Assembly (NCBI RefSeq): GCF_900188105.1
Contig: NZ_FZNP01000013.1
Coordinates: 62,001 to 126,000, forward strand
Direction: 5' to 3'
Source of the DNA: Actinomadura mexicana
GTDB lineage: Bacteria; Actinomycetota; Actinomycetes; Streptosporangiales; Streptosporangiaceae
Length of the DNA stretch: 64,000 nucleotides
The position numbers and the translations under genes are program-made. The notes beneath the pieces were generated by a model. That model was not told where the DNA came from. It saw nothing but the letters and a program-made list of their open reading frames with translations, and made no database searches. Positions 1 through 64,000 of the stretch are shown here, in pieces (the first letter of the stretch is position 1; each line of letters opens with the position of its first letter).

Positions 1-90
1 AGCCACCGCACCCACCTCGCCGAGGTCCAGAACGCGCTGGCCGTCATCCGCCAGTGCACCCGCGCTCGACCAGGGCGATCAGCGCCTTGA
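1..90 (+). CDS. Possible C-terminal end of a gene cut by the window edge
   Basis: The first 29 codons are open to a TGA at 88-90. The start (HRTHLAEVQNALAVIR) resembles the C-terminal helix of MerR-family regulators, where a similar stretch precedes the dimerisation helix. The end after about residue 20 does not look like that family, so the gene may be broken here. Very little can be said; the call rests on a short helical pattern only. Confidence 0.2.
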   Translation, partial: SHRTHLAEVQNALAVIRQCTRARPGRSAP

Positions 91-146
91 TCTGCGAGGA
101 GCGGCCGTTCTTGGGCCCGGCGCCGGTGGTGACGCTGCGGTGGTGC

Positions 147-509
147 TCAGTCGCCGGCGGCGACGCAGAACGGGTGGCCCTCCGGGTCGATGAGCACGGT
201 CCATTCGCCCTCGCCGGGCTGGGCGTCCGGGCGGCTCGCGCCGAGAGCGAGCAGTTCCTTCACCGCGACCTCGACGTCCGCGACGGCGAAGTCGAGGTGG
301 GCGTGCTTGGCGGGGCCGGGCCAGACGGGGGGCCGGTAGCCCACGATCCGCTGGAGCGCCAGCTGCGGCGCGGACCCGTTGCCGAGGTAGACGACGTCGT
401 CGTCGCCGTAGCTGACCTCCCACCCGGTGGCCTTCCGGTAGAACTCGGCCAGTGCGGTGTGATCGGCGCAGTCGATGATGACCGCGCCGAGAGCGTTGAG
501 GACGGACAT
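147..509 (-). CDS. VOC-superfamily (glyoxalase/bleomycin-resistance-like) protein
   Basis: 120 aa, one vicinal-oxygen-chelate half-pair. Recognisable are the first strand with the start of the helix (ALGAVIIDCADHTALAEFYR), the HAHLDFAVADVE strand that carries the first metal-ligand position, and the closing strand DPEGHPFCVA. This fits the short glyoxalase-like proteins common in actinomycetes, most with unknown substrates. The ATG at 509 follows a good ribosome site (AGGGGG about 5 nt upstream). It stands alone, convergent with nothing recognisable on its downstream side. A role in small-molecule detoxification is only inferred from the fold. Confidence 0.85.
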   Translation of the reverse strand: MSVLNALGAVIIDCADHTALAEFYRKATGWEVSYGDDDVVYLGNGSAPQLALQRIVGYRPPVWPGPAKHAHLDFAVADVEVAVKELLALGASRPDAQPGEGEWTVLIDPEGHPFCVAAGD

Positions 510-649
510 GGGGACCCCCTGCTGACGTACATGGCTGGAACGGACGGCCGGGCGCTTCCTCAGCGCCCCGCGTGCGACCAGCCTGCCCGCACCGGAGGGC
601 CCCGGGCTTGAACATCCTTGCGCTGAGACCCCCCGGCCGGCCGTGCCGC

Positions 650-716
650 TCGGTTAACCGATATGTAGCTGTTCGCGGGGGAGGTGCGAAACAGGGTGGT
701 TCACTAGGATGCTCGC
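650..716 (+). promoter_or_regulatory. Leaderless-type promoter with upstream palindrome for the coiled-coil gene
   Basis: A perfect 12-bp palindrome TCGGTTAACCGA lies at 650-661. A TAGGAT hexamer at 705-710 is placed 6 nt before the GTG start at 717, the spacing expected when transcription begins at the start codon. No Shine-Dalgarno sequence precedes the GTG. The palindrome could be an operator; no regulator gene is adjacent. Confidence 0.4.
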
Positions 717-1934
717 GTGCGCGAAGATCAAGAGGTCCCGGACGACGGCGTACTGACCGCGCCGATCCGGTTGCCGGGCGGCGCGCCGGCGGCCGCGGAT
801 GAGCTCGTGGAGCGCGCCCCGAGCGCCGTTCCCGCGCCGGTGGGCGCGTTCGGGCAGGACGTGGAGCGGCTGGCCGGGCTGGTCGCGCAGCTCGTCGAGA
901 GCGCGGGCGTGCTGGGCGTGCGGCTGGACGGCGAGGTCCGCGACGTGCTGGAGGGCGCGGAGAAGGCGTTCGCCGAGGCGCGGGACGCGCGGCGGGAGGC
1001 CGCCCAGGCGGACATCCTGGCGAGCGAGGCCGAGGCCCGCGCCGAGGCCGCCCGCCAGGAGGCCGTCGAGGCGCAGGAGGAGCTGGCCGAGGGGCTCGCC
1101 GCCGCCAAGGCCAGCATCATGGCGGCGCAGGAGAGCGAGGCCAACGCGTGGAAGGAGGCCGGCGCCCACCAGCAGGCCCGCGCCACGTCCGCCAACGAGG
1201 CCGCGAGCGCCGAGGGGCTCCGCAAGCGCGCCGAGGCGGCCTGGAGTACCGAGCACCAGGCGCGCACCGAGGCCGAGCGCGAACGCGACGATCTCGCCGC
1301 GCGGCTGAGCAACGACCAGCTCGCGCTGGCCGCGGCCAGGAGCGACCTGGCGGACGCGCGGGTCGAGCTGGCGGGCGTGCGGGCCGAGCTGTCGGAGGCG
1401 CGCGCCGGGCTGGAGGCCGCGGCCGAGACCGAGCGGCGGCTGCGCGCGGAGCTGAGCGTCGTGCAGGCCGAGGTCGCGGGGCTGAGCGTGGAACGCGACG
1501 CCGCCACGGCGCGGGCCGTGGATCTGGCCGCGCGGGCCGAGCGCGCCGAGCAGCTCGCCGACACCGCCGACGCCCGGATCGACGGCGAGCGGGCGCGGGC
1601 CGACCGGGCCGAGGAGCGCGCGGACGCCGCCGAGATCCGCATCGACCGCGACGCCGCGACCGTGCGGGCGTTGCAGGACACCCTGCGCGCGGCGCTGGAC
1701 CTGCCGTCCGTGGACGATCTCGACGACGGCCGCGGCGTGCGGGTCGGCGACGTGGGCGCGGTCACCGCCCGGCCCGGCGGCCTGGTCGGCGTCGACCAGG
1801 TCCCGGAGGTGATGGACGGGGAGATGGCCGGACGGTTCGCCCGCGCGATCCTGGCCGTCCGCGTCCACCAGGCGACCCGCCGCGCGATCGAGGACCCGCC
1901 GGCAGAGCCCGAGATGGCCGGGGCCGAGGAGTAG
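717..1934 (+). CDS. Long alanine/glutamate/arginine-rich coiled-coil protein
   Basis: 405 aa. Residues about 60-330 are an almost uninterrupted heptad-type coiled coil rich in Ala, Glu, Arg and Leu, with no Pro and few aromatic residues; the N-terminal 45 residues are Pro/Ala rich and the last 70 are globular-looking (ending FARAILAVRVHQATRRAI). No transmembrane segment or catalytic motif is visible. I do not recognise the family; KfrA-like or DivIVA-like scaffold proteins look similar in composition, but neither signature is clear. The GTG at 717 is the only start that fits the -10 box. A long antisense ORF over the same bases is a codon-composition shadow. Confidence 0.75.
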   Translation: MREDQEVPDDGVLTAPIRLPGGAPAAADELVERAPSAVPAPVGAFGQDVERLAGLVAQLVESAGVLGVRLDGEVRDVLEGAEKAFAEARDARREAAQADILASEAEARAEAARQEAVEAQEELAEGLAAAKASIMAAQESEANAWKEAGAHQQARATSANEAASAEGLRKRAEAAWSTEHQARTEAERERDDLAARLSNDQLALAAARSDLADARVELAGVRAELSEARAGLEAAAETERRLRAELSVVQAEVAGLSVERDAATARAVDLAARAERAEQLADTADARIDGERARADRAEERADAAEIRIDRDAATVRALQDTLRAALDLPSVDDLDDGRGVRVGDVGAVTARPGGLVGVDQVPEVMDGEMAGRFARAILAVRVHQATRRAIEDPPAEPEMAGAEE

Positions 1935-1952
1935 CGCCAGGAGCCCGAGCCG

Positions 1953-3008
1953 TCAGGCTTTGCCGGGTCGCCCGGGGGCCCTGTTCCTGAGCGGGAGTTC
2001 CACGAGGCGGACGCAGAGCATCGTCACGGCGAAACCCGCCAGGCACTCCACCAGGAGGTGGGTGAGTATCGGAGAGTCGCCGCCCTCCTCCATGTACGAC
2101 AGGCCCACGCGGACGAGGAGCGGCAGACCCGCCATGGCCAGGAGTGCGCAGGCCCGGCGGCCCTGGCCGGACCTCGACAGGGCGGCGCAGGCGACTACGG
2201 CGATGACCAGAGCGGCTGTGAGTTGGAGGCGACTCCACGTCTGCACGAAGCCGTAAGCCCGGTCGGGGTCCCTCATCAGATTCGGCAGGCCGAGGTCGCC
2301 TTGGAGGAGGAGGGTGAAGAGCGGCTGCGACGTGAGCGCGACCAGGACGCCCGCCATGGCCGCGACCCCGGCGACGCGGGCGCGTCCGAGCAGGCGGGCG
2401 CCATGCCGGGGGCCGGGGGATGCGACCAGCGAGGCTGTCGCCAGCAGTGCGAGCGGCAGCGGGACGCCCGCCGTGGAGGACGCCACCGACGCGTACGGGG
2501 CTTCCGGGAAGTTCGCGGCCCCGAGCACGAGGACGATCTGCGCGGCGGTCACCGTGCAGGCGGCGGTGGCGGCGTGTCGGCGGGCTCCCCGCCAGGCCAG
2601 GACCGTGATGGCCGCCCACGCCAGCCAGAACGGCGCGGTGCCGTAGTAGACGGGGAGCAGGCCCCAGAGGCTGGCGCCGTCGTCCAGCCGCATTTCGAGC
2701 AGGATCCCCCTTTGGGGGATGTTGACGGCGAACCGCACCCCGTCGGCCAGCAGCATGAGCATCGAGACGAACCCGGCCACCGCGAACGCGCCGGGCCACG
2801 GCGAACCGGTGGCGTCGCCCGCGGCGCGGCGCAGCCGGATGCGGACGGCGCCGGAGAGCAGGTCGGCGGCGTCGGCGAGGGACGGCCGGGTCTGCTCGGG
2901 GCGGGCGGCGGACATCAGCACGTCCAGCATCTCCTCCCCGTGCTCGGCGCGGTGCCCGGCCGGGTAGCAGGCGAGGAGGCGGCGGTAGCGGAGTTCGAGC
3001 GCGCTCAT
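1953..3008 (-). CDS. Multi-spanning membrane protein paired with a PadR regulator
   Basis: 351 aa. The N-terminal ~60 residues (LELRYRRLLACYP..., HGEEMLDVLM) match the cytoplasmic prefix seen in actinomycete membrane proteins encoded next to PadR regulators; about seven hydrophobic segments follow. The start at 3008 overlaps the PadR stop in an ATGA, so the two are translated together and the regulator probably controls this gene. Substrate or signal is unknown. Related pairs are often linked to antibiotic or envelope-stress responses, which is inference here. Confidence 0.8.
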   Translation of the reverse strand: MSALELRYRRLLACYPAGHRAEHGEEMLDVLMSAARPEQTRPSLADAADLLSGAVRIRLRRAAGDATGSPWPGAFAVAGFVSMLMLLADGVRFAVNIPQRGILLEMRLDDGASLWGLLPVYYGTAPFWLAWAAITVLAWRGARRHAATAACTVTAAQIVLVLGAANFPEAPYASVASSTAGVPLPLALLATASLVASPGPRHGARLLGRARVAGVAAMAGVLVALTSQPLFTLLLQGDLGLPNLMRDPDRAYGFVQTWSRLQLTAALVIAVVACAALSRSGQGRRACALLAMAGLPLLVRVGLSYMEEGGDSPILTHLLVECLAGFAVTMLCVRLVELPLRNRAPGRPGKA

Positions 3009-3367
3009 CGGAGCCCCCCGAAGGCCGGGGTCGTGCCGCCGCGCAGGTTCGGGAAGGCGGCCAGGCGGCGGGCGGCGACCCGCGTCCGGTGCTGGAGCGC
3101 CTCGACCTCGGCGCTCAGCGCGGCGGCGCCGTCCTCGGTGAGCCGGTAGTAGCGGCGCAGCCGGCCGTCCACGACCTCCTCGCGGTCGGGGGCGATGAGC
3201 CGCTCGTCCTGCAGCCGGTCCAGCGCGGCGTAGAGCGTGCCGGCGCGCAGCCGGGCGCGCCCGGCGGAGATCTGCTCGACGTCGGACATGATCCCGTAGC
3301 CGTGCTGCGGGCCGTCCGCGAGCGCGGTGAGGATCAGGAACGTCGGCTCCTGCATCGATTTGGGCAT
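3005..3367 (-). CDS. PadR-family transcriptional regulator
   Basis: 120 aa, the usual size of short PadR proteins. The winged helix-turn-helix spans about residues 8-85: FLILTALADGPQHGYGI, then the recognition region AGTLYAALDRLQDERLI and the wing around GRLRRYYRLTEDG. A short dimerisation helix follows. It is first in a two-gene operon with the membrane protein (ATGA overlap). An AT-rich patch with ATCG/CGAT arms lies directly upstream and is the likely autoregulatory site. A second in-frame ATG four codons in is an alternative start. Confidence 0.92.
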   Translation of the reverse strand: MPKSMQEPTFLILTALADGPQHGYGIMSDVEQISAGRARLRAGTLYAALDRLQDERLIAPDREEVVDGRLRRYYRLTEDGAAALSAEVEALQHRTRVAARRLAAFPNLRGGTTPAFGGLR

Positions 3368-3370
3368 GTC

Positions 3371-3386
3371 ATCGTTATATATCGAT
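3371..3386. promoter_or_regulatory. Candidate PadR operator
   Basis: ATCG-N8-CGAT inverted repeat with a TTATATAT core, unusually AT-rich for this DNA, starting 3 bp before the PadR start codon. PadR sites are typically AT-rich dyads in this position. Assignment to this regulator is inferred from location. Confidence 0.4.
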
Positions 3387-3406
3387 CATTTGACTATGGC
3401 AAGGCG

Positions 3407-5140
3407 TCACCTGAGCGCGGCGGGGGCCGTGGGCGGGACGGCGGGGTTCTCGGGCAGGACGCGGTCGATGCGCTCGTAGGGGCGGCCGGGTTCGGGACGG
3501 GGGTCCTTCTGGCCGCGGTTCGGCCAGAAGGCCATGGCGCGCTCGGCCTGGGCCGTGATGGTGAGGGACGGGTTGACGCCGAGGTTCGCGGTGACCGCCG
3601 AGCCGTCCACGATGTGCAGGCCGGGGTGGCCGTGGACGCGGTGGAAGGGGTCGACGACGCCGGTCTCGGGCGTCTCGCCGATGACGCAGCCGCCGATGAA
3701 GTGAGCGGTCGTCGGGATGTTGAAGAGGTCGAACCACGTCCCGCCGGGTGTGGCGTCGAGTTCCTCGGCGAGCATCCGGACGGCCTTGTGCGCGACGGGG
3801 ATCCAGGTGGGGTTGGGCTCCCCGGCGCCCTGGCGCGCGACCAGCCTGCGGCGGCCGAGGCGGCCGCGCTTCTCGCCGATGGTGATGGAGTTGTCGGCGG
3901 TCTGCATGACCAGGGCGATGACGGTCCGCTTGGCCCAGTCCCTGAGGGACAGGCCGCGCAGGATGACGGTCGGGTGCCGGGCGGACTGGCCGAGGAACTT
4001 CAGCCAGCGGGGCGCGCCCCCGCCGTCGACCAGCAGGGTCCGGATGACGCCCATGGCGTTGTTGCCCGCGCCGTAGCGGGTGGGTTCGATGTGGGTCTTG
4101 TCGTCAGGGTGGAAGGACGAGGTGATGGCGAGGCCCGTGCTGTGGTCGACGTCCTTCCTGCGGTGCCAGACGGTCATGCGCTCGACGCCGAGGAGCGCCT
4201 CGGAGTTGGTGCGGGTGAGCTCGCCGAGGCGCGGCGACAGGTGCGGGAGGCGCCCGGCGGCGCGCATGCGGTGCAGGAGGCGCTGCGTCCCGTACGTCCC
4301 GGCGGCGAGGACGACGTGCTCGGCGGTCAGCGTCCGGCGGCGCCTGCGGAGCGGGCCGGTGTGCTCGACGGTCACCTCGTACCCGCCGGACCCCCGGGGC
4401 GCCAGGGCGGTGACGGTGGTGTCGGGGACGACCCGCACGCCCGCCTTCTCCGCCAGGTACAGGTAGTTCTTGGTCAGCATGTTCTTGGCGCCGACCTTGC
4501 AGCCGATCATGCAGGAACCGCAGCCGGTGCAGGTGGTGCGGCGGGGGCCCGCGCCGCCGAAGTAGGGGTCGGCGGTGTCCTCTCCGGGCTTCGCGCCGAA
4601 GAACACGCCGACCGGCGTCGGGTGGTAGGTGTGGCCGACGCCCATCCGGTCGGCGACGCGTTTTATCGCCTCGTCGGCGGGCGTGACGAGCGGGTTCGCG
4701 GTGACGCCGAGCATGCGGCGGGCCTGGTCGTAGAACGGCGCCAGCTCGTCCTGCCAGTCGGTGATGTGGCCCCACTGGCGGTCCTTGAAGAACGGCTCCG
4801 GCGGGACGTAGAGGGTGTTGGCGTAGACGAGGGAGCCGCCGCCGACACCCGCCCCGGCCAGCACGAGGACGCCGGCCTTCCCGCCCACCAGGTGGACGCG
4901 CTGGATCCCGCGCATCCCGAGGCGCGGCGCCCACACGTACTTGCGCAGCCGCCAGGACGTCCGGGGGAGCGTGCCCTCGTCGAAGCGGCGCCCGGCCTCG
5001 ATCACCGCGACCCGGTAGCCCTTCTCCGCCAGCCGCAGGGCCGACACGCTGCCGCCGAACCCCGAGCCCACCACGATGACGTCGAAGTCATCGTCACCGG
5101 GCACCGCGCTTTCCTGGGCCATCGCGCTTTCATCGGACAC
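3407..5140 (-). CDS. GMC-family FAD oxidoreductase, cholesterol-oxidase (ChoD)-like
   Basis: 577 aa from the GTG at 5140; an ATG at 5122 or one at 5242 are alternatives, but residues before 5140 look non-coding. The FAD-binding GSGFGG glycine motif is at residues 25-30, the GMC substrate region and the C-terminal FAD signature (VDGSAVTANLGVNPSLTITA) are present, including the HFIGGC region used by cholesterol oxidases. Expected reaction is oxidation of a 3-beta-hydroxysterol or similar alcohol with O2. No Tat or Sec signal is seen. A CTGCGSCMIGC segment gives a CxxCxxCxxxC pattern. It lies downstream of the mce operon, consistent with steroid import followed by oxidation. Confidence 0.85.
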   Translation of the reverse strand: MSDESAMAQESAVPGDDDFDVIVVGSGFGGSVSALRLAEKGYRVAVIEAGRRFDEGTLPRTSWRLRKYVWAPRLGMRGIQRVHLVGGKAGVLVLAGAGVGGGSLVYANTLYVPPEPFFKDRQWGHITDWQDELAPFYDQARRMLGVTANPLVTPADEAIKRVADRMGVGHTYHPTPVGVFFGAKPGEDTADPYFGGAGPRRTTCTGCGSCMIGCKVGAKNMLTKNYLYLAEKAGVRVVPDTTVTALAPRGSGGYEVTVEHTGPLRRRRRTLTAEHVVLAAGTYGTQRLLHRMRAAGRLPHLSPRLGELTRTNSEALLGVERMTVWHRRKDVDHSTGLAITSSFHPDDKTHIEPTRYGAGNNAMGVIRTLLVDGGGAPRWLKFLGQSARHPTVILRGLSLRDWAKRTVIALVMQTADNSITIGEKRGRLGRRRLVARQGAGEPNPTWIPVAHKAVRMLAEELDATPGGTWFDLFNIPTTAHFIGGCVIGETPETGVVDPFHRVHGHPGLHIVDGSAVTANLGVNPSLTITAQAERAMAFWPNRGQKDPRPEPGRPYERIDRVLPENPAVPPTAPAALR

Positions 5141-5261
5141 CGCACACCACCATCGTCGGGGGAACGAAGGGGCCGAGTGTGGCCCTTCGAAGCGTCGCGC
5201 GCCAGGCGCGCACCGCAGCGATTCAGAACCCGTGTTTGTCATCGGAGTGACAAAGCGCGGC

Positions 5262-6482
5262 TCAGCGGGCGGCCGCCTGCCCGCGGTCGCCGTTGACCAT
5301 CCGCGAGTGCAGGATCAGCTCCATTTCCAGGCATCGCCGCGGGTCGCGCAGTTCGTCCCCGAAAAGGTCCTTCAAAGCGCGCAGGCGGTAGCGGACGGTC
5401 TGCGGGTGGACGCGCAGCCGGCGGCTCGCGTCGGCGGCGTTGAAATTGTGCTCCAGCAGGGCCAGCAGCGTTTCGGCGAGCCTTTCCCGGCGGGGCGGCG
5501 GGACGGCCAGCAGCGGCGCGAGCCGGACGGCGGCCGCGTCGTCGATCAGCTCCCCCGCCCGCGACACCACGAGGACGGGGACGTGCTCTGCGCTGCGGAT
5601 CAGCCCGCCGTCCGGGATGACGCCGCGGGTCGCGAGGGCGAGGGTCTCGCGCGCCCAGCGCAGCGACTCGGCGGCGCGCGCGACGGGGACGGCGGGGCCG
5701 AGGGCCACCGTCCAGTCGCGCAGCAGCGCGGCGGGCAGCAGGCCCGGTCCCCTCCCGTCCGGGCCGGGGACGATCAGGCACGGCTCCGCCGCGGCGAGGT
5801 CGGCCAGCAGCCCGTCCGGCAGCGCGAGCGGCGCGCGCGCCGGGCCCGATCGCCGCCGCCGGGCGGTCGCTACGGCGACGGTCGCGGGCAGCGGCCAGCG
5901 CGCGTCCGCGGCGAGCGCCGCGACCCGCGCCGGCGCGGCGGGCGGCTCGGCGAGCAGCAGGTGCAGCAGCTTGGCCCCGCGCCGCCGCCGGTTCGGCTCC
6001 TCGCGGCGGTCCCGGCGCTCGGCGACCTCCGCGGAGTACCCGACGGCGATCACCTCCGCGACCGCGTCCATGTAGCAGAACTGGGCGTCCACGACGAGGC
6101 TGAGCGCGGCGCGGTCGAGGTCGAGGCCGCCGGGGACGGCGCCGAGCGTCCGCCACGCGACGAGCGCGGAACGGCGCAGCGCCTGGTGCGTCTCCACGGG
6201 GTCGCGGCCGTCGCGCGCCAGGTGCCGCCCGACCCGCAGGTAGAACGCGGCGACCCGCTCCCAGCCGGCGCCCGGATCCTCGACGAGGTCGCAGAAGTGC
6301 CGTATCCCGGCGGCGATCCCGGCGCGGGCGCGCCCGGCCTCCTCCTCGCCGATCTGCGGGTCGCCGCGGCGCAGCTCGGCCAGCAGCCCGTCGGCGGCCC
6401 GGTCCACGTGCGGCCTCAGCCGCCGCGCCACCCACGCGGGCACCGCCTCGAACGCGCGGACGTCCAACCCGGTTCGCACCAT
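5262..6482 (-). CDS. PucR/CdaR-type helix-turn-helix regulator
   Basis: 406 aa. An N-terminal helical sensor region (about 1-160) precedes a degenerate GGDEF-like middle, and the C-terminal PucR HTH is clear: LLEHNFNAADASRRLRVHPQTVRYRLRALKDL near residues 345-380 (shown here as two helices, split at residue 360). ATG at 6482 is chosen over the upstream in-frame start at 6629 because AGGGGGA sits 8 nt before it and the extra N-terminus is unlike the family. It lies between the mce operon and the GMC oxidase on the same strand, so control of one or both is plausible. Regulators of this class often accompany mce loci in actinomycetes. Confidence 0.85.
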   Translation of the reverse strand: MVRTGLDVRAFEAVPAWVARRLRPHVDRAADGLLAELRRGDPQIGEEEAGRARAGIAAGIRHFCDLVEDPGAGWERVAAFYLRVGRHLARDGRDPVETHQALRRSALVAWRTLGAVPGGLDLDRAALSLVVDAQFCYMDAVAEVIAVGYSAEVAERRDRREEPNRRRRGAKLLHLLLAEPPAAPARVAALAADARWPLPATVAVATARRRRSGPARAPLALPDGLLADLAAAEPCLIVPGPDGRGPGLLPAALLRDWTVALGPAVPVARAAESLRWARETLALATRGVIPDGGLIRSAEHVPVLVVSRAGELIDDAAAVRLAPLLAVPPPRRERLAETLLALLEHNFNAADASRRLRVHPQTVRYRLRALKDLFGDELRDPRRCLEMELILHSRMVNGDRGQAAAR

Positions 6483-6677
6483 GCGCCATTCCCCCTGCCT
6501 GAACCCCGCCGAAGTGCGGAGCGCTTCTCCAGCATTCCGGACGGGCCGGGGGTCCGGTTGTCGCTGGAATAACCTGTTCCTCGCCCATTTCTGGAGTCGG
6601 TTGATAAAGCGCCAGGTCGGCGCGGGCATTTCGACCCTCGCTTTTCTTGCCCCCGCACGGGAGCGGGAATTGCGGGA

Positions 6678-7319
6678 TCAGCCGGGGGTGAAGGTGTCGA
6701 GGGCGGTGATCTTCCAGTGGCCGTCGCGGCGGACGGCGGTGACGGTGAGCATGGCGGGGGCGTGGGTGCTCTCGCCGTCGCTCGTGCGGGTGGTCTGCTG
6801 GTCGGCGAAGACGAGGACGGCGGCGCGGTCCCCGGTCAGGGTGGTGACGGCGCTGTCGGTGACGCGGGTGCTGAGCACGGTCCTCGCCTTGGGGGCGTCC
6901 TCGCGGACCTTCCCGAAGACCGCCTCGTACTGGCGGACGGCGTCGCCGGTGAGGGACGTGCGGGCGGCCTCCGACGTCCGGCCGGGTTCGGCGTGGTCGT
7001 AGGAGAACACCTTGCCGATCATGTCGGCGACGGCGCCCTTGACCTCGCTGGTGGCGGCGCCGTCGGTGAGGGCGGTGTTGCGGGCGGACGGGTCGTCCCG
7101 CAGCCCGTCCGCCTGCCGGAGCGCCCACACGCCGAGCGCGGCGAGCAGGACGGCGGCGAGGCCGAGCGCGATGGGCGAGGACGCGCGGGCCCGCCACCAC
7201 GCGGCGCTCCGTACGGTCCGCGCGGCCATTCCGCCAAGCTCCGCCCTGCCACCGAGCTCCGCCCTGCCACCGAGCTCCGCCCTGCCACCGAGCTCCGCCC
7301 TGTCACCGAGCTCCGCCAT
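6678..7319 (-). CDS. Mce-associated membrane protein (type B, second copy), last gene of the mce operon
   Basis: 213 aa. One transmembrane helix (about residues 48-68) is followed by a periplasmic-side domain with the Mce-associated pattern SEVKGAVADMIGKVFSYD and the ending VTAVRRDGHWKITALDTF. It is clearly related to the gene at 7882-8403, which has the same order of motifs. The N-terminus is a tandem repeat AELGGR x4 encoded by an 18-bp repeat, absent in the paralogue; the true start could be the Met after the repeats. Only 1 bp separates it from the upstream gene. Such proteins stabilise or assist Mce transporters. Confidence 0.8.
   Translation of the reverse strand: MAELGDRAELGGRAELGGRAELGGRAELGGMAARTVRSAAWWRARASSPIALGLAAVLLAALGVWALRQADGLRDDPSARNTALTDGAATSEVKGAVADMIGKVFSYDHAEPGRTSEAARTSLTGDAVRQYEAVFGKVREDAPKARTVLSTRVTDSAVTTLTGDRAAVLVFADQQTTRTSDGESTHAPAMLTVTAVRRDGHWKITALDTFTPG
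7237..7317 (-). repeat. 18-bp tandem repeat x4 at the 5' end of the last mce-operon gene
   Basis: Four consecutive 18-bp units (7237-7254, 7255-7272, 7273-7290, 7291-7308) reading AGCTCCGCCCTGCCACCG on the plus strand, plus a partial unit that runs into the start codon. The unit closest to the start differs by one base. Copy-number change would keep the reading frame (6 residues per unit). Confidence 0.95.
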
Positions 7320-7320
7320 G

Positions 7321-7872
7321 TCACACTCCTTCAGCAGGTGCCTGGCCCAGCTTGCTGAGCTTCCAGCCGCCGGACGTCCTGGTCAGTTCGCCGACCAGGC
7401 GGCTCTGCCTGGTGGCCGGTTCGCCGCCCGGCGGGGTGACGGTGATCTCGACGGCGACCAGCAGCCGGGCCCTGCCGGAGCGCTCGTCCAGTTCGGCGAC
7501 GGCGGCGTCCAGGATGCGGGCCCTGGTGATCGTCCGGGCCTTGGCGACCTGCTCCTCGAAGGCCGGACGGCCCTGCGTGATCTGCCGGTGCAGGTCGCCG
7601 GTGCTGGAGTCCTGCCAGGTCTTCAGGCCGGGCCCGAGGGAGCGGTAGTCGAGGGTGTTGAGGTTCTGGACGCCCTGCTCCCCCGCCTCCAGGACGTCGT
7701 CGCGCGCGCGGGAGTAGGCGGCGGCGTCGTCGTGCGCGGCCGAGTACCAGGACCGGCCGGCCCAGGCGGCGAACAGCGCGGCGAGGACGAGCAGGGCGGT
7801 CGCCGTCCGTTGCAGGGTGTCGTCCGGGCCGTGCAGGCCGTCGTCCGTACGGTGCAGGGTGTCGTCTGCCAT
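7321..7872 (-). CDS. Mce-associated membrane protein (type A, second copy)
   Basis: 183 aa. A short cytoplasmic N-terminus with three DDTLHRT/DDGLHGP-like repeats precedes one membrane helix (ATALLVLAALFAAWAG), then an extracytoplasmic domain with the family pattern ending VGELTRTSGGWKLSKLGQ. It is paralogous to the gene at 8400-8951 (shared LRxW, DASTGxLHxQ and SGWKLxxL features). Gap to the previous gene is 9 bp, so it is within the mce operon. Start ATG at 7872. Confidence 0.8.
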   Translation of the reverse strand: MADDTLHRTDDGLHGPDDTLQRTATALLVLAALFAAWAGRSWYSAAHDDAAAYSRARDDVLEAGEQGVQNLNTLDYRSLGPGLKTWQDSSTGDLHRQITQGRPAFEEQVAKARTITRARILDAAVAELDERSGRARLLVAVEITVTPPGGEPATRQSRLVGELTRTSGGWKLSKLGQAPAEGV

Positions 7873-7881
7873 GCGAGCCCC

Positions 7882-8403
7882 TCAGGCCGAGGTGAGACCG
7901 GTGATCGTCCAGTGGCCGCGGTCGCGGTGCGCGGTCACCATGAGCTGCGCGGCGGCGGGCGTGCCGTCCGGTCCGCCCGCGCGGGTGGCGGTCTGGTCGA
8001 GGAAGACCAGGAGCCGGGCGGTGTCGCCGGTCAGCGAGACGACCCCGGCACGCACGACGCGGGTGGCGAGCGTGACGCGCTGGGCCGGGGCCTGCTGCCT
8101 GACCTGCGCGAAAAGCCGCCGGTACTCCTCCAGCGCCCGGCCTGACAGCTCCCGTCCCGCGGCCTGCCCGGTGGCGGCGACGTCGTCCGGCGCGTAGCTG
8201 AACACGTGGACGAGGGCCGTCGACACGTCCCCGATGACTTCGGTCGTGGCGACGTCGTCCAGGACGGCGGTGTCCCCCGAGGTCTCGTCGCCCGTCAGGC
8301 CGTTGCCACGTGCCAGCCCGGCGGCGGGACGCAGGGCCAGCGCGAGCACGACGAGCGCGAGCGCGACGGAGAACGGCCGGTAGAGCCTGAGCGGCCGCCT
8401 CAT
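7882..8403 (-). CDS. Mce-associated membrane protein (type B, first copy)
   Basis: 173 aa. N-terminal signal-anchor (about residues 9-30), then TTEVIGDVSTALVHVFSYAP and the closing HRDRGHWTITGLTSA, the same motif order as the gene at 6678-7319. Its ATG overlaps the stop of the upstream gene (ATGA). Function as an accessory subunit of the Mce lipid importer is inferred from family and position; no catalytic residues are visible. Confidence 0.8.
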   Translation of the reverse strand: MRRPLRLYRPFSVALALVVLALALRPAAGLARGNGLTGDETSGDTAVLDDVATTEVIGDVSTALVHVFSYAPDDVAATGQAAGRELSGRALEEYRRLFAQVRQQAPAQRVTLATRVVRAGVVSLTGDTARLLVFLDQTATRAGGPDGTPAAAQLMVTAHRDRGHWTITGLTSA

Positions 8404-8951
8404 CGTGCACCGACCGGGATCGCGATGAGCGATTCGAGCTTCCACCCGGACGGTGTGCGGACCGTCCCGGTCTCGAACCGCTTGCGCTGCAGAGTGGGCG
8501 CGCCGCCCCGCAAAGCCAGCTTCACCTGTACGGACGCGATGACCTTCGCCTTCCCCGCCCGGACGTCGAGCGACGTGACGGCGGCTCCGGTGACGGTCGC
8601 CGCGGCGGTGGTCCGCGACTGGCCGATCCTGGTGCGGTTCCGCGGCTCGTCCCGGGCGAGCTGGTCGTGCAGCGCGCCGGTGGAGGCGTCCCGCCAGGCG
8701 CGCAGCCCGGCGTCCACCCGCGCGGGATCCATCGAGTTGAGCGCGGCGATCTGCTCCCGGGCGCTCCGCAGCACGACGTCCCGCGCGCGTTCGGGCGCGC
8801 TCCGCGCATCCGGCTCGTCGCGCAACACCGTCCAGCCCGACCAGGCGAGGAACACGGCGGCGGCGGCGATCGCCGCCCATCCGACCAGCCCCCACCCGGC
8901 GAGGAGCCCGTCCCGCCGGCCCCGGGTCTCCCGCTCGGCGGTCGCGGTCAT
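8400..8951 (-). CDS. Mce-associated membrane protein (type A, first copy)
   Basis: 183 aa. A charged N-terminus, one transmembrane segment (WAAIAAAAVFLAWSGWTVL), then an alpha/beta domain with IAALNSMDPARVDAGLRAW and VRTPSGWKLESLIAI. ATG at 8951 overlaps the mceF stop (ATGA), so translation is coupled. Together with the next gene it forms the first A-B pair; the pair at 7321-7872 and 6678-7319 is the second. Longer in-frame N-terminal extensions run antisense into mceF and are not used. Confidence 0.8.
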   Translation of the reverse strand: MTATAERETRGRRDGLLAGWGLVGWAAIAAAAVFLAWSGWTVLRDEPDARSAPERARDVVLRSAREQIAALNSMDPARVDAGLRAWRDASTGALHDQLARDEPRNRTRIGQSRTTAAATVTGAAVTSLDVRAGKAKVIASVQVKLALRGGAPTLQRKRFETGTVRTPSGWKLESLIAIPVGAR

Positions 8952-10213
8952 CCGCCTGCCCCCTCGACGCCGAGAAGGCCGCCCATGCCGGCGGGTCCGT
9001 CCGCGACGCCCGGCAGAGCGAGCGCGCCCGGCAGGGCAGGCGAACCCGGGAGTGCGGGCGAGCCGGCGGAGAGGACCGAGCCCGCCCGCGCCGGAGCCGG
9101 GACCGGACGTCGCGGAGCATTGCCCGCGCCGCGCACGTTCACGCCGCTGGACGGCGGCGCACCGCAATGGGCGGCCGTGTTGAGCGCTGGGCCGGGCGAG
9201 GTGTCCAGGCCGTTGCGGTACCTCGTGCCGCCGTAGCCGCTCGTGCAGTCCGGCGGGTCGAAGAACGTCGTGACCATCCCGAAGTCGAGCCTGCCGTCCT
9301 GGGCGACCGACATGCCGGTGGAGACCGCCGCGGGCAGCTTCGCCAGGAGCTGCTCCAGACCGTCCGCCCGGGGTTCCAGCAGATCGGACGTGGTCAGCAG
9401 GTTCGCGACCAGGACGCTGAGGGACGGGTCGAGGTCGCGCACCAGCGCCCGGAACTCGCCCGCCGCGCCCGGCGCCGTCGACACCAGCTTCCGGAAGGCC
9501 GGGTCGGACCTGCGCAGCTGCTCGGAGAGGAGCCGCGCGTCGCGGCCGAACGCCTTCAGCGACGCGGCCTCCTGGTTCTGGGTGCGCAGGACGGTCCCGG
9601 CGTCGCCGATGAGCGAGGTGGTCGGCCCGGCGTTCTCGTTCGCGGCGCGGGTGAGCGATCTCGTGCTGTCCAGGAGGACCCGGAGGTCGGGTCCCTGCCC
9701 GGCGAACGCCTGGCCCAGCTCCCCGACGACCGTCCGCAGCGCGTCGGTCGGGACGGACGAGGCGAGCGCGTTCACGCTGGTGAGCAGGTCCGTCACCGGG
9801 GCCGGAGTCGCCGTCGACGAACGCGGGATCACCGAGCCGCCCGCCAGGAACGGCCCCGCGCTCGTGGCCGGGCGGAGGTCGATGTACTGCTCGCCGATCG
9901 CCGACCGGTTCGCGACGACGGCCCGCGTGCGTGCGGGAACCCGCGGCGCCGACTTCTCGATCTTCAGGTCGGCCAGCACGCCGTCGCCGGTCAGGTGCAG
10001 CGTGCCGACCCGTCCGACCGAGGTGCCCCGGTAGGTGACGTCGGCGTTCTCCGCGAGGCCGCCCGCCTCGGCGAGGTCGGCCCGCACGACGTAGTAGTCG
10101 CGGTAGCCGACGTACCCGCCGAGGTCGGCGTAGGAGAGGCCGACGTGGCCCATCGCCAGTAGGCCGACGACGAGGAAGACGAGGTTCTTGACCCTGGTGG
10201 CCGCGGTCGGCAT
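8948..10213 (-). CDS. mceF: MceF-type substrate-binding protein of the Mce lipid importer
   Basis: 421 aa. N-terminal membrane anchor (LVFLVVGLLAMGHVG), MCE/MlaD domain at about residues 40-115 (ADVTYRGTSVGRVGTLHLT), then the long helical Mce C-terminal domain with heptad-like segments. The last ~60 residues are Pro/Gly/Ala rich with ALPGSPALPG-type repeats, as in many MceF proteins. Start ATG at 10213 shares its last base with the mceE stop. In the assembled complex six Mce proteins are thought to form a lipid tunnel from the outer envelope to the YrbE permeases. Confidence 0.9.
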   Translation of the reverse strand: MPTAATRVKNLVFLVVGLLAMGHVGLSYADLGGYVGYRDYYVVRADLAEAGGLAENADVTYRGTSVGRVGTLHLTGDGVLADLKIEKSAPRVPARTRAVVANRSAIGEQYIDLRPATSAGPFLAGGSVIPRSSTATPAPVTDLLTSVNALASSVPTDALRTVVGELGQAFAGQGPDLRVLLDSTRSLTRAANENAGPTTSLIGDAGTVLRTQNQEAASLKAFGRDARLLSEQLRRSDPAFRKLVSTAPGAAGEFRALVRDLDPSLSVLVANLLTTSDLLEPRADGLEQLLAKLPAAVSTGMSVAQDGRLDFGMVTTFFDPPDCTSGYGGTRYRNGLDTSPGPALNTAAHCGAPPSSGVNVRGAGNAPRRPVPAPARAGSVLSAGSPALPGSPALPGALALPGVADGPAGMGGLLGVEGAGG

Positions 10214-11238
10214 CAGTCCCCCTGCGCGGGCTTGACCGGCGGGACGACCTGGGTCCCCGGCCGGGCGGTGATCTGGAGGTACACGTTCAGGTAGTCGCCC
10301 TTCACCGCGGGCAGGACGGCGTCGGTGAACGGATAGGTCGCCAGCACCTGCAGCGCGTTCGGCAGGTCGCGGCCGGCGTCGGAGAGTTCGCGCAGCGTCG
10401 GTTCGAGGGCGCGCAGGTCGGCGATCATGTCGTCCCGGCTCCGCCGGACGGTCGTGACCGCCGCGCGCGACAGGTCGTCCAGCGATCGCAGCATCCGGAC
10501 GAGCGCCCCGCGCTGCTCGGCCAGCACCGCGAGGCCGGGTTCGATGTCGTCGAGGGCGACGCCGATCTGGTCCCGGCGGCCGCGCAGCGTGGCCGACAGC
10601 CGGTTCAGGCCGTCGATGGCGTCGGTGATGCCCCGCCTGTTCGCGTCCAGGTCGCCGACGAGCCTGCGGGCCTGCTCCAGCAGCGACCGGACCTGCGGTT
10701 CGTTGCCGCCGAGCGCCCGGTTCAGCTCGACGGTGATCGTCCGGAGCTGCGCGATGCCGCCGCCGTTCAGCAGCATCGACAGCGCGCCGAAGACCTCCTC
10801 GACCTCGGGGTTCCGGTTCGTCCGGGACTCCGGGATCACCGCGCCGTCCGCCAGCGCGCCCGGCCCCGCGGCAGCCTGGGCCCCGCCCGGCGGTCCGGCG
10901 CTGAGCTGCACGAACTTCTCCCCCAGCAGGCTCGACTGGCGCAGCTCGGCGTAGGCGTTCGCGGGGAGCCGGACATCGCCGTCGACCTTCATGGTGACCT
11001 CCGCCGTCCAGCCGTCCCGGGGCAGCGCGACCTTCACCACCCGCCCGACCGCGACGTCGTTGACCTTCACCGCCGACTGCGGGACGAGGTTCAGCACGTT
11101 CGCGAACCGCGCCCGCACCGTGTACGGGTGGTCGCCGAGGTCGGCGCCGCCCGGCAGCGGGAGGTCCGCCGCGCCGGAGAAGCCGCACCCGCCGAGGGCG
11201 GTGCAGGCGAGGGCCGTCCACACGACGTGCCGGATCAT
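10213..11238 (-). CDS. mceE: MceE-type lipoprotein of the Mce lipid importer
   Basis: 341 aa. The signal peptide ends in a lipobox LGGC (residues 15-18), the hallmark that separates MceE (the LprK-type subunit) from its anchored siblings. The MCE/MlaD domain follows (NVLNLVPQSAVKVNDVAVG) and then the helical C-terminal domain (VEEVFGALSMLLNGGG..., TVRRSRDDMIADL). ATG at 11238 overlaps the mceD stop (ATGA). A lipid-anchored Mce subunit is needed for a complete importer. Confidence 0.92.
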   Translation of the reverse strand: MIRHVVWTALACTALGGCGFSGAADLPLPGGADLGDHPYTVRARFANVLNLVPQSAVKVNDVAVGRVVKVALPRDGWTAEVTMKVDGDVRLPANAYAELRQSSLLGEKFVQLSAGPPGGAQAAAGPGALADGAVIPESRTNRNPEVEEVFGALSMLLNGGGIAQLRTITVELNRALGGNEPQVRSLLEQARRLVGDLDANRRGITDAIDGLNRLSATLRGRRDQIGVALDDIEPGLAVLAEQRGALVRMLRSLDDLSRAAVTTVRRSRDDMIADLRALEPTLRELSDAGRDLPNALQVLATYPFTDAVLPAVKGDYLNVYLQITARPGTQVVPPVKPAQGD

Positions 11239-12227
11239 GGCGCCGCCCTCCGCTGCCCGGCCACCGGCAGCGGCGGGGCCAGCTCGCCGAGGTTCTGCCG
11301 CCCCATCAGCGACCGCGTCGCCGGGTCGTAGGCGTTCAGGATGTTGGTGGCGTTGAGCGGCTGGACGTCCAGGGCCTCCGCCAGCGACCGGCGCTGCTTC
11401 ACCAGCAGCTGCGTGATGTCGGCGAGCTTCCCGACGTTCCCGGCGATCTGCCGCCGGTTGTCGTGCACGAACGCCTTGACCCGGGCGAGCGCCTCGGCCA
11501 GCGCCTTCAGCGCGGCGTCCAGCTCCTCGCGGTCGTCGGCGAGGAAGCCGGAGACGTCGGCGAGCTGCCGCTCCGCCTCCCTGACCTGCCCGTTGTTGGT
11601 CCTCAACGTCGTCGTGAACGTCTGGAGGCCGCGGATCGTCGCGAACAGGTCCTTCTGCGAGCCGGACAGGGTCCTGGCCGCCTGCGCCATCCGCTCGGTG
11701 GTCGTGCGGATGTCGTGCCCGTTGCCGCCGAGGTTCTCGGCGCCCGTTTCGAGGAGCCGCGACAGCGCGCCGTCCTTGTTCAGGCCCTTGGGCCCGAGGT
11801 CGGCGGCCAGCCTGCGGATGCTGTCGTAGACCTTGTCGAGCTCCATGGGCGTCGCGGTCCGGTCGGCCGGGATCACCGTCCCGGCCGCCATCCTGGGGCC
11901 GGACGTGTAGGCGGGCGTGAGCTGGACGTACCGGTCGGCCACCAGGCTCGGCGCGACCGCCACGGCCTTCGCCCCGGCCGGGACGTCCACGCCGCGGTCG
12001 ACGGTCATGACCGTCCGGACCCGGGTCCCCTCGGCCCGGACGGAGTCGACCGCGCCGACCTTCACACCGAGGACCCGCACGTCGGAGCCCTTGTAGACGC
12101 CGACCGCGGTCGGGAAGTACACGGTGATCCGGGTCCCGCCCGGGTCGCGCAGGGCGACCAGGACGACGGCGGCGACCACGACGGCGAGCCCGGCGGCGAC
12201 CAGCGGGGTACTCAGCCGGCGCAGCAT
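11235..12227 (-). CDS. mceD: MceD-type substrate-binding protein of the Mce lipid importer
   Basis: 330 aa. N-terminal anchor (TPLVAAGLAVVVAAVVLVAL), MCE domain with ITVYFPTAVGVYKGSDVRVL, then a helical region including a DREELDAALKALAEALARV coiled segment. Start ATG at 12227 uses the last base of the mceC stop (TGATG). Letters C/D are assigned by order in the operon; paralogues are hard to name by sequence alone. Confidence 0.9.
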   Translation of the reverse strand: MLRRLSTPLVAAGLAVVVAAVVLVALRDPGGTRITVYFPTAVGVYKGSDVRVLGVKVGAVDSVRAEGTRVRTVMTVDRGVDVPAGAKAVAVAPSLVADRYVQLTPAYTSGPRMAAGTVIPADRTATPMELDKVYDSIRRLAADLGPKGLNKDGALSRLLETGAENLGGNGHDIRTTTERMAQAARTLSGSQKDLFATIRGLQTFTTTLRTNNGQVREAERQLADVSGFLADDREELDAALKALAEALARVKAFVHDNRRQIAGNVGKLADITQLLVKQRRSLAEALDVQPLNATNILNAYDPATRSLMGRQNLGELAPPLPVAGQRRAAP

Positions 12228-13270
12228 CAGCCACCCCCCTTCTTGGGCGGCATGCACCCTTGGTCGGGGGCCTTCGCCCCGTACTCCTTCGGGACGAGCC
12301 CGCACAGGTAGCCGTCCATCCAGCGCCCGTTGCCGAGCGTGTTGCCCAGCAGCCGCGTGTAGGGGCCGGCCGTCTTCAGCGCCCTGTCGAGGTCGTCCTG
12401 GTTCTCGCGCAGCAGGTCGGTGACGCGGCCGAGGGCGCGGAGCGTCGGGTCGAGCTGCCGCTGGTTGTCGTCGACGAGCCCGACGAGCTGCCGCGACAGC
12501 GCCTGCGTGCCCGTGAGCAGCGCGTGGATCGCCTCGCGGCGGTGCCGGATCTCACCGAGCAGCAGGTTCCCGTCCCGCAGCAGCGCCTCGACGTTCGCGC
12601 TCTGGCCCGCCATCGTCCCGGTGACCTGCCGCGTGTTGGCGAGCAGCCGCGCCAGCTCCGCGTCCCGCGACGAGATCGTCTTCGACAGCGCCGAGACGCC
12701 GTCCAGTGCCCTGCGGACGCTCGGCGCCGTCCCGGCGAACGTCGTGGAGATCGCGTCGAGACTCGCGGCGAGCTCGGCCGAGTCGATCCGCCCGACCGTC
12801 CCGGCGAGGTCCTCGAACGCCCTCGTCACGTCGTAGGGGGAGGTCGTCCGGGCGAGGGGGATGCGGCGGCCCGGATCCTGCGGCCGGGCGCCGAGCGGGT
12901 CGACGGCGAGGAACTTGTCGCCGAGCAGCGTCTTGATCGCGATGGCGGCGGTGCTGGCGTCCCCGATCCAGGTGCGGCGCACCCGGAACGCGACGGCGAC
13001 CTTCGCGCCGTCAAGCCGGACGCCCGTGACCTCGCCGACCTTCACCCCCGCGACGCGGACCTCGTTGCCGGGGCGCAGCCCGGCGGCCTCGCCGAACTCG
13101 GCGGTGTAGCGGGTGCCGCCGCCGATCACCGGCAGGTTCCGGGCGTTGAACGACAGCAGGCCCAGCGCGGTGATCAGCGCGAGCGACACGACCGCGACCG
13201 CGACCGGGTTCCGCTCCCGGACGGGCCTCAGCCGGGGCCGCCGGCCCTTGACCGGCCGTCTCTTCGTCAT
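12227..13270 (-). CDS. mceC: MceC-type substrate-binding protein of the Mce lipid importer
   Basis: 347 aa. A very basic N-terminus (TKRRPVKGRRPRLRPVRERN) leads into the membrane anchor, followed by the MCE domain (YTAEFGEAAGLRPGNEVRVA) and the Mce helical domain; it ends in a short Pro/Lys/Gly tail with two cysteines. ATG at 13270 overlaps the mceB stop (ATGA); the longer in-frame extension to 13387 lies inside mceB and is rejected. Confidence 0.9.
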   Translation of the reverse strand: MTKRRPVKGRRPRLRPVRERNPVAVAVVSLALITALGLLSFNARNLPVIGGGTRYTAEFGEAAGLRPGNEVRVAGVKVGEVTGVRLDGAKVAVAFRVRRTWIGDASTAAIAIKTLLGDKFLAVDPLGARPQDPGRRIPLARTTSPYDVTRAFEDLAGTVGRIDSAELAASLDAISTTFAGTAPSVRRALDGVSALSKTISSRDAELARLLANTRQVTGTMAGQSANVEALLRDGNLLLGEIRHRREAIHALLTGTQALSRQLVGLVDDNQRQLDPTLRALGRVTDLLRENQDDLDRALKTAGPYTRLLGNTLGNGRWMDGYLCGLVPKEYGAKAPDQGCMPPKKGGG

Positions 13271-14379
13271 GCGCCGCACCTTTCGGCCGTGAGCGGGACA
13301 CCGGTGGGCGGCGGATGCTCCTCGCCCGGGTACTGCCGGTAGGCGGCGCCGCCGAGGTCGGCCTCGCAGAGGTAGAGGTTCATCCACGACCCGTAGGAGG
13401 CGATGCGCCCGATCGCGGTCATCTTCACCGGCAGCAGCCGCAGGAACGACTCGACCTTCGGGGAGTCGTCCGACAGGTTCTCCGACAGCCGCCCGAGCTG
13501 CGCGATGTCGCGCTTGAGCGGTTCGCGGCCGTCGCGCAGCAGGCCGGTGGTGGTGCTCGCGAGGTCGTCCAGCGCGCCGATCGCCTCGCCGATCGCGGTG
13601 CGGTCGGCGGCCAGCCCGGACACGAGCCGCCGCAGCGTCCCGATCAGGTTCCCGAGGTCGTCGCCGCGCGAGTTGATCGTGTCGAGGACGGCGTTGAGGT
13701 TGTCGACGACCTGCCCGATGACCTGGTCCTTGTCGGCGATGCCGCGCGTCAGCGACCCGACGGTGGACAGCAGCCCCTCGACCGTCCCGCCCTCGCCCTG
13801 CAGCACCTGCACGATCGACCCGGCGAGCTGGTTCACGTCCCGCGGGGACAGCGCCTGGAACAGCGGCTGGAACCCGTTGAAGAGCTGCGTCAGGTTCAGC
13901 GCGGGCGCCGTCCGCTCGACGGGGATGGTGGCGCCGGGCCGCAGCGTCCCGCCCTCCCCCGCGCCGCGCCCCAGCTCGACGTACCGCTGCCCGATCAGGT
14001 TCAGGTACTTGATCGTCGCGGTGGACGAGGCGGGCAGCCGGCGCCCGCGCTCGACGGAGAACGAGACGAGCGCGACGCGGCGGTCCACGACCTCGATGCC
14101 GCCGACCCTGCCGATCTCGACGCCCGCGATCCGGACGCCGTCGCCCTCGCGCAGCCCGGAGGCGTCGGAGAACCGCGCCCGGTAGGAGACGGTGTCACCG
14201 CCCCCGGTCCGGGTGATGCTGAGCGCGAGCATCGCGGTCGCGACCACGGTCACCGCGACGAACGCCAGCGACTTGACCAGCGGCCTCGCCAGGCTCCTCC
14301 GGTTCACACGAGCGGTCCGGTTCACACGAGCGGTCCGGTTCACACGAGCGGTCCGGTTCACACGAGCGGTCCGGTTCAT
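13267..14379 (-). CDS. mceB: MceB-type substrate-binding protein with repeat-extended N-terminus
   Basis: 370 aa. The first 25 residues are four copies of NRTARV, encoded by an 18-bp repeat, before the membrane anchor (LAFVAVTVVATAMLALSI). MCE domain: YRARFSDASGLREGDGVRIA; helical domain follows and the protein ends with a conserved WMNLYLCEADLGG region. Each repeat contains an in-frame GTG, so five starts at 18-nt spacing are possible (ATG 14379 and four GTGs). The annotated ATG overlaps the mceA stop (ATGA). Confidence 0.88.
   Translation of the reverse strand: MNRTARVNRTARVNRTARVNRTARVNRRSLARPLVKSLAFVAVTVVATAMLALSITRTGGGDTVSYRARFSDASGLREGDGVRIAGVEIGRVGGIEVVDRRVALVSFSVERGRRLPASSTATIKYLNLIGQRYVELGRGAGEGGTLRPGATIPVERTAPALNLTQLFNGFQPLFQALSPRDVNQLAGSIVQVLQGEGGTVEGLLSTVGSLTRGIADKDQVIGQVVDNLNAVLDTINSRGDDLGNLIGTLRRLVSGLAADRTAIGEAIGALDDLASTTTGLLRDGREPLKRDIAQLGRLSENLSDDSPKVESFLRLLPVKMTAIGRIASYGSWMNLYLCEADLGGAAYRQYPGEEHPPPTGVPLTAERCGA
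14301..14378 (-). repeat. 18-bp tandem repeat x4 at the 5' end of mceB
   Basis: Units 14301-14318, 14319-14336, 14337-14354 and 14355-14372, each GGTTCACACGAGCGGTCC on the plus strand, then six bases of a fifth unit merging with the ATG. All four units are identical, suggesting recent expansion. In the sense direction each encodes V-N-R-T-A-R and supplies a GTG codon in frame. Confidence 0.97.
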
Positions 14380-15632
14380 CCCAGCCTCACCTCCGTGCCC
14401 CGGTAGACGGGCCCGACGAGGACGCTGCTCCAGTCCGGCAGCGCCTCCGGGACGTCCTGGAGCCCGGGTGCGAGCAGCTCGTTGACGAGGCGGTTCTCCT
14501 CGGGCGAGTTCGGCAGGCCGAGCGCGCCCGGCGCCACCGCGACCGGCGTGGCCGCATTCGGCGGCGCCGATCTCGGGAGGGCGGTCCCGCCCACCGGATA
14601 GCAGTGCGGGCCGCTCCTGTCGGTGTAGCGCGGACGGTCCTTACCCGGGACGTAGCGCCCCTTGGACGGCAGCGTCCTGACGTTCACGTGCAGGCCGGGC
14701 CGGTCGGTGCCCTTGCCGAGCACCTTGTCCATCACCGGGACGAAGTCGGTCAGCATCCGCAGCGTGCACGGGTACTCGGGCGCGTACCTGCTCAGCAGTT
14801 CGAGCGTCGGCCGGCTCGCCGCCGAGAGGCGGATGACGTTGCCGGAGTTCTCGTGCAGGAAGTCGGCCAGGTCCGAGGAGGCGTCCGTCACCGACGCGTA
14901 CAGCCGCGCGAGGTCGTTCCTCTGCTCGACCAGCGACCGGCTCGTGTAGGCGAAGTCGTTGAGAGCCTGGAGGATGTCGGGCGCGGCCTCGGTGTAGTCG
15001 CGGCTCACCTCGACGAGCAGCCTGATGTCGCGGTTGAGGGCGGGCAGGCTCGGGTTGACCTTCTTGAGGTAGGCGTCCAGCTCGACCATCGTCCGGCCGA
15101 GGTCGGCGCCCCGCCCGTCCAGCGCCTGGGAGACCGCGGTGAGCGTCGCCGCCAGCTCCGCCGGCCGTACGGCCGTGAGCAGCGGAAACAGGTTGTCCAT
15201 CACCTGCTGGAGCTCGATCGCGTTCGCCGACCGGTCCTGGCTGATGACGCTCCCGGCGGTGAGCCGCTCGGGGGACGGCCGCGCCGGCGGGACGAGCGCG
15301 ACGAACCGGGCCCCGAACAGCGTCGTCGGCAGGAGCTGCGCCGACACGTTGCGCGGCAGCAGCCTCACCTTGTCCGGCCGGATCGCCAGCCGCAGCGTCG
15401 CGACGCCGCCGTCCGAGGAGATCTCGCGGACCTCGCCGACGACCACGCCGCGCAGCTTCACGTCCGCGTGCGGGCGCATCTCGCTGCCCGCGCTCGCCGT
15501 CCGCAGCGTCACCCAGGCGACGTCCGTGAACTTCTTGCCGTAGACGGCGACCGACAGCCAGACCAGCAGTACCGGCACGAGCAGGAACGCCACCCCCGCG
15601 AGCCGCCGGCCCAGGACCCCCCGGGCGTTCAC
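14376..15632 (-). CDS. mceA: MceA-type substrate-binding protein of the Mce lipid importer
   Basis: 418 aa from the GTG at 15632, which overlaps the stop of the second YrbE gene (GTGA). Anchor VAFLLVPVLLVWLSVAVYG, MCE domain with ADVKLRGVVVGEVREISSDG, then the long helical domain (Mce4_CUP1-like: NEFAYTSRSLVEQ-type segment at FAYTSRSLVEQRNDLARLY) and a Pro-rich C-terminus. The same reading frame is open upstream through the YrbE gene, so length alone would misplace the start. Confidence 0.9.
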   Translation of the reverse strand: MNARGVLGRRLAGVAFLLVPVLLVWLSVAVYGKKFTDVAWVTLRTASAGSEMRPHADVKLRGVVVGEVREISSDGGVATLRLAIRPDKVRLLPRNVSAQLLPTTLFGARFVALVPPARPSPERLTAGSVISQDRSANAIELQQVMDNLFPLLTAVRPAELAATLTAVSQALDGRGADLGRTMVELDAYLKKVNPSLPALNRDIRLLVEVSRDYTEAAPDILQALNDFAYTSRSLVEQRNDLARLYASVTDASSDLADFLHENSGNVIRLSAASRPTLELLSRYAPEYPCTLRMLTDFVPVMDKVLGKGTDRPGLHVNVRTLPSKGRYVPGKDRPRYTDRSGPHCYPVGGTALPRSAPPNAATPVAVAPGALGLPNSPEENRLVNELLAPGLQDVPEALPDWSSVLVGPVYRGTEVRLG

Positions 15633-16498
15633 CCGGCCACCTTCACCGTCGTGCTGGTGCCCCAGAGCGCGAGGCTGAAGAAGAAGTCGCTCACGCTGAT
15701 CAGGACGATGGACGTGCGGACCGCGCGGCCGACGGCCCGCCCCACCCCGGCGGGGCCCCCGGCCGCGCGGTAGCCGTAGTAGCAGTGCGACAGGATCACC
15801 AGGACGCTGAAGACCAGCACCTTGAAGAACGACAGGACGACGTCCACCGGCGACAGGAACAGCCCGAAGTAGTGGTCGTAGGTGCCCGCCGACTGCCCGT
15901 TGACCACGACCGTGACCTCCCGGGACGCCAGGTAGGCGCACAGCAGCCCGATCGCGTAGAGCGGGAGGATCGCGACGGCGCCCGCGACGATCCGCGTCGT
16001 CACCAGGTACGGCAGCGACGGGATGCCCATGACCTCCAGGGCGTCCACCTCGTCGCTGATGCGCATGGCGCCGAGCTGCGCGGTGAACCCCGCGCCGACC
16101 GTCGCCGAGAGCGCCAGGCCCGACACCACCGGGGCGATCTCGCGGGTGTTGATGTAGGCGGAGGCGAACCCGGTGAACGCCGAGGTCCCGATCTGCTGGA
16201 GGGCCGAGTAGCCCTGCATGCCGACGACGACGCCGGTCGCGAGGGTCATCGCGACCATCACGCCGATCGTCCCGCCGACCACGCCGAGGCCGCCGCTGCC
16301 GAACGCGACCTCCGAGAGCAGCCGCTGCACCTCCCTGCGGTAGCGGTGGACGGCGCGCGGCGTCCACAGCAGCGCCCGGACGTAGAAGACGCCCTGGTCG
16401 CCGGGCTGGTCCAGCCACGCGAACCATCCGGCGGGCCCGGCTCTGAGCCCGGCGAGGCCCCTGCCGGGGGGTCGCCCCCTCGGAAAGACGAGGTTCAT
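15629..16498 (-). CDS. yrbEB: YrbE/MlaE-type ABC permease B of the Mce importer
   Basis: 289 aa. MlaE-family permease with 5-6 hydrophobic segments and the diagnostic cytoplasmic loop QLGAMRISDEVDALEVMG (the conserved ExDAxExMG loop that contacts the ATPase). The ATG at 16498 is 2 bp after the stop of permease A. Both permeases pair with a shared MceG (Mkl-type) ATPase, which is not encoded in this window and must lie elsewhere. Confidence 0.93.
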   Translation of the reverse strand: MNLVFPRGRPPGRGLAGLRAGPAGWFAWLDQPGDQGVFYVRALLWTPRAVHRYRREVQRLLSEVAFGSGGLGVVGGTIGVMVAMTLATGVVVGMQGYSALQQIGTSAFTGFASAYINTREIAPVVSGLALSATVGAGFTAQLGAMRISDEVDALEVMGIPSLPYLVTTRIVAGAVAILPLYAIGLLCAYLASREVTVVVNGQSAGTYDHYFGLFLSPVDVVLSFFKVLVFSVLVILSHCYYGYRAAGGPAGVGRAVGRAVRTSIVLISVSDFFFSLALWGTSTTVKVAG

Positions 16499-16500
16499 GC

Positions 16501-17283
16501 TCAGCCTCCCTTCGGCGGGACGACCTGGAGGTAGATCCCGGTGATCACGAGGTTGAGCAGGAACAGCAGCAGGAACGTGATGACGACCGACTGGTTCACC
16601 ACGTCGCCGACGCCCTTCGGGCCGCCCCTCGGGTTCAGGCCCCGGTAGGCGGCGACGATCCCGGTGACGAAGCCGAACAGCAGCGCCTTCGCCTCGCCGA
16701 CGTAGAGGTCGGGGAGCTGGGCGAGGGCGGAGAAGCTCGCGACGTACGCGCCGGGCGTCCCGCCCTGCATCATGACGTTGAAGTAGTAGCCGCCCGCGAC
16801 GCCGACGACCGAGACCAGGCCGTTCAGCAGGAACGCCACGGCGACGCAGGCGAGGACGCGCGGGACGACGAGCCGCTGGACGGGCGAGACGCCGAGCACC
16901 TCCATCGCGTCCAGCTCCTCGCGGATCGTCCGGGCGCCGATGTCCGCGCAGATCGTCGAGCCCGCCACCCCCGACACCAGCAGCGCCACGATCATCGGGC
17001 TGGCCTGCTGGATCACCACCAGGACGCTGGCGGCGCCGGTGAACGACTGCGCGCCGAACTGCTGGGTGAGGGAGCCGACCTGCAGCGACGTCACCGCGCC
17101 GAACGGGATCGACACGAGCGCCGTCGGCAGGATCGTGACGCTGGCGATGAACCAGAACTGCTCGACGAACTCGCGGACCTGGAAGGGCCGCCGGAACGCC
17201 ATGCCGAACACGGTGGCGCCGAGCGCGAACATGCGGCCCGCCTCGCGCAGCGCGCTCAGCGGATACGTGGCCGGTGACGGCAT
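16501..17283 (-). CDS. yrbEA: YrbE/MlaE-type ABC permease A, first gene of the mce operon
   Basis: 260 aa. MlaE-family permease; the conserved loop reads DIGARTIREELDAMEVLG at about residues 115-132, with hydrophobic segments before and after (VLACVAVAFLLNGLVSVVG). Start ATG at 17283 opens the operon; the divergent lipoprotein gene begins 98 bp away, so the promoter lies in that gap. No TetR/KstR-type palindrome was obvious in the gap. Confidence 0.93.
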   Translation of the reverse strand: MPSPATYPLSALREAGRMFALGATVFGMAFRRPFQVREFVEQFWFIASVTILPTALVSIPFGAVTSLQVGSLTQQFGAQSFTGAASVLVVIQQASPMIVALLVSGVAGSTICADIGARTIREELDAMEVLGVSPVQRLVVPRVLACVAVAFLLNGLVSVVGVAGGYYFNVMMQGGTPGAYVASFSALAQLPDLYVGEAKALLFGFVTGIVAAYRGLNPRGGPKGVGDVVNQSVVITFLLLFLLNLVITGIYLQVVPPKGG

Positions 17284-17381
17284 GCCCGCACCTCCCCTCC
17301 GCGCTCCCGGCGCCTCACGCTCTCCCGATGTCCCGGTTTGGCCCGATATCGTCGAGGCCCGATCCCGCTGGAGGGACCCCT

Positions 17382-17735
17382 GTGAACCGACTTCATCTGG
17401 CGGCTCTGCTGCTCGTTCCGGCGCTCGCCCTCAGCGCGTGCGGGGGCGACGGCGAGAAGCCGAAGCCGTCGGCCCCGGCGCAGGCCGAGGTCTCGGACCC
17501 GCCTTCCGGCGCCCCGGGCGCGGGCGACTCGGCCAAGGGCGGCTCGGCGAAGGCCCCGGCCGGGGTGCCGACGTCCGCGCCGCCGAAGGTCGTGAACGCG
17601 TTCGTGGCCTGCATGCGCAAGCGGGGCGTCAAGGTGCCGAAGGACACGACGGGATGGCGGCCCGACCCCCAGGACGGCCGGACGCAGAAGGCGCTCATGG
17701 CCTGCATGAAGTCCCCCGGCGCCCCCGGGTCCTGA
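17382..17735 (+). CDS. Small secreted lipoprotein
   Basis: 117 aa from the GTG at 17382 with GGAGGG 8 nt upstream. Signal peptide LAALLLVPALALSAC ends in a lipobox (LSAC, Cys about residue 19). A low-complexity Lys/Pro/Ala/Ser spacer follows, then a short domain with two Cys in ACMRKRGVKVP and ALMACMKS spaced as in small actinomycete lipoproteins of unknown function. It is divergent from the mce operon and convergent (7-bp gap) with another lipoprotein gene. Confidence 0.75.
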   Translation: MNRLHLAALLLVPALALSACGGDGEKPKPSAPAQAEVSDPPSGAPGAGDSAKGGSAKAPAGVPTSAPPKVVNAFVACMRKRGVKVPKDTTGWRPDPQDGRTQKALMACMKSPGAPGS

Positions 17736-17742
17736 CGCGGCG

Positions 17743-18261
17743 TCACCCCTTGCATGCCGGCGCCTTGGCGAACGCCGCGGCCAGCTGCGGGTTCTTCCGG
17801 AGATCCTGCGCGGGCCCCTGATAGCCGTTGTACTGCCCGAACGCCTTGCCCATCTGGTCGACGGCCCGTTGCAGCGATCGCTTGTCGTTCACCTTCGCGC
17901 GCTTGAGGTTCTTGGACGCGGTGGAGACGGTGGAGTGCGTCCGGGTGAGGTTGTTCATCGTGGTGGAGAACACGGCCTCGCCGTTGTCGACGGGCGGCGC
18001 GCCCAGCCCGGACAGCCTGGTCTCCAGCGTCCGCATCCGGTCGGAGATGCCGTCGAGGAGCTGGACGAGCGACGCCTTGGACTTCAGCACGCTCGCGCCG
18101 TCCAGCTTCGGCGCCTGCATCGGGGCGCTCTGCGTGAGGACGCCGCAGGCCCTGCCCGCCCAGGCGACCTCGGGGCCGTCCTTCTTCTCCGAGCCGCATC
18201 CGGCCGCGGACAGTGCGGCCGCCGAGGCCAGCGCCACAAGGGCGACGGATCGCCGAACCAT
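17743..18261 (-). CDS. Secreted lipoprotein with helical domain
   Basis: 172 aa. N-terminal signal VALVALASAAALSAAGC with lipobox Cys at about residue 22, then a mainly helical domain (MRTLETRLSGL, NLKRAKVNDKRSLQRAVDQMG) resembling a small four-helix bundle. No enzyme motif. I do not recognise the family. Lies 46 bp downstream of the lipase gene's stop on the same strand. Confidence 0.75.
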   Translation of the reverse strand: MVRRSVALVALASAAALSAAGCGSEKKDGPEVAWAGRACGVLTQSAPMQAPKLDGASVLKSKASLVQLLDGISDRMRTLETRLSGLGAPPVDNGEAVFSTTMNNLTRTHSTVSTASKNLKRAKVNDKRSLQRAVDQMGKAFGQYNGYQGPAQDLRKNPQLAAAFAKAPACKG

Positions 18262-18307
18262 GGTTGTCTCCTTCTCGGGGGTGGGCGACGCTTCAGCGAG
18301 TCGGGTC

Positions 18308-19531
18308 TCAGCAGTTGGAGGTGGCGGGCTTCCCGGCGAAGCGGTCCGCGAGGAACGCCATCGCGTCCTCGCTGCCGCGGTGGACGAGCGTGATGTGGCT
18401 GACGCCCTCCCACGTCTTCCAGGTGACGGGGACGCCGAGCTTGCAGTAGTCGTCCCGGAGCTGCTTGGCCTGCCCGTACGCGACGATCTCGTCGGAGGCC
18501 GAGTGGTACTGGAACACGGGGACCTTGACGGGTTCGGCGCCGAGCTGGTTCTCCGTCACCCGGTTCAGCCACGCCTCGGTCGCGAACGGGCTGGTGGTGA
18601 AGTAGTCCGGGATCGTCTTGCCCTTGTAGTCGAGCAGCAGCTCCAGCGTGCAGGCGCCGCCCTCCAGGCCGTCCACCATGGCGCGGCCGGCGTCGTTGAG
18701 GTAGGACGCGAGGTCCAGCTCGGGATAGGCGTGGTCCATGCCGACCATCGAGTAGAGGAGGAAGCCGAACGGGTCCCGGCCTTCCAGCGGCAGGCCCACG
18801 GCGGCGAGGTCGGACGGCACGCCGCCGCCGGCGACGCCCGCGAGCCTCAGCTCCGGCGCGTACTCCGGCTGCTTCTGCCCCGCCCACATCGCGGCCGCGC
18901 CGCCCTGCGAGTAGCCGCGGAACGCGACCTGCGCGTCCTTCGACAGGCCCGACTCGGGGAGCCGCTGCGCCGCGCGGACCGCGTCGATGACGGAGTAGCC
19001 CATGGAGTCGACCACGTAGGTGGTCGCCGGGTTCTCGTGGTAGCCCTGGTAGTCGGTGACGGCGACCGCGTAGCCCTTCCCGAGCATCTCGTTCAGCGCG
19101 GCCTGCTCGTAGAAGGCGCCCTGGTCGATGAACCTGGACGGCGCGCAGCGGAACGCCGGGCCGCTGGTGCCGGGGCCGAACCCGACGACCGGTGCCTTCG
19201 CCGCGTCCGCCTTCTTCGGCACGAGGACGATCCCGGTGACGGCGACGGGCCTGCCGAGCGCGTCGGTCGACAGGTACATGACCTGCCAGGCGTCGGCGAG
19301 CGAGCGCGCGGCCGGCGGGCCCGCCTTCGCCGGGCGCGCCCGGACGACGTCGCCCGGGGAGCCGGCCGGCAGCGGCGAGGGCGGGGTGTAGAAGGCGTCC
19401 CCCGCCGGGCCGGGGGCGGTCGCCGGGGCCGCCGACGCGGGCGCGGTGGACGCGGGGACGGCGCAGAGCGCGGCCAGCAGCGCGACGGCCGGGGCGAGGA
19501 GCGCCGTGCGCCGGTGGTGGTGGTTCGGCAT
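18308..19531 (-). CDS. Secreted lipase (LIP/secretory lipase family)
   Basis: 407 aa. A Sec signal with basic start (HHHRRTALLAPAVALLAALC) ends near ASTAPASA. The alpha/beta-hydrolase core has the nucleophile elbow GYSQGG, an acid region after it (SASDEIVAYGQA) and the likely catalytic His in SHITLVHRG; the spacing matches the LIP family of triacylglycerol lipases that was first described in Candida and is widespread in actinomycetes. Expected to hydrolyse lipid esters outside the cell. It lies 8 bp after the DUF6801-like gene and probably in one transcription unit. Confidence 0.88.
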   Translation of the reverse strand: MPNHHHRRTALLAPAVALLAALCAVPASTAPASAAPATAPGPAGDAFYTPPSPLPAGSPGDVVRARPAKAGPPAARSLADAWQVMYLSTDALGRPVAVTGIVLVPKKADAAKAPVVGFGPGTSGPAFRCAPSRFIDQGAFYEQAALNEMLGKGYAVAVTDYQGYHENPATTYVVDSMGYSVIDAVRAAQRLPESGLSKDAQVAFRGYSQGGAAAMWAGQKQPEYAPELRLAGVAGGGVPSDLAAVGLPLEGRDPFGFLLYSMVGMDHAYPELDLASYLNDAGRAMVDGLEGGACTLELLLDYKGKTIPDYFTTSPFATEAWLNRVTENQLGAEPVKVPVFQYHSASDEIVAYGQAKQLRDDYCKLGVPVTWKTWEGVSHITLVHRGSEDAMAFLADRFAGKPATSNC

Positions 19532-19539
19532 CCCTGCTC

Positions 19540-20682
19540 CTAGCTCGTCTTCTTCTGGGTGCTCGGCTTCGGGGTGAGCGTCACGGTGATCGCGTTGCCG
19601 GGGCCGGCGAGGGAGGAGCCGAGCGCGCCGGTGAGCGCGCCGCAGCCGTCGATCGGCGGCAGCTCGTAGACGCCGGTCAGGGCGCCGCCCGCCTTCGGGT
19701 CGAACCCGGCGGCCGACGTCAGCGTGATGCCGGACGGCTGGGACGTCCGGCACGCGTCGCCGCCCCCGACCGGCAGGAAGCCGAACACCGTGAACGAGGG
19801 GAAGCGCGCCGTCATCTCGGAGGTCGTGGTGAGGACGCCGTCCTTGTACGTCCCGGTCGTCCCGCCTTCGGCGGCGAACGTGACGTCGGCCGTCACGGGC
19901 AGGAAGCCGAGCATCGTGAACCGGGCCTTGGACGGGTCGAGCGTGAGCCCGCCGGTGACCGCGCCGCCGCCGACCTTCGCGTCGAGCGCGCCGGTCAGCG
20001 GGAGCGTCCCCCCGGACGCCTTGATCGTGGAGGAGCCCTTGAGCGCGTAGGAGTACGGCGCGGCCCCCGGGCCGCCGTCCTCGTCCACGATCTCGAAGGA
20101 GGCGAGGACGTCGTCCTGCCCCGGGTCCTGCGCGCATTCGGACTCGAACGTGCCGAGCCCGGAGGCGCCGCCGTCGTCCGTCCGCGGGGTCAGGGTCAGG
20201 ACGAGGTTCCCGATGGTGACCTTGCCGGGCCCGGACTGCGTGAACGTCAGGTCGGGCGCCGTGCCGCGTCCCTTCACGGTGAAGCCGCCGGACGCGGGAA
20301 TGGGCGTCGTGTCCAGTGCCGAGTCGACCTCGACGGGCAGGCCGTCCGGCATCTCGGGGACGGTCAGCGTCGCGTCGGCCAGCGCGTGGCCCTCCAGGGC
20401 CGTCGCGTACAGGGCCCGCAGGCCCCGCGCGGACTCGGCGCTCACCGCCGACACCGAGTCGACGACGATCCCCGGCATCACCTCGCCGATCGCGACCCGG
20501 TCGGGGACGTCCGCGCTGAGCTCCACGTGCACCGGCTGGGGCCCGAGGAGCGGGAACGTGCAGTGGTAGTCCAGTCCGAGGGTGGCCGGGCCCGCCGCGG
20601 CGGTGCCCGCGCCGGCGAGGCTCGACGCCAGCAGGGCGGCGGCCAGGGCCAGGGCGGCGCCCGTTCTCTTCTTCTTCGTCAC
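19540..20682 (-). CDS. Exported DUF6801-like protein, copy 1
   Basis: 380 aa from the GTG at 20682. Lys-rich N-terminus (TKKKRTG), signal sequence ending GTAAAG, then LGLDYHCTFPLLGPQPVHVEL, the opening of the DUF6801-type domain. A second all-beta half repeats phrases found in copy 2: ARFTMLGFLPVTADVTF, GTYKDGVLTTTSEMTARFPSF, and a Cys pair at DACRTSQPS/GCGALTGAL. No anchor or sortase signal. Function unknown; the architecture suggests an extracellular or cell-surface beta-sandwich protein. Confidence 0.8.
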   Translation of the reverse strand: MTKKKRTGAALALAAALLASSLAGAGTAAAGPATLGLDYHCTFPLLGPQPVHVELSADVPDRVAIGEVMPGIVVDSVSAVSAESARGLRALYATALEGHALADATLTVPEMPDGLPVEVDSALDTTPIPASGGFTVKGRGTAPDLTFTQSGPGKVTIGNLVLTLTPRTDDGGASGLGTFESECAQDPGQDDVLASFEIVDEDGGPGAAPYSYALKGSSTIKASGGTLPLTGALDAKVGGGAVTGGLTLDPSKARFTMLGFLPVTADVTFAAEGGTTGTYKDGVLTTTSEMTARFPSFTVFGFLPVGGGDACRTSQPSGITLTSAAGFDPKAGGALTGVYELPPIDGCGALTGALGSSLAGPGNAITVTLTPKPSTQKKTS

Positions 20683-20790
20683 CTGTCGACCTCGCCTCGT
20701 ACGGGACGGGCCCCTCGCCGCACCTGCGGCGAGCCGCGTTCGCGGCACGGCGGGGACCCGCCTTGGTTGACCGTCAGCTCACCGCCGCCG

Positions 20791-22135
20791 TCACGCCTTG
20801 GGCGTGAGGGTCAGGTCGATGGTGTTGCCGTCACCGGCGGTGAAGAGGTTGAGGATGCCGGTCAGCGGCCCGCACTGGTCGATCGACGAGAGCGAGTACC
20901 GGCCGCTGATCTTGCCGCCGACGCCCGGGTCGAAGAACTCGCCCGCGGGCGACTGGAGCCGGATGTCGGACGGCTCGGTCGTCTGGCAGTTCTCACCGCC
21001 GCCGATCGGGATGGCGCCGAACGCGCTGAACGACGACATCTTGGTGATGACCTTGCTGTTGGTCGTCAGCTGGCCGTCCTTGTAGAGCCCGGTGGTCGGG
21101 CCCTGCGTGACGAGGCCGATGTCGGCGGTCACCGGCAGGAAGCCGAGGATCTGGAAGTTGCCCTTGGTCGGCTCCAGCCGCAGGTCCGCGGAGACGGCGC
21201 CGGTGTCCAGGTCCAGGTCGGCGCCGACGGAGCCGGTCAGGGGCGCCTTGCCGTTCGGCGCCTTCACGAACGTCTCACCGGAGAGGGTGAAGTCGTAGTG
21301 CTCACCGCCGGTGGGGGGCGTGGGGGTGGGCGTGGGGGTGGGCGTGGGAGTGGGGGTCGGCGTGGGGGTGGGGGTGGGGGTGGGTGGGCGTGGGAGTAGG
21401 AGTCGGCGTCGGCGTGGGAGTGGGGGTCGGCGTGGGAGTGGGGGTCGGCGTGGGGGTGGGAGTCGGCGTGGGGGTGGGCGTGGGCGTCGGGGTGGGGGTG
21501 CCGCCGTCGGTGATGGTGAAGTGGGCGAACGGCTCGTCCTGCCCCGGGTCCTTGGTGCAGACGACGTCCTTGCCGCCGGCCCAGACCTCGCTGCCGTCGG
21601 CCTTCTTCGGGTTGATGTGCTGCGTCAGCCCGACGATCGTGATCTTGCCCTCGCCGGTCTGGCTGAACACCAGCTGCGGCGCGTCGCCCTCGGCGACCAG
21701 GTCCCAGGTCGCCCCGGCCTGCTGCGGGATGTCGACCTTGTTGATGACGACGTCCGTCGCGACCGGCAGGTTCGGGTCCTCGGGCACCGACACGACCGAG
21801 TCGGCGGAGGCCGTGCCCTCCAGCGTGACGGCCTTCACCGCGCGCAGGCCGTTGGTGATGGTGCCGGTGATGTGCGCCGTCGACTTGATGTGGAACGGCG
21901 GCGACAGCTCCCCGACCTTGATGGTGGACGGGAAGTCGCTGTCGATGTCGACGGTGAGCGGCTGGTTGCCGATCAGCGGGAAGACGCAGTGGAAGTTCAG
22001 CGTCTGGTGGATCGGGTCCGCCAGGGCGGGGCCGGCGCCGACGACGCCGAGCAGGGAGAGGCCGAGGCCCCCGATGGCCGCGGTCGCGAGGCCCTTGGCC
22101 GTGCGCCGCTTGCGCGTACCGAGCTTGTCGTCCAA
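20791..22135 (-). pseudogene. Exported DUF6801-like protein, copy 2, frameshifted inside a Pro-Thr repeat
   Basis: The N-terminal half starts at the TTG at 22135 (AAAGG 7 nt upstream), has a signal sequence ending GPALA, the DUF6801 opening TLNFHCVFPLIGNQPLTVDI, and runs into (Pro-Thr)n. At about 21384 the six-base period is broken by a 4-base unit, the frame turns to His-Pro and stops at 21302. The C-terminal half (YDFTLSGETFVKAPNGK to the stop at 20791) is intact in the original Pro-Thr frame and parallels copy 1 (FQILGFLPVTADIGL). One base change in the linker would restore a ~450-residue protein, so this may be a real switch, a decayed gene or an assembly error. Confidence 0.8.
21311..21500 (-). 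repeat. Hexanucleotide Pro-Thr-coding repeat with a broken period
   Basis: About 190 bp of (GTGGGN/GTCGGN) hexamers on the plus strand, encoding alternating Pro and Thr on the minus strand. The period is interrupted once near 21384 (GGTGGGTGGG in place of GGTGGGNNTGGG), shifting the frame. The rest of the array is regular apart from third-position variation. Confidence 0.95.
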
Positions 22136-22394
22136 CTTTCTGCCTTTCGTTCGTCCGGAACCAGATTTCCCGTACGTTTCGAAGCGGTAAATTACCGGCC
22201 GCCATCGGGCGAGTCTCCACGATCGACTGACAAAAACGAAGGCGTTCTCGCTCACCGTTCAACGGCTTTTGAAAATTGCTGCCCCGGGTACAGGATTTGA
22301 CATTTCTGCGACTTTTCGAGGGCAGCATCCGATCACCGGACGACAGCATTTCCGCATTTTGTCATCCGGTGCTCGAATCACCGGCGCGAATCGA
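22136..22394. other. AT-richer intergenic region upstream of DUF6801-like copy 2
   Basis: 259 bp with visibly lower GC than its surroundings, between two minus-strand genes. It should hold the promoter for copy 2 and the 3' end of the cupin gene's transcript. I see no convincing terminator hairpin, RNA gene or operator. Confidence 0.4.
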
Positions 22395-23411
22395 TCAGAG
22401 GTGCTGGTAGGTGGTGTAGTCGGAGGCGAAGTCGTTGTACTTCAGGAAGTTGGTGAAGCTCATCGTGATCGTGGCGTCGAGGCCCTCGACGTAGTGCCAC
22501 CACCCGATCGGGATGAACAGCAGCTCACCGGGGGCGAGCGTGCACTCCAGCACCTGCGCCCCGCGCATGGCGGGGAACTTGTCGTAGTCGACGTCGCTCC
22601 CGTCGACCTCCGAGTAGCAGTGCAGCGTGTTGTAGACGTGGGCGGTGTCGTGCATCGGCACCATCCTGACCTTCTTGCGGCCCATCACCTGCGCCATGAA
22701 GTTGTTGGTCAGGTCGTGGTGGTAGGGCGTCTTCGTGCCGGGCGGGCCGAGCCAGAAGAAGCTGCGGCCCTTGGCCTCGTCGCCGTCGAGGTACTCGGAG
22801 ATCGGGTCGATGTCGTCCCACAGGACGTCCAGTGCCCGCTGGTTGCGGGACGCGTTGTTCGCCGTCATGTAGAAGTCGTTGGTCGTCCCGGCCGCCTCGA
22901 CCATGTCGACGTACTCGCGGAACGGCATCAGCCGCTTGTGCTTCGGCCCGTTGATCTCGTAGTTCTCGTCGGACTCGCGCCCGAACTGCACCTCGACCTC
23001 GTTGCCGCCGCACGTCGCGCGCAGATGGTCGAAGTCCCACTTCGTGAGCGCGGGCCACGATTTGAGCATCCCGGTGATGATGACCGGCCTGTTCTGGAAG
23101 TAGTACTCCTCGAAGAACTCGTCCCGGGAGAGGCGCTCCCGCCGGGCGATCTCGCCGCCGCCCGCGCGCATCCGGGCGAGCCTGGCGTAGACGGTCAGCG
23201 TCCACTCGCGCTTGCGGAGCCGGTTGGCGACGCGGGTCGCGCCCAGCACGTACGGGCTCGCCAGCGCGCCGGCCACCTCGCGGGCGGCCTCCTCCTCGCT
23301 GAACCCGTTGCTCGCCAGCGCCGTGCGGATCACCTCCGGCGGGTTGCCGAGCAGCAGGTTCTCGGCGATCCAGCGGCGCCACTGGTCCTTCGGTCGGGTG
23401 GTGGTGGTCAC
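22395..23411 (-). CDS. JmjC/cupin-like Fe(II)/2-oxoglutarate hydroxylase
   Basis: 338 aa from the GTG at 23411 (GGAGGG 7 nt upstream). The cupin_8/JmjC fold is recognisable from NRPVIITGMLKSWPALTKW onward; the metal triad is HxD in YHHDLTNNF and a distal His in IGWWHYVEGLDATITMSF, as in FIH-like asparaginyl hydroxylases. The first 90 residues form a separate helical part that includes LGNPPEVIRTALASNGFSE. Expected reaction is 2-oxoglutarate-dependent hydroxylation of a protein or peptide side chain. It sits between two DUF6801-like genes; whether these are its substrates is speculation. Confidence 0.88.
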   Translation of the reverse strand: MTTTTRPKDQWRRWIAENLLLGNPPEVIRTALASNGFSEEEAAREVAGALASPYVLGATRVANRLRKREWTLTVYARLARMRAGGGEIARRERLSRDEFFEEYYFQNRPVIITGMLKSWPALTKWDFDHLRATCGGNEVEVQFGRESDENYEINGPKHKRLMPFREYVDMVEAAGTTNDFYMTANNASRNQRALDVLWDDIDPISEYLDGDEAKGRSFFWLGPPGTKTPYHHDLTNNFMAQVMGRKKVRMVPMHDTAHVYNTLHCYSEVDGSDVDYDKFPAMRGAQVLECTLAPGELLFIPIGWWHYVEGLDATITMSFTNFLKYNDFASDYTTYQHL

Positions 23412-23423
23412 GGCGTTCCCTCC

Positions 23424-23491
23424 GTGTTCGGTCAGCAGGCGTGTTCGGTCAGCAGGCGTGTTCGGTCAGCAGGCGTGTTCGGTCAGCCGGC
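23424..23491. repeat. 17-bp tandem repeat x4 at a gene junction
   Basis: Units at 23424-23440, 23441-23457, 23458-23474 and 23475-23491, reading GTGTTCGGTCAGCAGGC (last unit with one change). The last unit contains the stop codon of the upstream DUF6801-like gene and the array ends 12 bp before the cupin start. 17 is not a multiple of three, so expansion probably occurred in non-coding DNA. Confidence 0.95.
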
Positions 23492-24862
23492 GGGGGGCGG
23501 GGCGGTGCGCGCGGGCGCGGGGACGACCGGCGGGCAGCTGATGTCGGCGTCGGGGATGCAGGTGGCGCCCAGGCTGACGCGCAGCAGGTTCCCGGGGCCG
23601 GAGACGGTGCCGTCGAAGAGCGGGCTGAGGTCCTCGCCGGCTCCGCAGCCGGTGAAGCGCGGGATGCTGAACGAGCCGTCGAGCGTCCCGCCCTCCAGGA
23701 CGCTGGTCATCTCGCCCTTGAGGGCGATGTCGGCGTCCGTCGCGGTGCGGCAGTTCTCGCCGACGTTCAGCGGCGTCCCGTTGACGGAGACGTCCGAGAT
23801 GCGGATCGACATCCGCATGTGGGCGTTGACCGACTGGATGCCCGTCTGCATGTCGCTGACGGCCTCGAACGTCCCGTAGTCCTCGCCGGGTCCGAGGGGA
23901 CGCTGCGTCATCTCCATCGTCGCGGTCGTCGGCATGAACCCGAAGGTCAGAAACGTCGACCGCGACCGCAGCGGCGAGACGAACCGCTGCCGGACGGAGG
24001 CGCCGGTGTCGGTGAGCGAGTAGACGAGGTTGGTGAGGGCCGGGCGGCCGAACTCCGGATCGTTCAGGATCGCGGCGCCCTTGAGCTTGGTGACGTTGGA
24101 GAATCCGGACAGGTAGACGCAGCCGGGGTACCAGTCGTCGGTGGGCCCGGTGAACTTCCCGCACTCGGCCGGGGTCCCGCCGGGCGCCTCGGCGGCGGCC
24201 CGATCCCCCGTCTTCGGCGGCGCGGGCTTCGGCGGCGCGGGCGTCGCCGGGGCCGTCCCGGCGGGCACGGGCACCGTGGCGAGGACGTGCTCCCCGGACG
24301 GCTCGCACCCGATGGTGATCGCCGGCTTCGCGTCCTCGGGGACGCCGCCGTGGGCGTCGCGCGGGCTCAGCGCCAGCGCCAGGTCCCCGGCGGTGAACGT
24401 GAGGTCGCCGGTCCCGGCGGGCGTGACCGCCGGGACGTCCCCGGACGCGGCCAGTACCAGGTCGGCGCCGTCCGCGACCGGGGTGGCGGGCGTGGTGAGC
24501 CCCGGCCAGGTCGCCGGGGCGGCCTTGCCGTTCTGCCGCACGGAGATCCCGAGCTCCGCGATGCCGGCGACCGAGGCTCCCCCGAGCGCGCTCACCTCGG
24601 GCACCGCGGCCTTCGGGACCGTCACGGTCGCCGTGACGCGCCCCGGCCGCACGGGGCGCCCGGCCTTCCCCGCCGCGGGGAACGTCCCCCGCACCCGGAC
24701 AGCGACCTCCTGCGACGTCCCGGACGGCAGGCGGCACGCGTAGGTCAGGGCGGCGTCCGCCTCCTGCGCCCGCGCCACGCCGCCCGGCACCGATCCGGTC
24801 ACGAGCGCGCCCAGCCCGACGGCCGTCGCGGCGCCGAGCCTCCAGCGGGCCGGGGTCCTCAT
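23483..24862 (-). CDS. Exported DUF6801-like protein, copy 3
   Basis: 459 aa. Signal sequence (AAAVGLGALVTGSVPGGVARA-type, residues 9-32), then ALTYACRLPSGTSQEVAV, a diverged version of the opening found in copies 1 and 2. A Pro/Ala/Lys linker (about 225-255) separates it from a longer C-terminal domain with YLSGFSNVTKLKGAA and paired Cys (GENCRTATDAD, CTGCG-like FTGCGAGED). The C-terminus is Pro/Ala rich. Family identity is weaker than for the other copies. The gene is separated from the cupin gene only by the 17-bp repeats, so they are probably co-transcribed. Confidence 0.75.
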   Translation of the reverse strand: MRTPARWRLGAATAVGLGALVTGSVPGGVARAQEADAALTYACRLPSGTSQEVAVRVRGTFPAAGKAGRPVRPGRVTATVTVPKAAVPEVSALGGASVAGIAELGISVRQNGKAAPATWPGLTTPATPVADGADLVLAASGDVPAVTPAGTGDLTFTAGDLALALSPRDAHGGVPEDAKPAITIGCEPSGEHVLATVPVPAGTAPATPAPPKPAPPKTGDRAAAEAPGGTPAECGKFTGPTDDWYPGCVYLSGFSNVTKLKGAAILNDPEFGRPALTNLVYSLTDTGASVRQRFVSPLRSRSTFLTFGFMPTTATMEMTQRPLGPGEDYGTFEAVSDMQTGIQSVNAHMRMSIRISDVSVNGTPLNVGENCRTATDADIALKGEMTSVLEGGTLDGSFSIPRFTGCGAGEDLSPLFDGTVSGPGNLLRVSLGATCIPDADISCPPVVPAPARTAPPPAG

Positions 24863-24911
24863 CGTCGATCACCTCTCCTGAACTGCTGCGGATGTGCGGG
24901 CCGGCGAGAGG

Positions 24912-26510
24912 TCACGTCCAGCCGGGGAGCCACAGGCGCGCCTGCCAGTCCGCCTCCGGGACGGGCCGGCCCGTGAGGATCGGCAGGAGGTGGGCCAGGT
25001 TCACGGCGACGAGCGCGAGGTAGGCGGCCCCGGCGGCGCAGAGCAGCAGGCGCGGCACCGGGCGGTCCCGGTACGGGGCGCGGACGCCGTCGAAGAGCAG
25101 GACGATCGCGAGGATCGCGAACGGCAGCATCGGGAGCGCGTAGGTGGAGTACATCGTCCGGTCGGCGAGCGCGGCCGGGAACCAGGGCAGCCAGCTCGCG
25201 AGGTAGCCGCCCGCGACCGCCGCGGCCCGCCACTCGCGCGCCGCGAACGCGCAGACCACCATGCCGAGCAGCGCGACGATGGAGAACCACCAGATGGCGG
25301 GCGTTCCCAGGTGGGAGATCTCGCTGACGCACGTCGCGGCGCCGCATCCGTCCCGCCCCCGCGGCACGGAAGTGCGCCAGAAGACGGCCGGATGCCCGAG
25401 GACCGGCCACTGCCACGGCCACGACTGGCCGGGGTTCGCCTGCGTCACACCGTTGTGGAAGTCCAGCGTCATCGCGTGGTAGTGCCACAGCGACCGCAGC
25501 GGATCCAGGAACGACGGCCACAGGCCGCTCGGATGCGCCTCGGCCCAGCGCCGCTGGAACCCGGAAACGTTCTGGCCGAAGAGTGTCTTCTGCAGCGGCG
25601 TCCCTGAGACGAACCAGCCCCACCAACTGGCCAGATAGACGGCCCCGGCGACGGCCCACACCTGGACCAGCGACGGCAGGAGGTCGAGCCTGACCATGCC
25701 ACGCCACGGCCGGAGGGCCCCGGCGTCCCTGCGCGCATTCCTGTCCCAGATCAGCGCCAGCGCCCAGAAGAACACGAGCACGTAGAGGCCGGACCATTTC
25801 GTGGCGCAGGCGAGGCCGAAGCAGACCCCGGCGGCCAGGCGCCACCCGTGCCGGAGGAACGGCCCGCCGGGCCGCCCGCCCTCGATACGCGTGACCAGGG
25901 CTTCCCGCGTCCTGTCCCGATCGGCGACGAGGCAGCCGAACCCGGCCAGCACCCACACCAGCAGGAAGATGTCGAGCATGGACGCGCGGCTGGACACCAG
26001 CCATGTGCCGTCCAGCGCGAGCAGCAGCCCGGCCGCGCAGCCGAGCACGGTCGATCCGGTCAGCCGCCGGGCGATGCGGGCCAGCAGCAGAACCGCCAGC
26101 ACGCCCGCCGCACCGGCGGCGCAGCGGAAGCCGAACGGGCCGGAGCCGAAGACGGCCGTTCCGGCGGCGATGAGCCATTTCCCGAGCGGCGGATGCGCGG
26201 CCCACTCACCGCCGCCCGCGAGCCCCGCCACCGGGTGCCCGGCGAGGAAGTAGGAGTTGGCCGGCTCGCCGTCCGGTCCGCCGCGCCAGTTGTGCTCGAC
26301 CCCGTAGTGCAGGAGCGCCCAGGCGTCCTTGGCGTAGTACGTCTCGTCCCAGACGAGGGCGTGCGGGGAGCCCAGCCGATCGAACACCAGGAATCCGGCG
26401 AAGGCCGCGACGAGCAGCGGCCCGAGCCAGCCCCACGCGGACGCGCGCCAACCGGCCGGCGGATCGGTCGCGGACGCCGGTTCTTCCACCGCTACGAAGG
26501 CGGTCACCAT
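24912..26510 (-). CDS. pmt: Polyprenyl-phosphate-mannose protein O-mannosyltransferase (PMT, GT39)
   Basis: 532 aa from the ATG at 26510, preceded by AGGGGGGAGC. About ten membrane helices. The first extracytoplasmic loop carries the catalytic Asp-Glu pair in WDETYYAKDAW, followed by HPPLGKWLIA, both diagnostic of PMT proteins; the PMT C-terminal four-helix part ends in the conserved WLPGW. Transfers mannose from polyprenyl-phosphomannose to Ser/Thr of proteins during Sec export. The Pro/Thr-rich DUF6801 neighbour and other exported proteins here are plausible substrates. Confidence 0.92.
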   Translation of the reverse strand: MVTAFVAVEEPASATDPPAGWRASAWGWLGPLLVAAFAGFLVFDRLGSPHALVWDETYYAKDAWALLHYGVEHNWRGGPDGEPANSYFLAGHPVAGLAGGGEWAAHPPLGKWLIAAGTAVFGSGPFGFRCAAGAAGVLAVLLLARIARRLTGSTVLGCAAGLLLALDGTWLVSSRASMLDIFLLVWVLAGFGCLVADRDRTREALVTRIEGGRPGGPFLRHGWRLAAGVCFGLACATKWSGLYVLVFFWALALIWDRNARRDAGALRPWRGMVRLDLLPSLVQVWAVAGAVYLASWWGWFVSGTPLQKTLFGQNVSGFQRRWAEAHPSGLWPSFLDPLRSLWHYHAMTLDFHNGVTQANPGQSWPWQWPVLGHPAVFWRTSVPRGRDGCGAATCVSEISHLGTPAIWWFSIVALLGMVVCAFAAREWRAAAVAGGYLASWLPWFPAALADRTMYSTYALPMLPFAILAIVLLFDGVRAPYRDRPVPRLLLCAAGAAYLALVAVNLAHLLPILTGRPVPEADWQARLWLPGWT

Positions 26511-26917
26511 GCTCCCCCCTTCGCTACGGCGTGGACGGGGAGAAGAACCGTATTGAGCGGCGGACCACCGGATGAACCAAGTCCGCGACGAAGAAAAGGG
26601 GCCGTTCACTCACCCTCGTGAGTTTTCTAACGTCCCGCTCCGGAAACCCGAATGCCGTTATAGAGACCAGCGACAACATTCCCGGACGCCGCTGTCCCGC
26701 AATGCGCAATTTCCGCACCACGAAAGCGGCCGGGCGACTCCGGCGGTGCCGCCCGCGCGATCTGGATCGCCGGGGCGCGAAAGGTGGTGCCCGTCCACGG
26801 GTGGCCCAGCGCCGTCGACCCCCGTTCTCATCCTCAATGCGGAGTACCAGCCTGGACGCGGCACCGTCCTGCTGCTCCGCGAGGCCATCGGAATCCGAAC
26901 CGGCGGCGGAAAGCGTT
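26511..26917. other. Intergenic region without a supportable gene
   Basis: Over 400 bp between the PMT gene and the ABC operon terminator. The short ORFs on both strands have no codon bias or homology that I recognise. The half next to 26510 has lower GC and contains the PMT promoter; nothing else stands out. Confidence 0.5.
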
Positions 26918-26951
26918 CAGGGCCGTCAGACCCGGTGGTCTGACGGCCCTG
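26918..26951 (-). terminator. Intrinsic-type terminator hairpin of the ABC exporter operon
   Basis: A perfect 15-bp inverted repeat with a 4-nt loop: CAGGGCCGTCAGACC (26918-26932), loop CGGT, GGTCTGACGGCCCTG (26937-26951). It lies 16 bp beyond the stop of the permease gene on the minus strand. No long U-run follows, as is common in actinomycete terminators. Confidence 0.85.
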
Positions 26952-26967
26952 TTCGGCCGGTTCACGG

Positions 26968-27741
26968 TCAGGCCTTGTTGTAGGTGCGCTTGGCCCAGAG
27001 GTAGGAGAGGACGGCGAGGCCGGCGCACCAGGCGGTGGCGATGGCGCCACTGTTGCCGATCGGGGTGCCGAGCAGGAGGCCGCGGACGGTCTCCATGATC
27101 GGGGTGAAGGGCTGGTACTCGGCGAACCAGCGCAGGGCGGTGGGCATGGAGTCGGTGGGGACGAAGCCGCTGCCGAGGAACGGCAGCAGGATCAGCGGCA
27201 TCGGGGCGTTGCTGGCGGCCTCGGGGGTCGAGGACTTCAGGCCGAGGGCGACCGACAGCCAGGTGACGGCCACGGCGAACAGGGTCAGCATGCCGGCGGC
27301 CGCCAGCCATTCGACGGCGTCGGCGTTCGGGCGGAAGCCGATCGCCAGGGCGATGCCGATGAGGACGGCCATCCCGAAGAGCTGCTGGACGACGCTGGCG
27401 ACGACGTGGCCGGTGAGGACCGAGGCCCGGGAGATCCGCATGGTGCGGAAGCGGGCGACGATGCCCTCGGTCATGTCGGTGGCGACCATGACGGCGGTTC
27501 CGGTCGCGGCGGTGGCGGCCGTCATGAGCAGGATGCCGGGGACGACGTAGTTGACGTAGGCGTCGCGGCCGCCGCCGAGCCCGTTCCCGAGGGTGCCGCC
27601 GAGGACGTAGACGAACAGCAGCAGGATGATGACGGGCGTGATGATCAGCTGCACGGTCATGGACGGGTAGCGGAGGATGCGCTTGAGCTGGCGCCGGACC
27701 ATGGTGGAGGAGTCGCGCGCGGCGAGGGTGAGGGTGCTCAT
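26968..27741 (-). CDS. ABC-2-type permease, DrrB-like
   Basis: 257 aa with six hydrophobic segments; ABC2_membrane pattern with the loop PGILLMTAATAATGTAVMVATDM and MTEGIVARFRTMRISRASVLTG typical of DrrB/daunorubicin-exporter permeases, and a C-terminal FTPIMETVRGLLLGTP. Start overlaps the ATPase stop (ATGA). It forms a two-component exporter with the next gene; the transported compound is unknown. Confidence 0.92.
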   Translation of the reverse strand: MSTLTLAARDSSTMVRRQLKRILRYPSMTVQLIITPVIILLLFVYVLGGTLGNGLGGGRDAYVNYVVPGILLMTAATAATGTAVMVATDMTEGIVARFRTMRISRASVLTGHVVASVVQQLFGMAVLIGIALAIGFRPNADAVEWLAAAGMLTLFAVAVTWLSVALGLKSSTPEAASNAPMPLILLPFLGSGFVPTDSMPTALRWFAEYQPFTPIMETVRGLLLGTPIGNSGAIATAWCAGLAVLSYLWAKRTYNKA

Positions 27742-28697
27742 CGGAGGGCCTCCTTGCTGTCGGCCTCCCGGCCGGTGAGGGTGAGGAAGACGTCGTCGAG
27801 GTCGGGCGTGTGCACCGACATCTCGTCGATCTCGATCGAGTACTCGTCCAGGACGGCGAGCACGTCCCGGATCATCCGGACGCTGCCGTCGCTCGGCACC
27901 TGCAGGGTGAGCGCCTCGGGGTCGGGGGCGCCGGCGCCGAGGGCAAGCGCGGCGGCGTCGAGACGGCCCGGGTCGCCGAACTTCAGCTGGATGTGGCCGC
28001 CGGGGATGCGCCGCTTCAGCTCATCGGCGGTGCCCTCGGCGATCAGCCGCCCGTGGTCGAGCAGGGCGATGCGGTCGGCGAGCTCGTCGGCCTCGTCCAG
28101 GTACTGCGTGGTGAGGAAGATGGTGACGCCGTTGCGGACGAGGTCGCGGACGATGCCCCACATGGCGCGCCGGCTGCGGGGGTCGAGGCCGGTGGTGGGC
28201 TCGTCCAGGAAGATCAGGCGCGGGTCGCCGACCAGGGTCATCGCCAGGTCGAGCCGGCGCTGCATGCCGCCGGAGTAGGTGGAGGCCGGTTTGCCCGCCG
28301 CGTCGACCAGGTCGAACTTCTCCAGCAGATCCTTGGCCTTGCGCCTGCCCTCGCCCTTCGGCAGGTGCTTCAGGTCGGCCATGAGGAGGAGGTTCTCCTC
28401 GCCGGTCAGCAGCTTGTCGACCGCCGAGTACTGCCCGGTCACCCCGATCGCGCCGCGCACGTCGTCGGCCTGGCGGGCCAGGTCGAACCCCGCGACGCGG
28501 ACCTCGCCGCCGTCGGCGCGGATCAGGGTGGACAGGATCTGGACGGCGGTGGTCTTGCCCGCTCCGTTCGGGCCGAGCAGGGAGAAGATCGTCCCTTCGG
28601 GGACGGCCAGGTCGATGCCGTCCAGGACGACCTTCTCGCCCTTCTTGTCGCGGTAGGACTTGCGCAGTCCGTTCGCCGCGATGGCCAGGTCGGTCAT
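27738..28697 (-). CDS. ABC transporter ATPase, DrrA-like
   Basis: 319 aa. Walker A GPNGAGKTT, signature YSGGMQRRLDLAMTL, Walker B LIFLDEPTTGLD and the switch region VTIFLTTQYLDEADEL are intact. The ~90-residue C-terminal extension (DUF4162 type, GRLIAEGTADELKRRIPGGH) is that of the daunorubicin-resistance exporter family. Together with the permease it exports a hydrophobic compound. Upstream is a DUF4097-like gene 37 bp away, likely in the same operon. Confidence 0.94.
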   Translation of the reverse strand: MTDLAIAANGLRKSYRDKKGEKVVLDGIDLAVPEGTIFSLLGPNGAGKTTAVQILSTLIRADGGEVRVAGFDLARQADDVRGAIGVTGQYSAVDKLLTGEENLLLMADLKHLPKGEGRRKAKDLLEKFDLVDAAGKPASTYSGGMQRRLDLAMTLVGDPRLIFLDEPTTGLDPRSRRAMWGIVRDLVRNGVTIFLTTQYLDEADELADRIALLDHGRLIAEGTADELKRRIPGGHIQLKFGDPGRLDAAALALGAGAPDPEALTLQVPSDGSVRMIRDVLAVLDEYSIEIDEMSVHTPDLDDVFLTLTGREADSKEALR

Positions 28698-28734
28698 GTG
28701 CTGCTCCTCGGGGGGGTCGCTTCGAGGCCGGGGG

Positions 28735-29397
28735 TCAGAGGCTGCGGGCGGTGATGTCGCCCTGCGTGGTGGTGGCGTGGATGTCGAGTTCGGCGGTGCC
28801 GTCGTTCTTGAGGGCGTTGGTGATGCGGCCGTGGCCGGTGCCGGCGTCCAGCGAGGCCGAGACGCCGGGGGCGGCGCCGACCGAGATGTCGCCGGACAGG
28901 GTGCGCAGGACGACCTTGCCGCGCACGGCCTCGGCGATCCGGATGTCGCCCCGCTGGGCGCTGATCTCCGCGGGACCGCCCAGCCGGCCGACCTCGACGT
29001 CGCCGTCGATGGCGGTGAGGCGGACGCTCGCGGCCTCGTCCAGCTTGATCGAGCGGTAGGCGCCCTCGAAGGCGACGTCGCCGAACCGTCCGACGGCGCG
29101 GAACTCGGTGCCGGCCGCCTTCGCCTCCACCTGGGAGCCGGTGGGCAGCTGGACCGTCACCTCGATGGCTCCGGAGGGGCCGAGGTACTGGTTCTTCACC
29201 GGGACCGCGATCCGCAGGACGCCGTCGGCGTACTCGACCGTGGTCTGCTCCGCGGCCTTCACGTCGCGCCCCTTGGAGGCGTCGGCGGGCAGGACCTCGA
29301 CCGCGGTGTCGGCCCGGTCGGCGGCGATGAGCTGGACGCGCCCCGCGGGGACGTTCAGGACGGCGGAGACCGGGGCGGGGGTTTCGAACTTCTGCAT
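28735..29397 (-). CDS. DUF4097-type beta-repeat protein
   Basis: 220 aa from the ATG at 29397 (GAGGAG 7 nt upstream). Successive beta-strand units such as VRLTAIDGDVEVGRLGG, AEISAQRGDIRIAEAVRG and VLRTLSGDISVGAAPG form the right-handed beta-solenoid pattern of DUF4097 'putative adhesin' proteins. No signal peptide is seen. In actinomycetes this family is repeatedly encoded just before DrrAB-type ABC genes under an HTH regulator, as here. Its function is not established. Confidence 0.88.
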   Translation of the reverse strand: MQKFETPAPVSAVLNVPAGRVQLIAADRADTAVEVLPADASKGRDVKAAEQTTVEYADGVLRIAVPVKNQYLGPSGAIEVTVQLPTGSQVEAKAAGTEFRAVGRFGDVAFEGAYRSIKLDEAASVRLTAIDGDVEVGRLGGPAEISAQRGDIRIAEAVRGKVVLRTLSGDISVGAAPGVSASLDAGTGHGRITNALKNDGTAELDIHATTTQGDITARSL

Positions 29398-29428
29398 CGT
29401 GCTCTCCTCGCGGTTCGCCTCGCGGCTC

Positions 29429-29443
29429 GTTGTTTCGAACAAC
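29429..29443. promoter_or_regulatory. Candidate operator: GTTGTT-TCG-AACAAC dyad
   Basis: A perfect 6-bp inverted repeat with a 3-bp spacer, 32 bp upstream of the DUF4097 start codon in an AT-rich divergent promoter region. GTTGC/GCAAC motifs recur in the next 130 bp (e.g. ACGTTGC at 29453-29459), suggesting several sites for the same regulator. Confidence 0.5.
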
Positions 29444-29525
29444 GCAAAAGCTACGTTGCTTTCCAGATTCGCACAACGAAATCTTTGCACTGAGACAGCA
29501 TTTGCCCAGGTTAACTCACTGAAAT

Positions 29526-29579
29526 CATTGCAACGGTCTATCGCCTAACGCAACACTGGACCCAACAGGCGTTGCAATG
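29526..29579. promoter_or_regulatory. Candidate operator pair for the divergent regulator
   Basis: CATTGCAACG at 29526-29535 and its exact reverse complement CGTTGCAATG at 29570-29579 form a perfect 10-bp inverted repeat 44 bp apart (about four helical turns between equal positions). This placement just before the regulator gene fits autoregulation and possible looping. Confidence 0.6.
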
Positions 29580-29650
29580 TGATGAAGGTGAACGCTATGG
29601 TGAAGGCGTCAGGCAACGCCGGGGCCCCGCGGGGCACGAAGGGGGTCGTG

Positions 29651-30400
29651 ATGCCGGGAGGCAGGCTCACCCAGCAGGAACGCCAGCAGATCGCGGTCGG
29701 GCTGGCAGACGGCCTCGCCTACGCCGAGATCGCCCGCCGTCTCGACCGTCCGACCTCCACGGTCACCCGCGAGGTGATGCGCAACGGCGGCCCCACCGGC
29801 TACCGCGCCGACCTGGCCCACCACGCCACCCAGCGCCGCACCCGGCGGCGCGCCCAGACCGCACCCCGGGGTGCGCAGGCGGCCCCGCAGCCCCACGGAC
29901 GCGACGCCGAGGCCGTCCAGGAGTTCCAGGAGACCCTCACCACCGTCCTCATGACGTCGGGCCTGCCCAAGATGATGGCCCGCGTGATGGGGTGCCTCTA
30001 CACCTCCGACACCAGCCTCACCGCGTCCGACCTCACCCAGCGTCTCCAGGTCAGCCCCGCGTCCGTCTCCAAAGCGGTGACGTTCCTGGCGGATCTGGAG
30101 CTCCTCCGCCGGGAGAGCGACGGCCGCCGCGAGCGCTACGTCATCGACAACGACCTCTGGTACCAGTCGATGGTCCGCAGCCTCCGGGACAACGACCGAT
30201 TCAGCGAGACCGCACGGCGGGGCGCCGGCATCCTCGGCCGCGAAACCCCGGCCGGCAACCGCCTGGAGAACGCCGCCCGCTTCCTCGACTTCGTCGGCGA
30301 GAGCCTCACCCGCGCCTTGGAACAGGCCCGCGACGTCCTCTACACCCGCCCCGAAACCACCCTCGAAGCCCCCGCCAAGGCCGCCTCAGATCACGACTAG
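29651..30400 (+). CDS. Regulator with IS30-type HTH fused to a MarR/GbsR-like domain
   Basis: 249 aa from the ATG at 29651 (AAGGGGG 5 nt upstream); in-frame starts at 29579, 29582 and 29597 are alternatives. Residues 1-60 hold an IS30-transposase-like helix-turn-helix (RLTQQERQQIAVGLADGL, EIARRLDRPTSTVTREV). After a basic linker comes a MarR/GbsR winged helix (ASDLTQRLQVSPASVSKAVTFLADLELL). No DDE catalytic region, so this is a regulator and not a transposase. Divergent from the DUF4097/DrrAB operon, which it probably represses. Confidence 0.85.
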   Translation: MPGGRLTQQERQQIAVGLADGLAYAEIARRLDRPTSTVTREVMRNGGPTGYRADLAHHATQRRTRRRAQTAPRGAQAAPQPHGRDAEAVQEFQETLTTVLMTSGLPKMMARVMGCLYTSDTSLTASDLTQRLQVSPASVSKAVTFLADLELLRRESDGRRERYVIDNDLWYQSMVRSLRDNDRFSETARRGAGILGRETPAGNRLENAARFLDFVGESLTRALEQARDVLYTRPETTLEAPAKAASDHD

Positions 30401-30411
30401 GTCCTGCGGAT

Positions 30412-31098
30412 TCACTCGGGGGCGGTGCCCGGGGGGCGGCCTCGGAGGTAGGTCAGGACGGCGAGGACCCTGCGGTGCGTGTCGTCGGTCTGGGGAAGGT
30501 CGAGCTTGGCCAGGATGCTGCGGACGTGCTTGCCCACGGTCGCGTCGGTGACGACCAGCCGCCGGGCGATGGCGGCGTTGGAGTGCCCTTCGGCGATCAG
30601 CGCGAGCACCTCGTGCTCGCGCGGGGACAGGGCCGCGAGCGGGTCCCGGCGGCGGCCGATGAGCTGCCGGATGACCTGGGCGTCCACCACCGTGCCGCCG
30701 CCGACGACCTGGCGCAGCGCGGCGACGAAGTCGGCGACGTCCACCACCCGGTCCTTGAGCAGGTAGCCGACCCGGCGGCCGTCGCCGGAGTCCAGCAGGT
30801 CGGCGGCGTAGCTCAGTTCGACGTACTGGCTGAGCGCCACCACCGCGAGCCCGGGGTCGGCGCGGCGCAGCCGCACGGCGGCCCGCAGGCCCTCGTCGGA
30901 GAAGTCCGGCGGCATCCGGATGTCGGTGACGACCAGGTCGGGACGGTGCTCGGCGACGGCCGCGAGCAGGGCCCCGGCGTCGTCGACGGCGGCGACGACG
31001 TCGAAGCCGAACCTGGCGAGCAGCCCGGCCAGGCCCTCCCGCAGCAGGACGCCGTCCTCGGCGAGGACTACCCGGACGGCGGTCGGTTCGGTTCGCAA
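30412..31098 (-). CDS. NarL/LuxR-family response regulator
   Basis: 228 aa from the TTG at 31098 (GGAG upstream). Receiver domain with acidic pocket AEDG, phospho-Asp in VVTDIRMPP and Lys in YLLKDR; C-terminal LuxR HTH ALSPREHEVLALIAEGHSNAAIARRL. It overlaps the kinase gene by 31 bp and is its cognate partner. The receiver contains an insertion (DSGDGRRVG) before the Lys strand, seen in some actinomycete NarL proteins. Confidence 0.92.
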   Translation of the reverse strand: MRTEPTAVRVVLAEDGVLLREGLAGLLARFGFDVVAAVDDAGALLAAVAEHRPDLVVTDIRMPPDFSDEGLRAAVRLRRADPGLAVVALSQYVELSYAADLLDSGDGRRVGYLLKDRVVDVADFVAALRQVVGGGTVVDAQVIRQLIGRRRDPLAALSPREHEVLALIAEGHSNAAIARRLVVTDATVGKHVRSILAKLDLPQTDDTHRRVLAVLTYLRGRPPGTAPE

Positions 31099-32399
31099 GG
31101 GAGCTCCACACGGACGAGGGTCGGGCCCCCGGCGGGGCTCGACACGAGCAGTCTGCCGTCGATCACCGCCACCCGGTCGGCGAGGCCGGTCAGCCCGGTG
31201 CCGCGGGCCGGGTCGGCGCCGCCCGCGCCGTCGTCGGCGACCTCCACGGTGAGGACGCCGCCCGCCAGGCGCGCGGACACCGCGGCCCGGTCGGCGCCGC
31301 TGTGCTTGGCGGCGTTGGTGAGCGCCTCGGCGGCGGCGAAGTAGGCCGTGCTCTCGACCTGGCGGGGCGGCCGTGCGGGCAGGTCGGCCTCGACGGTGAC
31401 CGCGAGCGGGGACCGGTCGGCCAGCTCGCCCAGCGCCGCTTCCAGGCCCCGGTCGGTGAGGACGCGGGGATGGATCCCGTTGACGAGTTCCCGCAGCTCG
31501 GTCATGAGCCGCTTGGCCTCCGCGTGGGCGTCCGCGACGCTGTCGGCCGCCGGGGAGCCGGGCGGCAGGTCCACGCGGGCGATCCCGAGCTTCAGGGTGA
31601 GCGCGAGCAGCCGCTGCTGGGCGCCGTCGTGCAGGTCGCGCTCGATGCGGCGGCGCTCGGCCTCGAACGCGTCGACCAGCCGGGCCCGGGACCGCGCGAC
31701 CTCGACCAGCTCGGCCTGGAGCCGGTCGCCGGAGCGGTGGCGCAGCAGGGCCCGGGCGAGCGCGCCCTGCGCCGCGGCGACCACGGCCAGCAGGTACGGG
31801 ACGGCGGGCAGCAGCACCAGACCGCCGACCGCGTAGGGCAGCGAGTCCCCCGGGGTGGCGACCTTCACGGGACCGAGCACCATCGGCCCGGTGTCACCGA
31901 GCAGGATCAGCGGGGCGGCCACGGCGCCGAACTGGAAGACCAGCACGGACAGCAGCGCCGCGTACAGGACGGGGACGGCGGCGGCCAGCAGCAGGAAGTA
32001 GCCGAGCGCGCGCCAGGTGACCGGCTCGGTGTAGCGGGTGCGGAGCCACGGCAGGACGCCCCGTTCGGGCGGCCGGCGATGCCCCGGGCCCACCGGGCGG
32101 GCGTCCACCAGACGGAGCCGGCGCCGTTCCAGCCCGGTCAGCGGGATGGTCGCCACCGGCCCGAGCCCGCCGACCAGCAGGAGGCCGACGACGGCCGGCA
32201 GCGCCCGCCCGCCGAGCGCGGCGTCCGAGGCGGCGGCAAGGAGCAGCGGCATGCCGAGCAGCACCAGCGGCACGCCCGCCGCGACCACGACGGCCGCGGT
32301 CGACAGCAGGTAGGCGGCGGCGCGCCAAGGCCAGGCCGTCAGCAGGAACCCGGGGCGCCCCATCGCGGCCGGCAGGGTGGACGGCGGGTCGTTCGGCAC
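31068..32399 (-). CDS. Two-component sensor histidine kinase (NarL-partner type)
   Basis: 443 aa. Two blocks of membrane helices form an N-terminal sensor of about 210 residues (LSTAAVVVAAGVPLVLLG, YFLLLAAAVPVLYAALLS), then a coiled linker, a HisKA_3 box with the phospho-His in ERDLHDGAQQRLLALTLKL, and a HATPase_c with N-box EALTNAAKHS and G-box DDGAGGADPARGTGLTGL. Signal unknown; members of this class often respond to cell-envelope stress and control neighbouring ABC genes, two sets of which flank it. Confidence 0.92.
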   Translation of the reverse strand: MPNDPPSTLPAAMGRPGFLLTAWPWRAAAYLLSTAAVVVAAGVPLVLLGMPLLLAAASDAALGGRALPAVVGLLLVGGLGPVATIPLTGLERRRLRLVDARPVGPGHRRPPERGVLPWLRTRYTEPVTWRALGYFLLLAAAVPVLYAALLSVLVFQFGAVAAPLILLGDTGPMVLGPVKVATPGDSLPYAVGGLVLLPAVPYLLAVVAAAQGALARALLRHRSGDRLQAELVEVARSRARLVDAFEAERRRIERDLHDGAQQRLLALTLKLGIARVDLPPGSPAADSVADAHAEAKRLMTELRELVNGIHPRVLTDRGLEAALGELADRSPLAVTVEADLPARPPRQVESTAYFAAAEALTNAAKHSGADRAAVSARLAGGVLTVEVADDGAGGADPARGTGLTGLADRVAVIDGRLLVSSPAGGPTLVRVELPCEPNRPPSG

Positions 32400-32525
32400 A
32401 GCCGTACGGTAGCCGACCCCGCGGCCTGCCCGACCCGGGCGAACGCCGAGGTAGTGCCAGGCATACCTCCAAGTTGGTGGTTCACCGTGATGCGGCCGGC
32501 GGTGCCCTGGCGGTGGGATCGAAGC

Positions 32526-33853
32526 ATGACACGAACACTTCCCTCACGGGTGGTCGCGCCCCTGGCCGTCGTGACCGCCGCGGCACTGATCGGCGGGCTC
32601 GGATACGCCTGGCCCCGTCCCGCGCCGGCCGAGGCGCAGGCCGCGTCCCACCGGACCGCCTCCCCGCGGACCGCGGGCTGGTCGCAGAGCTGGGGCGCGG
32701 CGATGCAGCGCCCGATCGCCGGCGGTGAGGACGAGGGGCCGAACTGGTCCGTGGAAGGCTTCGGCGACCACTCGCTGCGCCAGGTCGTCCGGCTCAGCGC
32801 GGGCGGCGCGAAGGTGCGGATCCGGCTGTCCAACCGGTACGGGACCCGGCCGCTGCGGGTCGCGGGCGCGGCCGTCGCCCGCTCGGCGGGCGGCGCCCAG
32901 GCGTGGCCGGACACCACGACGGCGCTGACCTTCGGCGGCGCGCGGTCCGTCGCCGTGGCGCCGGGCGCCGAGCTCGCCAGCGATCCGGTGCCGCTGGCCA
33001 CCGTGGCGCTGGAGAAGCTGGCGGTCACGCTGCGGTTCACCGGCGCGACGGGGCCCGCGACCTTCCACCGCTTCACCACCCAGCCCGCCTACCGCGCCTC
33101 CGGCGACCATCTGTCCGACGTGGGCGCCGGCGCCTACACCGGCTCCACCGACGCGCTGTACTACCTGACGGGCGTGGAGGTCACCGGCGGTAGCGGTCGG
33201 TCCGGCGAGAACAGCGCGGGCACGGTGGTCGCCTTCGGCGACTCGCTCATCGACGGCGTCGGGGCCGCGAACGGCGCCCACGCGCGCCTGCCGGACGCGC
33301 TGGCCGAGCGTCTGGCCGCCGCCCGCGACCCGCTCGGCGTCGTCAACGCGGGCATCGGCGGCAACCGGCTGCGCCACGACTCGGCGTGCGGCGGGGAGAA
33401 GGCCACCGCCCGGTTCGCCCGCGACGTCCTGGACCGCCCCGGTGTGCGGGCAGTGATCGTCCACCTGGGCGCCAACGACATCCGCGTCACGCCCGGGGAC
33501 CCGTGCCTGCGGCCCGGCGGACCGGCGACGGCCGCGCAGGTCATCGACGCGCAGCGGCAACTGGTCCGCGCCGCCCGCGCCCGCGGCCTCACGATCGTCG
33601 GGACGACCATCGGACCGATGAAGGGCGCCCTGTTCCCCGTCTGGACGCCGCAGGTCGAGAAGACCCGCGACGCCGTGAACCACTGGATCCGGACCGGCGG
33701 CGCCTACGACGCCGTCCTGGACGCCGACCGCATCATGGCCGATCCCGCCGACCCCGACCGTTCCCGGCTCTCGTACGTCTACCAGGACGGCCTGCACCCC
33801 AACGACGCGGGCTACCAGGCCCTGGCGCGCGGCATCGACCTGCGGGTCCTGCG

Positions 33854-33857
<4 letters not shown>
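32526..33857 (+). CDS. Secreted SGNH/GDSL hydrolase
   Basis: 443 aa. Signal region APLAVVTAAALIGGLGYAW; an N-terminal beta domain (about 50-225) precedes the SGNH core. Block I is VVAFGDSLIDGVGA (nucleophile Ser), block II Gly in NAGIGGNRL, block III HLGANDI (Asn), and block V DGLHPNDAGYQ (Asp, His). All four residues are present. Likely an extracellular esterase or polysaccharide deacetylase-type enzyme. The frame is open far upstream antisense to the kinase, which is spurious. Stop overlaps the next start (ATGA), coupling it to the ABC genes. Confidence 0.9.
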
Positions 33858-34627
<770 letters not shown>

Positions 34628-34630
34628 CAC

Positions 34631-36562
34631 GTGCTGCGCATCTCCGCCAGCACCGTCCGGGACCGCTGGCCGCTGTTCGCCGGGGCGCTGCTGACCGTCT
34701 CCCTGGGCGTGGCGCTGGTCCAGTCGTCGGTGCTCGTGCTGCTCTCGACGGGCGAGCCGAAGATCCCGCCGGGCACCTCCGGCAGGACGGCCGAGCAGAT
34801 CCGGGAGGGGTACGTGGGGGCGGCGACGCTGCTGGGCATGGCCACACCACTGGCGATGTTCCTGGCGGTGTTCATCGTGGGCTCGACGTTCGCCTTCGCC
34901 GTGGAGCAGCGGCGCAAGGACCTGGCTCTGCTGCGCATGCTCGGCGGGAGCCGTCCCCAACTGGTCAGGCTGCTGCTGGGCGAGGCGTTCCTGCTGGGGC
35001 TGGCGGGCAGCGTCCTCGGGATCCTGCTGGGCGTGCCGGGCACCTGGCTCCAGGCCCGGCTGCTGATCGGGATCGGGCTGCTCCCCCGCGACTTCTCCGC
35101 GCACTGGTCCCCCGGGGTCCTGCTGCTGTCACCGAGCGTGGGCATCGGCGTCGCCGTCTTCGGGGTGCTGTCGGCCTCCTACCGGGCGGCCCGGGTGCGT
35201 CCCTTGGACGCCCTACGCGACGCCCCGCGCGCGACCCGGGTGATGACCGTCGGCCGCTGGCTGTCGGGCCTGTCCTCGCTCGCGCTGACGATCATGCTGG
35301 TCACGGCCGGGCACGGCGCCGACCTGCTCGGCGTCCTGCTGATCGCGATGGGCGTGTCGGTGTTCGGGTCGATCGCCCTCAGCGCGCTGAGCCCCCTCGC
35401 CGTCCCGCTGGTCGGCCACGTGCTCGGGACCGTGCTGCGCACCGGGGTGCTCGGTGAACTGGCGCAGGCGAACCTGCGCGACGCCGTCCGGCGCAGCGCC
35501 TCGACGGCCGCGCCCGTCATCGTCCTCGTCGGCCTGCTCGTCGGCCTGACCGGCGCGCTGAACTCACTGGCCCGCGCCACCGGCGCGGACCTCGAACGGA
35601 TCACCGCCGCCGACCTGGTGGTCACCTCGACCGGAGCCGCCGCGGCCCGGCTCCCGCAGGTCCCGGGCGTCGCCCTGGCGTCCCCGCAGAGCCAGGTCGA
35701 GATGTCGGTGACGTCCCGGCATCGTGTGGGCCAACGCTCCTACCGGCGGACGCACCACTCGGGGATCACCGCCGTGGACGGCACCGCCTACCGGCGCACC
35801 CACCGCCTCACCCTGCTCTCCGGCTCCCTCGACGCGCTGCGCGGACGCACCATCGCGATCGGCCCCGGCATGGCCGGCACCGGCGTCCGCAGCGGTACGG
35901 CCACGGCACGGATCGGCTCCAGCAAGCTCAAGCTGCGCACGGTCGCGCGCCTGCCGGAAGTACTGGAGAACGGAAGCGACAACTTCCTGGTGCCGCGCGA
36001 CCTCGTCCCCGCCGAGATGCTCGCGGGCGCGCCCACCGAGACCCTGGTCCAGGTCGCGCCCGGGACGTCGCCGCAGGCCGTCGCCGCCCGGATCCGCGCC
36101 GCCGGACTCGGCGAGGTGCGCACCCTCCACGAGTGGGCCGACGCCAGAGTGGCGGACCAGCAGCGCGGCACCACGGGGATCATGTCCGTCCTGATGGGCA
36201 TGTCCGGCCTGTACGCCGCCATCGCGGTCGTCAACGCCGTCGTGATCGCCGCCGCCGAGCGCCGCACGGAGTTCGCCGTCGCCCGCGCCACCGGCCTGAC
36301 CCGCGCCCAGGTCGTCCGGATGGCCGTCATCGAGTCCGCCGCGGTCACCTTCATCGGCCTGTCCCTGGGGGTCCTGGTCGCGGCGGGGGCCTTGGCGGGC
36401 TTCCTCCCGGCGATGCAGGGCGTGCGTATCCTCGCCGTGCCGTGGACCTTGCTCGGATTCCTGATCGCAGTGTCCCTGGCCGTCACCGCGGCAGCCGCCG
36501 CCCTCACCGCCCTGGCCGCGACCAGGCCGTCCCCCACGGCCCTGGTCGCCGCCCGCGACTGA
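34631..36562 (+). CDS. FtsX-type ABC permease (full-length, two FtsX domains)
   Basis: 643 aa from the GTG at 34631. An N-terminal helix, a short extracytoplasmic segment, then FtsX domain 1 (EQRRKDLALLRMLGGSRPQLVRLL), a long middle extracellular domain (about 330-500) and FtsX domain 2 (AAAERRTEFAVARATGLTRAQV). This domain order is typical of actinomycete antimicrobial-peptide or lipoprotein-transport permeases. Likely regulated by the adjacent two-component system, which is inference from proximity. Confidence 0.92.
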   Translation: MLRISASTVRDRWPLFAGALLTVSLGVALVQSSVLVLLSTGEPKIPPGTSGRTAEQIREGYVGAATLLGMATPLAMFLAVFIVGSTFAFAVEQRRKDLALLRMLGGSRPQLVRLLLGEAFLLGLAGSVLGILLGVPGTWLQARLLIGIGLLPRDFSAHWSPGVLLLSPSVGIGVAVFGVLSASYRAARVRPLDALRDAPRATRVMTVGRWLSGLSSLALTIMLVTAGHGADLLGVLLIAMGVSVFGSIALSALSPLAVPLVGHVLGTVLRTGVLGELAQANLRDAVRRSASTAAPVIVLVGLLVGLTGALNSLARATGADLERITAADLVVTSTGAAAARLPQVPGVALASPQSQVEMSVTSRHRVGQRSYRRTHHSGITAVDGTAYRRTHRLTLLSGSLDALRGRTIAIGPGMAGTGVRSGTATARIGSSKLKLRTVARLPEVLENGSDNFLVPRDLVPAEMLAGAPTETLVQVAPGTSPQAVAARIRAAGLGEVRTLHEWADARVADQQRGTTGIMSVLMGMSGLYAAIAVVNAVVIAAAERRTEFAVARATGLTRAQVVRMAVIESAAVTFIGLSLGVLVAAGALAGFLPAMQGVRILAVPWTLLGFLIAVSLAVTAAAAALTALAATRPSPTALVAARD

Positions 36563-36626
36563 AGCCCCACGTGAGCCCGTCCATAGGGCGGGGTCGGGCC
36601 ATGCGCTCGACCTCCCCCGGGCGGCG

Positions 36627-36953
36627 TCAGGCGGACTCGGTGGGAAGGCCGGCCTCCACCCAGTCCTGGATGCCCTCGCGGTACTTGCGGACGTTGGTGT
36701 AGCCGAGGCCGGTGAGCCGGTCGGCGACCTGCCCGCTGTTGGCGCACCCCGGGTTGGAGCAGTAGGTGACGATCGCGGCGTCGCGGTCGGGGAGCAGGGA
36801 CGGCGCCCGGGCGTCGACGTCGGCCAGGACAAGCTCGCGGGCGCCGGGCAGGTGCTGCTTGGCGTAGTGCTCCCCGCCCAGGGTGTCGAGGACGGTCACG
36901 GAGCCCGCCTCGATCGCTGCCTTCAGCTCGTCGCGGGTGATGAGTGCGGTCAT
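36627..36953 (-). CDS. Single-domain rhodanese
   Basis: 108 aa. Rhodanese fold with ITRDELKAAIEAGSVTVLDTL, the HLPGARELV strand, and the active-site loop TYCSNPGCANSGQVADRL carrying the catalytic Cys; the six-residue loop type acts on sulfur donors. Start ATG at 36953 follows TTGGAGGG. Transcription starts from a promoter embedded in two dyads (36975-37017). Converges with the ABC operon (64-bp gap). Confidence 0.92.
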   Translation of the reverse strand: MTALITRDELKAAIEAGSVTVLDTLGGEHYAKQHLPGARELVLADVDARAPSLLPDRDAAIVTYCSNPGCANSGQVADRLTGLGYTNVRKYREGIQDWVEAGLPTESA

Positions 36954-36974
36954 GCCGTACCCTCCAAGAGTTTA

Positions 36975-37017
36975 GGACTGCGGTCCGGTTATTGCCATCG
37001 TACCGGACTGTAGTCCG
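36975..37017 (-). promoter_or_regulatory. Double operator and promoter of the rhodanese gene
   Basis: Two related dyads, GGACTGCGGTCC (36975-36986) and CGGACTGTAGTCCG (37004-37017), are centred 30 bp apart, about three helical turns, so they lie on the same DNA face. On the minus strand TTGTAA and TACGAT, 16 bp apart, make a plausible -35/-10 with the distal dyad in the spacer. A sulfur- or redox-responsive repressor not encoded adjacent is likely. Confidence 0.6.
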
Positions 37018-37083
37018 TTTACAAGGCGCCGCAGAACCCGAAGCTCGCGACGAGAGCCCGATCGGGGGCCTACCAGTCGGCCA

Positions 37084-37162
37084 CCCGCCCGTCCGGCGAA
37101 GGTGGGGGGAAGCGAGGTCGCACCCCAGGGGGTCGGGTGCGTCCGCTCGCCGGACGGGCGGG
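37084..37162. repeat. Nested inverted repeat, older copy
   Basis: Arms CGCCCGTCCGGCGA (37086-37099) and TCGCCGGACGGGCG (37147-37160) enclose an inner CGCACCC/GGGTGCG stem. The same structure with nearly the same loop is at 43132-43204, each time directly beyond the 3' end of an ATP-binding-protein gene. It is probably the terminator of that gene, carried along in a duplication. Confidence 0.85.
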
Positions 37163-37166
37163 GGTT

Positions 37167-37391
37167 CTAGAGGGTCGGCCGCGCCCAGACGACCTTGCCG
37201 CGACCGCCGCTGATGTGCCGGTATCCGCAGCCGCCGGTCGCCAAGAGCCGCACCAGCCCCCACGCCTCACACGCCTCCGACACGAGCGAACGCGTCAGAT
37301 ACACGCTCTCCGGATGTGCCCGCCACCGAAGCCCGAACTCGTTAGGCGCCTTTGACGGACGCTTGTCCCGCCTGTCCTGAATGCCATTCAT
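37167..37391 (-). pseudogene. Deleted copy of the AbaA/RsbW-like ATP-binding protein
   Basis: 74 codons from the ATG at 37391. The first 45 residues (NGIQDRRDKRPSKAP..., YPESVYLTRS-type HPESVYLTRSLVSEAC) and the last 29 (LVRLLATGGCGYRHI, GKVVWARPTL) match the gene at 43212-43640 closely, but about 69 residues between them, including the N-box of the ATPase, are missing. The deletion is in frame, so the ORF stays open while the fold is lost. A pseudogene is the best call. Confidence 0.8.
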
Positions 37392-37485
37392 CCCGGGCCA
37401 TCCTTCTCCCTGAACCCTGCCCACACCTTCCCGCCGCCCGGTTCCGCTTGTCGCGTTTCAGTGATCCCCAAGCGAAGGATCTTGA

Positions 37486-37661
37486 ATGGCACGAGTGGAT
37501 CGCCTCGACCCCGATCACAACCTGCGGCACTGGCTGTCCGTTGACCTGCGGGTTTGGCGCGAAGAACGCAACCTTTCGCAAGTGGACGTCGCCTCGCTCT
37601 CTCCCCCGCCAGCTTCTTCCAGCTCATCACCCGCGCGAAGCGCGGAGATCTGGACATCTAG
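37486..37661 (+). pseudogene. Fused remnants of an XRE/DUF5753 gene and a DUF397 gene
   Basis: From the ATG at 37486 the first ~36 codons (LDPDHNLRHWLSVDLRVWRE) match the XRE protein at 43740 (LDPDNDHWHWLASDLRIWR). Directly after, in another frame, SFFQLITRAKRGDLDI and TAG (37659-37661) match the DUF397 C-terminus at 44549-44734. Some 950 bp between the two are deleted. Position and order relative to the decayed ATPase gene equal those of the intact module 6.2 kb away. Confidence 0.8.
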
Positions 37662-37683
37662 TGTTCTGCGCCTGAAATCCGTT

Positions 37684-37815
37684 GTGGCGTTCCACGGGCC
37701 GGCCGATGGGCCCCGCCTCGGTCGTCCGCCCTGGATCCTCCTGGACAAGGTCCATGAGGTGGTCACGCTGACTTTTGAGCAGACGCCGCCGGACGCAACG
37801 CACTGTTCGTGGAGC
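37684..37815 (+). mobile_element. Remnant of an IS630-type transposase
   Basis: About 40 codons reading PADGPRLGRPPWILLDKVHE, VVTLTFEQTPPDATHCSWS resemble the N-terminal linker region of IS630-family transposases (PRPGRPR...TPPDATHWS). No catalytic part and no inverted repeats remain. The homology is by pattern only. Confidence 0.4.
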
Positions 37816-37873
37816 CCAAGCCCGAGCACCGGCCGGCCTGCGCGCTTTCGGACTGAACGGTGCGAGAAAGCCG

Positions 37874-38425
37874 TCAGGAGAGCAACGCGGCGGCGATGGT
37901 CCGCGCGCGCCAAGCGGCATCGGGAGTGCCCTCCCGCAGCGCCGTCACGATCGCACCGTCGATGAGCAGGATGAAGGCTTCGGCGAGCGCGGCGTGGTCG
38001 GTTCGTCCCGCCTCCGCGAGCAGTTCGTCCAGGTAGGCGCTGACCTTCTGCTTGTGCTCCACCGCCACCAGGTGCGCGGGGCTGTCGACATCGGCGGCCT
38101 CGACCATCGTGTTGATGAAGGCGCAGCCGCGGAAGTCACGTCGGCCGAAGCGCTCGGCCAGGGCGGCGAAAACGGCCAGAGGGCGCTGCTCGGCCGGCGC
38201 GCCGATCGCCGCGACGCTGTCCGCCAGCCACCGGCGCCAAGCACTGTCACGGTGCCGAAGGATTTCGACGACCAGGTCGTCCTTCCCGGGGAAATGGCGG
38301 TAGAAGGACGCCCGGCCGACGCCCGAAACCTCCAGGATGCGCTCGATGCCAACAGCGCGGATGCCCTCGGCGTAGAAGAGTTCCTCCGCCGTCGACATCA
38401 GGCGTTCGCGGGCTCGGGTGGGCAT
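37874..38425 (-). CDS. TetR-family regulator
   Basis: 183 aa from the ATG at 38425. HTH: AEELFYAEGIRAVGIERILE, VSGVGRASFYRHFPGKDDLV; the C-terminal helices resemble the TetR_C group found next to carboxymuconolactone-decarboxylase-like genes. Divergent from such a gene across 106 bp that contain a perfect 20-bp palindrome. The in-frame extension to 38554 would cross that palindrome and is rejected. Expected to repress the divergent gene and itself. Confidence 0.92.
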   Translation of the reverse strand: MPTRARERLMSTAEELFYAEGIRAVGIERILEVSGVGRASFYRHFPGKDDLVVEILRHRDSAWRRWLADSVAAIGAPAEQRPLAVFAALAERFGRRDFRGCAFINTMVEAADVDSPAHLVAVEHKQKVSAYLDELLAEAGRTDHAALAEAFILLIDGAIVTALREGTPDAAWRARTIAAALLS

Positions 38426-38487
38426 GCCGTGAGAATACAGGCCCGCTTGACCGAAACGGAACTGAGCAGTACCGTCCTGACCGCCAG

Positions 38488-38507
38488 ACGGTACCGATCG
38501 GTACCGT
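38488..38507. promoter_or_regulatory. Perfect 20-bp palindromic operator
   Basis: ACGGTACCGATCGGTACCGT is identical to its reverse complement. It lies midway between the TetR gene and the CMD gene, and an extra half-site AGTACCGT is at 38468-38475. TetR-type sites of this length and symmetry bind a dimer or a pair of dimers. Confidence 0.85.
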
Positions 38508-38531
38508 CGCCATGTCAAGGATGAGGCTGCC

Positions 38532-39287
38532 ATGCCCCGGATCCCCCAAGCCACCGTCGAGGAACAGCGCGAACTTCTGGACGCCGTGCAGAGGCAACTC
38601 GGCCGAGTGCCGAACCTCTACCGATCGATGGCCGCCAGTCCGGCGGCACTGCGCGGTTACCTGGCGTTCCGTGACGCTCTCACCCGCGGTGTGCTCGGCG
38701 CGCGCACAGGTGAGCTCCTCGCGCTGCTCGTCGCCGCCGAGAACTCCTGCGCCTACTGCGTGTCCGCGCACACCGTGCGGGGCGGCCTGATGAAGATCAC
38801 CGAAGAGGAACTCCGCGCGGCGCGCCGGGCGGAGTCAAAGGACCCCCACACCCAGGCCCTCCTGCGGACCGCCCGCGAGATCATGCGCACCCGCGGCCGG
38901 GTGGCCGATGAGGTACTCGGACAGATACGGGACGCGGGAGTCACCGACACTGAGCTCGCCGAGGTGACGGCACATGTCGCGCTCCACACCTTCTCCAACT
39001 ACTTCAATCACCTTGCCCGACCGGAACTCGACTTCCCCCAAGCACCAGACGTTCAGCAGGAGGAAGACTCAGGGATGATGATGGCGACCGGATGGCGAGT
39101 GGCGACCGTGGTCGAACTCATCGACGGGTACACCGTGCTCGACGCGGCCGGTGAGGCGGTGTCCACCGTCTGCGATGTGCGGATCTCGTTCGAGGGTGGT
39201 TTCGCCCACATCGACGTGCCAGGGCAGACTTCTGTCCAGGTGGTCTCGGCCCCGGCGGTACGACGGATCGCCTATCCCCACCCGTAG
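38532..39287 (+). CDS. Carboxymuconolactone decarboxylase (AhpD-like) protein with C-terminal extension
   Basis: 251 aa. The all-helical CMD/AhpD domain (about 1-175) has the redox motif SCAYCVSAHTVRGG, so a peroxidase-like or thiol-redox activity is expected; it ends at NYFNHLARPELDFP, where family members usually end. The last ~65 residues (from MMMATGWRVATVVELIDG) are extra, of beta type, and end just before a methyltransferase gene fragment. They could be a short ORF fused by the rearrangements in this island. Regulated by the divergent TetR. Confidence 0.85.
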   Translation: MPRIPQATVEEQRELLDAVQRQLGRVPNLYRSMAASPAALRGYLAFRDALTRGVLGARTGELLALLVAAENSCAYCVSAHTVRGGLMKITEEELRAARRAESKDPHTQALLRTAREIMRTRGRVADEVLGQIRDAGVTDTELAEVTAHVALHTFSNYFNHLARPELDFPQAPDVQQEEDSGMMMATGWRVATVVELIDGYTVLDAAGEAVSTVCDVRISFEGGFAHIDVPGQTSVQVVSAPAVRRIAYPHP

Positions 39288-39290
39288 GCC

Positions 39291-39407
39291 ACCGGCACCG
39301 GCTGCAACGCCGCGTTGCCGTCGGAGCGGCTCGGCTCGTCCCAGATCGTCAGCGTGGACATCGACCCCGAACTGGTCAACGCTGCCCGAGACCGGCTGGC
39401 CGAAGGT
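39291..39407 (+). pseudogene. 117-bp remnant of a graspetide-type methyltransferase gene
   Basis: The DNA reads ATGTGCNAALPSERLGSSQ and VSVDIDPELVNAARDRLAE, which matches motif I and the following helix of the methyltransferase at 46098-47234 (GTGTGYNAALLSERLGSSQ, VSVDIDPHLINLARKRLAD) also at the nucleotide level. Both ends stop abruptly. Same strand as, and colinear with, the other remnants at 37.1-37.7 kb. Confidence 0.85.
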
Positions 39408-39458
39408 AGAGATCGCGCGTTGCGCATGTGTCGTTCGCCGCGCTCGGCAGCGGCCATG

Positions 39459-39965
39459 TCAGGACGATGAGGACGGTGACCGCCATCGGGGGTTGCGACG
39501 GACGCCGATGTCCTCCAGCGCGACAGGGTTTCCTGCTTCACTGCGCAACTCGACCCGGACGGCGGTACCGGTGTCGTGTTCGACGTGCAGAACCGGTGGA
39601 CGGCCGTTGTGGAGGTGCTTGTCGCCCCACTGGATGAGGCCGAGGACGGCCGGCAGTAGGTCGCGGCCCATCTCGGTCAGGACATACTCCTCGCGAGTGC
39701 GGTCACCCTCGTCTCGGTAGGGGCGCTTGGCGAGGAGACCGGCCTCGGTGAGCTGGCGCAGTTGCTTCGCGGCGGCCCGTTCGGTGATGCCGACGCGCTG
39801 CGCGAAGCCGCCGAAGCGGGTGGTGCCGTAGTAGCACTCGCGCAGTATCAGCAGCGCCGACCGGGTTCCCACGACCTCCAGGGCCTTGACCAGCGAGCAA
39901 TCGGCGGGTTTCCAGGATCCGAGGTCGGCGAGCGCGCCTTCCATGACAGCAGACATGGCCCCCAT
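39459..39965 (-). CDS. HxlR-family regulator
   Basis: 168 aa. Typical HxlR winged helix: ADCSLVKALEVVGTRSALLILRECYYGTTRFGGF, split by helix 2 near residue 35, then ERAAAKQLRQLTEAGLLAKRPYRDEG and YVLTEMGRDLLPAVLGLIQWGDKHL. The C-terminal ~45 residues (HVEHDTGTAVRVELRSEAG) are the short tail common in this group. ATG 39965 or 39956 could be the start. Divergent from the MFS transporter, which it probably controls. Confidence 0.9.
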   Translation of the reverse strand: MGAMSAVMEGALADLGSWKPADCSLVKALEVVGTRSALLILRECYYGTTRFGGFAQRVGITERAAAKQLRQLTEAGLLAKRPYRDEGDRTREEYVLTEMGRDLLPAVLGLIQWGDKHLHNGRPPVLHVEHDTGTAVRVELRSEAGNPVALEDIGVRRNPRWRSPSSSS

Positions 39966-39986
39966 GCTATCCGCGGTGACTGAACC

Positions 39987-40019
39987 GGGATATAGTCAGC
40001 GCCTGCTGGCTATACCAAG
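39987..40019. promoter_or_regulatory. Divergent promoter with TATAG/CTATA dyad
   Basis: GGATATAGTCAGC...GCTGGCTATACC: imperfect inverted repeat with outer TATAG/CTATA arms and inner CAGC/GCTG, in the 65 bp between the HxlR and MFS genes. HxlR proteins bind AT-containing dyads of this kind. Confidence 0.6.
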
Positions 40020-40030
40020 GGTCAGTCAGC

Positions 40031-41515
40031 ATGTCGCTGGCGAGTTCGACCGGCGGACCCAGGACCCCACCCGGATTGGAATCCCTCATGCCCCCTGACG
40101 CACTGACGGCCCGGACGTCACCGGCCCGGATTGAACGCCCGACCGCCATCGTCGTCGTGCTCTGCGCGGCGGCGTTCATGGCCATGCTCGACGTCTTCGT
40201 GGTCAACGTCGCGTTCACCGCCATCGGGCGCAGCTTCCCGGGCGCGTCGTTGCCGGACCTCAGCTGGGTTCTCAACGCGTACGCCATCGTCTACGCGGCG
40301 CTGCTGATCCCGGCCGGACGTCTGGCCGACCGGCACAGCCGCAAGAGGGGATTCCTGGTCGGCCTGGCCCTGTTCACCCTGGCCAGTGCCGCGTGCGCGT
40401 TCGCTCCCTCACTGTGGTGGCTGGTGGCGTTCCGAGTTCTGCAGGCGGCCGGCGCCGCCGCGCTCACCCCGGCCAGCCTCGGACTCATGCTCACCGCGCT
40501 GCCTCCCGAAAGGCGCGCGGGCGCGGTGAAGATCTGGGCGACCACCAGTTCCCTCGCCGGTGCCCTCGGCCCCGTCGCCGGCGGCGTTCTGCTCCAGGTG
40601 TCCTGGCACTGGATCTTCCTGATCAACCTGCCCGTCGGGCTGCTGGCCTTCGTCGCCGCGCAGCGCCTGGTCCCGGACAGCCGTGACGAGTCCGTCGTCC
40701 GGTCGCCCGACCTCACCGGCGCGGCCGTCCTCGCCGTCGCGATCGGCGCGGCCGCGCTCGGCCTGGTGAAGGGCGACGAATGGGACTGGGCGGACGCCAG
40801 GACCCTGACCGCCTTCGGCGTCGCGATCCTCGGCATCGCCGTCATCGCCGCCCGGATCTCACGGCGTCCCGATCCGGTCATCGACCCGGCGCTGTTCCGG
40901 GTGCGGACCTTCGTGTGGGCCAACGTCACCGTGCTGGTGTTCTGCACCGCGTTCGGCGCGCTCTTCTTCAGCGTCGTGCTGTGGCTGGAGAACGCCGCCG
41001 GGTTCTCCGAGATCCGCACCGGACTCGCCATCGCTCCAGGGCCGCTGATGGTGCCGATCTTCGCTGCCGTCGGCCAGCGACTGGTGCGGCGTATGCCGGT
41101 CGGTCTCCTGGTGGCCCTGGGCAATCTGCTGTTCTGCGTCGGCACGCTGATGCTCGCCGCGGGCGCCTCCACCGACCCGCGCTACCTGACGCAGATCCTG
41201 CCGGGATGGATCATCGTCGGCATCGGCATCGGCCTGGCCCTGCCCAGCATGATCGGTGCCGCCACGAAAGATCTGCCGAAGACCCAGGCCGCCACCGGCA
41301 GCGCCGTGGTGAACACCTGCCGGCAGCTCGGCTACGTCCTCGGCGTCGCCGTCCTGATCGCCGTCCTCGGCTCCCTCGACGGCTCGTCCGATCACCTGCC
41401 GACGACCTTCCGGCACGGCTGGTGGTTCATCGCCCTCGCCGCGGCCCTCAGTGCCGTCACCGCGCTCGGCATCACACCCGTGCGCGCGACCCGCCGGTCC
41501 AGACCGGCGGCTTGA
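40031..41515 (+). CDS. MFS multidrug exporter, DHA2 (EmrB/QacA) type
   Basis: 494 aa with about 14 hydrophobic segments. Motif C-like LDVFVVNVAFTAIG in helix 1, loop GRLADRHSRKRGF (motif A), and PVAGGVLLQVSWHWIFLINLPVG are all typical of DHA2 proton-drug antiporters. The first ~30 residues are polar; a Met at 40088 is an alternative start. The gene is controlled by the divergent HxlR, a common resistance arrangement. Confidence 0.93.
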   Translation: MSLASSTGGPRTPPGLESLMPPDALTARTSPARIERPTAIVVVLCAAAFMAMLDVFVVNVAFTAIGRSFPGASLPDLSWVLNAYAIVYAALLIPAGRLADRHSRKRGFLVGLALFTLASAACAFAPSLWWLVAFRVLQAAGAAALTPASLGLMLTALPPERRAGAVKIWATTSSLAGALGPVAGGVLLQVSWHWIFLINLPVGLLAFVAAQRLVPDSRDESVVRSPDLTGAAVLAVAIGAAALGLVKGDEWDWADARTLTAFGVAILGIAVIAARISRRPDPVIDPALFRVRTFVWANVTVLVFCTAFGALFFSVVLWLENAAGFSEIRTGLAIAPGPLMVPIFAAVGQRLVRRMPVGLLVALGNLLFCVGTLMLAAGASTDPRYLTQILPGWIIVGIGIGLALPSMIGAATKDLPKTQAATGSAVVNTCRQLGYVLGVAVLIAVLGSLDGSSDHLPTTFRHGWWFIALAAALSAVTALGITPVRATRRSRPAA

Positions 41516-41603
41516 CCGACGACGTTCCGCTCGTCGCCGCCCTACAGGAATTCACCTCAGCGGGCGGGCTAAACAAATGGTAATTACCCAGTCGAAGCGG
41601 CGT

Positions 41604-41973
41604 ACACTGAGCCTTTTTCAGCGTGATGAGGTCTCGCGGATTTGCAGGGTGTGGATGGCCTTGGCGAGGCGGGCGGCACGATGGAGGCAGCAGCGCAGCT
41701 TCAGCAGGATGAGTTTGGGTGCGCGGGCGGCGAGCAGGTCGACGGCCTCGCTGACGTAGCGCCACGCGGTGGGGATGAGACGGCGAATCCGGCGCCCAGC
41801 TCGGCGTAGGTCTCGCCCTTGCGCAGGTAGACCAGGGTCATCAGTGCCTGCGTTCCCGGGGGTAGGCACCGGCCCTTGCTGCCGAGGGCCTGGCGGTGGC
41901 GGCGGACGACACCGGTGGCGTAGGCCAGGGTCGATCAGCGCACACCGAACTGCCGCTGAGAAAGGCTCAGTGT
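41604..41973. mobile_element. 370-bp MITE-like remnant of an IS5-type element
   Basis: Terminal inverted repeats ACACTGAGCCTTTTTCAGC (41604-41622) and GCTGAGAAAGGCTCAGTGT (41955-41973) match in 18 of 19 positions. Inside, on the minus strand, pieces of an IS5/DDE_Tnp_4-type transposase remain: an N-terminal part (LVYLRKGETYAELGAG read across a frame change, TAWRYVSEAVDLLAARAPK) joined directly to the last helix (LRCCLHRAARLAKAIHTLQ). The catalytic core is deleted, so it can move only in trans. No target-site duplication is obvious. Confidence 0.85.
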
Positions 41974-42110
41974 GAGTCGGCACCGCCCATGCGGCATCTC
42001 TGCGGGCCGGAATACTCAGACTCCCCCTCGCGCCAGGGGCGGGAGCGCCCTGCGGGCTTGACATGCGGTGGGCCGCGTCCGGAAGAATCGGGGGCCGGCG
42101 GGGTTGATCA
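41974..42110. promoter_or_regulatory. Spacer with candidate promoter for the next gene
   Basis: TTGACA at 42058-42063 followed about 19 bp later by AAGAAT (42083-42088) is a possible promoter 22 bp before the GTG at 42111. The rest of the spacer after the MITE shows a small CGCCAGGGGCGGGAGCG hairpin and nothing else. Confidence 0.35.
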
Positions 42111-42593
42111 GTGGAGGCTTTCATCAACGAGTGGGCGCGGGAGTGGCTGCCTGTACACCTGGAGCGTATGGAGGACAAGCTTCCGGATACGGTGACCTCT
42201 CGGGAGACCTGGCGGTGGCTCGCCCATCCGAACCTGATCGACCATGTTGTGCGAGCTCCGGTCCCGGTCACGCCCGGGCGGATTATGCACCATACTCAGA
42301 CGTTCGGGCAGCTGTTCCTGATGATCAGTTCCTTCCCGTCGGCGAACTTCCGGAAGATTCGCAAGAAACTGCTTCCGGAGGGTTACATGGCGATGCTGGA
42401 TCCGGTGATGCACTCGTCCGGTTTCTCCAGCGGCTCGGTGGACCTCGCGCATTGGCTGCTGTTCAAGGACGAGGACGGCAGCGCGCTGGTGCTGCTTTGC
42501 TACCTGGCGGCCAACCGAGAGGCGATCCCGCTGCTGCCGTTGGAGTTGCTGTCCTCCAAAGAACGCCGCCAAGTCGGTTCTTACATCATCTGA
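42111..42593 (+). CDS. Hypothetical protein of the accessory island
   Basis: 160 aa from the GTG at 42111. Soluble, Trp- and Leu-containing, e.g. EWAREWLPVHLERMEDKLPD and DLAHWLLFKDEDGSALVLLC; less GC-biased codons than neighbours, which suggests transfer. I do not recognise the family. It is followed by a clear terminator and then by a 16-codon ORF (MSFVVLHEGRWPSGPA, 42691-42741) cut off at the transposase remnant, so more of this region may have been lost. Confidence 0.65.
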   Translation: MEAFINEWAREWLPVHLERMEDKLPDTVTSRETWRWLAHPNLIDHVVRAPVPVTPGRIMHHTQTFGQLFLMISSFPSANFRKIRKKLLPEGYMAMLDPVMHSSGFSSGSVDLAHWLLFKDEDGSALVLLCYLAANREAIPLLPLELLSSKERRQVGSYII

Positions 42594-42631
42594 TGCTATG
42601 AGGAGCGGGGCCTCCGATCCTCGTGACGGTT

Positions 42632-42653
42632 CCGGTGTCCGGGCGGACACCGG
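42632..42653 (+). terminator. Terminator hairpin after the hypothetical gene
   Basis: CCGGTGTCC (42632-42640), loop GGGC, GGACACCGG (42645-42653): a perfect 9-bp stem 38 bp beyond the stop codon. Confidence 0.7.
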
Positions 42654-42758
42654 GGTCATCACACCAATCCGCTCAGGGATGGAGGCCGTCATGTCCTTCG
42701 TGGTCCTGCACGAGGGCCGCTGGCCTTCGGGCCCGGCATGACTGACCCTTTTTCATCC

Positions 42759-43082
42759 TCAGGTGAGCTCGTAGTTCTGCAGGACGGCGATGGCCTTGAC
42801 CAGGTGGCCGGCCTTGCTGGGGCTGCAGCGGAGCTTGTGGAGGATTCGCCATGATTCGAGCTGGGCGTTCGCGCGTTCGCCGGGCCCGCGGAGCTTGGCG
42901 TGCGCCCGGTTGGCCTGCTTCTGCGACTCGGGCTTGTTCTTGCCCTTGTAGGGCGGGATGACGACCGAGGCTTCGGCTCCTTGGTAGGACTTGTCGGACA
43001 GGGTGAGGATTCCGGCCTTCTGCAGCGCGCGCAGGATGCCCCGGACGCGGACGGCGGTGAGGTCGTGGATCTTGCCGGGCAT
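42759..43082 (-). mobile_element. 3' fragment of an IS5-type (DDE_Tnp_4) transposase gene
   Basis: The 107 codons encode DLTAVRVRGILRALQKAGIL, LSDKSYQGAEASVVIPPYKG, NRAHAKLRGPGERANAQLES and LRCSPSKAGHLVKAIAVLQN, the C-terminal third of the transposase with the last catalytic region but no N-terminus. The end next to 42745 shows ACTGACCCTTTTTCATCC, similar to the terminal repeat of the MITE at 41604, so both derive from related elements. The 5' side is cut at about 43090, where the duplicated module begins. Confidence 0.85.
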
Positions 43083-43131
43083 CGTCCCCGAGGTCCAGGT
43101 CGCGGCGTCCGCCTCCTGCCGGCTTCGAGCC

Positions 43132-43204
43132 CGCCCGTCCGGCGAGGTGGGGGGAAGCGCGGTCGCACCCCAGGGGGTCGGGTGCGTCCGCTCGCCGGAC
43201 GGGC
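43132..43204. repeat. Nested inverted repeat, newer copy (terminator of the ATP-binding gene)
   Basis: GCCCGTCCGGCGA (43133-43145) pairs with TCGCCGGACGGGC (43192-43204); an inner CGCACCC/GGGTGCG stem is kept. Only 7 bp beyond the stop of the ATP-binding-protein gene. About 90% identical to the copy at 37084-37162. Confidence 0.85.
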
Positions 43205-43211
43205 AGGGGTT

Positions 43212-43640
43212 CTAGAGGGCCAGCCGCGCCCAGACGACCTTGCCGCGACCGCCGTCGATGTACCGGTATCCGCAGCCGCCGGTCGCCAGGAGCCGCACCA
43301 TCATCAGGCCCCGCCCGCCCTCGGCCTCGACATCGGTCTCCGGCATGACCGGTGGCGCGTGGGACGGATCCCACACCCGGAACTCGACGGCACCGTCCAG
43401 GAGTGTGACCCACGCCTGGATCTCATGCCCCTCGACGGCGTGCACCACGGCGTTCGTCGCCAACTCCGACATGATCGTCCGCCCGACATAGTCGAGATGC
43501 GGCAACCCCCACGCCCCACACGCCTGCGACACGAGCGACCGCGTCAGATACACGCTCTCGGGATAAGCGCGCCAGCGAAGCGCGAACTCGTCGGGCGCCT
43601 TCGACGGACGCTTGTCCCGCAAGTCCCGAATGCCATTCAT
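43212..43640 (-). CDS. AbaA/RsbW-like ATP-binding protein
   Basis: 142 aa from the ATG at 43640 (AAAGGTGG upstream). GHKL fold: N-box SELATNAVVHA, the Asp-containing strand VEFRVWDPSHAPPV (G1) and GGRGLMMVRLLA (G2). This is the HATPase_c_3 class of actinomycete anti-sigma-type kinases found with WhiJ-like and DUF397 proteins. Divergent from the XRE gene across 99 bp. Proposed role: regulatory kinase or anti-sigma factor in a developmental or secondary-metabolism switch; specific partner unknown. Confidence 0.88.
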   Translation of the reverse strand: MNGIRDLRDKRPSKAPDEFALRWRAYPESVYLTRSLVSQACGAWGLPHLDYVGRTIMSELATNAVVHAVEGHEIQAWVTLLDGAVEFRVWDPSHAPPVMPETDVEAEGGRGLMMVRLLATGGCGYRYIDGGRGKVVWARLAL

Positions 43641-43739
43641 TCCGGTCCACCTTTCGTGACCAATCTCTGGCGAAAGAATGCCGCCTCCAGATACAGTCAG
43701 CATCATTCAATCAACCGACCTGTACTTTGGGGATCTTGA

Positions 43740-44552
43740 TTGACTTCCGCGAATGACCTTGATCCAGACAACGATCACTGGCACTGGCTTGCCTCTGACC
43801 TGCGCATATGGCGCACAGAAAGGAACATGACACAGGAAGCCCTGGGAAGACTTCTGGGTGTGACTAAATCTCACGTTTCGAACTGGGAATCGGGCCGCGA
43901 AAACCTACCCATGAAGCACGCCGAAACTTTAGACCTGGTTTGGCGCACTCGCGGCCATTTCACCCGGCTTCGACGATTAGCCGTGAGAACACACGACCCA
44001 GGCTGGTGGTCCCAATACACTCCCTTGGAGGCGAAAGCGACCTGTGTGAGCTACTGGGCACTCGCAATCATCCCTGGGCTGCTCCAGATCGAGGACTACG
44101 CCCGAACGCTGCTTGAAGATGGCCAGATCATTGAGGACGTCGAAGCGGCCGTTGCGGCACGCATGGCGAGGCAAGCGGTCCTCCAACGAGAGAGGCCTCC
44201 CGAGCTGCGCATCCTGCTCAACGAGGCGGCGTTAGAACAGCCGGTCGGCGGACCTGAGGTCATGCGACAACAGCTCACCCATCTGATAACCCTTAGCCAC
44301 AGACGAAACGTCATCCTTCGCACTGTGCCACGCGACGTGGGGGCGCATATCGGCCTGGACGGCTCGTTCACCCTTCTAAGCGGAGGAAACTGGTCTGCGG
44401 CCTACATGGAAGCGAATACAGGTGGCAGACTGACGCACGACCCCACGATGCTTGACGACTTCGTAAGGCGCTTCGACCTCATAGGCTCGGAAGCCTTGTC
44501 AGCGTCCGCCTCACGGAGTCATGTCGCCCGGATTATGGAGGCCATGAAGTGA
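43740..44552 (+). CDS. XRE-family regulator with DUF5753 (WhiJ-like)
   Basis: 270 aa from the TTG at 43740. N-terminal XRE HTH (about 20-75): LRIWRTERNMTQEALGRLLG, VTKSHVSNWESGRENLP; then DUF5753 (about 85-265), with YWALAIIPGLLQIEDYARTL and LNEAALEQPVGGPEVM, HLITLSHRRNVILRTVP. This is the WhiJ-type architecture of Streptomyces and relatives. The stop overlaps the DUF397 start. Lower-GC codons than neighbours. Likely controls the downstream graspetide genes or its own module. Confidence 0.92.
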   Translation: MTSANDLDPDNDHWHWLASDLRIWRTERNMTQEALGRLLGVTKSHVSNWESGRENLPMKHAETLDLVWRTRGHFTRLRRLAVRTHDPGWWSQYTPLEAKATCVSYWALAIIPGLLQIEDYARTLLEDGQIIEDVEAAVAARMARQAVLQRERPPELRILLNEAALEQPVGGPEVMRQQLTHLITLSHRRNVILRTVPRDVGAHIGLDGSFTLLSGGNWSAAYMEANTGGRLTHDPTMLDDFVRRFDLIGSEALSASASRSHVARIMEAMK

Positions 44553-44734
44553 TCGAATGGCGGAAGGCCAGTCGGAGCAACGCGTCCGGAAACGAATGCG
44601 TGGAGGTAGCCGCTCTCGCAGAGGGACGCGGCATCAGAGACAGCAAGGCACCCGAAACCGGCCACCTCACCCTAACCTCCACAAGCTTCGCCCAGCTCAT
44701 CACCCGCGTGAAGGGCGGAGACCTGGACCTCTAA
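44549..44734 (+). CDS. DUF397 (BldB-related) small protein
   Basis: 61 aa from the GTG at 44549 that overlaps the XRE stop (GTGA). Complete DUF397 pattern: WRKASRSNASGNECVEVA, then GIRDSKAPE and the C-terminal FAQLITRVKGGDLDL. Such proteins are partners of WhiJ-like regulators; BldB is the best-known member. Translational coupling supports a toxin-antitoxin-like or partner-type stoichiometry, which is inference. Confidence 0.93.
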   Translation: MIEWRKASRSNASGNECVEVAALAEGRGIRDSKAPETGHLTLTSTSFAQLITRVKGGDLDL

Positions 44735-44759
44735 CCCTCCCGCCAACGCGGACGGCCTC

Positions 44760-44795
44760 GCCTTCGACCTACGGTGAAATCGACTGGTCGAAGGC
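44760..44795 (+). terminator. Hairpin between the regulatory module and the graspetide genes
   Basis: GCCTTCGACC (44760-44769) and GGTCGAAGGC (44786-44795) form a perfect 10-bp stem with a 16-nt loop, 25 bp after the DUF397 stop and 87 bp before the precursor ATG. No U-run. It could end the upstream transcript or act as an attenuator or processing site that raises precursor over regulator expression. Confidence 0.6.
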
Positions 44796-44881
44796 AAGGC
44801 CCCAGGGCCGGCCCACCAAGCGGAGGCCATGCAGTGAGCGAGCCGATATGGCAAAAAACCAGCTCTAGAGGACCGTCCACC

Positions 44882-45139
44882 ATGACCGAGAGCCCGTTGG
44901 TTCACGCTCGTGACCGCTTCCCACTCGGCCTCCCGGGGCACGTTGTGCCCGTCAGCGCCCAGCAGCCGACTCCCGACGCTCGCCCGTGGGGAATGGACCA
45001 GGCCGTCGATCCCGCCCCGGTCCGGGCCATGGGCAAGCACGGTAAGCCCACCAGCACCCGGCAAGAGAAGGTTGCAACCGAGTACACCGACGACAGCAAG
45101 ACCAAGAAGGACGACTACACACAGACGGTGACCGACTGA
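44882..45139 (+). CDS. Graspetide precursor peptide (ATP-grasp-modified RiPP)
   Basis: 85 aa from the ATG at 44882; a GTG at 44834 with GGAGG 7 nt upstream would add 16 residues. The leader contains RFPLGLPGHVVPVSAQQPTP and DARPWGM (residues 32-38), the conserved leader block of actinomycete ATP-grasp RiPPs. The putative core (about 52-85) is rich in Thr/Ser/Lys and Asp/Glu: VATEYTDDSKTKKDDYTQT. TDD (69-71) and DDYT (77-80) flank SKTKK, suggesting a hairpin with side-chain esters across the stem. The stop overlaps the ligase start (TGATG). Confidence 0.88.
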   Translation: MTESPLVHARDRFPLGLPGHVVPVSAQQPTPDARPWGMDQAVDPAPVRAMGKHGKPTSTRQEKVATEYTDDSKTKKDDYTQTVTD

Positions 45140-46101
45140 TGCCAGATTCGCTGGTTCTCCTGCTCGCCGAGCAGGACGACGGGGAAGCGGCATACGTCCG
45201 TGATGCGCTCGCTCAACGCGGCGCCCGCGTGATGCGGTTCGACACCGCCTCGTTTCCGTCTGCGTCCAGCGCGAGTTTCCGCCTTGCCCGCGAAGGATGG
45301 CGGGGACGCCTCACCACGCCCGACGGAGTCATCCCACTAGAAGACGTCACGGCGGTGTACTACCGGCAACCGCAACCGTTTCGATTCCCGGCCACCTTAA
45401 GCGAGCCGGAACGGCGATTCGCCACCGTGGAAGCCCGGTTCGGTTTCGGCGGGGTGTTCATGTCGCTGCCCGCCCGTTGGGTATCGCACCCGGCACGGTT
45501 GGCCGACGCCGAGTACCGGCCGCTCCAGATGGCCACAGCCGCCCGCTGCGGCTTCACCCTCCCCGCGAGTCTGCTCACCAACAGCCCCAGCGACGCCGAG
45601 ACGTTCGCCCGTTGCTGTGAGGGCGTGGTCTACAAAGCCACTATGCACAAGCTGGTCAGCGAGGCCGACCGGGTGAAGCTGATCTACACCACACCCGTGG
45701 ACCCGGACGCCCTCGACACCCGGGTGTCCACCACCTTGCACCTCTTCCAAGCCAACATCCGCAAAAGCCATGACGTCCGCCTGGTCGCCACCGCCGGCGG
45801 CCAGGCGCACGCTGTCGCGATCTTCACCGAAGACCTGCACGGACGTCAGGACTTCCGCACCGCCTATGACACCCTCAGCTACGCCGTCATCGCCGTCCCC
45901 TCCGACGTGGCCGATGCCTGCCACGCCTACCTCTCGGCGCTCGACCTGGCGTTGGGTGTGTTCGACTTCGCGGTGACCGACGACGGGGCATGGTGGTTCC
46001 TAGAATGCGGCCCCGGCGCCCAATGGGCCTGGCTGCAGGAACGCACTGGGGCACCCATCTCCGACGCCATCGCCGACACCCTTCTAGGGGCCGCAGCATG
46101 A
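45139..46101 (+). CDS. ATP-grasp graspetide ligase (MvdD/MdnC-like)
   Basis: 320 aa. N-terminal pre-grasp region (LVLLLAEQDDGEAAYVRDAL), then LADAEYRPLQMATAARCGFTLP, the ATP-binding Lys region VYKATMHKLVS, FQANIRKSHDVRLVAT, and the metal-binding end FDFAVTDDGAWWFLECGPGAQW. Catalyses ATP-dependent ester (or amide) formation between Asp/Glu side chains and Thr/Ser (or Lys) of the precursor core, guided by the leader. In the last motif the Asn of the usual ExN pair is Gly (ECGP). Translationally coupled on both sides. Confidence 0.92.
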   Translation: MPDSLVLLLAEQDDGEAAYVRDALAQRGARVMRFDTASFPSASSASFRLAREGWRGRLTTPDGVIPLEDVTAVYYRQPQPFRFPATLSEPERRFATVEARFGFGGVFMSLPARWVSHPARLADAEYRPLQMATAARCGFTLPASLLTNSPSDAETFARCCEGVVYKATMHKLVSEADRVKLIYTTPVDPDALDTRVSTTLHLFQANIRKSHDVRLVATAGGQAHAVAIFTEDLHGRQDFRTAYDTLSYAVIAVPSDVADACHAYLSALDLALGVFDFAVTDDGAWWFLECGPGAQWAWLQERTGAPISDAIADTLLGAAA

Positions 46102-47234
46102 CCGTCCCACCCGACACATGGCGAACCCACGCACAAGCCCTAGCCGATTTGCTCAGCGACCAAGGCGCTATCACCGAGCCTGTGTGGCGCAGGACAGTCG
46201 CCCGCGTTCCCCGCCACGTTTTCGTCCCCGCCTTCTACTCCGACGACGACCCGCCCGACCTGGTGGACGCCACGGACCCGCGCTGGCTTCGACTCGCCTA
46301 CTCCAACGACACGCTCGTCACCCAGCGCAAGGAACACCCCGATCAGCCCGGCATGCTGTGGTCCACCAGCTCCAGCACCCGCCCGAGTCTGATGCTCCGG
46401 ATGTTACAGATCCTGGACGTGGCCGACGGCATGAGCGTTCTGGAGATCGGCACCGGCACCGGCTACAACGCCGCGTTGCTGTCCGAGCGGCTCGGCTCGT
46501 CACAGGTCGTCAGTGTGGACATCGACCCCCACCTGATCAACCTAGCCCGGAAGCGGCTGGCCGATGCCGGCTATCACCCCTCACTCATGGCGGGAGACGG
46601 CGCCCGGGGTTGCCCCGCCCGCGCTCCCTACGATCGGCTCATAGCCACCGTGGCCACCGAACGCGTCCCGAACACATGGGTGGACCAGACCCGCCCCGGC
46701 GGCATCGTCCTGGCCGACGTCCGGCCGCGCGGCATGACATGGGCCGGGGCACTCGCACGCCTCACCGTGGCCGACGACGGCACCGCGACCGGCCCTCTGG
46801 TCTCCTGCACCTGGGGATTCATGTCCGCCCGTCGCGACGTCGCGCTACCCGGCATCCCCGAAGGCGTGCCCATCGACACCAGCACCGCCCATACCCGCAC
46901 CAGCGACGTCGGCCGCAACGCCCTCCGCACTCCTGGGCTGTCCCTGCTGGTCTGGCAGCGCCTTCCCGGCGTCAACGCCTTCCCTGGTACCACCACGACC
47001 CGGCTCACCACTCCTGACGGCTCATGGGCGAATATTTCGGGCGACGCCCCCGCCAAGGTCGAGCACGGCGGCCCATCCGACATCTGGCGTCAAGTCGAAA
47101 ACGCCCACGCCTGGTGGACCGCGCACGACCGCCCCGACGTCGAAGCGTTCGGCCTCACCATCGGCCACGACCAGCACCGCCTGTGGTTCCAGACGCCCGA
47201 AGGCGAGAGCTGGCCCGCCCCCGGACAGCCGTAG
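46098..47234 (+). CDS. PIMT-like methyltransferase of the graspetide cluster (aspartimide-forming)
   Basis: 378 aa from the ATG at 46098 (ATGA overlap with the ligase). The protein-L-isoaspartate O-methyltransferase core has motif I VLEIGTGTGYNAALLSERL, SVDIDPHLINLARKRL and GDGARGCPARAPYDRLIATV; about 170 C-terminal residues are extra compared with housekeeping PIMT (~210 aa). This longer form is the class shown for fuscimiditide-type graspetides to methylate a specific Asp of the ester-linked peptide, which then closes to an aspartimide. Target Asp here is unknown. Confidence 0.9.
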   Translation: MTVPPDTWRTHAQALADLLSDQGAITEPVWRRTVARVPRHVFVPAFYSDDDPPDLVDATDPRWLRLAYSNDTLVTQRKEHPDQPGMLWSTSSSTRPSLMLRMLQILDVADGMSVLEIGTGTGYNAALLSERLGSSQVVSVDIDPHLINLARKRLADAGYHPSLMAGDGARGCPARAPYDRLIATVATERVPNTWVDQTRPGGIVLADVRPRGMTWAGALARLTVADDGTATGPLVSCTWGFMSARRDVALPGIPEGVPIDTSTAHTRTSDVGRNALRTPGLSLLVWQRLPGVNAFPGTTTTRLTTPDGSWANISGDAPAKVEHGGPSDIWRQVENAHAWWTAHDRPDVEAFGLTIGHDQHRLWFQTPEGESWPAPGQP

Positions 47235-47238
47235 CCGC

Positions 47239-47397
47239 TCAGCAGGCGCACATCCCCTCGCGTCCATGGCCGCCGTCCGGGTCGCTGTAGATATCGGTCT
47301 CAGCGGCCGCACCGTCCACCACCAGCAGAGGCTCATGCCGCAGCAGGAACCCGAAGTTCCGCGACCGCCTTGCCCGCTCTCCGAACGAGTCGGCCAT
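47239..47397 (-). pseudogene. Possible N-terminal scrap of a type I restriction R subunit-like gene
   Basis: 52 codons from an ATG at 47397 to a TGA at 47239. RSRNFGFLLRHEPLLVVDGA, AAETDIYSDPD resembles the first residues of HsdR/DEAD-helicase proteins with an N-terminal DUF4145 region (NFGFL..HEPLLV..GA.AE). The following part is lost. Too short for certainty. Confidence 0.35.
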
Positions 47398-47671
47398 ATC
47401 TCATCACCTCGCACCCCGAGCATTACGACGAACGTTGCAGGATATCTACTTCGCCGTATTCTTCCTAGGGGTCTGCCGACTTGGGCATCAACTTCCTTAG
47501 CGTCCCAGTCAGTCGGGGGCGCCGTCGACCGTTAAGGGGTGCGCCCCCGTGAAACCACGGGCTATTTCCACTGAGGGTCACGGTTTGCCGTCTCAAGCGG
47601 GCCAGATCATTCAGAGGCACCAGCGCATGCGCCGCCCGGCCGTACGATTTCTGAAAAGCTTGGAGGGAATC
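47398..47671. other. Spacer before the GIY-YIG/RAMA gene
   Basis: 274 bp, locally AT-rich around 47410-47520 (e.g. GGATATCTACTTCGCCGTATTC). Probably promoter DNA. A GTG at 47549 opens the downstream frame earlier, but the 41 codons between do not look coding. Confidence 0.4.
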
Positions 47672-48529
47672 TTGAAGATCGGTGCGGTCGACAGCCTAGC
47701 GACGAACGTGGTCATCCCCGGATCGGCCCAGGAGCCGATCGATGTCTACATCGATCATTTCGCCCTGCGTATGGCCATCGTGGAACGCGCGGGGGCAAGA
47801 ACTGTCGGCTCCGACTGGGACGTAGCCGGTGTCTACGCACTCCTCGACCCCACCGCCTCCGACGGAACGTGGGGCGCCTACGTAGGCAAGGCTCCTGCGG
47901 GCATCAGATCTCGGCTATCGACCCACCTCAGCCAGAAAGACCACTGGTCGCGCGCTGTCCTGGTACGCAGGGACACTAAGTACGGCTTCCACTCGGCCCA
48001 GGTCGGATGGCTTGAGGGGCGCCTGTACGACCTCCTCAACGCGGCCTCGAGCGCCCGTCTCCACAACATGCGCCGCCCGGTCGACGAAACGCTTCCGCCA
48101 CACGATCGCCAGATGCTCGAATCCTGCGTCATTCCGTTCGTCCGCGTCCTGCGTCTCCTCGGCTACGACACCGCGCCGCCCAGCGTGAGAACCGAACAGA
48201 CGCCCCTCGCCCCGCAAATGTCGAGCGGTGACGGCAAGAGGGTCAGGCGGAGGATTCACGGCACGGTGCGAGACCTCCTGGTTGCAGGCCTCCTTGAACC
48301 ACAAGCGAAACTCGTCTCCACCAGCCGGGCTCACCCAGCTGAAGCAACGGTCTTGCCCGACGGGCGCATCGAGCACGACGGGCGCATCTTCGGCAGCCCC
48401 TCGGGCGCGGCCGACTATGTCACCCAGGGTGACGAGAACGGCTGGACATTCTGGGCGGTGAAGAGCGAGACCGGCAGGATCACCCTCGCGTTCCTCCGAG
48501 AGCGTCTCAACGCGCCCTCCGCAGACTGA
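47672..48529 (+). CDS. GIY-YIG-like protein with C-terminal RAMA domain
   Basis: 285 aa from the TTG at 47672 (GGAGGG 5 nt upstream); GTG 47549 would give 326 aa. Residues ~45-110 carry a GIY-YIG-like nuclease core (DVAGVYALLDP..., GAYVGKAPAGIRSRLSTHL, Arg in SRLSTHLSQKDHW, and Glu in VGWLEGRLYDLLN). The C-terminal 95 residues are a RAMA domain: LLVAGLLEPQAKLV, ATVLPDGRIEHDGRIFGSPS, AADYVTQGDENGWTFWAVKS. RAMA is linked to modified-DNA recognition and restriction. A defence or modified-DNA-cleavage function is inferred. Confidence 0.75.
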   Translation: MKIGAVDSLATNVVIPGSAQEPIDVYIDHFALRMAIVERAGARTVGSDWDVAGVYALLDPTASDGTWGAYVGKAPAGIRSRLSTHLSQKDHWSRAVLVRRDTKYGFHSAQVGWLEGRLYDLLNAASSARLHNMRRPVDETLPPHDRQMLESCVIPFVRVLRLLGYDTAPPSVRTEQTPLAPQMSSGDGKRVRRRIHGTVRDLLVAGLLEPQAKLVSTSRAHPAEATVLPDGRIEHDGRIFGSPSGAADYVTQGDENGWTFWAVKSETGRITLAFLRERLNAPSAD

Positions 48530-48611
48530 GCCGCGAAGGAAGCGTTGTGAGCCACCCGCCATCAAGGGGTAGTGATCGCGGGGCTTCAACTGAGACACCT
48601 CTGACCTGGTC

Positions 48612-49589
48612 TCAATCGGAACCCGCGTCCGACGTGGTCGCGGCGCGGTCGAGGCGGTCGCGGACCTCGCGCAGCACCGGGACCAGCTCGGGCGGCTCCA
48701 GCACCTCGAAGTCGAACCCCTTCACCGCCAGGTGCACCGCCAGCTCGCGCAGCGAGTTCGAGCCGGCCGTGAACAGGCAGGTGCGCGCGTCCACGGCCTC
48801 CAGCCGTCCGGCGCCGGGCGAGGTGTGGGGGGCCACCTCCTCCAGCGGGGCCTGGAAGAGGACGCGGGCCTGGTACGTGTACGGCGCCGAGGTGATGGCG
48901 CGCGAGACGTAGGCGGCGGTGTCCTCCTCGGGCGGCGTGCGCGGCGTGGAGCGCGCCCCCGGCGGCCCGAGCGGCTCCTCGATCCGGTCGACCCGGAAGG
49001 TGCGCCAGTCGTCCTTGACCACGTCCCACGCCACCAGGTACCACCGGCGCGGGGTGTGCACCAGCCGGTGCGGCTCGACCTCGCGCACGGTGACCCCCTC
49101 GCGCCCCCGGTAGCGCAGGCGCACGCGGCGCCGGTCGCGGCACGCGGCGGCGATCGCCGCCAGCAGATCGGCGCCGACCCCCGGATCGGCCGCCCCGGGC
49201 AGCGCCACGGTCGCCGTGCGGAACGCCTCCACGCGGTGTCGCAGCCGGGACGGCAGGAGCTGCTGGAGCTTCGCCAGCGCGCGCACCGCACCCTCCTCCA
49301 AGCCCGCGACGCTGCCCGTCGCGGCCATACGCAGGCTGATCGCCACCGCCACGGCCTCCTCGTCGTCGAGCAGCAGCGGCGGCAACGCGGCCCCCGCCCC
49401 GAGCCGGTACCCGCCGGCCACTCCCGGGGTGGCGTCCACCGGATAGCCCAGCTCGCGCAGCCGTTCGACGTCGCGCCGCACGGTGCGCAGGCCGACCTCC
49501 AGCCGGTCGGCGAGTTCGGCGCCGGTCCAGTCCGTGCGCGCCTGCAGGAGCGACAGCAGGCGCAGCAGCCGCGCGGAAGTCTCCAACAT
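48612..49589 (-). CDS. DeoR/HTH_11-WYL-type regulator
   Basis: 325 aa from the ATG at 49589. N-terminal HTH_11 ([40 protein letters not shown]), WYL domain around [38 protein letters not shown], and the WCX C-terminal region. Ligand unknown. Divergent from the epoxide hydrolase across 53 bp, which it presumably regulates. Confidence 0.92.
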
Positions 49590-49642
49590 GGCGTCATTGT
49601 GGCCCCGATCAGTGCCAGAGGCTGACACCAATAGCTCATACC

Positions 49643-50803
49643 GTGACGGACATGACGAATGAGATCCAGCCCTACCGCGTCGAGGTTTCGAAGGCCGACC
49701 TCGACGACCTGCACGAGCGGCTGCGCCGTACTCGCTGGGCCCCCGAGCTGCCCGGCACCGGCTGGGAGCGCGGCGTGCCGACCGGCTACCTGCGGGAGCT
49801 CGCCGCCTACTGGGCCGACGGCTTCGACTGGCACGCCCAGGAGGCCGCGCTCAACGCGTACCCGCAGTTCACCAGCACCGTGGACGGGGCGCAGGTGCAC
49901 TTCCTGCACGTACGCTCCCCCGAGCCCGACGCCACCCCGCTCCTGCTGCTGCACGGCTGGCCCGGCTCGGTCGTCGAGTTCCTCGACCTCATCGGCCCGC
50001 TCACCGACCCAGTGGCCCACGGCGGCGAGGCCGCCGACGCCTTCCACCTGGTGGTCCCGTCGCTGCCGGGGTACGGCTTCTCCGGCCCGCTGCCCGGCAC
50101 CGGCTGGACGGACGGCCGCACCGCCGCGGCGCTGGCGGAACTGATGTCCAGGCTCGGCTACGACCGGTACGGCGTGCAGGGCGGCGACGTCAGCGCGTTC
50201 ATCGCTCCACTGCTGGGACGCGCCGCGCCGGACGGTGTCATCGGCGTGCACGTCAACGGCCTGCTCACCTTCCCCACCGGCGATCCGACGATCATGGGGT
50301 CGCTGAACGAGGCCGAGCGTGGACGGCTTGCCGGGATGAAGGAGTGGCAGGAGAAACTGGGTGCCTACATGCAGCTCCAGGGCACCCGCCCGCAGACGGT
50401 CGCGGCCGCGCTGCACGACTCCCCCGCCGGTCAGCTCGCCTGGATCGTGGAGAAGTTCAAGGACTGGACGGACCCGGCCGCCGAGCTCCCCGAGGACGCG
50501 GTGGACCGGGACCGGATCCTCACCGACGTGAGCATCTACTGGTTCACCGGCACCGCGGGCTCGGCGGCGCACACCTACTACGAGCGGTTCAACGACTTCA
50601 CCATGTGGGCGCCGAAGGAGCGCGGGACGGTGCCGACCGCGGTCGCGGTGTTCCCCACGGACTTCTCGGTCCGCCCGCTGGCCGACCAGGCGCACAACGT
50701 GGTGCGCTGGTCGGAGTTCGAACGGGGCGGCCACTTCGCGGCCCTGGAGGCCCCCGACCTGATGATCGCCGACCTCCGGGCCTTCTTCCGGAGCCTGGAC
50801 TGA
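49643..50803 (+). CDS. Epoxide hydrolase (EHN family)
   Basis: 386 aa. N-terminal EHN cap ([20 protein letters not shown]), alpha/beta-hydrolase core with oxyanion motif [18 protein letters not shown], nucleophile Asp in [11 protein letters not shown] (canonical GGDWG altered to GGDVS), and His in [15 protein letters not shown]. Opens epoxides to diols. The start is GTG 49643; ATG 49652 is equally possible. Presumably under the divergent WYL regulator. Confidence 0.9.
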
Positions 50804-51024
50804 CCGGAACGGCATAGGTCCGCGCCGTGTCCCGCCCGTGAGCGGCCGGGTCCCCGGCCAGCCGCTCACGGCCCAGGCCCGCACCAGCCCGGCGTACTAC
50901 GGCGCCGGGCGGAAACTTCGCGATCTCGTCGCCGCGGATGTCGAGAACGTGGGGGCGGCTCCGTCCCAGGTGCACGAGCAGCCGAGAACGGCCGCTCGAC
51001 GGCACCAGGACAGGAGCGACGACC

Positions 51025-51522
51025 ATGGAGCAGCACGAGATCAACGAGATCCTCGACAGGCCGTTCAGCCAGGAACTGCTGGCCCGCGACCTGACCCGCC
51101 TGGCCTACGTCGCCAAGGACGGCACACCCCGCAACGTGCCGATCGCGTTCACCTGGAACGGCTCGGAGATCGTCATGTGCACGAGCAGGAACGCCCCGAA
51201 GCTGGCGCACCTGCGCGAGCGTCCCGAGGTGGCGCTGACGGTCGACACCGAGGTGCACCCGCCGAAGATCCTGCTCATCCGGGGGCGCGCCGAGCTCGAC
51301 GCCGTCGACGGCATCCCGGACGAGTACCTCCAGATGAACGGCAGCTACGAGATGACGCCCGAGCAGCGCGTCGAGTGGGAGGCCGAGGTCCGCTCGCTCT
51401 ACGACGGCATGGTCCGGATCGTCGTCACCCCGACCTGGGTGAAGCTCATCGACTTCGAGACCACCCTGCCCACCGCGGTCGAGGAGCTGATGCGGCAACG
51501 GGCCGAGCGGCAGAACGCCTGA
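51025..51522 (+). CDS. PPOX-class (pyridoxamine 5'-phosphate oxidase-like) flavin-binding protein
   Basis: 165 aa from the ATG at 51025 (GGAG upstream). Split-barrel fold with RLAYVAKDGTPRNVPIAFTW, SRNAPKLAHLRERPEVALTV and VRIVVTPTWVKLIDFETTL. In actinomycetes such proteins bind FMN, F420 or heme; the substrate cannot be read from sequence. The 221 bp before it show no gene. It is 43 bp upstream of the YCII gene and likely co-transcribed. Confidence 0.9.
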   Translation: MEQHEINEILDRPFSQELLARDLTRLAYVAKDGTPRNVPIAFTWNGSEIVMCTSRNAPKLAHLRERPEVALTVDTEVHPPKILLIRGRAELDAVDGIPDEYLQMNGSYEMTPEQRVEWEAEVRSLYDGMVRIVVTPTWVKLIDFETTLPTAVEELMRQRAERQNA

Positions 51523-51565
51523 GGTCGACGCGGCCGTGACCGGACCACCACCCGAGGAGAAGTCG

Positions 51566-51973
51566 ATGGCCAGGTACCTGCTGCTCAAGCACCATCGGGG
51601 CGCGCCCGCGCCGGTCAACGACGTGCGGATGGACCGGTGGACCCCGGAGGAGCGCGCGGCCCACGTCCAGTACACGGAGGACTTCGCCGCGCGGCTGGAG
51701 GCGTCCGGCGAGTACGTCGAAAGCCAGGCGATCTCCCCGCAGGGCACCTTCGTCCGCTCGGACGGCGAGGGCCGCCCACCGGTCACCGGCGGCCCGTTCG
51801 CGGAGACCAAAGACCTGATCGCCGGCTGGATGGTGGTCGACGTCGAGACCTACGAGCGCGCACTCGAACTGGCCGCCGAACTGTCCGCGGCGCCCGGCGC
51901 GGGCGGGAGGCCGATCCAGGAGTGGCTTGAGGTGCGGCCGTTCTTCACCGCGATGCCCACCGTGACCGAGTGA
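51566..51973 (+). CDS. YCII-related (DGPF-type) protein
   Basis: 135 aa. YCII fold with YLLLKHHRGAPAPV, the ASGEYVESQAIS strand, PPVTGGPFAETKDLIAGWMV (the DGPFAE motif as GGPFAE) and a final DxxTYERALELAAELS helix. These often accompany ECF sigma factors, but none follows here. Convergent with the next WYL regulator (12-bp gap). Confidence 0.9.
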   Translation: MARYLLLKHHRGAPAPVNDVRMDRWTPEERAAHVQYTEDFAARLEASGEYVESQAISPQGTFVRSDGEGRPPVTGGPFAETKDLIAGWMVVDVETYERALELAAELSAAPGAGGRPIQEWLEVRPFFTAMPTVTE

Positions 51974-51985
51974 GCACGTCGCCGG

Positions 51986-52960
51986 TCAGCGTGAGTCCTC
52001 GTAGCGGGCGGCGACAGCGGCGGCGCGGTCGCGCAGCGAGGTGCGCAACCACTGCGGGGCGAGAACTTCCGCGCTGGTGGCGAGCTGCCACAGCGCCCAT
52101 ACCGCGTGCCTCGAATCCTGGAAGGTCACCTCCAGGCGCAGCCAGCCGTCGGCGGCGTCCTCCTCGGTGAGGACGGCCAGCGCGGTACCCACCAGTTCCT
52201 TCCGCCGCGCCGGGTGCACCCGAGCGAGAACGGCGACCTGGTCGCCGCCCGTCCGGAACCGCGTGCTGCGCTCTTGCCAGGCCCGGTCCAGATCGACCCG
52301 CTCTGTCCGCTGTGCGGGTTCGTCGAGTTCCTCGGCGGCCACGATCCGTGACAGCCGGTACGTACGGTCCGCGCCGGACCTCGTGGCCAGCAGGTAGCCC
52401 TGGCCGCGGACGGTGACCAGGCCGATCGGGTCCACCGTCCGCCACTTGGGGGTCTGGTCCATGGCCGCGTAGTGGATGCGCAGCTTGTGCCCGGCGAACA
52501 CCGCGCGCCTCACCTCGGCCACGACCGCGTCGGGCAGTTCTTCGGCGACCTGCCGGCGCGCGAGGAGGTCGGCCTCCGGATCGATGAGCAATCGCTGGGC
52601 AGCGTCGGCCGCGGTGTCCCGGTAGCTCGCGGGCAACGCGTCCACCACCTTGAGCATGGCCGAGGCGAGCGCCGAGCCGAGACCGAACGCCTGCGCGCCG
52701 CGCCGCGATCCGGCGACCAGCAGGGCGAGCGCCTCGTCGTGGTTCAGCCCGGTCAACTCGGTCCGGAAACCGGGCAGCAGTGCGAAGCCGCCGTGCCGAC
52801 CGCGTTCGGCGTAGACCGGGACACCGGCGGCGGACAGCGCCTCGATGTCGCGCAGCACGGTGCGCGTGGACACCTCCAGCTCGCGGGCCAGCGCCGTCGC
52901 GGACAGCCGACCGTGCCGGCGCAGCAACAGCACCAGCGAGACCAACCGGTCGGCACGCAT
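51986..52960 (-). CDS. DeoR/HTH_11-WYL-type regulator
   Basis: 324 aa. HTH: RLVSLVLLLRRHGRLSATAL, ARELEVSTRTVLRDIEALS; WYL domain AGHKLRIHYAAMDQTPKWRT, GYLLATRSGADRTYRLSRI; WCX tail. Paralogous to the regulator at 48612. Divergent from the RidA gene with a CACGACA dyad in the shared promoter, so it probably controls RidA and itself. Confidence 0.92.
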   Translation of the reverse strand: MRADRLVSLVLLLRRHGRLSATALARELEVSTRTVLRDIEALSAAGVPVYAERGRHGGFALLPGFRTELTGLNHDEALALLVAGSRRGAQAFGLGSALASAMLKVVDALPASYRDTAADAAQRLLIDPEADLLARRQVAEELPDAVVAEVRRAVFAGHKLRIHYAAMDQTPKWRTVDPIGLVTVRGQGYLLATRSGADRTYRLSRIVAAEELDEPAQRTERVDLDRAWQERSTRFRTGGDQVAVLARVHPARRKELVGTALAVLTEEDAADGWLRLEVTFQDSRHAVWALWQLATSAEVLAPQWLRTSLRDRAAAVAARYEDSR

Positions 52961-52979
52961 GCGAGGAACCTACCGAATA

Positions 52980-52998
52980 CACGACAAAGGATGTCGTG
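52980..52998. promoter_or_regulatory. Operator-like dyad CACGACA-N5-TGTCGTG
   Basis: A perfect 7-bp inverted repeat (52980-52986 and 52992-52998) with spacer AAGGA, 19 bp upstream of the WYL regulator's start and 93 bp before the RidA gene. The position overlaps the likely regulator promoter. Confidence 0.7.
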
Positions 52999-53091
52999 AT
53001 TCGTTGGGAGGCTCTCACCACGACGTCACAGCGCGGCTACTGAGCCGGCGGACGACGCACTGCCAACGAACCGGATGGAGCTGATACGGCA

Positions 53092-53487
53092 ATGGAGCGA
53101 ACGACGGTCAACCCGTGGACGTGGTCGGTGGACCTCGGCTACAACCAGGGCGAGGTCGCCTCCGGGCACACCCGGACCCTGTACTGCTCAGGACAGACCG
53201 CGATGAGCGCGGACGGCGAGCCGCAGCACGCCGGCGACATGGCGGCGCAGCTGGCACTGAGCATCGACAACCTGGAAGCCGTGCTCGGCGAGGCCGGCAT
53301 GTCCCTGGTGGACCTCGTCCGCCTCAACGTCTACACCACCGACGTCGACCTGCTCTTCCAACACTACGGCGTCCTTGCGGGTCGGCTGGGCGCGGCCGGA
53401 GTGGCGACGAGCACCACGATGCTGGGAGTGACCCGCCTGGCGATCCCCACCCTGATGGTCGAACTCGAAGGAACCGCCGTAGCCTGA
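53092..53487 (+). CDS. RidA/YjgF-family protein
   Basis: 131 aa. Rid fold with YNQGEVASGHTRTLYCSGQT, AGDMAAQLALSIDNLEAVLG, LVDLVRLNVYTTDV and a C-terminal RLAIPTLMVELEGTAV. The usual catalytic Arg of RidA (R-x-x-x in VARLPRGALVE) is not evident; LAIPTLMVE replaces it, which places it in an imine-deaminase-negative Rid group. Function unknown. Confidence 0.9.
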   Translation: MERTTVNPWTWSVDLGYNQGEVASGHTRTLYCSGQTAMSADGEPQHAGDMAAQLALSIDNLEAVLGEAGMSLVDLVRLNVYTTDVDLLFQHYGVLAGRLGAAGVATSTTMLGVTRLAIPTLMVELEGTAVA

Positions 53488-53568
53488 CGCGACCTCGCCG
53501 CCCCTGCGCCATTGCCTCTGACGGCTGAACTTCTCGGCGCTCCGCCGGGCATGGGGATCCGGTAGGAG

Positions 53569-53605
53569 AAGAGCGCCGGGCCCCGTTGAGGGGTCCGGCG
53601 CTCTT
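53569..53605. terminator. Bidirectional terminator hairpin
   Basis: AAGAGCGCCGG (53569-53579) pairs with CCGGCGCTCTT (53595-53605); the stem continues through a G-U pair and CCCC/GGGG to the loop GTTGA. It ends with T-rich flanks on both sides and lies between the convergent RidA and DUF1579 genes. Confidence 0.85.
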
Positions 53606-53623
53606 GGAGTTGTTCGCGGGGTG

Positions 53624-54094
53624 TCAGATGCGGGTCATCGTGGACTTGTAGCCGCCGCCGCCCGGGTAGACCCACTCGCCGGTGAGGGAGGAGCCGTCAG
53701 GGCTGAACGTGCCTTCGAAGTAGGCGGGGCCGCCCTTCGCGCCGCCCCAGATGGTCAGCTTGTCGCCGGTCAGCTCGTAGACGTAGTCGAAGGTGTTGCC
53801 GAACGAGTCGTAGTACCGCGACATCACGTCCTCGCCGGGGGGCTCGCCGAACGGGCGCAGGTTGCCGATCACTTCGATGCCGGTGACGGGCTCGCCGAAC
53901 TGGGTGAGGTCGACGTGCTGGAGCAGGAAGTAGCGGCCGGGCATCCACTCGTAGCGCACGGTCCCCTCGGCGCCCCCGGTGACCTTCCAGGTGCCGACCA
54001 GGCGGTCGAGGGCCTGCACTTCGGCACTCGGCCGGTCGGTCTCGTCCGGGATGGTCTCGTTCAGGGTGGTCTCGTGCGGGGTGGTCTCGGACAT
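53624..54094 (-). CDS. DUF1579-type lipocalin-like protein
   Basis: 156 aa from the ATG at 54094 (GGAGG 6 nt upstream). AEVQALDRLVGTWKVTGGAE, YEWMPGRYFLLQHVD and SPDGSSLTGEWVYPGGGGY follow the DUF1579 beta-barrel pattern (LDxLVGTW...G). The N-terminus is a Thr/Glu-rich stretch. No signal peptide. Function not established. A CATCAC dyad lies upstream. Confidence 0.88.
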   Translation of the reverse strand: MSETTPHETTLNETIPDETDRPSAEVQALDRLVGTWKVTGGAEGTVRYEWMPGRYFLLQHVDLTQFGEPVTGIEVIGNLRPFGEPPGEDVMSRYYDSFGNTFDYVYELTGDKLTIWGGAKGGPAYFEGTFSPDGSSLTGEWVYPGGGGYKSTMTRI

Positions 54095-54152
54095 CACGTC
54101 CTCCTCTGTGTGGGTGTTCGCCGGTACCTCGGAGCGGCTGGACGCTGTCGGA

Positions 54153-54170
54153 CATCACGTTGGTGTGATG
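54153..54170. promoter_or_regulatory. Operator-like dyad CATCAC-N6-GTGATG
   Basis: Perfect 6-bp arms at 54153-54158 and 54165-54170, between the divergently placed DUF1579 gene (58 bp away) and the DUF6069-like pseudogene. No regulator is adjacent; the ArsR gene 1.4 kb downstream is a candidate without direct support. Confidence 0.5.
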
Positions 54171-54249
54171 TAGGTCACTCGGCGATGGGGTCGAGATCGC
54201 GGACGCGGTCCCGAGGTAGCGGCGAGACCCCATCGAGGAGGAGGATTCC

Positions 54250-54481
54250 ATGGCCACCGCCATCGCCCCCACGGCCCCCGGCGTCCGCCGGACGTCCCGC
54301 ACGCTGGTCGCCGCCGGGCTGCTGCCGAGGCGTGCTGAACGGCGCCGCCGCGCTCGTCCTGCTGGTGCCCATGTCACCGGATCACATGAGCCTTCAGATC
54401 GCGCTGAACGGCGTGGTCGCCTTCACCTGGACGACCGTCGTCGGGCTCGTCCTGCGCCGCCGGGACATACACCCCGGCTGA
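54250..54481 (+). pseudogene. Truncated, frameshifted DUF6069-like membrane protein
   Basis: The ATG at 54250 opens TAPGVRRTSRTLVAAGLL, then the frame must change near 54322 to continue into GVLNGAAALVLLVPMSPDHM, LQIALNGVVAFTWTTVVGLV, LRRRDIHPG and TGA at 54479-54481. DUF6069-type proteins have four membrane helices and about 130 residues; here about half is missing. One internal deletion explains both size and frame. The neighbouring chimera also arose by deletion. Confidence 0.65.
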
Positions 54482-54539
54482 CGTGGCTATACAGCGGGAA
54501 CCCGGCCCGCGCACCGTGGAGACCGAAGGGAGCATCGTC

Positions 54540-55442
54540 ATGAAGTACCTGCTGCTCAGCTACACCCTTGCCGCCGCCTGGGACGCCGCGACCGCCGGCG
54601 CTCCGTCGGAGGAGGCGCTCGCCGCGTTCGCCGAGTACCAGAAGTTCGAGCAGGAGCTCACCGAGACCGGCGAGTTCGTCGCCAGCGAGGGTCTCGGCCA
54701 CCCGGTGGTCAGCACTACCGTCCGCAGGGCGGCGGACGGCGTGGTCGCCACCGACGGGCCGTTCGCCGAGCTCAAGGAGGTCCTGGCCAGCTTCGCCGTG
54801 CGTGAACTCGCCCGCGTCGACCTGACCCGGGAGGCGATCCGGCTGACCCGCATGCTCCACGCCGCGCTCCCCGACGACGCCGAGGCGACGAGCCTGCTGG
54901 CGCTGATGCTGCTCACCGATTCCCGGCGCCACGCGCGCACCGGCGCCGACCGCGAACTGGTGCCGCTGGACGAGCAGGACCGCACGCGCTGGGACCCCGA
55001 CCTGATCCGTGCGGGCACCGAGCTGATCGACAGCGTCTGGAACCGCGGCGCGGCGGGCCCGTACCGGCTCCAGGCGGCCATCGCGGCCGTGCACGCGGCG
55101 GCCGCGTCGCCGGAGGAGACCGACTGGCCGCAGATCGCGATGCTGTACCTGTGGCTCGAACGCCTCACCCCCACCGCGCCGATCCGGCTCAGCCGCGTGG
55201 TGGCGGTCGCCCAGGCGTACGGGCCGGCCCGGGGCCTGGCCCTACTGGACGACCTCAACACCCGGCATCACCTGGACCTGGATCCCCTCACCCGGCAACG
55301 CGAGCGCGCGGTGCGCGCCCATCTCCTGCAGATGACCGGCGACACCGCCTCCGCCGCCGACCTGTACCGCCAGGCGGCCGCCCTGACCGGCAACCAGGTC
55401 GAGCAGCGCTACCTGCTCGGCAAGGCCGCCCGCCTCGGCTGA
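54540..55442 (+). CDS. Chimeric gene: YCII N-terminus fused to the DUF6596 end of an ECF sigma factor
   Basis: 300 aa from the ATG at 54540 (GAAGGGAGC upstream). Residues 1-95 are YCII (MKYLLLSYTLAAAWD, VATDGPFAELKEVLASFAV). From about residue 97 it reads VDLTREAIRLTRMLHAALPD, AEATSLLALMLLTDSRRHAR, GPYRLQAAIAAVHAAA, PIRLSRVVAVAQAYGP: the C-terminal DUF6596 helical domain of SigJ-like ECF sigma factors. Sigma-2 and sigma-4 regions are absent. YCII and this kind of sigma factor are normally adjacent genes, so a deletion of about 600-700 bp fused them in frame. Confidence 0.85.
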   Translation: MKYLLLSYTLAAAWDAATAGAPSEEALAAFAEYQKFEQELTETGEFVASEGLGHPVVSTTVRRAADGVVATDGPFAELKEVLASFAVRELARVDLTREAIRLTRMLHAALPDDAEATSLLALMLLTDSRRHARTGADRELVPLDEQDRTRWDPDLIRAGTELIDSVWNRGAAGPYRLQAAIAAVHAAAASPEETDWPQIAMLYLWLERLTPTAPIRLSRVVAVAQAYGPARGLALLDDLNTRHHLDLDPLTRQRERAVRAHLLQMTGDTASAADLYRQAAALTGNQVEQRYLLGKAARLG

Positions 55443-55537
55443 CCGCACCGCTCGGCCGCACCCGTCTGACCGCACCGTCCGGCCGCACCGTCCGGCCGTT
55501 GCGGGAGCAGGCGGCCGCGGGCCCGACGGGGCGACTG

Positions 55538-55551
55538 GATATCGAGATATC
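55538..55551. promoter_or_regulatory. ArsR operator candidate 1: GATAT-CGAG-ATATC
   Basis: AT-rich dyad 36 bp upstream of the ArsR start. It contains ATCGAGATAT, which recurs before the oxidoreductase gene at 55928-55937. Confidence 0.7.
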
Positions 55552-55587
55552 GTGGTCTGTCGGTCCGACTGGTGAGGGAGATGGCGG

Positions 55588-55920
55588 ATGGCCGCGGCGG
55601 CGGGATTGGGCTCGGAAGAACTGATCGAGGTCTTCAAGGCCCTCGGCAACCCGGCCCGTCTGCAGATCATGCAGTGGCTGAGGGACCCCGAGAAGCACTT
55701 CGGCGAGTGGGAGCCGATCGCGGACCGCCAGGCGGTCGGCGTGTGCGTCACGCACATCCAGGCGAAGGCGGGGCTCGCCCAGTCGACCGTCTCCAGCTAC
55801 ATGAGCACGCTCGAACGGGCCGGGCTCGTGCGTCCCACCCGGGTGGGCAAGTGGACGCACTACCGGCGGGACGAGGAGCGGCTGGCGCGACTGGCGGAGG
55901 CGCTCGCCGTCACCATCTGA
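55588..55920 (+). CDS. ArsR-family regulator
   Basis: 110 aa. Winged HTH: LIEVFKALGNPARLQIMQWL, VCVTHIQAKAGLAQSTVSSY, MSTLERAGLVRPTRVGKWTHY. An extra loop (EKHFGEWEPIADRQAVGVC) with one Cys lies before the recognition helix, no CxC metal site; this form is typical of regulators of quinone-reductase-like genes and probably senses a thiol-reactive compound. It precedes the oxidoreductase by 34 bp, with an operator copy before each. Confidence 0.92.
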   Translation: MAAAAGLGSEELIEVFKALGNPARLQIMQWLRDPEKHFGEWEPIADRQAVGVCVTHIQAKAGLAQSTVSSYMSTLERAGLVRPTRVGKWTHYRRDEERLARLAEALAVTI

Positions 55921-55927
55921 TTGACGA

Positions 55928-55947
55928 ATCGAGATATGTCGATATGA
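55928..55947. promoter_or_regulatory. ArsR operator candidate 2
   Basis: ATCGAGATATGTCGATATGA holds the same ATCGAGATAT element as the site at 55541-55550 plus a dyad ATAT-GTCG-ATAT. It sits in the 34-bp gap before the oxidoreductase, suggesting a second, separately controlled start. Confidence 0.65.
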
Positions 55948-55954
55948 TCTCCTC

Positions 55955-56620
55955 ATGCCGACCCTGGACACCGCTCCCGTGGCCCTGATCGTCCACGCCC
56001 ACCCCGAGCCCCGCTCGTTCAGCACCGCCCAGATGACCACTGCGGCCCAGGCCCTGCGGGACGCCGGGTACCGCGTCGACGTCCTCGACCTCTACTCCGA
56101 GGCATGGTCCCCGGCCCTTGCCCGCGACGACTTCGCGTCGGTGGAGGGCCACTTCAAGCCGCAGGCCGAGCAGATGCGCGCGGTCGAGGACGGGACGCTC
56201 GACGCGACCGTCCGGGCCCACCTTGATCGCCTGCTGGCCGCCGACCTGCTGGTGCTGTCGTTCCCGATGTGGTGGTTCTCGCTGCCCGCCATCCTCAAGG
56301 GCTGGGTGGACCGGGTCTTCGCCATGGGCGCGGTCTTCGGCGGAAAGTACGGCCTCTTCGGCGACGCGGCGCTCGCCGGGAAGCGGGCGATGCTGCTGTT
56401 CACGACCGGCGGAGCCTGCGAGTCGTTCCAGCCTGGCGGCGCCTTCGGCCCCATGAACGACTTCCTGTTCCACATCCATCGCGGAATGCTGGAGTTCGTC
56501 GGCTACCAGGTGCTCGACCCCGTGGTCACCTACGGCCCGGCCCACATGACCGACCGGGAGCGAGCAGCGGCGCTGGAGACCGTCAGGGAGTCCATCGCGC
56601 TCAACTCGCCGCGGCCCTGA
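55955..56620 (+). CDS. NAD(P)H-quinone oxidoreductase, flavodoxin-like (NQO1/MdaB type)
   Basis: 221 aa. Flavodoxin-2 fold: ALIVHAHPEPRSFSTAQMTT (FMN/FAD phosphate loop), LVLSFPMWWFSLPAILKGWV and RVFAMGAVFGG, LLFTTGGACESFQPGG. Two-electron reduction of quinones or similar electrophiles at the expense of NAD(P)H. Presumably induced through the upstream ArsR. Confidence 0.92.
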   Translation: MPTLDTAPVALIVHAHPEPRSFSTAQMTTAAQALRDAGYRVDVLDLYSEAWSPALARDDFASVEGHFKPQAEQMRAVEDGTLDATVRAHLDRLLAADLLVLSFPMWWFSLPAILKGWVDRVFAMGAVFGGKYGLFGDAALAGKRAMLLFTTGGACESFQPGGAFGPMNDFLFHIHRGMLEFVGYQVLDPVVTYGPAHMTDRERAAALETVRESIALNSPRP

Positions 56621-56825
56621 ACCTGAAGCGGCGGCACGCGGACGTGCGCGTGAACCGGATGAAGGAGCAACTGGAGACCGGGCGGCTGGTGGTCCGCGCC
56701 CTCGCGGCGCGACCGCGGCTGAGATAAAGCGCTTTCACTCGCTGAGATCTTGCGTATTCTCCTCGTGACCTCTGGGCACGGCGACGGGAAGGACGCGTGA
56801 TGAGCGGACGCGGGGGCGGGGCGCG
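56621..56825. other. Intergenic spacer with promoter-like AT patch
   Basis: 205 bp. GAGATAAAGCGCTTTCACTC near 56722-56741 includes the palindrome AAAGCGCTTT, and CTTGCG...TATTCT follows (56747-56760), a possible promoter of the next gene. No other feature is visible. Confidence 0.35.
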
Positions 56826-57680
56826 GTGAATCCCTACGGAGGAGGGCAGGCGCCGGGACCGGGGTGGCAGCCCGGACCGCCGCCGCAGGGCCCGTGGCAG
56901 CCGCCGCAGGGCCCTTGGCAGCCCGCTCGGCCGCGCCGGTTGACCTTCGGACGTCTCTTCAACCCGTTCGCCGTGGGGCGTGCGGTGTTCACGCCGTCCC
57001 GGCCGGACCGTGTGCACGACCCGGCGGTGAAGACGGTGCAGGTCTGGCGAACGATCGTCGGCCTGGTCGCCGTCACGTGGATGCTGCTCTCCTCTGGGCT
57101 GGCATCGGACGCCGACGCCGTGATCGACGACCGCTTCGCCCAGATCCGCACCACCCTCATCACGCTGGCGGTGACCTTCCCGATCGCCGTCGCCGTCTTC
57201 ATCGCGGCGGCCCGCCCGCCCAACCGGAGCCTCTTCCTGCGCCGCGCCGCCAAGCCCGCCGGGGCGCTGCTCGCGCTGTTCCTCACGCTCGGCACGCCGA
57301 GACTGATCACGGGGCGGGGCTGGGTGACCGAGGACACGAACTGGACGGCGTCACCGGGGCGGGTGGTCCTGCTGTTCGCGATCGGCGCCTTCCTGCTGTG
57401 GCTCGCCCCCTTCGGCCTCTACGGCATCGCGCAGTCGCTCGTGCACGTCTTCCGGACGGCGGACCTCCACGAGACCGTTCCACCGCTGCTCGCGACACTG
57501 CTCGTCTGGGAGGTCGCCCTCTTCGACGTGTTCCGGGGCGCCTACGACAGCGTCCCGTTCGGGGTACGGGTGGCCTTCATCCTGGGAGCCCCGCTGTCCG
57601 TCACCGCTGTGGCGATGTGGGAGTTGCGGCGGCTGCGCACGCGGCACGGCATCACCCTGCGTGGAGCGCTGCGCCGCTGA
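56826..57680 (+). CDS. Membrane protein with Pro/Gly/Gln-rich N-terminus
   Basis: 284 aa from the GTG at 56826. Residues 1-37 are low-complexity (GPPPQGPWQPPQGPWQP repeats), then a short amphipathic domain and about five membrane helices (TIVGLVAVTWMLLSSGL, TLITLAVTFPIAVAVFIAA, FAIGAFLLWLAPFGLYGI). Such N-termini are frequent in actinomycete envelope proteins of unknown function. I do not recognise the family. It may be in an operon with the next gene (198-bp gap). Confidence 0.75.
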   Translation: MNPYGGGQAPGPGWQPGPPPQGPWQPPQGPWQPARPRRLTFGRLFNPFAVGRAVFTPSRPDRVHDPAVKTVQVWRTIVGLVAVTWMLLSSGLASDADAVIDDRFAQIRTTLITLAVTFPIAVAVFIAAARPPNRSLFLRRAAKPAGALLALFLTLGTPRLITGRGWVTEDTNWTASPGRVVLLFAIGAFLLWLAPFGLYGIAQSLVHVFRTADLHETVPPLLATLLVWEVALFDVFRGAYDSVPFGVRVAFILGAPLSVTAVAMWELRRLRTRHGITLRGALRR

Positions 57681-57878
57681 GACGCCGCGCAGGGTGACCT
57701 GCGGCGCAGCCGGGCGAGCCGGCCGGAGCCGAGCTTCGCGGAGAAGCCGTTCAGCACCTTCCCGAACCGGTGGCCTGTGCGGATGCCCTCCTTGGAGACG
57801 GTCTCGCCGACCGAGACTCCGAGCGCGAACCATCGTCGATCATTCGACGGCGATGTTGGGAGAGGGGCGATACGAAGG

Positions 57879-59543
57879 ATGAGACACGAGAACTACGGCC
57901 GCCTTCTACGGCTCGCCTACCTGACGCTTGACGACGGTGACCACCCGCTCTCGCGCGCTCGCCGGGCCGTCGCCAGGGCCATGCGGACGCGGCGCGGCGG
58001 CTATCCGGCCATGCGGGCGCGACTCGTCGCGATCCTGCTCACAGACCCGCCGACCGGGCGGCATCGGCTGAACGGTCTCCTCTTCGAACCCGCGCGGATC
58101 GGGCCTGGCCCCGTCCGGGCGGCTCTGCTGGAATTCCCGCGGCACGAGCGGCTCGCCTACCTGCTGGGCCGGGACGGTCTCACCGCTCCCGAGACCGTCG
58201 CGGAGCTGAGCGTCCATGTCCCGGTCGACTTCGGGGACGTGGACCGGATCATCGGCGCCGTGGACGACCGGACCGGCATGGACGAGGTCGCGCAGCGGGC
58301 CGAGATCGAGGCGTTCGACCCCGACCTCGTGCGGCTGCGCCCGCCGCCCGCCGTCCCGCCCGCAGGGCGCGCCGCCGTGGCGGGCGTGGTCGCGGTGGTG
58401 CTGCTGGCGGTCGCCGGGACCGCCCTGACCGGGGAGGACGAGCGCCACGGCGCACCCGCTCTGATCAGTGCGAGTACGTGGCAGGCGAGCGACGCGCCCA
58501 CCGTCGACGTGTGGCCCTCCCAGGGCGGGCTGCTCCACGACGCGAAGCTGCTGCGGCGGGCCGCTGATGCCTGGCGGAACGACCGCCGCGATCCGCCGCT
58601 CGGCCGCGTCGCCGTCCTGTACGCCGGGCCGGTGGACGGGGCGTCCCTGGTCGTGCTGCGCGACTCCCCCGGACCGCGGGACACGCCCAGCGTGGCGCAG
58701 TACTTCGAGCGGCGGCTGTCGCGGGGCGTGGAGTCGGTCCGCAAGCTCGTCACGAACGCGGGGCAGCTCGTCATGGTGGGCATGACGTGGCGCTACCTCG
58801 TTCCGCCATGGCTGCGGGACGTGCGGGCGGCGGTTCCGTCCGGGCGGTCTCCGGACTGGCAGCCGGTGGCCGTCCGGGACGGGCTGACCGCTCCGCTGCC
58901 GTGGCAGTGGTTCACCCCGCGCTGCCAGAACTATGTGGTGTTCCAGATGACGTCCGGGACGCAGACGGTCACCCAGCTCGCCTCGAACGATCCGCGGTCC
59001 GCGGCGCCGAGCGTGTGGTTCCGGGACCCGCCGGAGCGGGGGAGACGGTCCGAGTGGGCGGCGTTGAACGCGGTCGCCTGCGCAGGGGCGGCGACGCTGA
59101 GCGAGTCGGGCGACCTGCGGCTCGGGCGGCTCTGGAGCGGCGACCTGCCCGACGGCGGCGGCCGGGCGACCCTGCTGACGGTGGACGCGTCCTCGCCGTC
59201 GGGTGCCCCGGGCGGCTCGCTCCTGATCTCCGAGGACGGGCAGGCGCTGTCCGAGCGGGGCGGGACGAACAGCGACCATGCCTCGTCCAGCTGGACGGAG
59301 GCCGCCGCCGTGTGGTGGCGGTCCCCCCGGCGCTGGCATCTGGTGGCCGCGGCCGGGCCGGGCGTCGCGCGGCTGAAGTCGGTCGGTGAGCTCGGCTCCC
59401 ACGAGACCGCGGCGGACCGGCGGGGCGGGGCTCCCCTGCTCGTGGTGCCGGGCCCGCGCTCCGGCGCCGCGGCCCGCCTGCCGGTCGTCCAGGTCGTGGC
59501 GTACGAGCCGGACGGAGACCGCACGGTCGTCACCCCTCGGTGA
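57879..59543 (+). CDS. Single-pass membrane protein with sigma-like N-terminal helices, unknown function
   Basis: 554 aa from the ATG at 57879. The cytoplasmic N-terminal ~165 residues are helical (YGRLLRLAYLTLDDGDHPLS, VRAALLEFPRHERLAYLLGRDG), reminiscent of sigma region 4-like segments in size and Arg content, without a clear HTH. One membrane helix (AVAGVVAVVLLAVAGTAL) follows and an extracytoplasmic domain of ~350 residues with repeated beta strands, ending VVQVVAYEPDGDRTVV. The architecture suggests signal transduction across the membrane. A 1.5-kb antisense ORF is a shadow. Confidence 0.75.
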   Translation: MRHENYGRLLRLAYLTLDDGDHPLSRARRAVARAMRTRRGGYPAMRARLVAILLTDPPTGRHRLNGLLFEPARIGPGPVRAALLEFPRHERLAYLLGRDGLTAPETVAELSVHVPVDFGDVDRIIGAVDDRTGMDEVAQRAEIEAFDPDLVRLRPPPAVPPAGRAAVAGVVAVVLLAVAGTALTGEDERHGAPALISASTWQASDAPTVDVWPSQGGLLHDAKLLRRAADAWRNDRRDPPLGRVAVLYAGPVDGASLVVLRDSPGPRDTPSVAQYFERRLSRGVESVRKLVTNAGQLVMVGMTWRYLVPPWLRDVRAAVPSGRSPDWQPVAVRDGLTAPLPWQWFTPRCQNYVVFQMTSGTQTVTQLASNDPRSAAPSVWFRDPPERGRRSEWAALNAVACAGAATLSESGDLRLGRLWSGDLPDGGGRATLLTVDASSPSGAPGGSLLISEDGQALSERGGTNSDHASSSWTEAAAVWWRSPRRWHLVAAAGPGVARLKSVGELGSHETAADRRGGAPLLVVPGPRSGAAARLPVVQVVAYEPDGDRTVVTPR

Positions 59544-59561
59544 CCGGCCCCGGAGCGCCGG

Positions 59562-60401
59562 TCACCTGAGGTTGGCGGTGAGGGTCCCCTCGGCGCCGAA
59601 GAGCTTTTCGCGCCAGCGTTCCAGCAGGTCGGTGCTGTCGAAGTCGTCCGGGTGGAAGCCGGGCTCGTTGTAGGCGCGCAGGCGCCGGATCACCTCGCGC
59701 CCGAGGAACGGCGAGTGCCGGAGCGCGGCGAGGCTGCGGAGCAGCCGCCCCGGACGGTAGGTGGCGGGGTCGCCCAGCAGCGAGACGAACGTGCCGGTGA
59801 CCATGAGGAACAGGAATCCGGCGCTGATGAACCGCATGGTCCGGATGCGTGTGCGCTCGGTGCCGCCGACGTGCCGGAAGACGTCGAACGCGACGGCCTT
59901 GTGCTCGGACTCCTCCAGCGCGTGCCACAGCAGGATCGACCGGACGCTGGTGTCGCCGAGCAGCTCCTGCGCGCGGGGGTCGGTGAGCAGGCACTCGGCC
60001 GCGGTCGCGGTGTAGTGCTCCAGCCCGGCGGTGAAGCCGAGGCGGACGATCGGCGGCAGGAAGCGGTCGGCGAGGCGGAGGTCGCGCCTGACGACGGCGG
60101 AGATCCGATGGGTCGGGTAGCCCATCGCGCGGAGCGTCCTGTTGAGGTGGTCGTGCTCGCGGCCGTGGACGACCTCCTGCCCGATGAAGCCGCGCACCTG
60201 CGCGGCGAGGTCCGGGTCGGTGATGCGGTCGCGGTAGTGCCGCACCGACCGGACGAAGAAGTCCTCGCCCGGCGGGAACGTCGCCGACAGCAGGGCCACG
60301 AGGTGGCTCATGACGAGGTCGCCGTCCACGTAGTGGCGGCGCAGGGACCCCTTCGGGTGGTCGAAGGCGACCCGGCGGGTCTGGATGGCGTGCTGGGTCA
60401 T
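59562..60401 (-). CDS. Metal-dependent hydrolase-like protein (PF10118 type)
   Basis: 279 aa. Helical protein with the acidic/His pattern EVVHGREHDHLN, GLEHYTATAAECLL and WHALEESEHKAVAFDVFRHVGG, which looks like a di-metal site built from E-x2-H repeats; this is the family annotated as metal-dependent hydrolase. Expected ligands are all present. The start overlaps the monooxygenase stop (ATGA), and this pair recurs in actinomycetes, suggesting a shared pathway, perhaps for steroid or lipid ketones. Confidence 0.88.
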   Translation of the reverse strand: MTQHAIQTRRVAFDHPKGSLRRHYVDGDLVMSHLVALLSATFPPGEDFFVRSVRHYRDRITDPDLAAQVRGFIGQEVVHGREHDHLNRTLRAMGYPTHRISAVVRRDLRLADRFLPPIVRLGFTAGLEHYTATAAECLLTDPRAQELLGDTSVRSILLWHALEESEHKAVAFDVFRHVGGTERTRIRTMRFISAGFLFLMVTGTFVSLLGDPATYRPGRLLRSLAALRHSPFLGREVIRRLRAYNEPGFHPDDFDSTDLLERWREKLFGAEGTLTANLR

Positions 60402-61957
60402 GCGGACTTCTCCTCGGACGCGGGGGACGTGTCGGGGGCCGAGTAGGCGTAGTCGTCCAGCGGGAACGTGCGGGCGGCGTGCGCGGCCTGCGCCGCGCTC
60501 GTCGGCCGCAGGTAGGGGGTGTCGCCATGGTGGTCGAAGTAGTAGCTGTTGGCGGTGGCGCAGCCGTTGGTCGCCCACAGCGAGCCGGCGAGCCGTTCGC
60601 GCATGCGGTTCGTCCAGCGCTCGGTCGGTCCGGGACGCACCTCCACCGAGGTCGCGCCCCGGCGGCGGGCCTCCTGGATCACGCGGACGACGTGGGCCGA
60701 GGTCGTCTCGACGAGCTGGTGCCAGGTGCCGCCGACCCAGCCGTACGGGCCGAACATCATGAAGTGGTTGGGCAGCCCGGGGATGCTGATGCCCTCGTAG
60801 GAGGCGAGCCGGTTCTCCGCGTAGAACGTCGCGAGGTCGAAGCCGCCGCGGCCGCGCACCGGGGTTCGGCGGTAGACCTCCGGGTCGCTGGCCAGGCGGA
60901 ACCCCGTCGCGAGGACGATGGCGTCCACGTCGCGTTCGCGGCCGTCCACGGTGCGGACGCCCGTGGCCGTGACCCGGTCGATGGCGTCGGTGACCAGTGC
61001 GACGTCCGGCCGGTTGAAGGTCCTGAGGTAGGTGTTGGAGACGGACGGGCGCTTGCAGCCGAGGCCGTAGCCGGGTGTCAGCCTCCGGCGCGTGCCGGGG
61101 TCCTTGACCTGCGTCCGGTACCAGAGTGATCGGGCCAGCCGCGCGCCGCCGCGCGCGAGGTACGGCGCCTTGCCATGCCCGACGACCAGGTCGACCAGAA
61201 CCATCTCGACACCGCGGGTGGCCATGCGGCGGACGGCGTCCTGGACGCGGGGGGCGCGCCGGAACAGCCACCGCACCGGGCGCGGGACGGGCGCGTCCAG
61301 CTTCGGGCCCACCCAGATCGGAGTGCGCTGGTAGATGTCGAGGCGTGCGGTCCGTGGCGCGATCTCCGGGACGATCTGGACGGCGCTGGCGCCCGTCCCG
61401 ATGACCGCGACCCGCTTCCCGGTCAGGTCGTGGCCGTGGTCCCAGCCGGACGAACGCAGCACCGTGCCCTCGAAGTCGTCGAGGCCCGCGATGCCGGCCG
61501 GCTTGGGGTCGACGAACGCGCCGATCGCGCTGACCACGAAGCGGGCCGTCACCTCCCCGGCGGGCGTCCGCAGGCGCCAGAGCCCGGCGTCCTCGTCCCA
61601 GACGCGCTCGGTGACCTCGGTGCGCAGGCGGACGTGGCGGCGCGTGCCGTACCGGTCGGCGAGCCGGTCGAGGTACTCCTTGACCTCCGAGCCCGGGGCG
61701 AACACCCGGCTCCAGCGGGGGTTGAGGGCGTAGCTGAACTGGTACGCCTGCGCGGGCACGTCCACGCCGATGCCGGGGTAGACGTTGTCGCGCCACGTCC
61801 CGCCGATGTCGCCCGCGCGCTCCAGGATGACGAAGTCGTCGATGCCGGCGCGCCGGAGCGCGATCCCCATGCCGATCCCGCTCAGCCCGGCCCCGATGAT
61901 CGCGACCTCGGCGTCGGGCCTCGCGTCGGGCCTCGCGTCCGGCCTCGCGTCCGGCAT
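60398..61957 (-). CDS. Flavin-containing (Baeyer-Villiger-like) monooxygenase
   Basis: 519 aa from the ATG at 61957. Residues 1-14 repeat DARP three times, then the FAD Rossmann motif EVAIIGAGLSGIGMGIALRR, GDIGGTWRDNVYPG, and the NADPH motif VAVIGTGASAVQIVPEIAP. The Baeyer-Villiger fingerprint FxGxxxHxxxW reads FEGTVLRSSGW: Phe, Gly and Trp are kept but His is Arg. C-terminal ATGFR is present. Closest by pattern are actinomycete type I BVMO/FMO enzymes acting on ketones; the altered fingerprint makes the reaction uncertain. Confidence 0.88.
   Translation of the reverse strand: MPDARPDARPDARPDAEVAIIGAGLSGIGMGIALRRAGIDDFVILERAGDIGGTWRDNVYPGIGVDVPAQAYQFSYALNPRWSRVFAPGSEVKEYLDRLADRYGTRRHVRLRTEVTERVWDEDAGLWRLRTPAGEVTARFVVSAIGAFVDPKPAGIAGLDDFEGTVLRSSGWDHGHDLTGKRVAVIGTGASAVQIVPEIAPRTARLDIYQRTPIWVGPKLDAPVPRPVRWLFRRAPRVQDAVRRMATRGVEMVLVDLVVGHGKAPYLARGGARLARSLWYRTQVKDPGTRRRLTPGYGLGCKRPSVSNTYLRTFNRPDVALVTDAIDRVTATGVRTVDGRERDVDAIVLATGFRLASDPEVYRRTPVRGRGGFDLATFYAENRLASYEGISIPGLPNHFMMFGPYGWVGGTWHQLVETTSAHVVRVIQEARRRGATSVEVRPGPTERWTNRMRERLAGSLWATNGCATANSYYFDHHGDTPYLRPTSAAQAAHAARTFPLDDYAYSAPDTSPASEEKSA
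61911..61954 (-). repeat. 12-bp tandem repeat at the 5' end of the monooxygenase gene
   Basis: Units at 61911-61922, 61923-61934 and 61935-61946 (GCGTCGGGCCTC or GCGTCCGGCCTC), then a partial fourth merging with the ATG. Encodes DARP repeats (4 residues per unit), preserving frame. Confidence 0.92.
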
Positions 61958-62123
61958 GGCGCACCTCCTGCTATTGGAGCACTTGTCGAATATACCGCCG
62001 GAGGCCCACCCCGTCAGGTGTCGTCGGGTACACCCTCCGCTCGGGTTCTGGGCCCAGTGCCGCCGGGGGCGCCCGCCGGAAAGCTTGATCACGTTCAGCG
62101 GACGACCTTCTCAGGAGGAACCC

Positions 62124-63254
62124 ATGTCACGGATCTCCCTCACCGCCTCCCTCGCCTCGGCCACCGCCCTGATCGCCGGGACGGCCCTCGTCGCGGCCCC
62201 GGCGGCGAGCGCCGCCCCCTCCCGCGGCCCGCACGGGCTCGACCGGAAGGTGCGGGCGGCCGCCGACCGGCTCGTCGCCGACGGCGCGCCCGGCGTGATC
62301 GTGATGACCCGCCGCGGCGGGCACGTCTCGCACGTGGCCTCGGGCGTGTCCGACAAGGCCGCGGGCGCCCCGATGGACCACCGGCTCCTGTTCCGGATCG
62401 CGAGCGTGACCAAGTCGTTCACCTCGACGGTCGTGCTCCAGCTCGCCGCCGAGCACCGGCTGTCGCTGGACGACACCGTGGACAGGTGGCTCCCGGGCGC
62501 CGTCGCCGGCAACGGCAACGACGGCTCGAAGATCACCGTCCGGCAGTTGCTCGCGCAGACCAGCGGCCTGAACGACTACACGCCGGATCCGCGGGTGATG
62601 TCCGACCCCGCGCGGTCCTGGACGCCGGAGGAGCTCGTCGCGATCGCGATGGAGAAGCCGCCGCGGTACGCGCCCGGGACGGGCTGGAACTACTCCAACA
62701 CCAACTACGTCCTGGCCGGAATGATCATCGAGAGGGCGACCGGACGACCGGTGGGCACCGAGTTCCAGCGCCGCATCTTCACGCCGCTGCGGCTGCGGCA
62801 CACGTCCTACCCGACGACCGATCCCTCGTTCCCCGGCCGGTACGTGCACGGGTACTACTACGAATACGGGGACGTGAGCACCCAGATCAGCCCGTCCAGT
62901 GCGCGGACGTCCGGCGGCATCGTCAGCACGGTCGACGACGTGGCCCGGTTCCACCGCGCCCTGTTCACCGGCAGGCTGCTGCCGCCGAAGCAGATGCGCG
63001 AGTTGCGGAACGTCCGGCCGGTCGACGACGACGGGATCGTGGAGGACTACGGCCTCGGCGTCGCCCGCATCAAGTTCTCCTGCGGGTACGCGTGGGGCCA
63101 CGACGGCGGCTTCCCCGGGTACCGGACGTGGACCTACACCAGCGCCGACGGACGCAGCCAGGCCGTCATCACCTACAACGAGTCCAAACTGGAGTACGAC
63201 AAGACCTTCCGGGCCGACCTCGCCAAGGCCGCCGACACCGCCTTCTGCGCCTGA
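62124..63254 (+). CDS. Secreted serine hydrolase (class C beta-lactamase/D-Ala-D-Ala carboxypeptidase fold)
   Basis: 376 aa from the ATG at 62124 (AGGAGG 5 nt upstream). Sec signal ending in AAPAASAAP. Penicillin-binding fold with SxxK in RIASVTKSFTSTVV, YxN in NYSNTNYVLAGMI and HxG in YAWGHDGGFPGY. Resembles Streptomyces R61-type DD-peptidases and related esterases or amidohydrolases. Extracellular. Substrate not determined by sequence. Confidence 0.92.
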   Translation: MSRISLTASLASATALIAGTALVAAPAASAAPSRGPHGLDRKVRAAADRLVADGAPGVIVMTRRGGHVSHVASGVSDKAAGAPMDHRLLFRIASVTKSFTSTVVLQLAAEHRLSLDDTVDRWLPGAVAGNGNDGSKITVRQLLAQTSGLNDYTPDPRVMSDPARSWTPEELVAIAMEKPPRYAPGTGWNYSNTNYVLAGMIIERATGRPVGTEFQRRIFTPLRLRHTSYPTTDPSFPGRYVHGYYYEYGDVSTQISPSSARTSGGIVSTVDDVARFHRALFTGRLLPPKQMRELRNVRPVDDDGIVEDYGLGVARIKFSCGYAWGHDGGFPGYRTWTYTSADGRSQAVITYNESKLEYDKTFRADLAKAADTAFCA

Positions 63255-63436
63255 TCCCGTTCCCTGGGCGGGCGTCCGGGCGTCCACCCGAGGAACCGTC
63301 TCGGCGTGCGCGCCCGGTTGTCAGCGGATGAGCAGCGAGCGCTGGGTTTTGTTCCTCCGCACTACAGAAGAAGAGTGCGCGCGGTGCGTACGGTCGGGAC
63401 GTCCCGCCGCACTGCCGGGCAGACGGAGGTGTGCCG
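63255..63436. other. Intergenic spacer before the leader ORF
   Basis: 182 bp. AT-rich patch CACTACAGAAGAAGAGTG at about 63360-63377 may be a promoter; a GGACGTCC palindrome lies at 63398-63405. No gene is visible. Confidence 0.3.
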
Positions 63437-63463
63437 ATGAAGAGCATCGAGGTGTGCCGATGA
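63437..63463 (+). CDS. Eight-codon leader ORF coupled to the next gene
   Basis: ATG AAG AGC ATC GAG GTG TGC CGA TGA, preceded by GGAGG 7 nt upstream. Its stop overlaps the ATG of the following gene (ATGA). Leader and gene start are two copies of one 16-bp element, GAGGTGTGCCGATGAA (63425-63440 and 63448-63463), so the ORF may simply be a duplicated start region. Coupling of translation is possible. Confidence 0.45.
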   Translation: MKSIEVCR

Positions 63464-64000
63464 ACCGAGCCCTCGCAACCGGCGTTCCCGCCGAGCGCGC
63501 CGCGCACCTCCCGCCGCGGCTCGCCGAGCTGATCCGGCCGGAGCTGCCGAGCCTCGCCGAGGAGATCGTCGCCGAGATCCGCCGCGCCATCCCCGAGTAC
63601 GCCCGGCCGCTCGACGGCCCCTACGGCCACGTGCTGCGGCTCGGCGTCGAGCGCAGCCTGGCCGTGTTCACCGAGCGGATCGCCGCGCCGTCCGGGTCGC
63701 CGGCAGGCGAGGACTCGGCCGGGACGGCGCGGATGCTCGGCCAGTACGAGGCCCACGAGGGGCGCAGCATGGACAGCCTCCAGGCCGCGTACCGGATCGG
63801 CGGGCAGGTCGCGTGGCGCCGCGTCATGAAGGTCGCGCCGCGCCACGACATCTCCTCGGCCGTGCTGTCGCGGCTGGCCGACGCGCTGCTGGCCTACATG
63901 GACGAGCTGGCCGCGCAGTCGCTCGACGGCTACCTGCACGCCAGGGCGCGTCCCATCCTCGCGCTGGACGAGCGGCGCCGGCGGCTGCTGCGCCTCCTGC
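63460..64000 (+). CDS. PucR-like regulator, truncated at the window edge
   Basis: At least 180 codons from the ATG at 63460; the reading frame continues beyond the window. The N-terminal helical region (LPPRLAELIRPELPSLAEEI, YEAHEGRSMDSLQAAYRIGG, VAWRRVMKVAP) is the same kind as in the PucR/CdaR-type protein at 5262-6482. The HTH is not in view. Identity rests on similarity to this class; paralogue of the mce-side regulator. Confidence 0.8.
   Translation, partial: MNRALATGVPAERAAHLPPRLAELIRPELPSLAEEIVAEIRRAIPEYARPLDGPYGHVLRLGVERSLAVFTERIAAPSGSPAGEDSAGTARMLGQYEAHEGRSMDSLQAAYRIGGQVAWRRVMKVAPRHDISSAVLSRLADALLAYMDELAAQSLDGYLHARARPILALDERRRRLLRLL

Follow-up and report, generated by a model that had tools for sequence, protein, structure and literature searches.

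A three-gene cluster in Actinomadura mexicana, which combines a precursor peptide, an ATP-grasp ligase and a methyltransferase of the PIMT type, very probably makes a graspimiditide, for which two esters, T66-D77 and T57-D85, and an aspartimide at D71 are predicted from sequence. The cluster was analysed within a window, by which we mean the whole 64,000-nucleotide stretch of DNA and to which all positions refer unless a locus is named. Family relationships, gene order, conservation and selection were computed directly, and from them we infer all chemical steps, the pairing of the esters and the identity of the modified Asp. Group 13 graspetides, also termed graspimiditides, combine a ligase of the TIGR04187 kind, an adjoining PIMT homologue with an extension, an RP[F/W]G leader motif and a Thr/Asp core around an Asp-containing loop of 10-12 residues, and each of these features is recognisable in the window cluster. 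The cluster hence appears to belong to a known peptide family, in which its precursors form a subfamily of their own and its ligase carries an unexplained substitution; the subfamily may be identical to one of the published group 13 sequence clusters.

Gene organisation and conservation

The three frames form one tight unit, in which the TGA stop codon of the precursor gene overlaps the ATG of the ligase gene in TGATG (45137-45141) and the ligase stop overlaps the methyltransferase start in ATGA (46098-46101), as an earlier sequence-only reading had noted and as rereading of the sequence confirmed (Table 1). The ligase gene sits between the precursor and methyltransferase genes, unlike the two-gene, ligase-free layout of imiditides and type I pamtides. 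The same reading had listed no transporter or protease in the cluster, and indeed none was found between 42.5 and 49.6 kb of the window; the closest transporter gene, of the MFS type, lies at 40031-41515, some 3.4 kb upstream of the precursor. Promoter and terminator scans returned none.

Table 1. Genes of the cluster and of the adjoining regulatory module (window positions).
Feature	Position	Strand	Evidence
Precursor peptide, 85 aa	44882..45139	+	Homologues from 13 other genomes, adjacent to a TIGR04187-like ligase; leader alignment with fuscimiditide precursor
ATP-grasp ligase (graspetide synthetase), 320 aa	45139..46101	+	TIGR04187 E 8.5e-101; PDB relatives 9bou, 5ig8, 7m4s
PIMT-like (PAMT) O-methyltransferase, 378 aa, C-terminal extension	46098..47234	+	TIGR04188 E 3.4e-105; PCMT
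WhiJ-like XRE regulator with DUF5753, candidate regulator	43740..44552	+	PF19054 4.4e-48
DUF397 partner of WhiJ-like regulator	44549..44734	+	PF04149 6.3e-18

Five further Actinomadura have the trio in this order, with 85-residue precursors that are 67-88% identical, and every named genome with a close ligase relative is an Actinomadura; in A. rubrisoli, a frameshift breaks up the ligase. When 347 genomes of the order were searched, eight more proved to combine a ligase of 49-57% identity with a matching precursor, and one further precursor (L092) came up, with the same core pattern and a D-N step in its loop, for which only part of a ligase lies in the stretch read. An even sample of 395 genomes across the class gave strong matches only inside the window's own family. 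Measured against A. syzygii, dN/dS is 0.25 for the precursor, 0.137 for the ligase and 0.21 for the methyltransferase, and all three genes are under purifying selection. Since the order of the trio and its precursor recur in five Actinomadura and dN/dS is low, the unit is far from a chance arrangement; conservation and selection likewise reject the precursor as a chance open reading frame.

Precursor and predicted cross-links

The conserved start of the precursor is ATG 44882, as the homologues share only the 85-residue form, which begins with M[TN]E-PLV or similar. GTG 44834, taken as the start in the sequence-only reading, is in frame with this ATG, but the extension that it adds upstream is absent in relatives, and both 44834 and 44774 were rejected as starts for lack of conservation. 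The segment 44834-44881 (+) reads VSEPIWQKTSSRGPST, which is similar to the WRKSS with which DUF397 proteins begin, and has no Pfam match; as A. syzygii has two DUF397 genes there, the segment could be what remains of a second one.

The leader spans residues 1 to about 51 and carries DRFPLG and RPWG (R34-P35-W36-G37), followed by the core at about 52-85 (GKHGKPTSTRQEKVATEYTDDSKTKKDDYTQTVTD, from residue 51). DRFPLG...RPWGM of the window aligns with DAFPLG...RPFGM of the fuscimiditide precursor, in which RPFG is the motif that recruits the ligase (PMC13003496). No NCBIfam or Pfam model matches the window precursor, and TIGR04186, the curated precursor model, matches none of the 14 subfamily precursors (window and 13 homologues); only the fuscimiditide precursor is matched among 15 precursors run against this model, which is an annotation aid and does not define the chemistry. 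Searches with the precursor gave only chance matches in the PDB and no match in plasmid records. The suggestion that the core was unfamiliar and the product possibly new is hence half borne out: the core does fall outside TIGR04186, and the kind of product is already known.

When the cores of the 14 subfamily precursors are aligned, T57, T66, D77 and D85 are invariant (14/14, one precursor having a TV insertion before its last two residues), T80, T82 and T84 are kept in nearly all, and D71 in 13. T66 and D77 enclose exactly 10 residues (loop 67-76), and D71 occupies loop position 5. It is followed by Ser in Actinomadura and by Ser, Gly or Asn elsewhere; the corresponding residue is Gly in the four characterised graspimiditides, Ser and Asn being among others foreseen from sequence (PMC13001092). 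Within Actinomadura, T57, S58 and T59 are all conserved, and outside the genus the triplet reads TTT, TKT or TEN. In L060 the loop has NNGG in place of xxD[SG], so that the Asp at position 71 is missing; beside the missing residue stands an Asn-Gly step, which is prone to spontaneous succinimide formation.

The conserved positions, the 10-residue loop, the leader alignment and the recruiting role of RPFG together lead us to predict that T66 is esterified with D77 and T57 with D85, and that D71 forms the aspartimide. The sequence-only reading had proposed a hairpin with TDD-SKTKK-DDYT symmetry. An ester stem of TDD and DDYT was rejected, since T69, D70 and D78 are variable (position 78 is Asp in most homologues and Thr in several); most of that segment would be loop, with the stem lying further out, at the conserved T57, T66, D77 and D85.

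According to the proposed pathway, the ligase would bind the RPWG motif of the leader, activate Asp side chains with ATP and join them to Thr hydroxyls. The expected product is a bicyclic stem-loop, in which the inner ester T66-D77 would close the 10-residue loop and T57-D85 would form the outer ester, with a total change of -36 Da. The methyltransferase would then methylate D71 in the loop, and loss of methanol would give the aspartimide at a further -18 Da net, which could open by hydrolysis, chiefly to isoaspartate. Genes elsewhere would serve to remove the leader and export the product.

Enzymes, gene loss and competing readings

The best match of the ligase is TIGR04187 (337 bits, under the curated cut-off of 350), and in the tree it groups with ligases of other precursor-ligase-methyltransferase clusters. 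Near the C-terminus its motif FLECGPGAQW places E289-C290-G291 where E-x-N is read in every compared ligase outside the clade, including other Actinomadura ligases and graspetide ligases of solved structure; E-x-N is conserved in the relatives compared and is not included in the class definition. The Asn of E-x-N is presumed to bind Mg2+, as in ATP-grasp enzymes generally. The E-C-G group comprises 12 ligases, namely that of the window and 11 relatives, of which 11 were read directly and the frameshift-interrupted L013 was included because of where it falls in the clade. Together with three E-x-N ligases that have the same precursor type (L057, L058 and L060), it makes up a fully supported set of 15; the drawn tree needs two changes between the motifs, and one is compatible with the supported branches. 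Other conserved residues (K166, R214, D276 and E289) are present in the alignment, and purifying selection on the gene argues that the ligase probably works despite E-C-G. No mention of this motif was found in abstracts and passages of the graspetide literature, which is weak evidence. An AlphaFold model of the ligase, built with four sequences, had a mean pLDDT of 49 and was discarded.

For the methyltransferase, TIGR04188 is the best match (352 bits, under the cut-off of 380). The PCMT match covers residues 89-210, including the SAM motif EIGTGTGYN (116-124), and about 168 further residues follow, in good agreement with the 378-residue PIMT homologue and extension of about 170 residues described from sequence alone. 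At the WxxxGxP position of this extension, the window has W340-TAH-D344-R-P346 (WTAHDRP), the Gly found in 4/6 aligned proteins being Asp here and Asn in A. syzygii. An AlphaFold model of the methyltransferase, with a mean pLDDT of 65.8 and much of the chain beyond residue 236 weakly predicted, can be aligned with PIMT structures. One of them, 1dl5, which is cited for a similar C-terminal domain, aligns over model residues 11-370 at an rmsd of 8.5, with low confidence in the C-terminal part. The assignment to the fuscimiditide-type class, made in the sequence-only reading, is upheld by the relationship of the two enzymes to TIGR04187 and TIGR04188, the RPWG/RPFG alignment and the extension with its near-WxxxGxP motif.

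Some relatives have lost parts of the cluster. Three Actinomadura, namely A. viridilutea (L048), L049 and L050, lack the precursor and retain only a C-terminal remnant of the ligase, with differing break points, next to a methyltransferase frame that is open along its length. These orphan methyltransferases have dN/dS of 0.19-0.48 against relatives, which is not clearly different from cluster copies and is compatible with recent loss; dN/dS cannot separate retained function from recent loss, and the idea that they are strongly selected was rejected. A transposase fragment lies at the junction in L050, and in A. roseirufa (L051, 8811-9299) a decayed cluster consists of the precursor core and pieces of the ligase, the methyltransferase being gone. 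The window genome itself encodes a second precursor on contig C16 (L052:8566-8841; TIGR04186, 61.8 bits), directly followed by a PIMT homologue with no ligase between them (pair at L052:8566-10033). Relatives of this precursor have a ligase at the corresponding place, and the window ligase is the only TIGR04187 match found in its genome; its acting in trans on the C16 precursor is a possibility.

Several observations speak against the graspimiditide reading. Both enzymes fall just under their curated cut-offs and the precursor misses TIGR04186, L060 is without the Asp at position 71, and in the ligase Gly replaces the Asn shared by all ligases compared from outside the clade. This last replacement, which runs throughout the clade, would be explained if the E-C-G ligases had lost ester formation and acted as scaffolds or in other chemistry, leaving the methyltransferase as the main modifier, as in imiditides and pamtides; the three Actinomadura that keep an open methyltransferase would fit as well. 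We nevertheless consider such a loss quite improbable, as the ligase has the lowest dN/dS of the three genes, the precursor retains without exception the Thr and Asp residues that would form the esters, the close E-x-N relatives L057, L058 and L060 show the same precursor pattern, and the characterised graspimiditide methyltransferases leave linear precursors unmodified. A related but broader conjecture, in which the E-C-G ligases are synthetases with a changed metal site or ester formation has been abandoned, so that the lineage is moving from ester-linked graspimiditides to methyltransferase-only peptides, also seems improbable; were it true, the methyltransferase-only relatives would be later stages of the transition.

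It is somewhat less unlikely that the product is a graspimiditide with other links. S58 or T59 might take the place of T57 in the outer ester, all three being conserved within Actinomadura; an extra link might involve D78, present in most homologues; or a link might be made to the C-terminal carboxylate, as in the postulated bond of SsfA between a side chain and the C-terminus. The variation of S58 and T59 outside the genus and the replacement of D78 by Thr in several homologues speak against the first two of these options. That the cluster is decaying and gives no product in the window strain is very unlikely: genes have been lost from it in L048, L049, L050 and L051, but all three window frames are open and under purifying selection.

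Known systems and genomic surroundings

About 962 to 1432 graspimiditide clusters have been predicted and four products characterised (PMC13001092). The published links of fuscimiditide are T3-D22 and T7-D18, with a 10-residue loop. The frame that follows the ligase gene at L068 encodes ...WRPFGMRYGV...AGTMRVTYPDGQKPGQSDVEKD, and the core AGTMRVTYPDGQKPGQSDVEKD has T3, T7, Y8, S17, D18 and D22, which fit this description, so that we identify L068, on our own assignment, as the probable fuscimiditide locus of Thermobifida fusca. Like the window cluster, the fuscimiditide system (ThfA/ThfB/ThfM) comprises a precursor, an ATP-grasp ligase and a PIMT homologue, and shares the RP[F/W]G leader motif, the 10-residue loop with its Asp and two esters, those of the window being predicted. 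It differs in stem spacing (9 and 8 residues in the window, 4 and 4 in fuscimiditide), in the loop Asp (position 5 followed by Ser, against position 3 followed by Gly), in gene order (A-B-M, against B-A-M at L068) and in the ligase motif (E-C-G against E-V-N), the ligases being about 39% identical. Amycolimiditide, albusimiditide and SsfA(BM) have the same gene set and stem-loop logic (PMC13001092), whereas amycolimiditide has four cross-links and SsfA a postulated five, more than the two predicted here, and their loops contain Asp-Gly. Imiditides and type I pamtides, which are frequent in Actinomadura (PMC13001092), also employ a PIMT homologue with a C-terminal domain, but act without an ATP-grasp ligase on a linear substrate.

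The cluster would thus represent a compact graspimiditide subfamily that is found in Actinomadura and other genomes of the order and is missed by the curated NCBI precursor model. It offers a clear and testable predicted link pattern, with the loop Asp often preceding Ser or Asn and not the Gly of the four characterised products. Replacement of the presumed metal-binding Asn by Gly amounts to a natural experiment on the ligands required by a graspetide ATP-grasp enzyme, and the relatives with differing gene losses, together with the ligase-less C16 pair, are material for studying how clusters are dismantled or enzymes shared.

Directly upstream of the cluster lie the WhiJ-like DUF5753 regulator and the DUF397 protein, with an RsbW-like ATPase gene divergent from them. 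Pairs of this type are pleiotropic regulators of antibiotic production in Streptomyces (PMC10364602), and the co-occurrence of DUF397/DUF5753 with group 13 graspetides has been published (PMC13097080). The pair was found upstream of only 2/6 orthologous clusters, those of the window and A. syzygii, by a search with the window WhiJ and reading of high-GC3 frames, which a very divergent regulator could escape; the WhiJ proteins of these two are 29.5% identical, their precursors 88%, and two other orthologous clusters have GntR-like and ATPase-like genes upstream instead. For most orthologues, the module was hence rejected as a conserved part of the cluster. The sequence-only reading had the cluster driven by this module: the pair does adjoin it, but the case for control is weak, and such control is possible in the window strain and no general property of the cluster. 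Further upstream, 42759-43082 (-) holds an IS5-family transposase fragment. On its other side, the cluster is adjoined by a RAMA-domain protein (47549-48529, +) that matches GIY-YIG weakly and PDC-S14, a candidate phage-defence family, strongly (3e-112).
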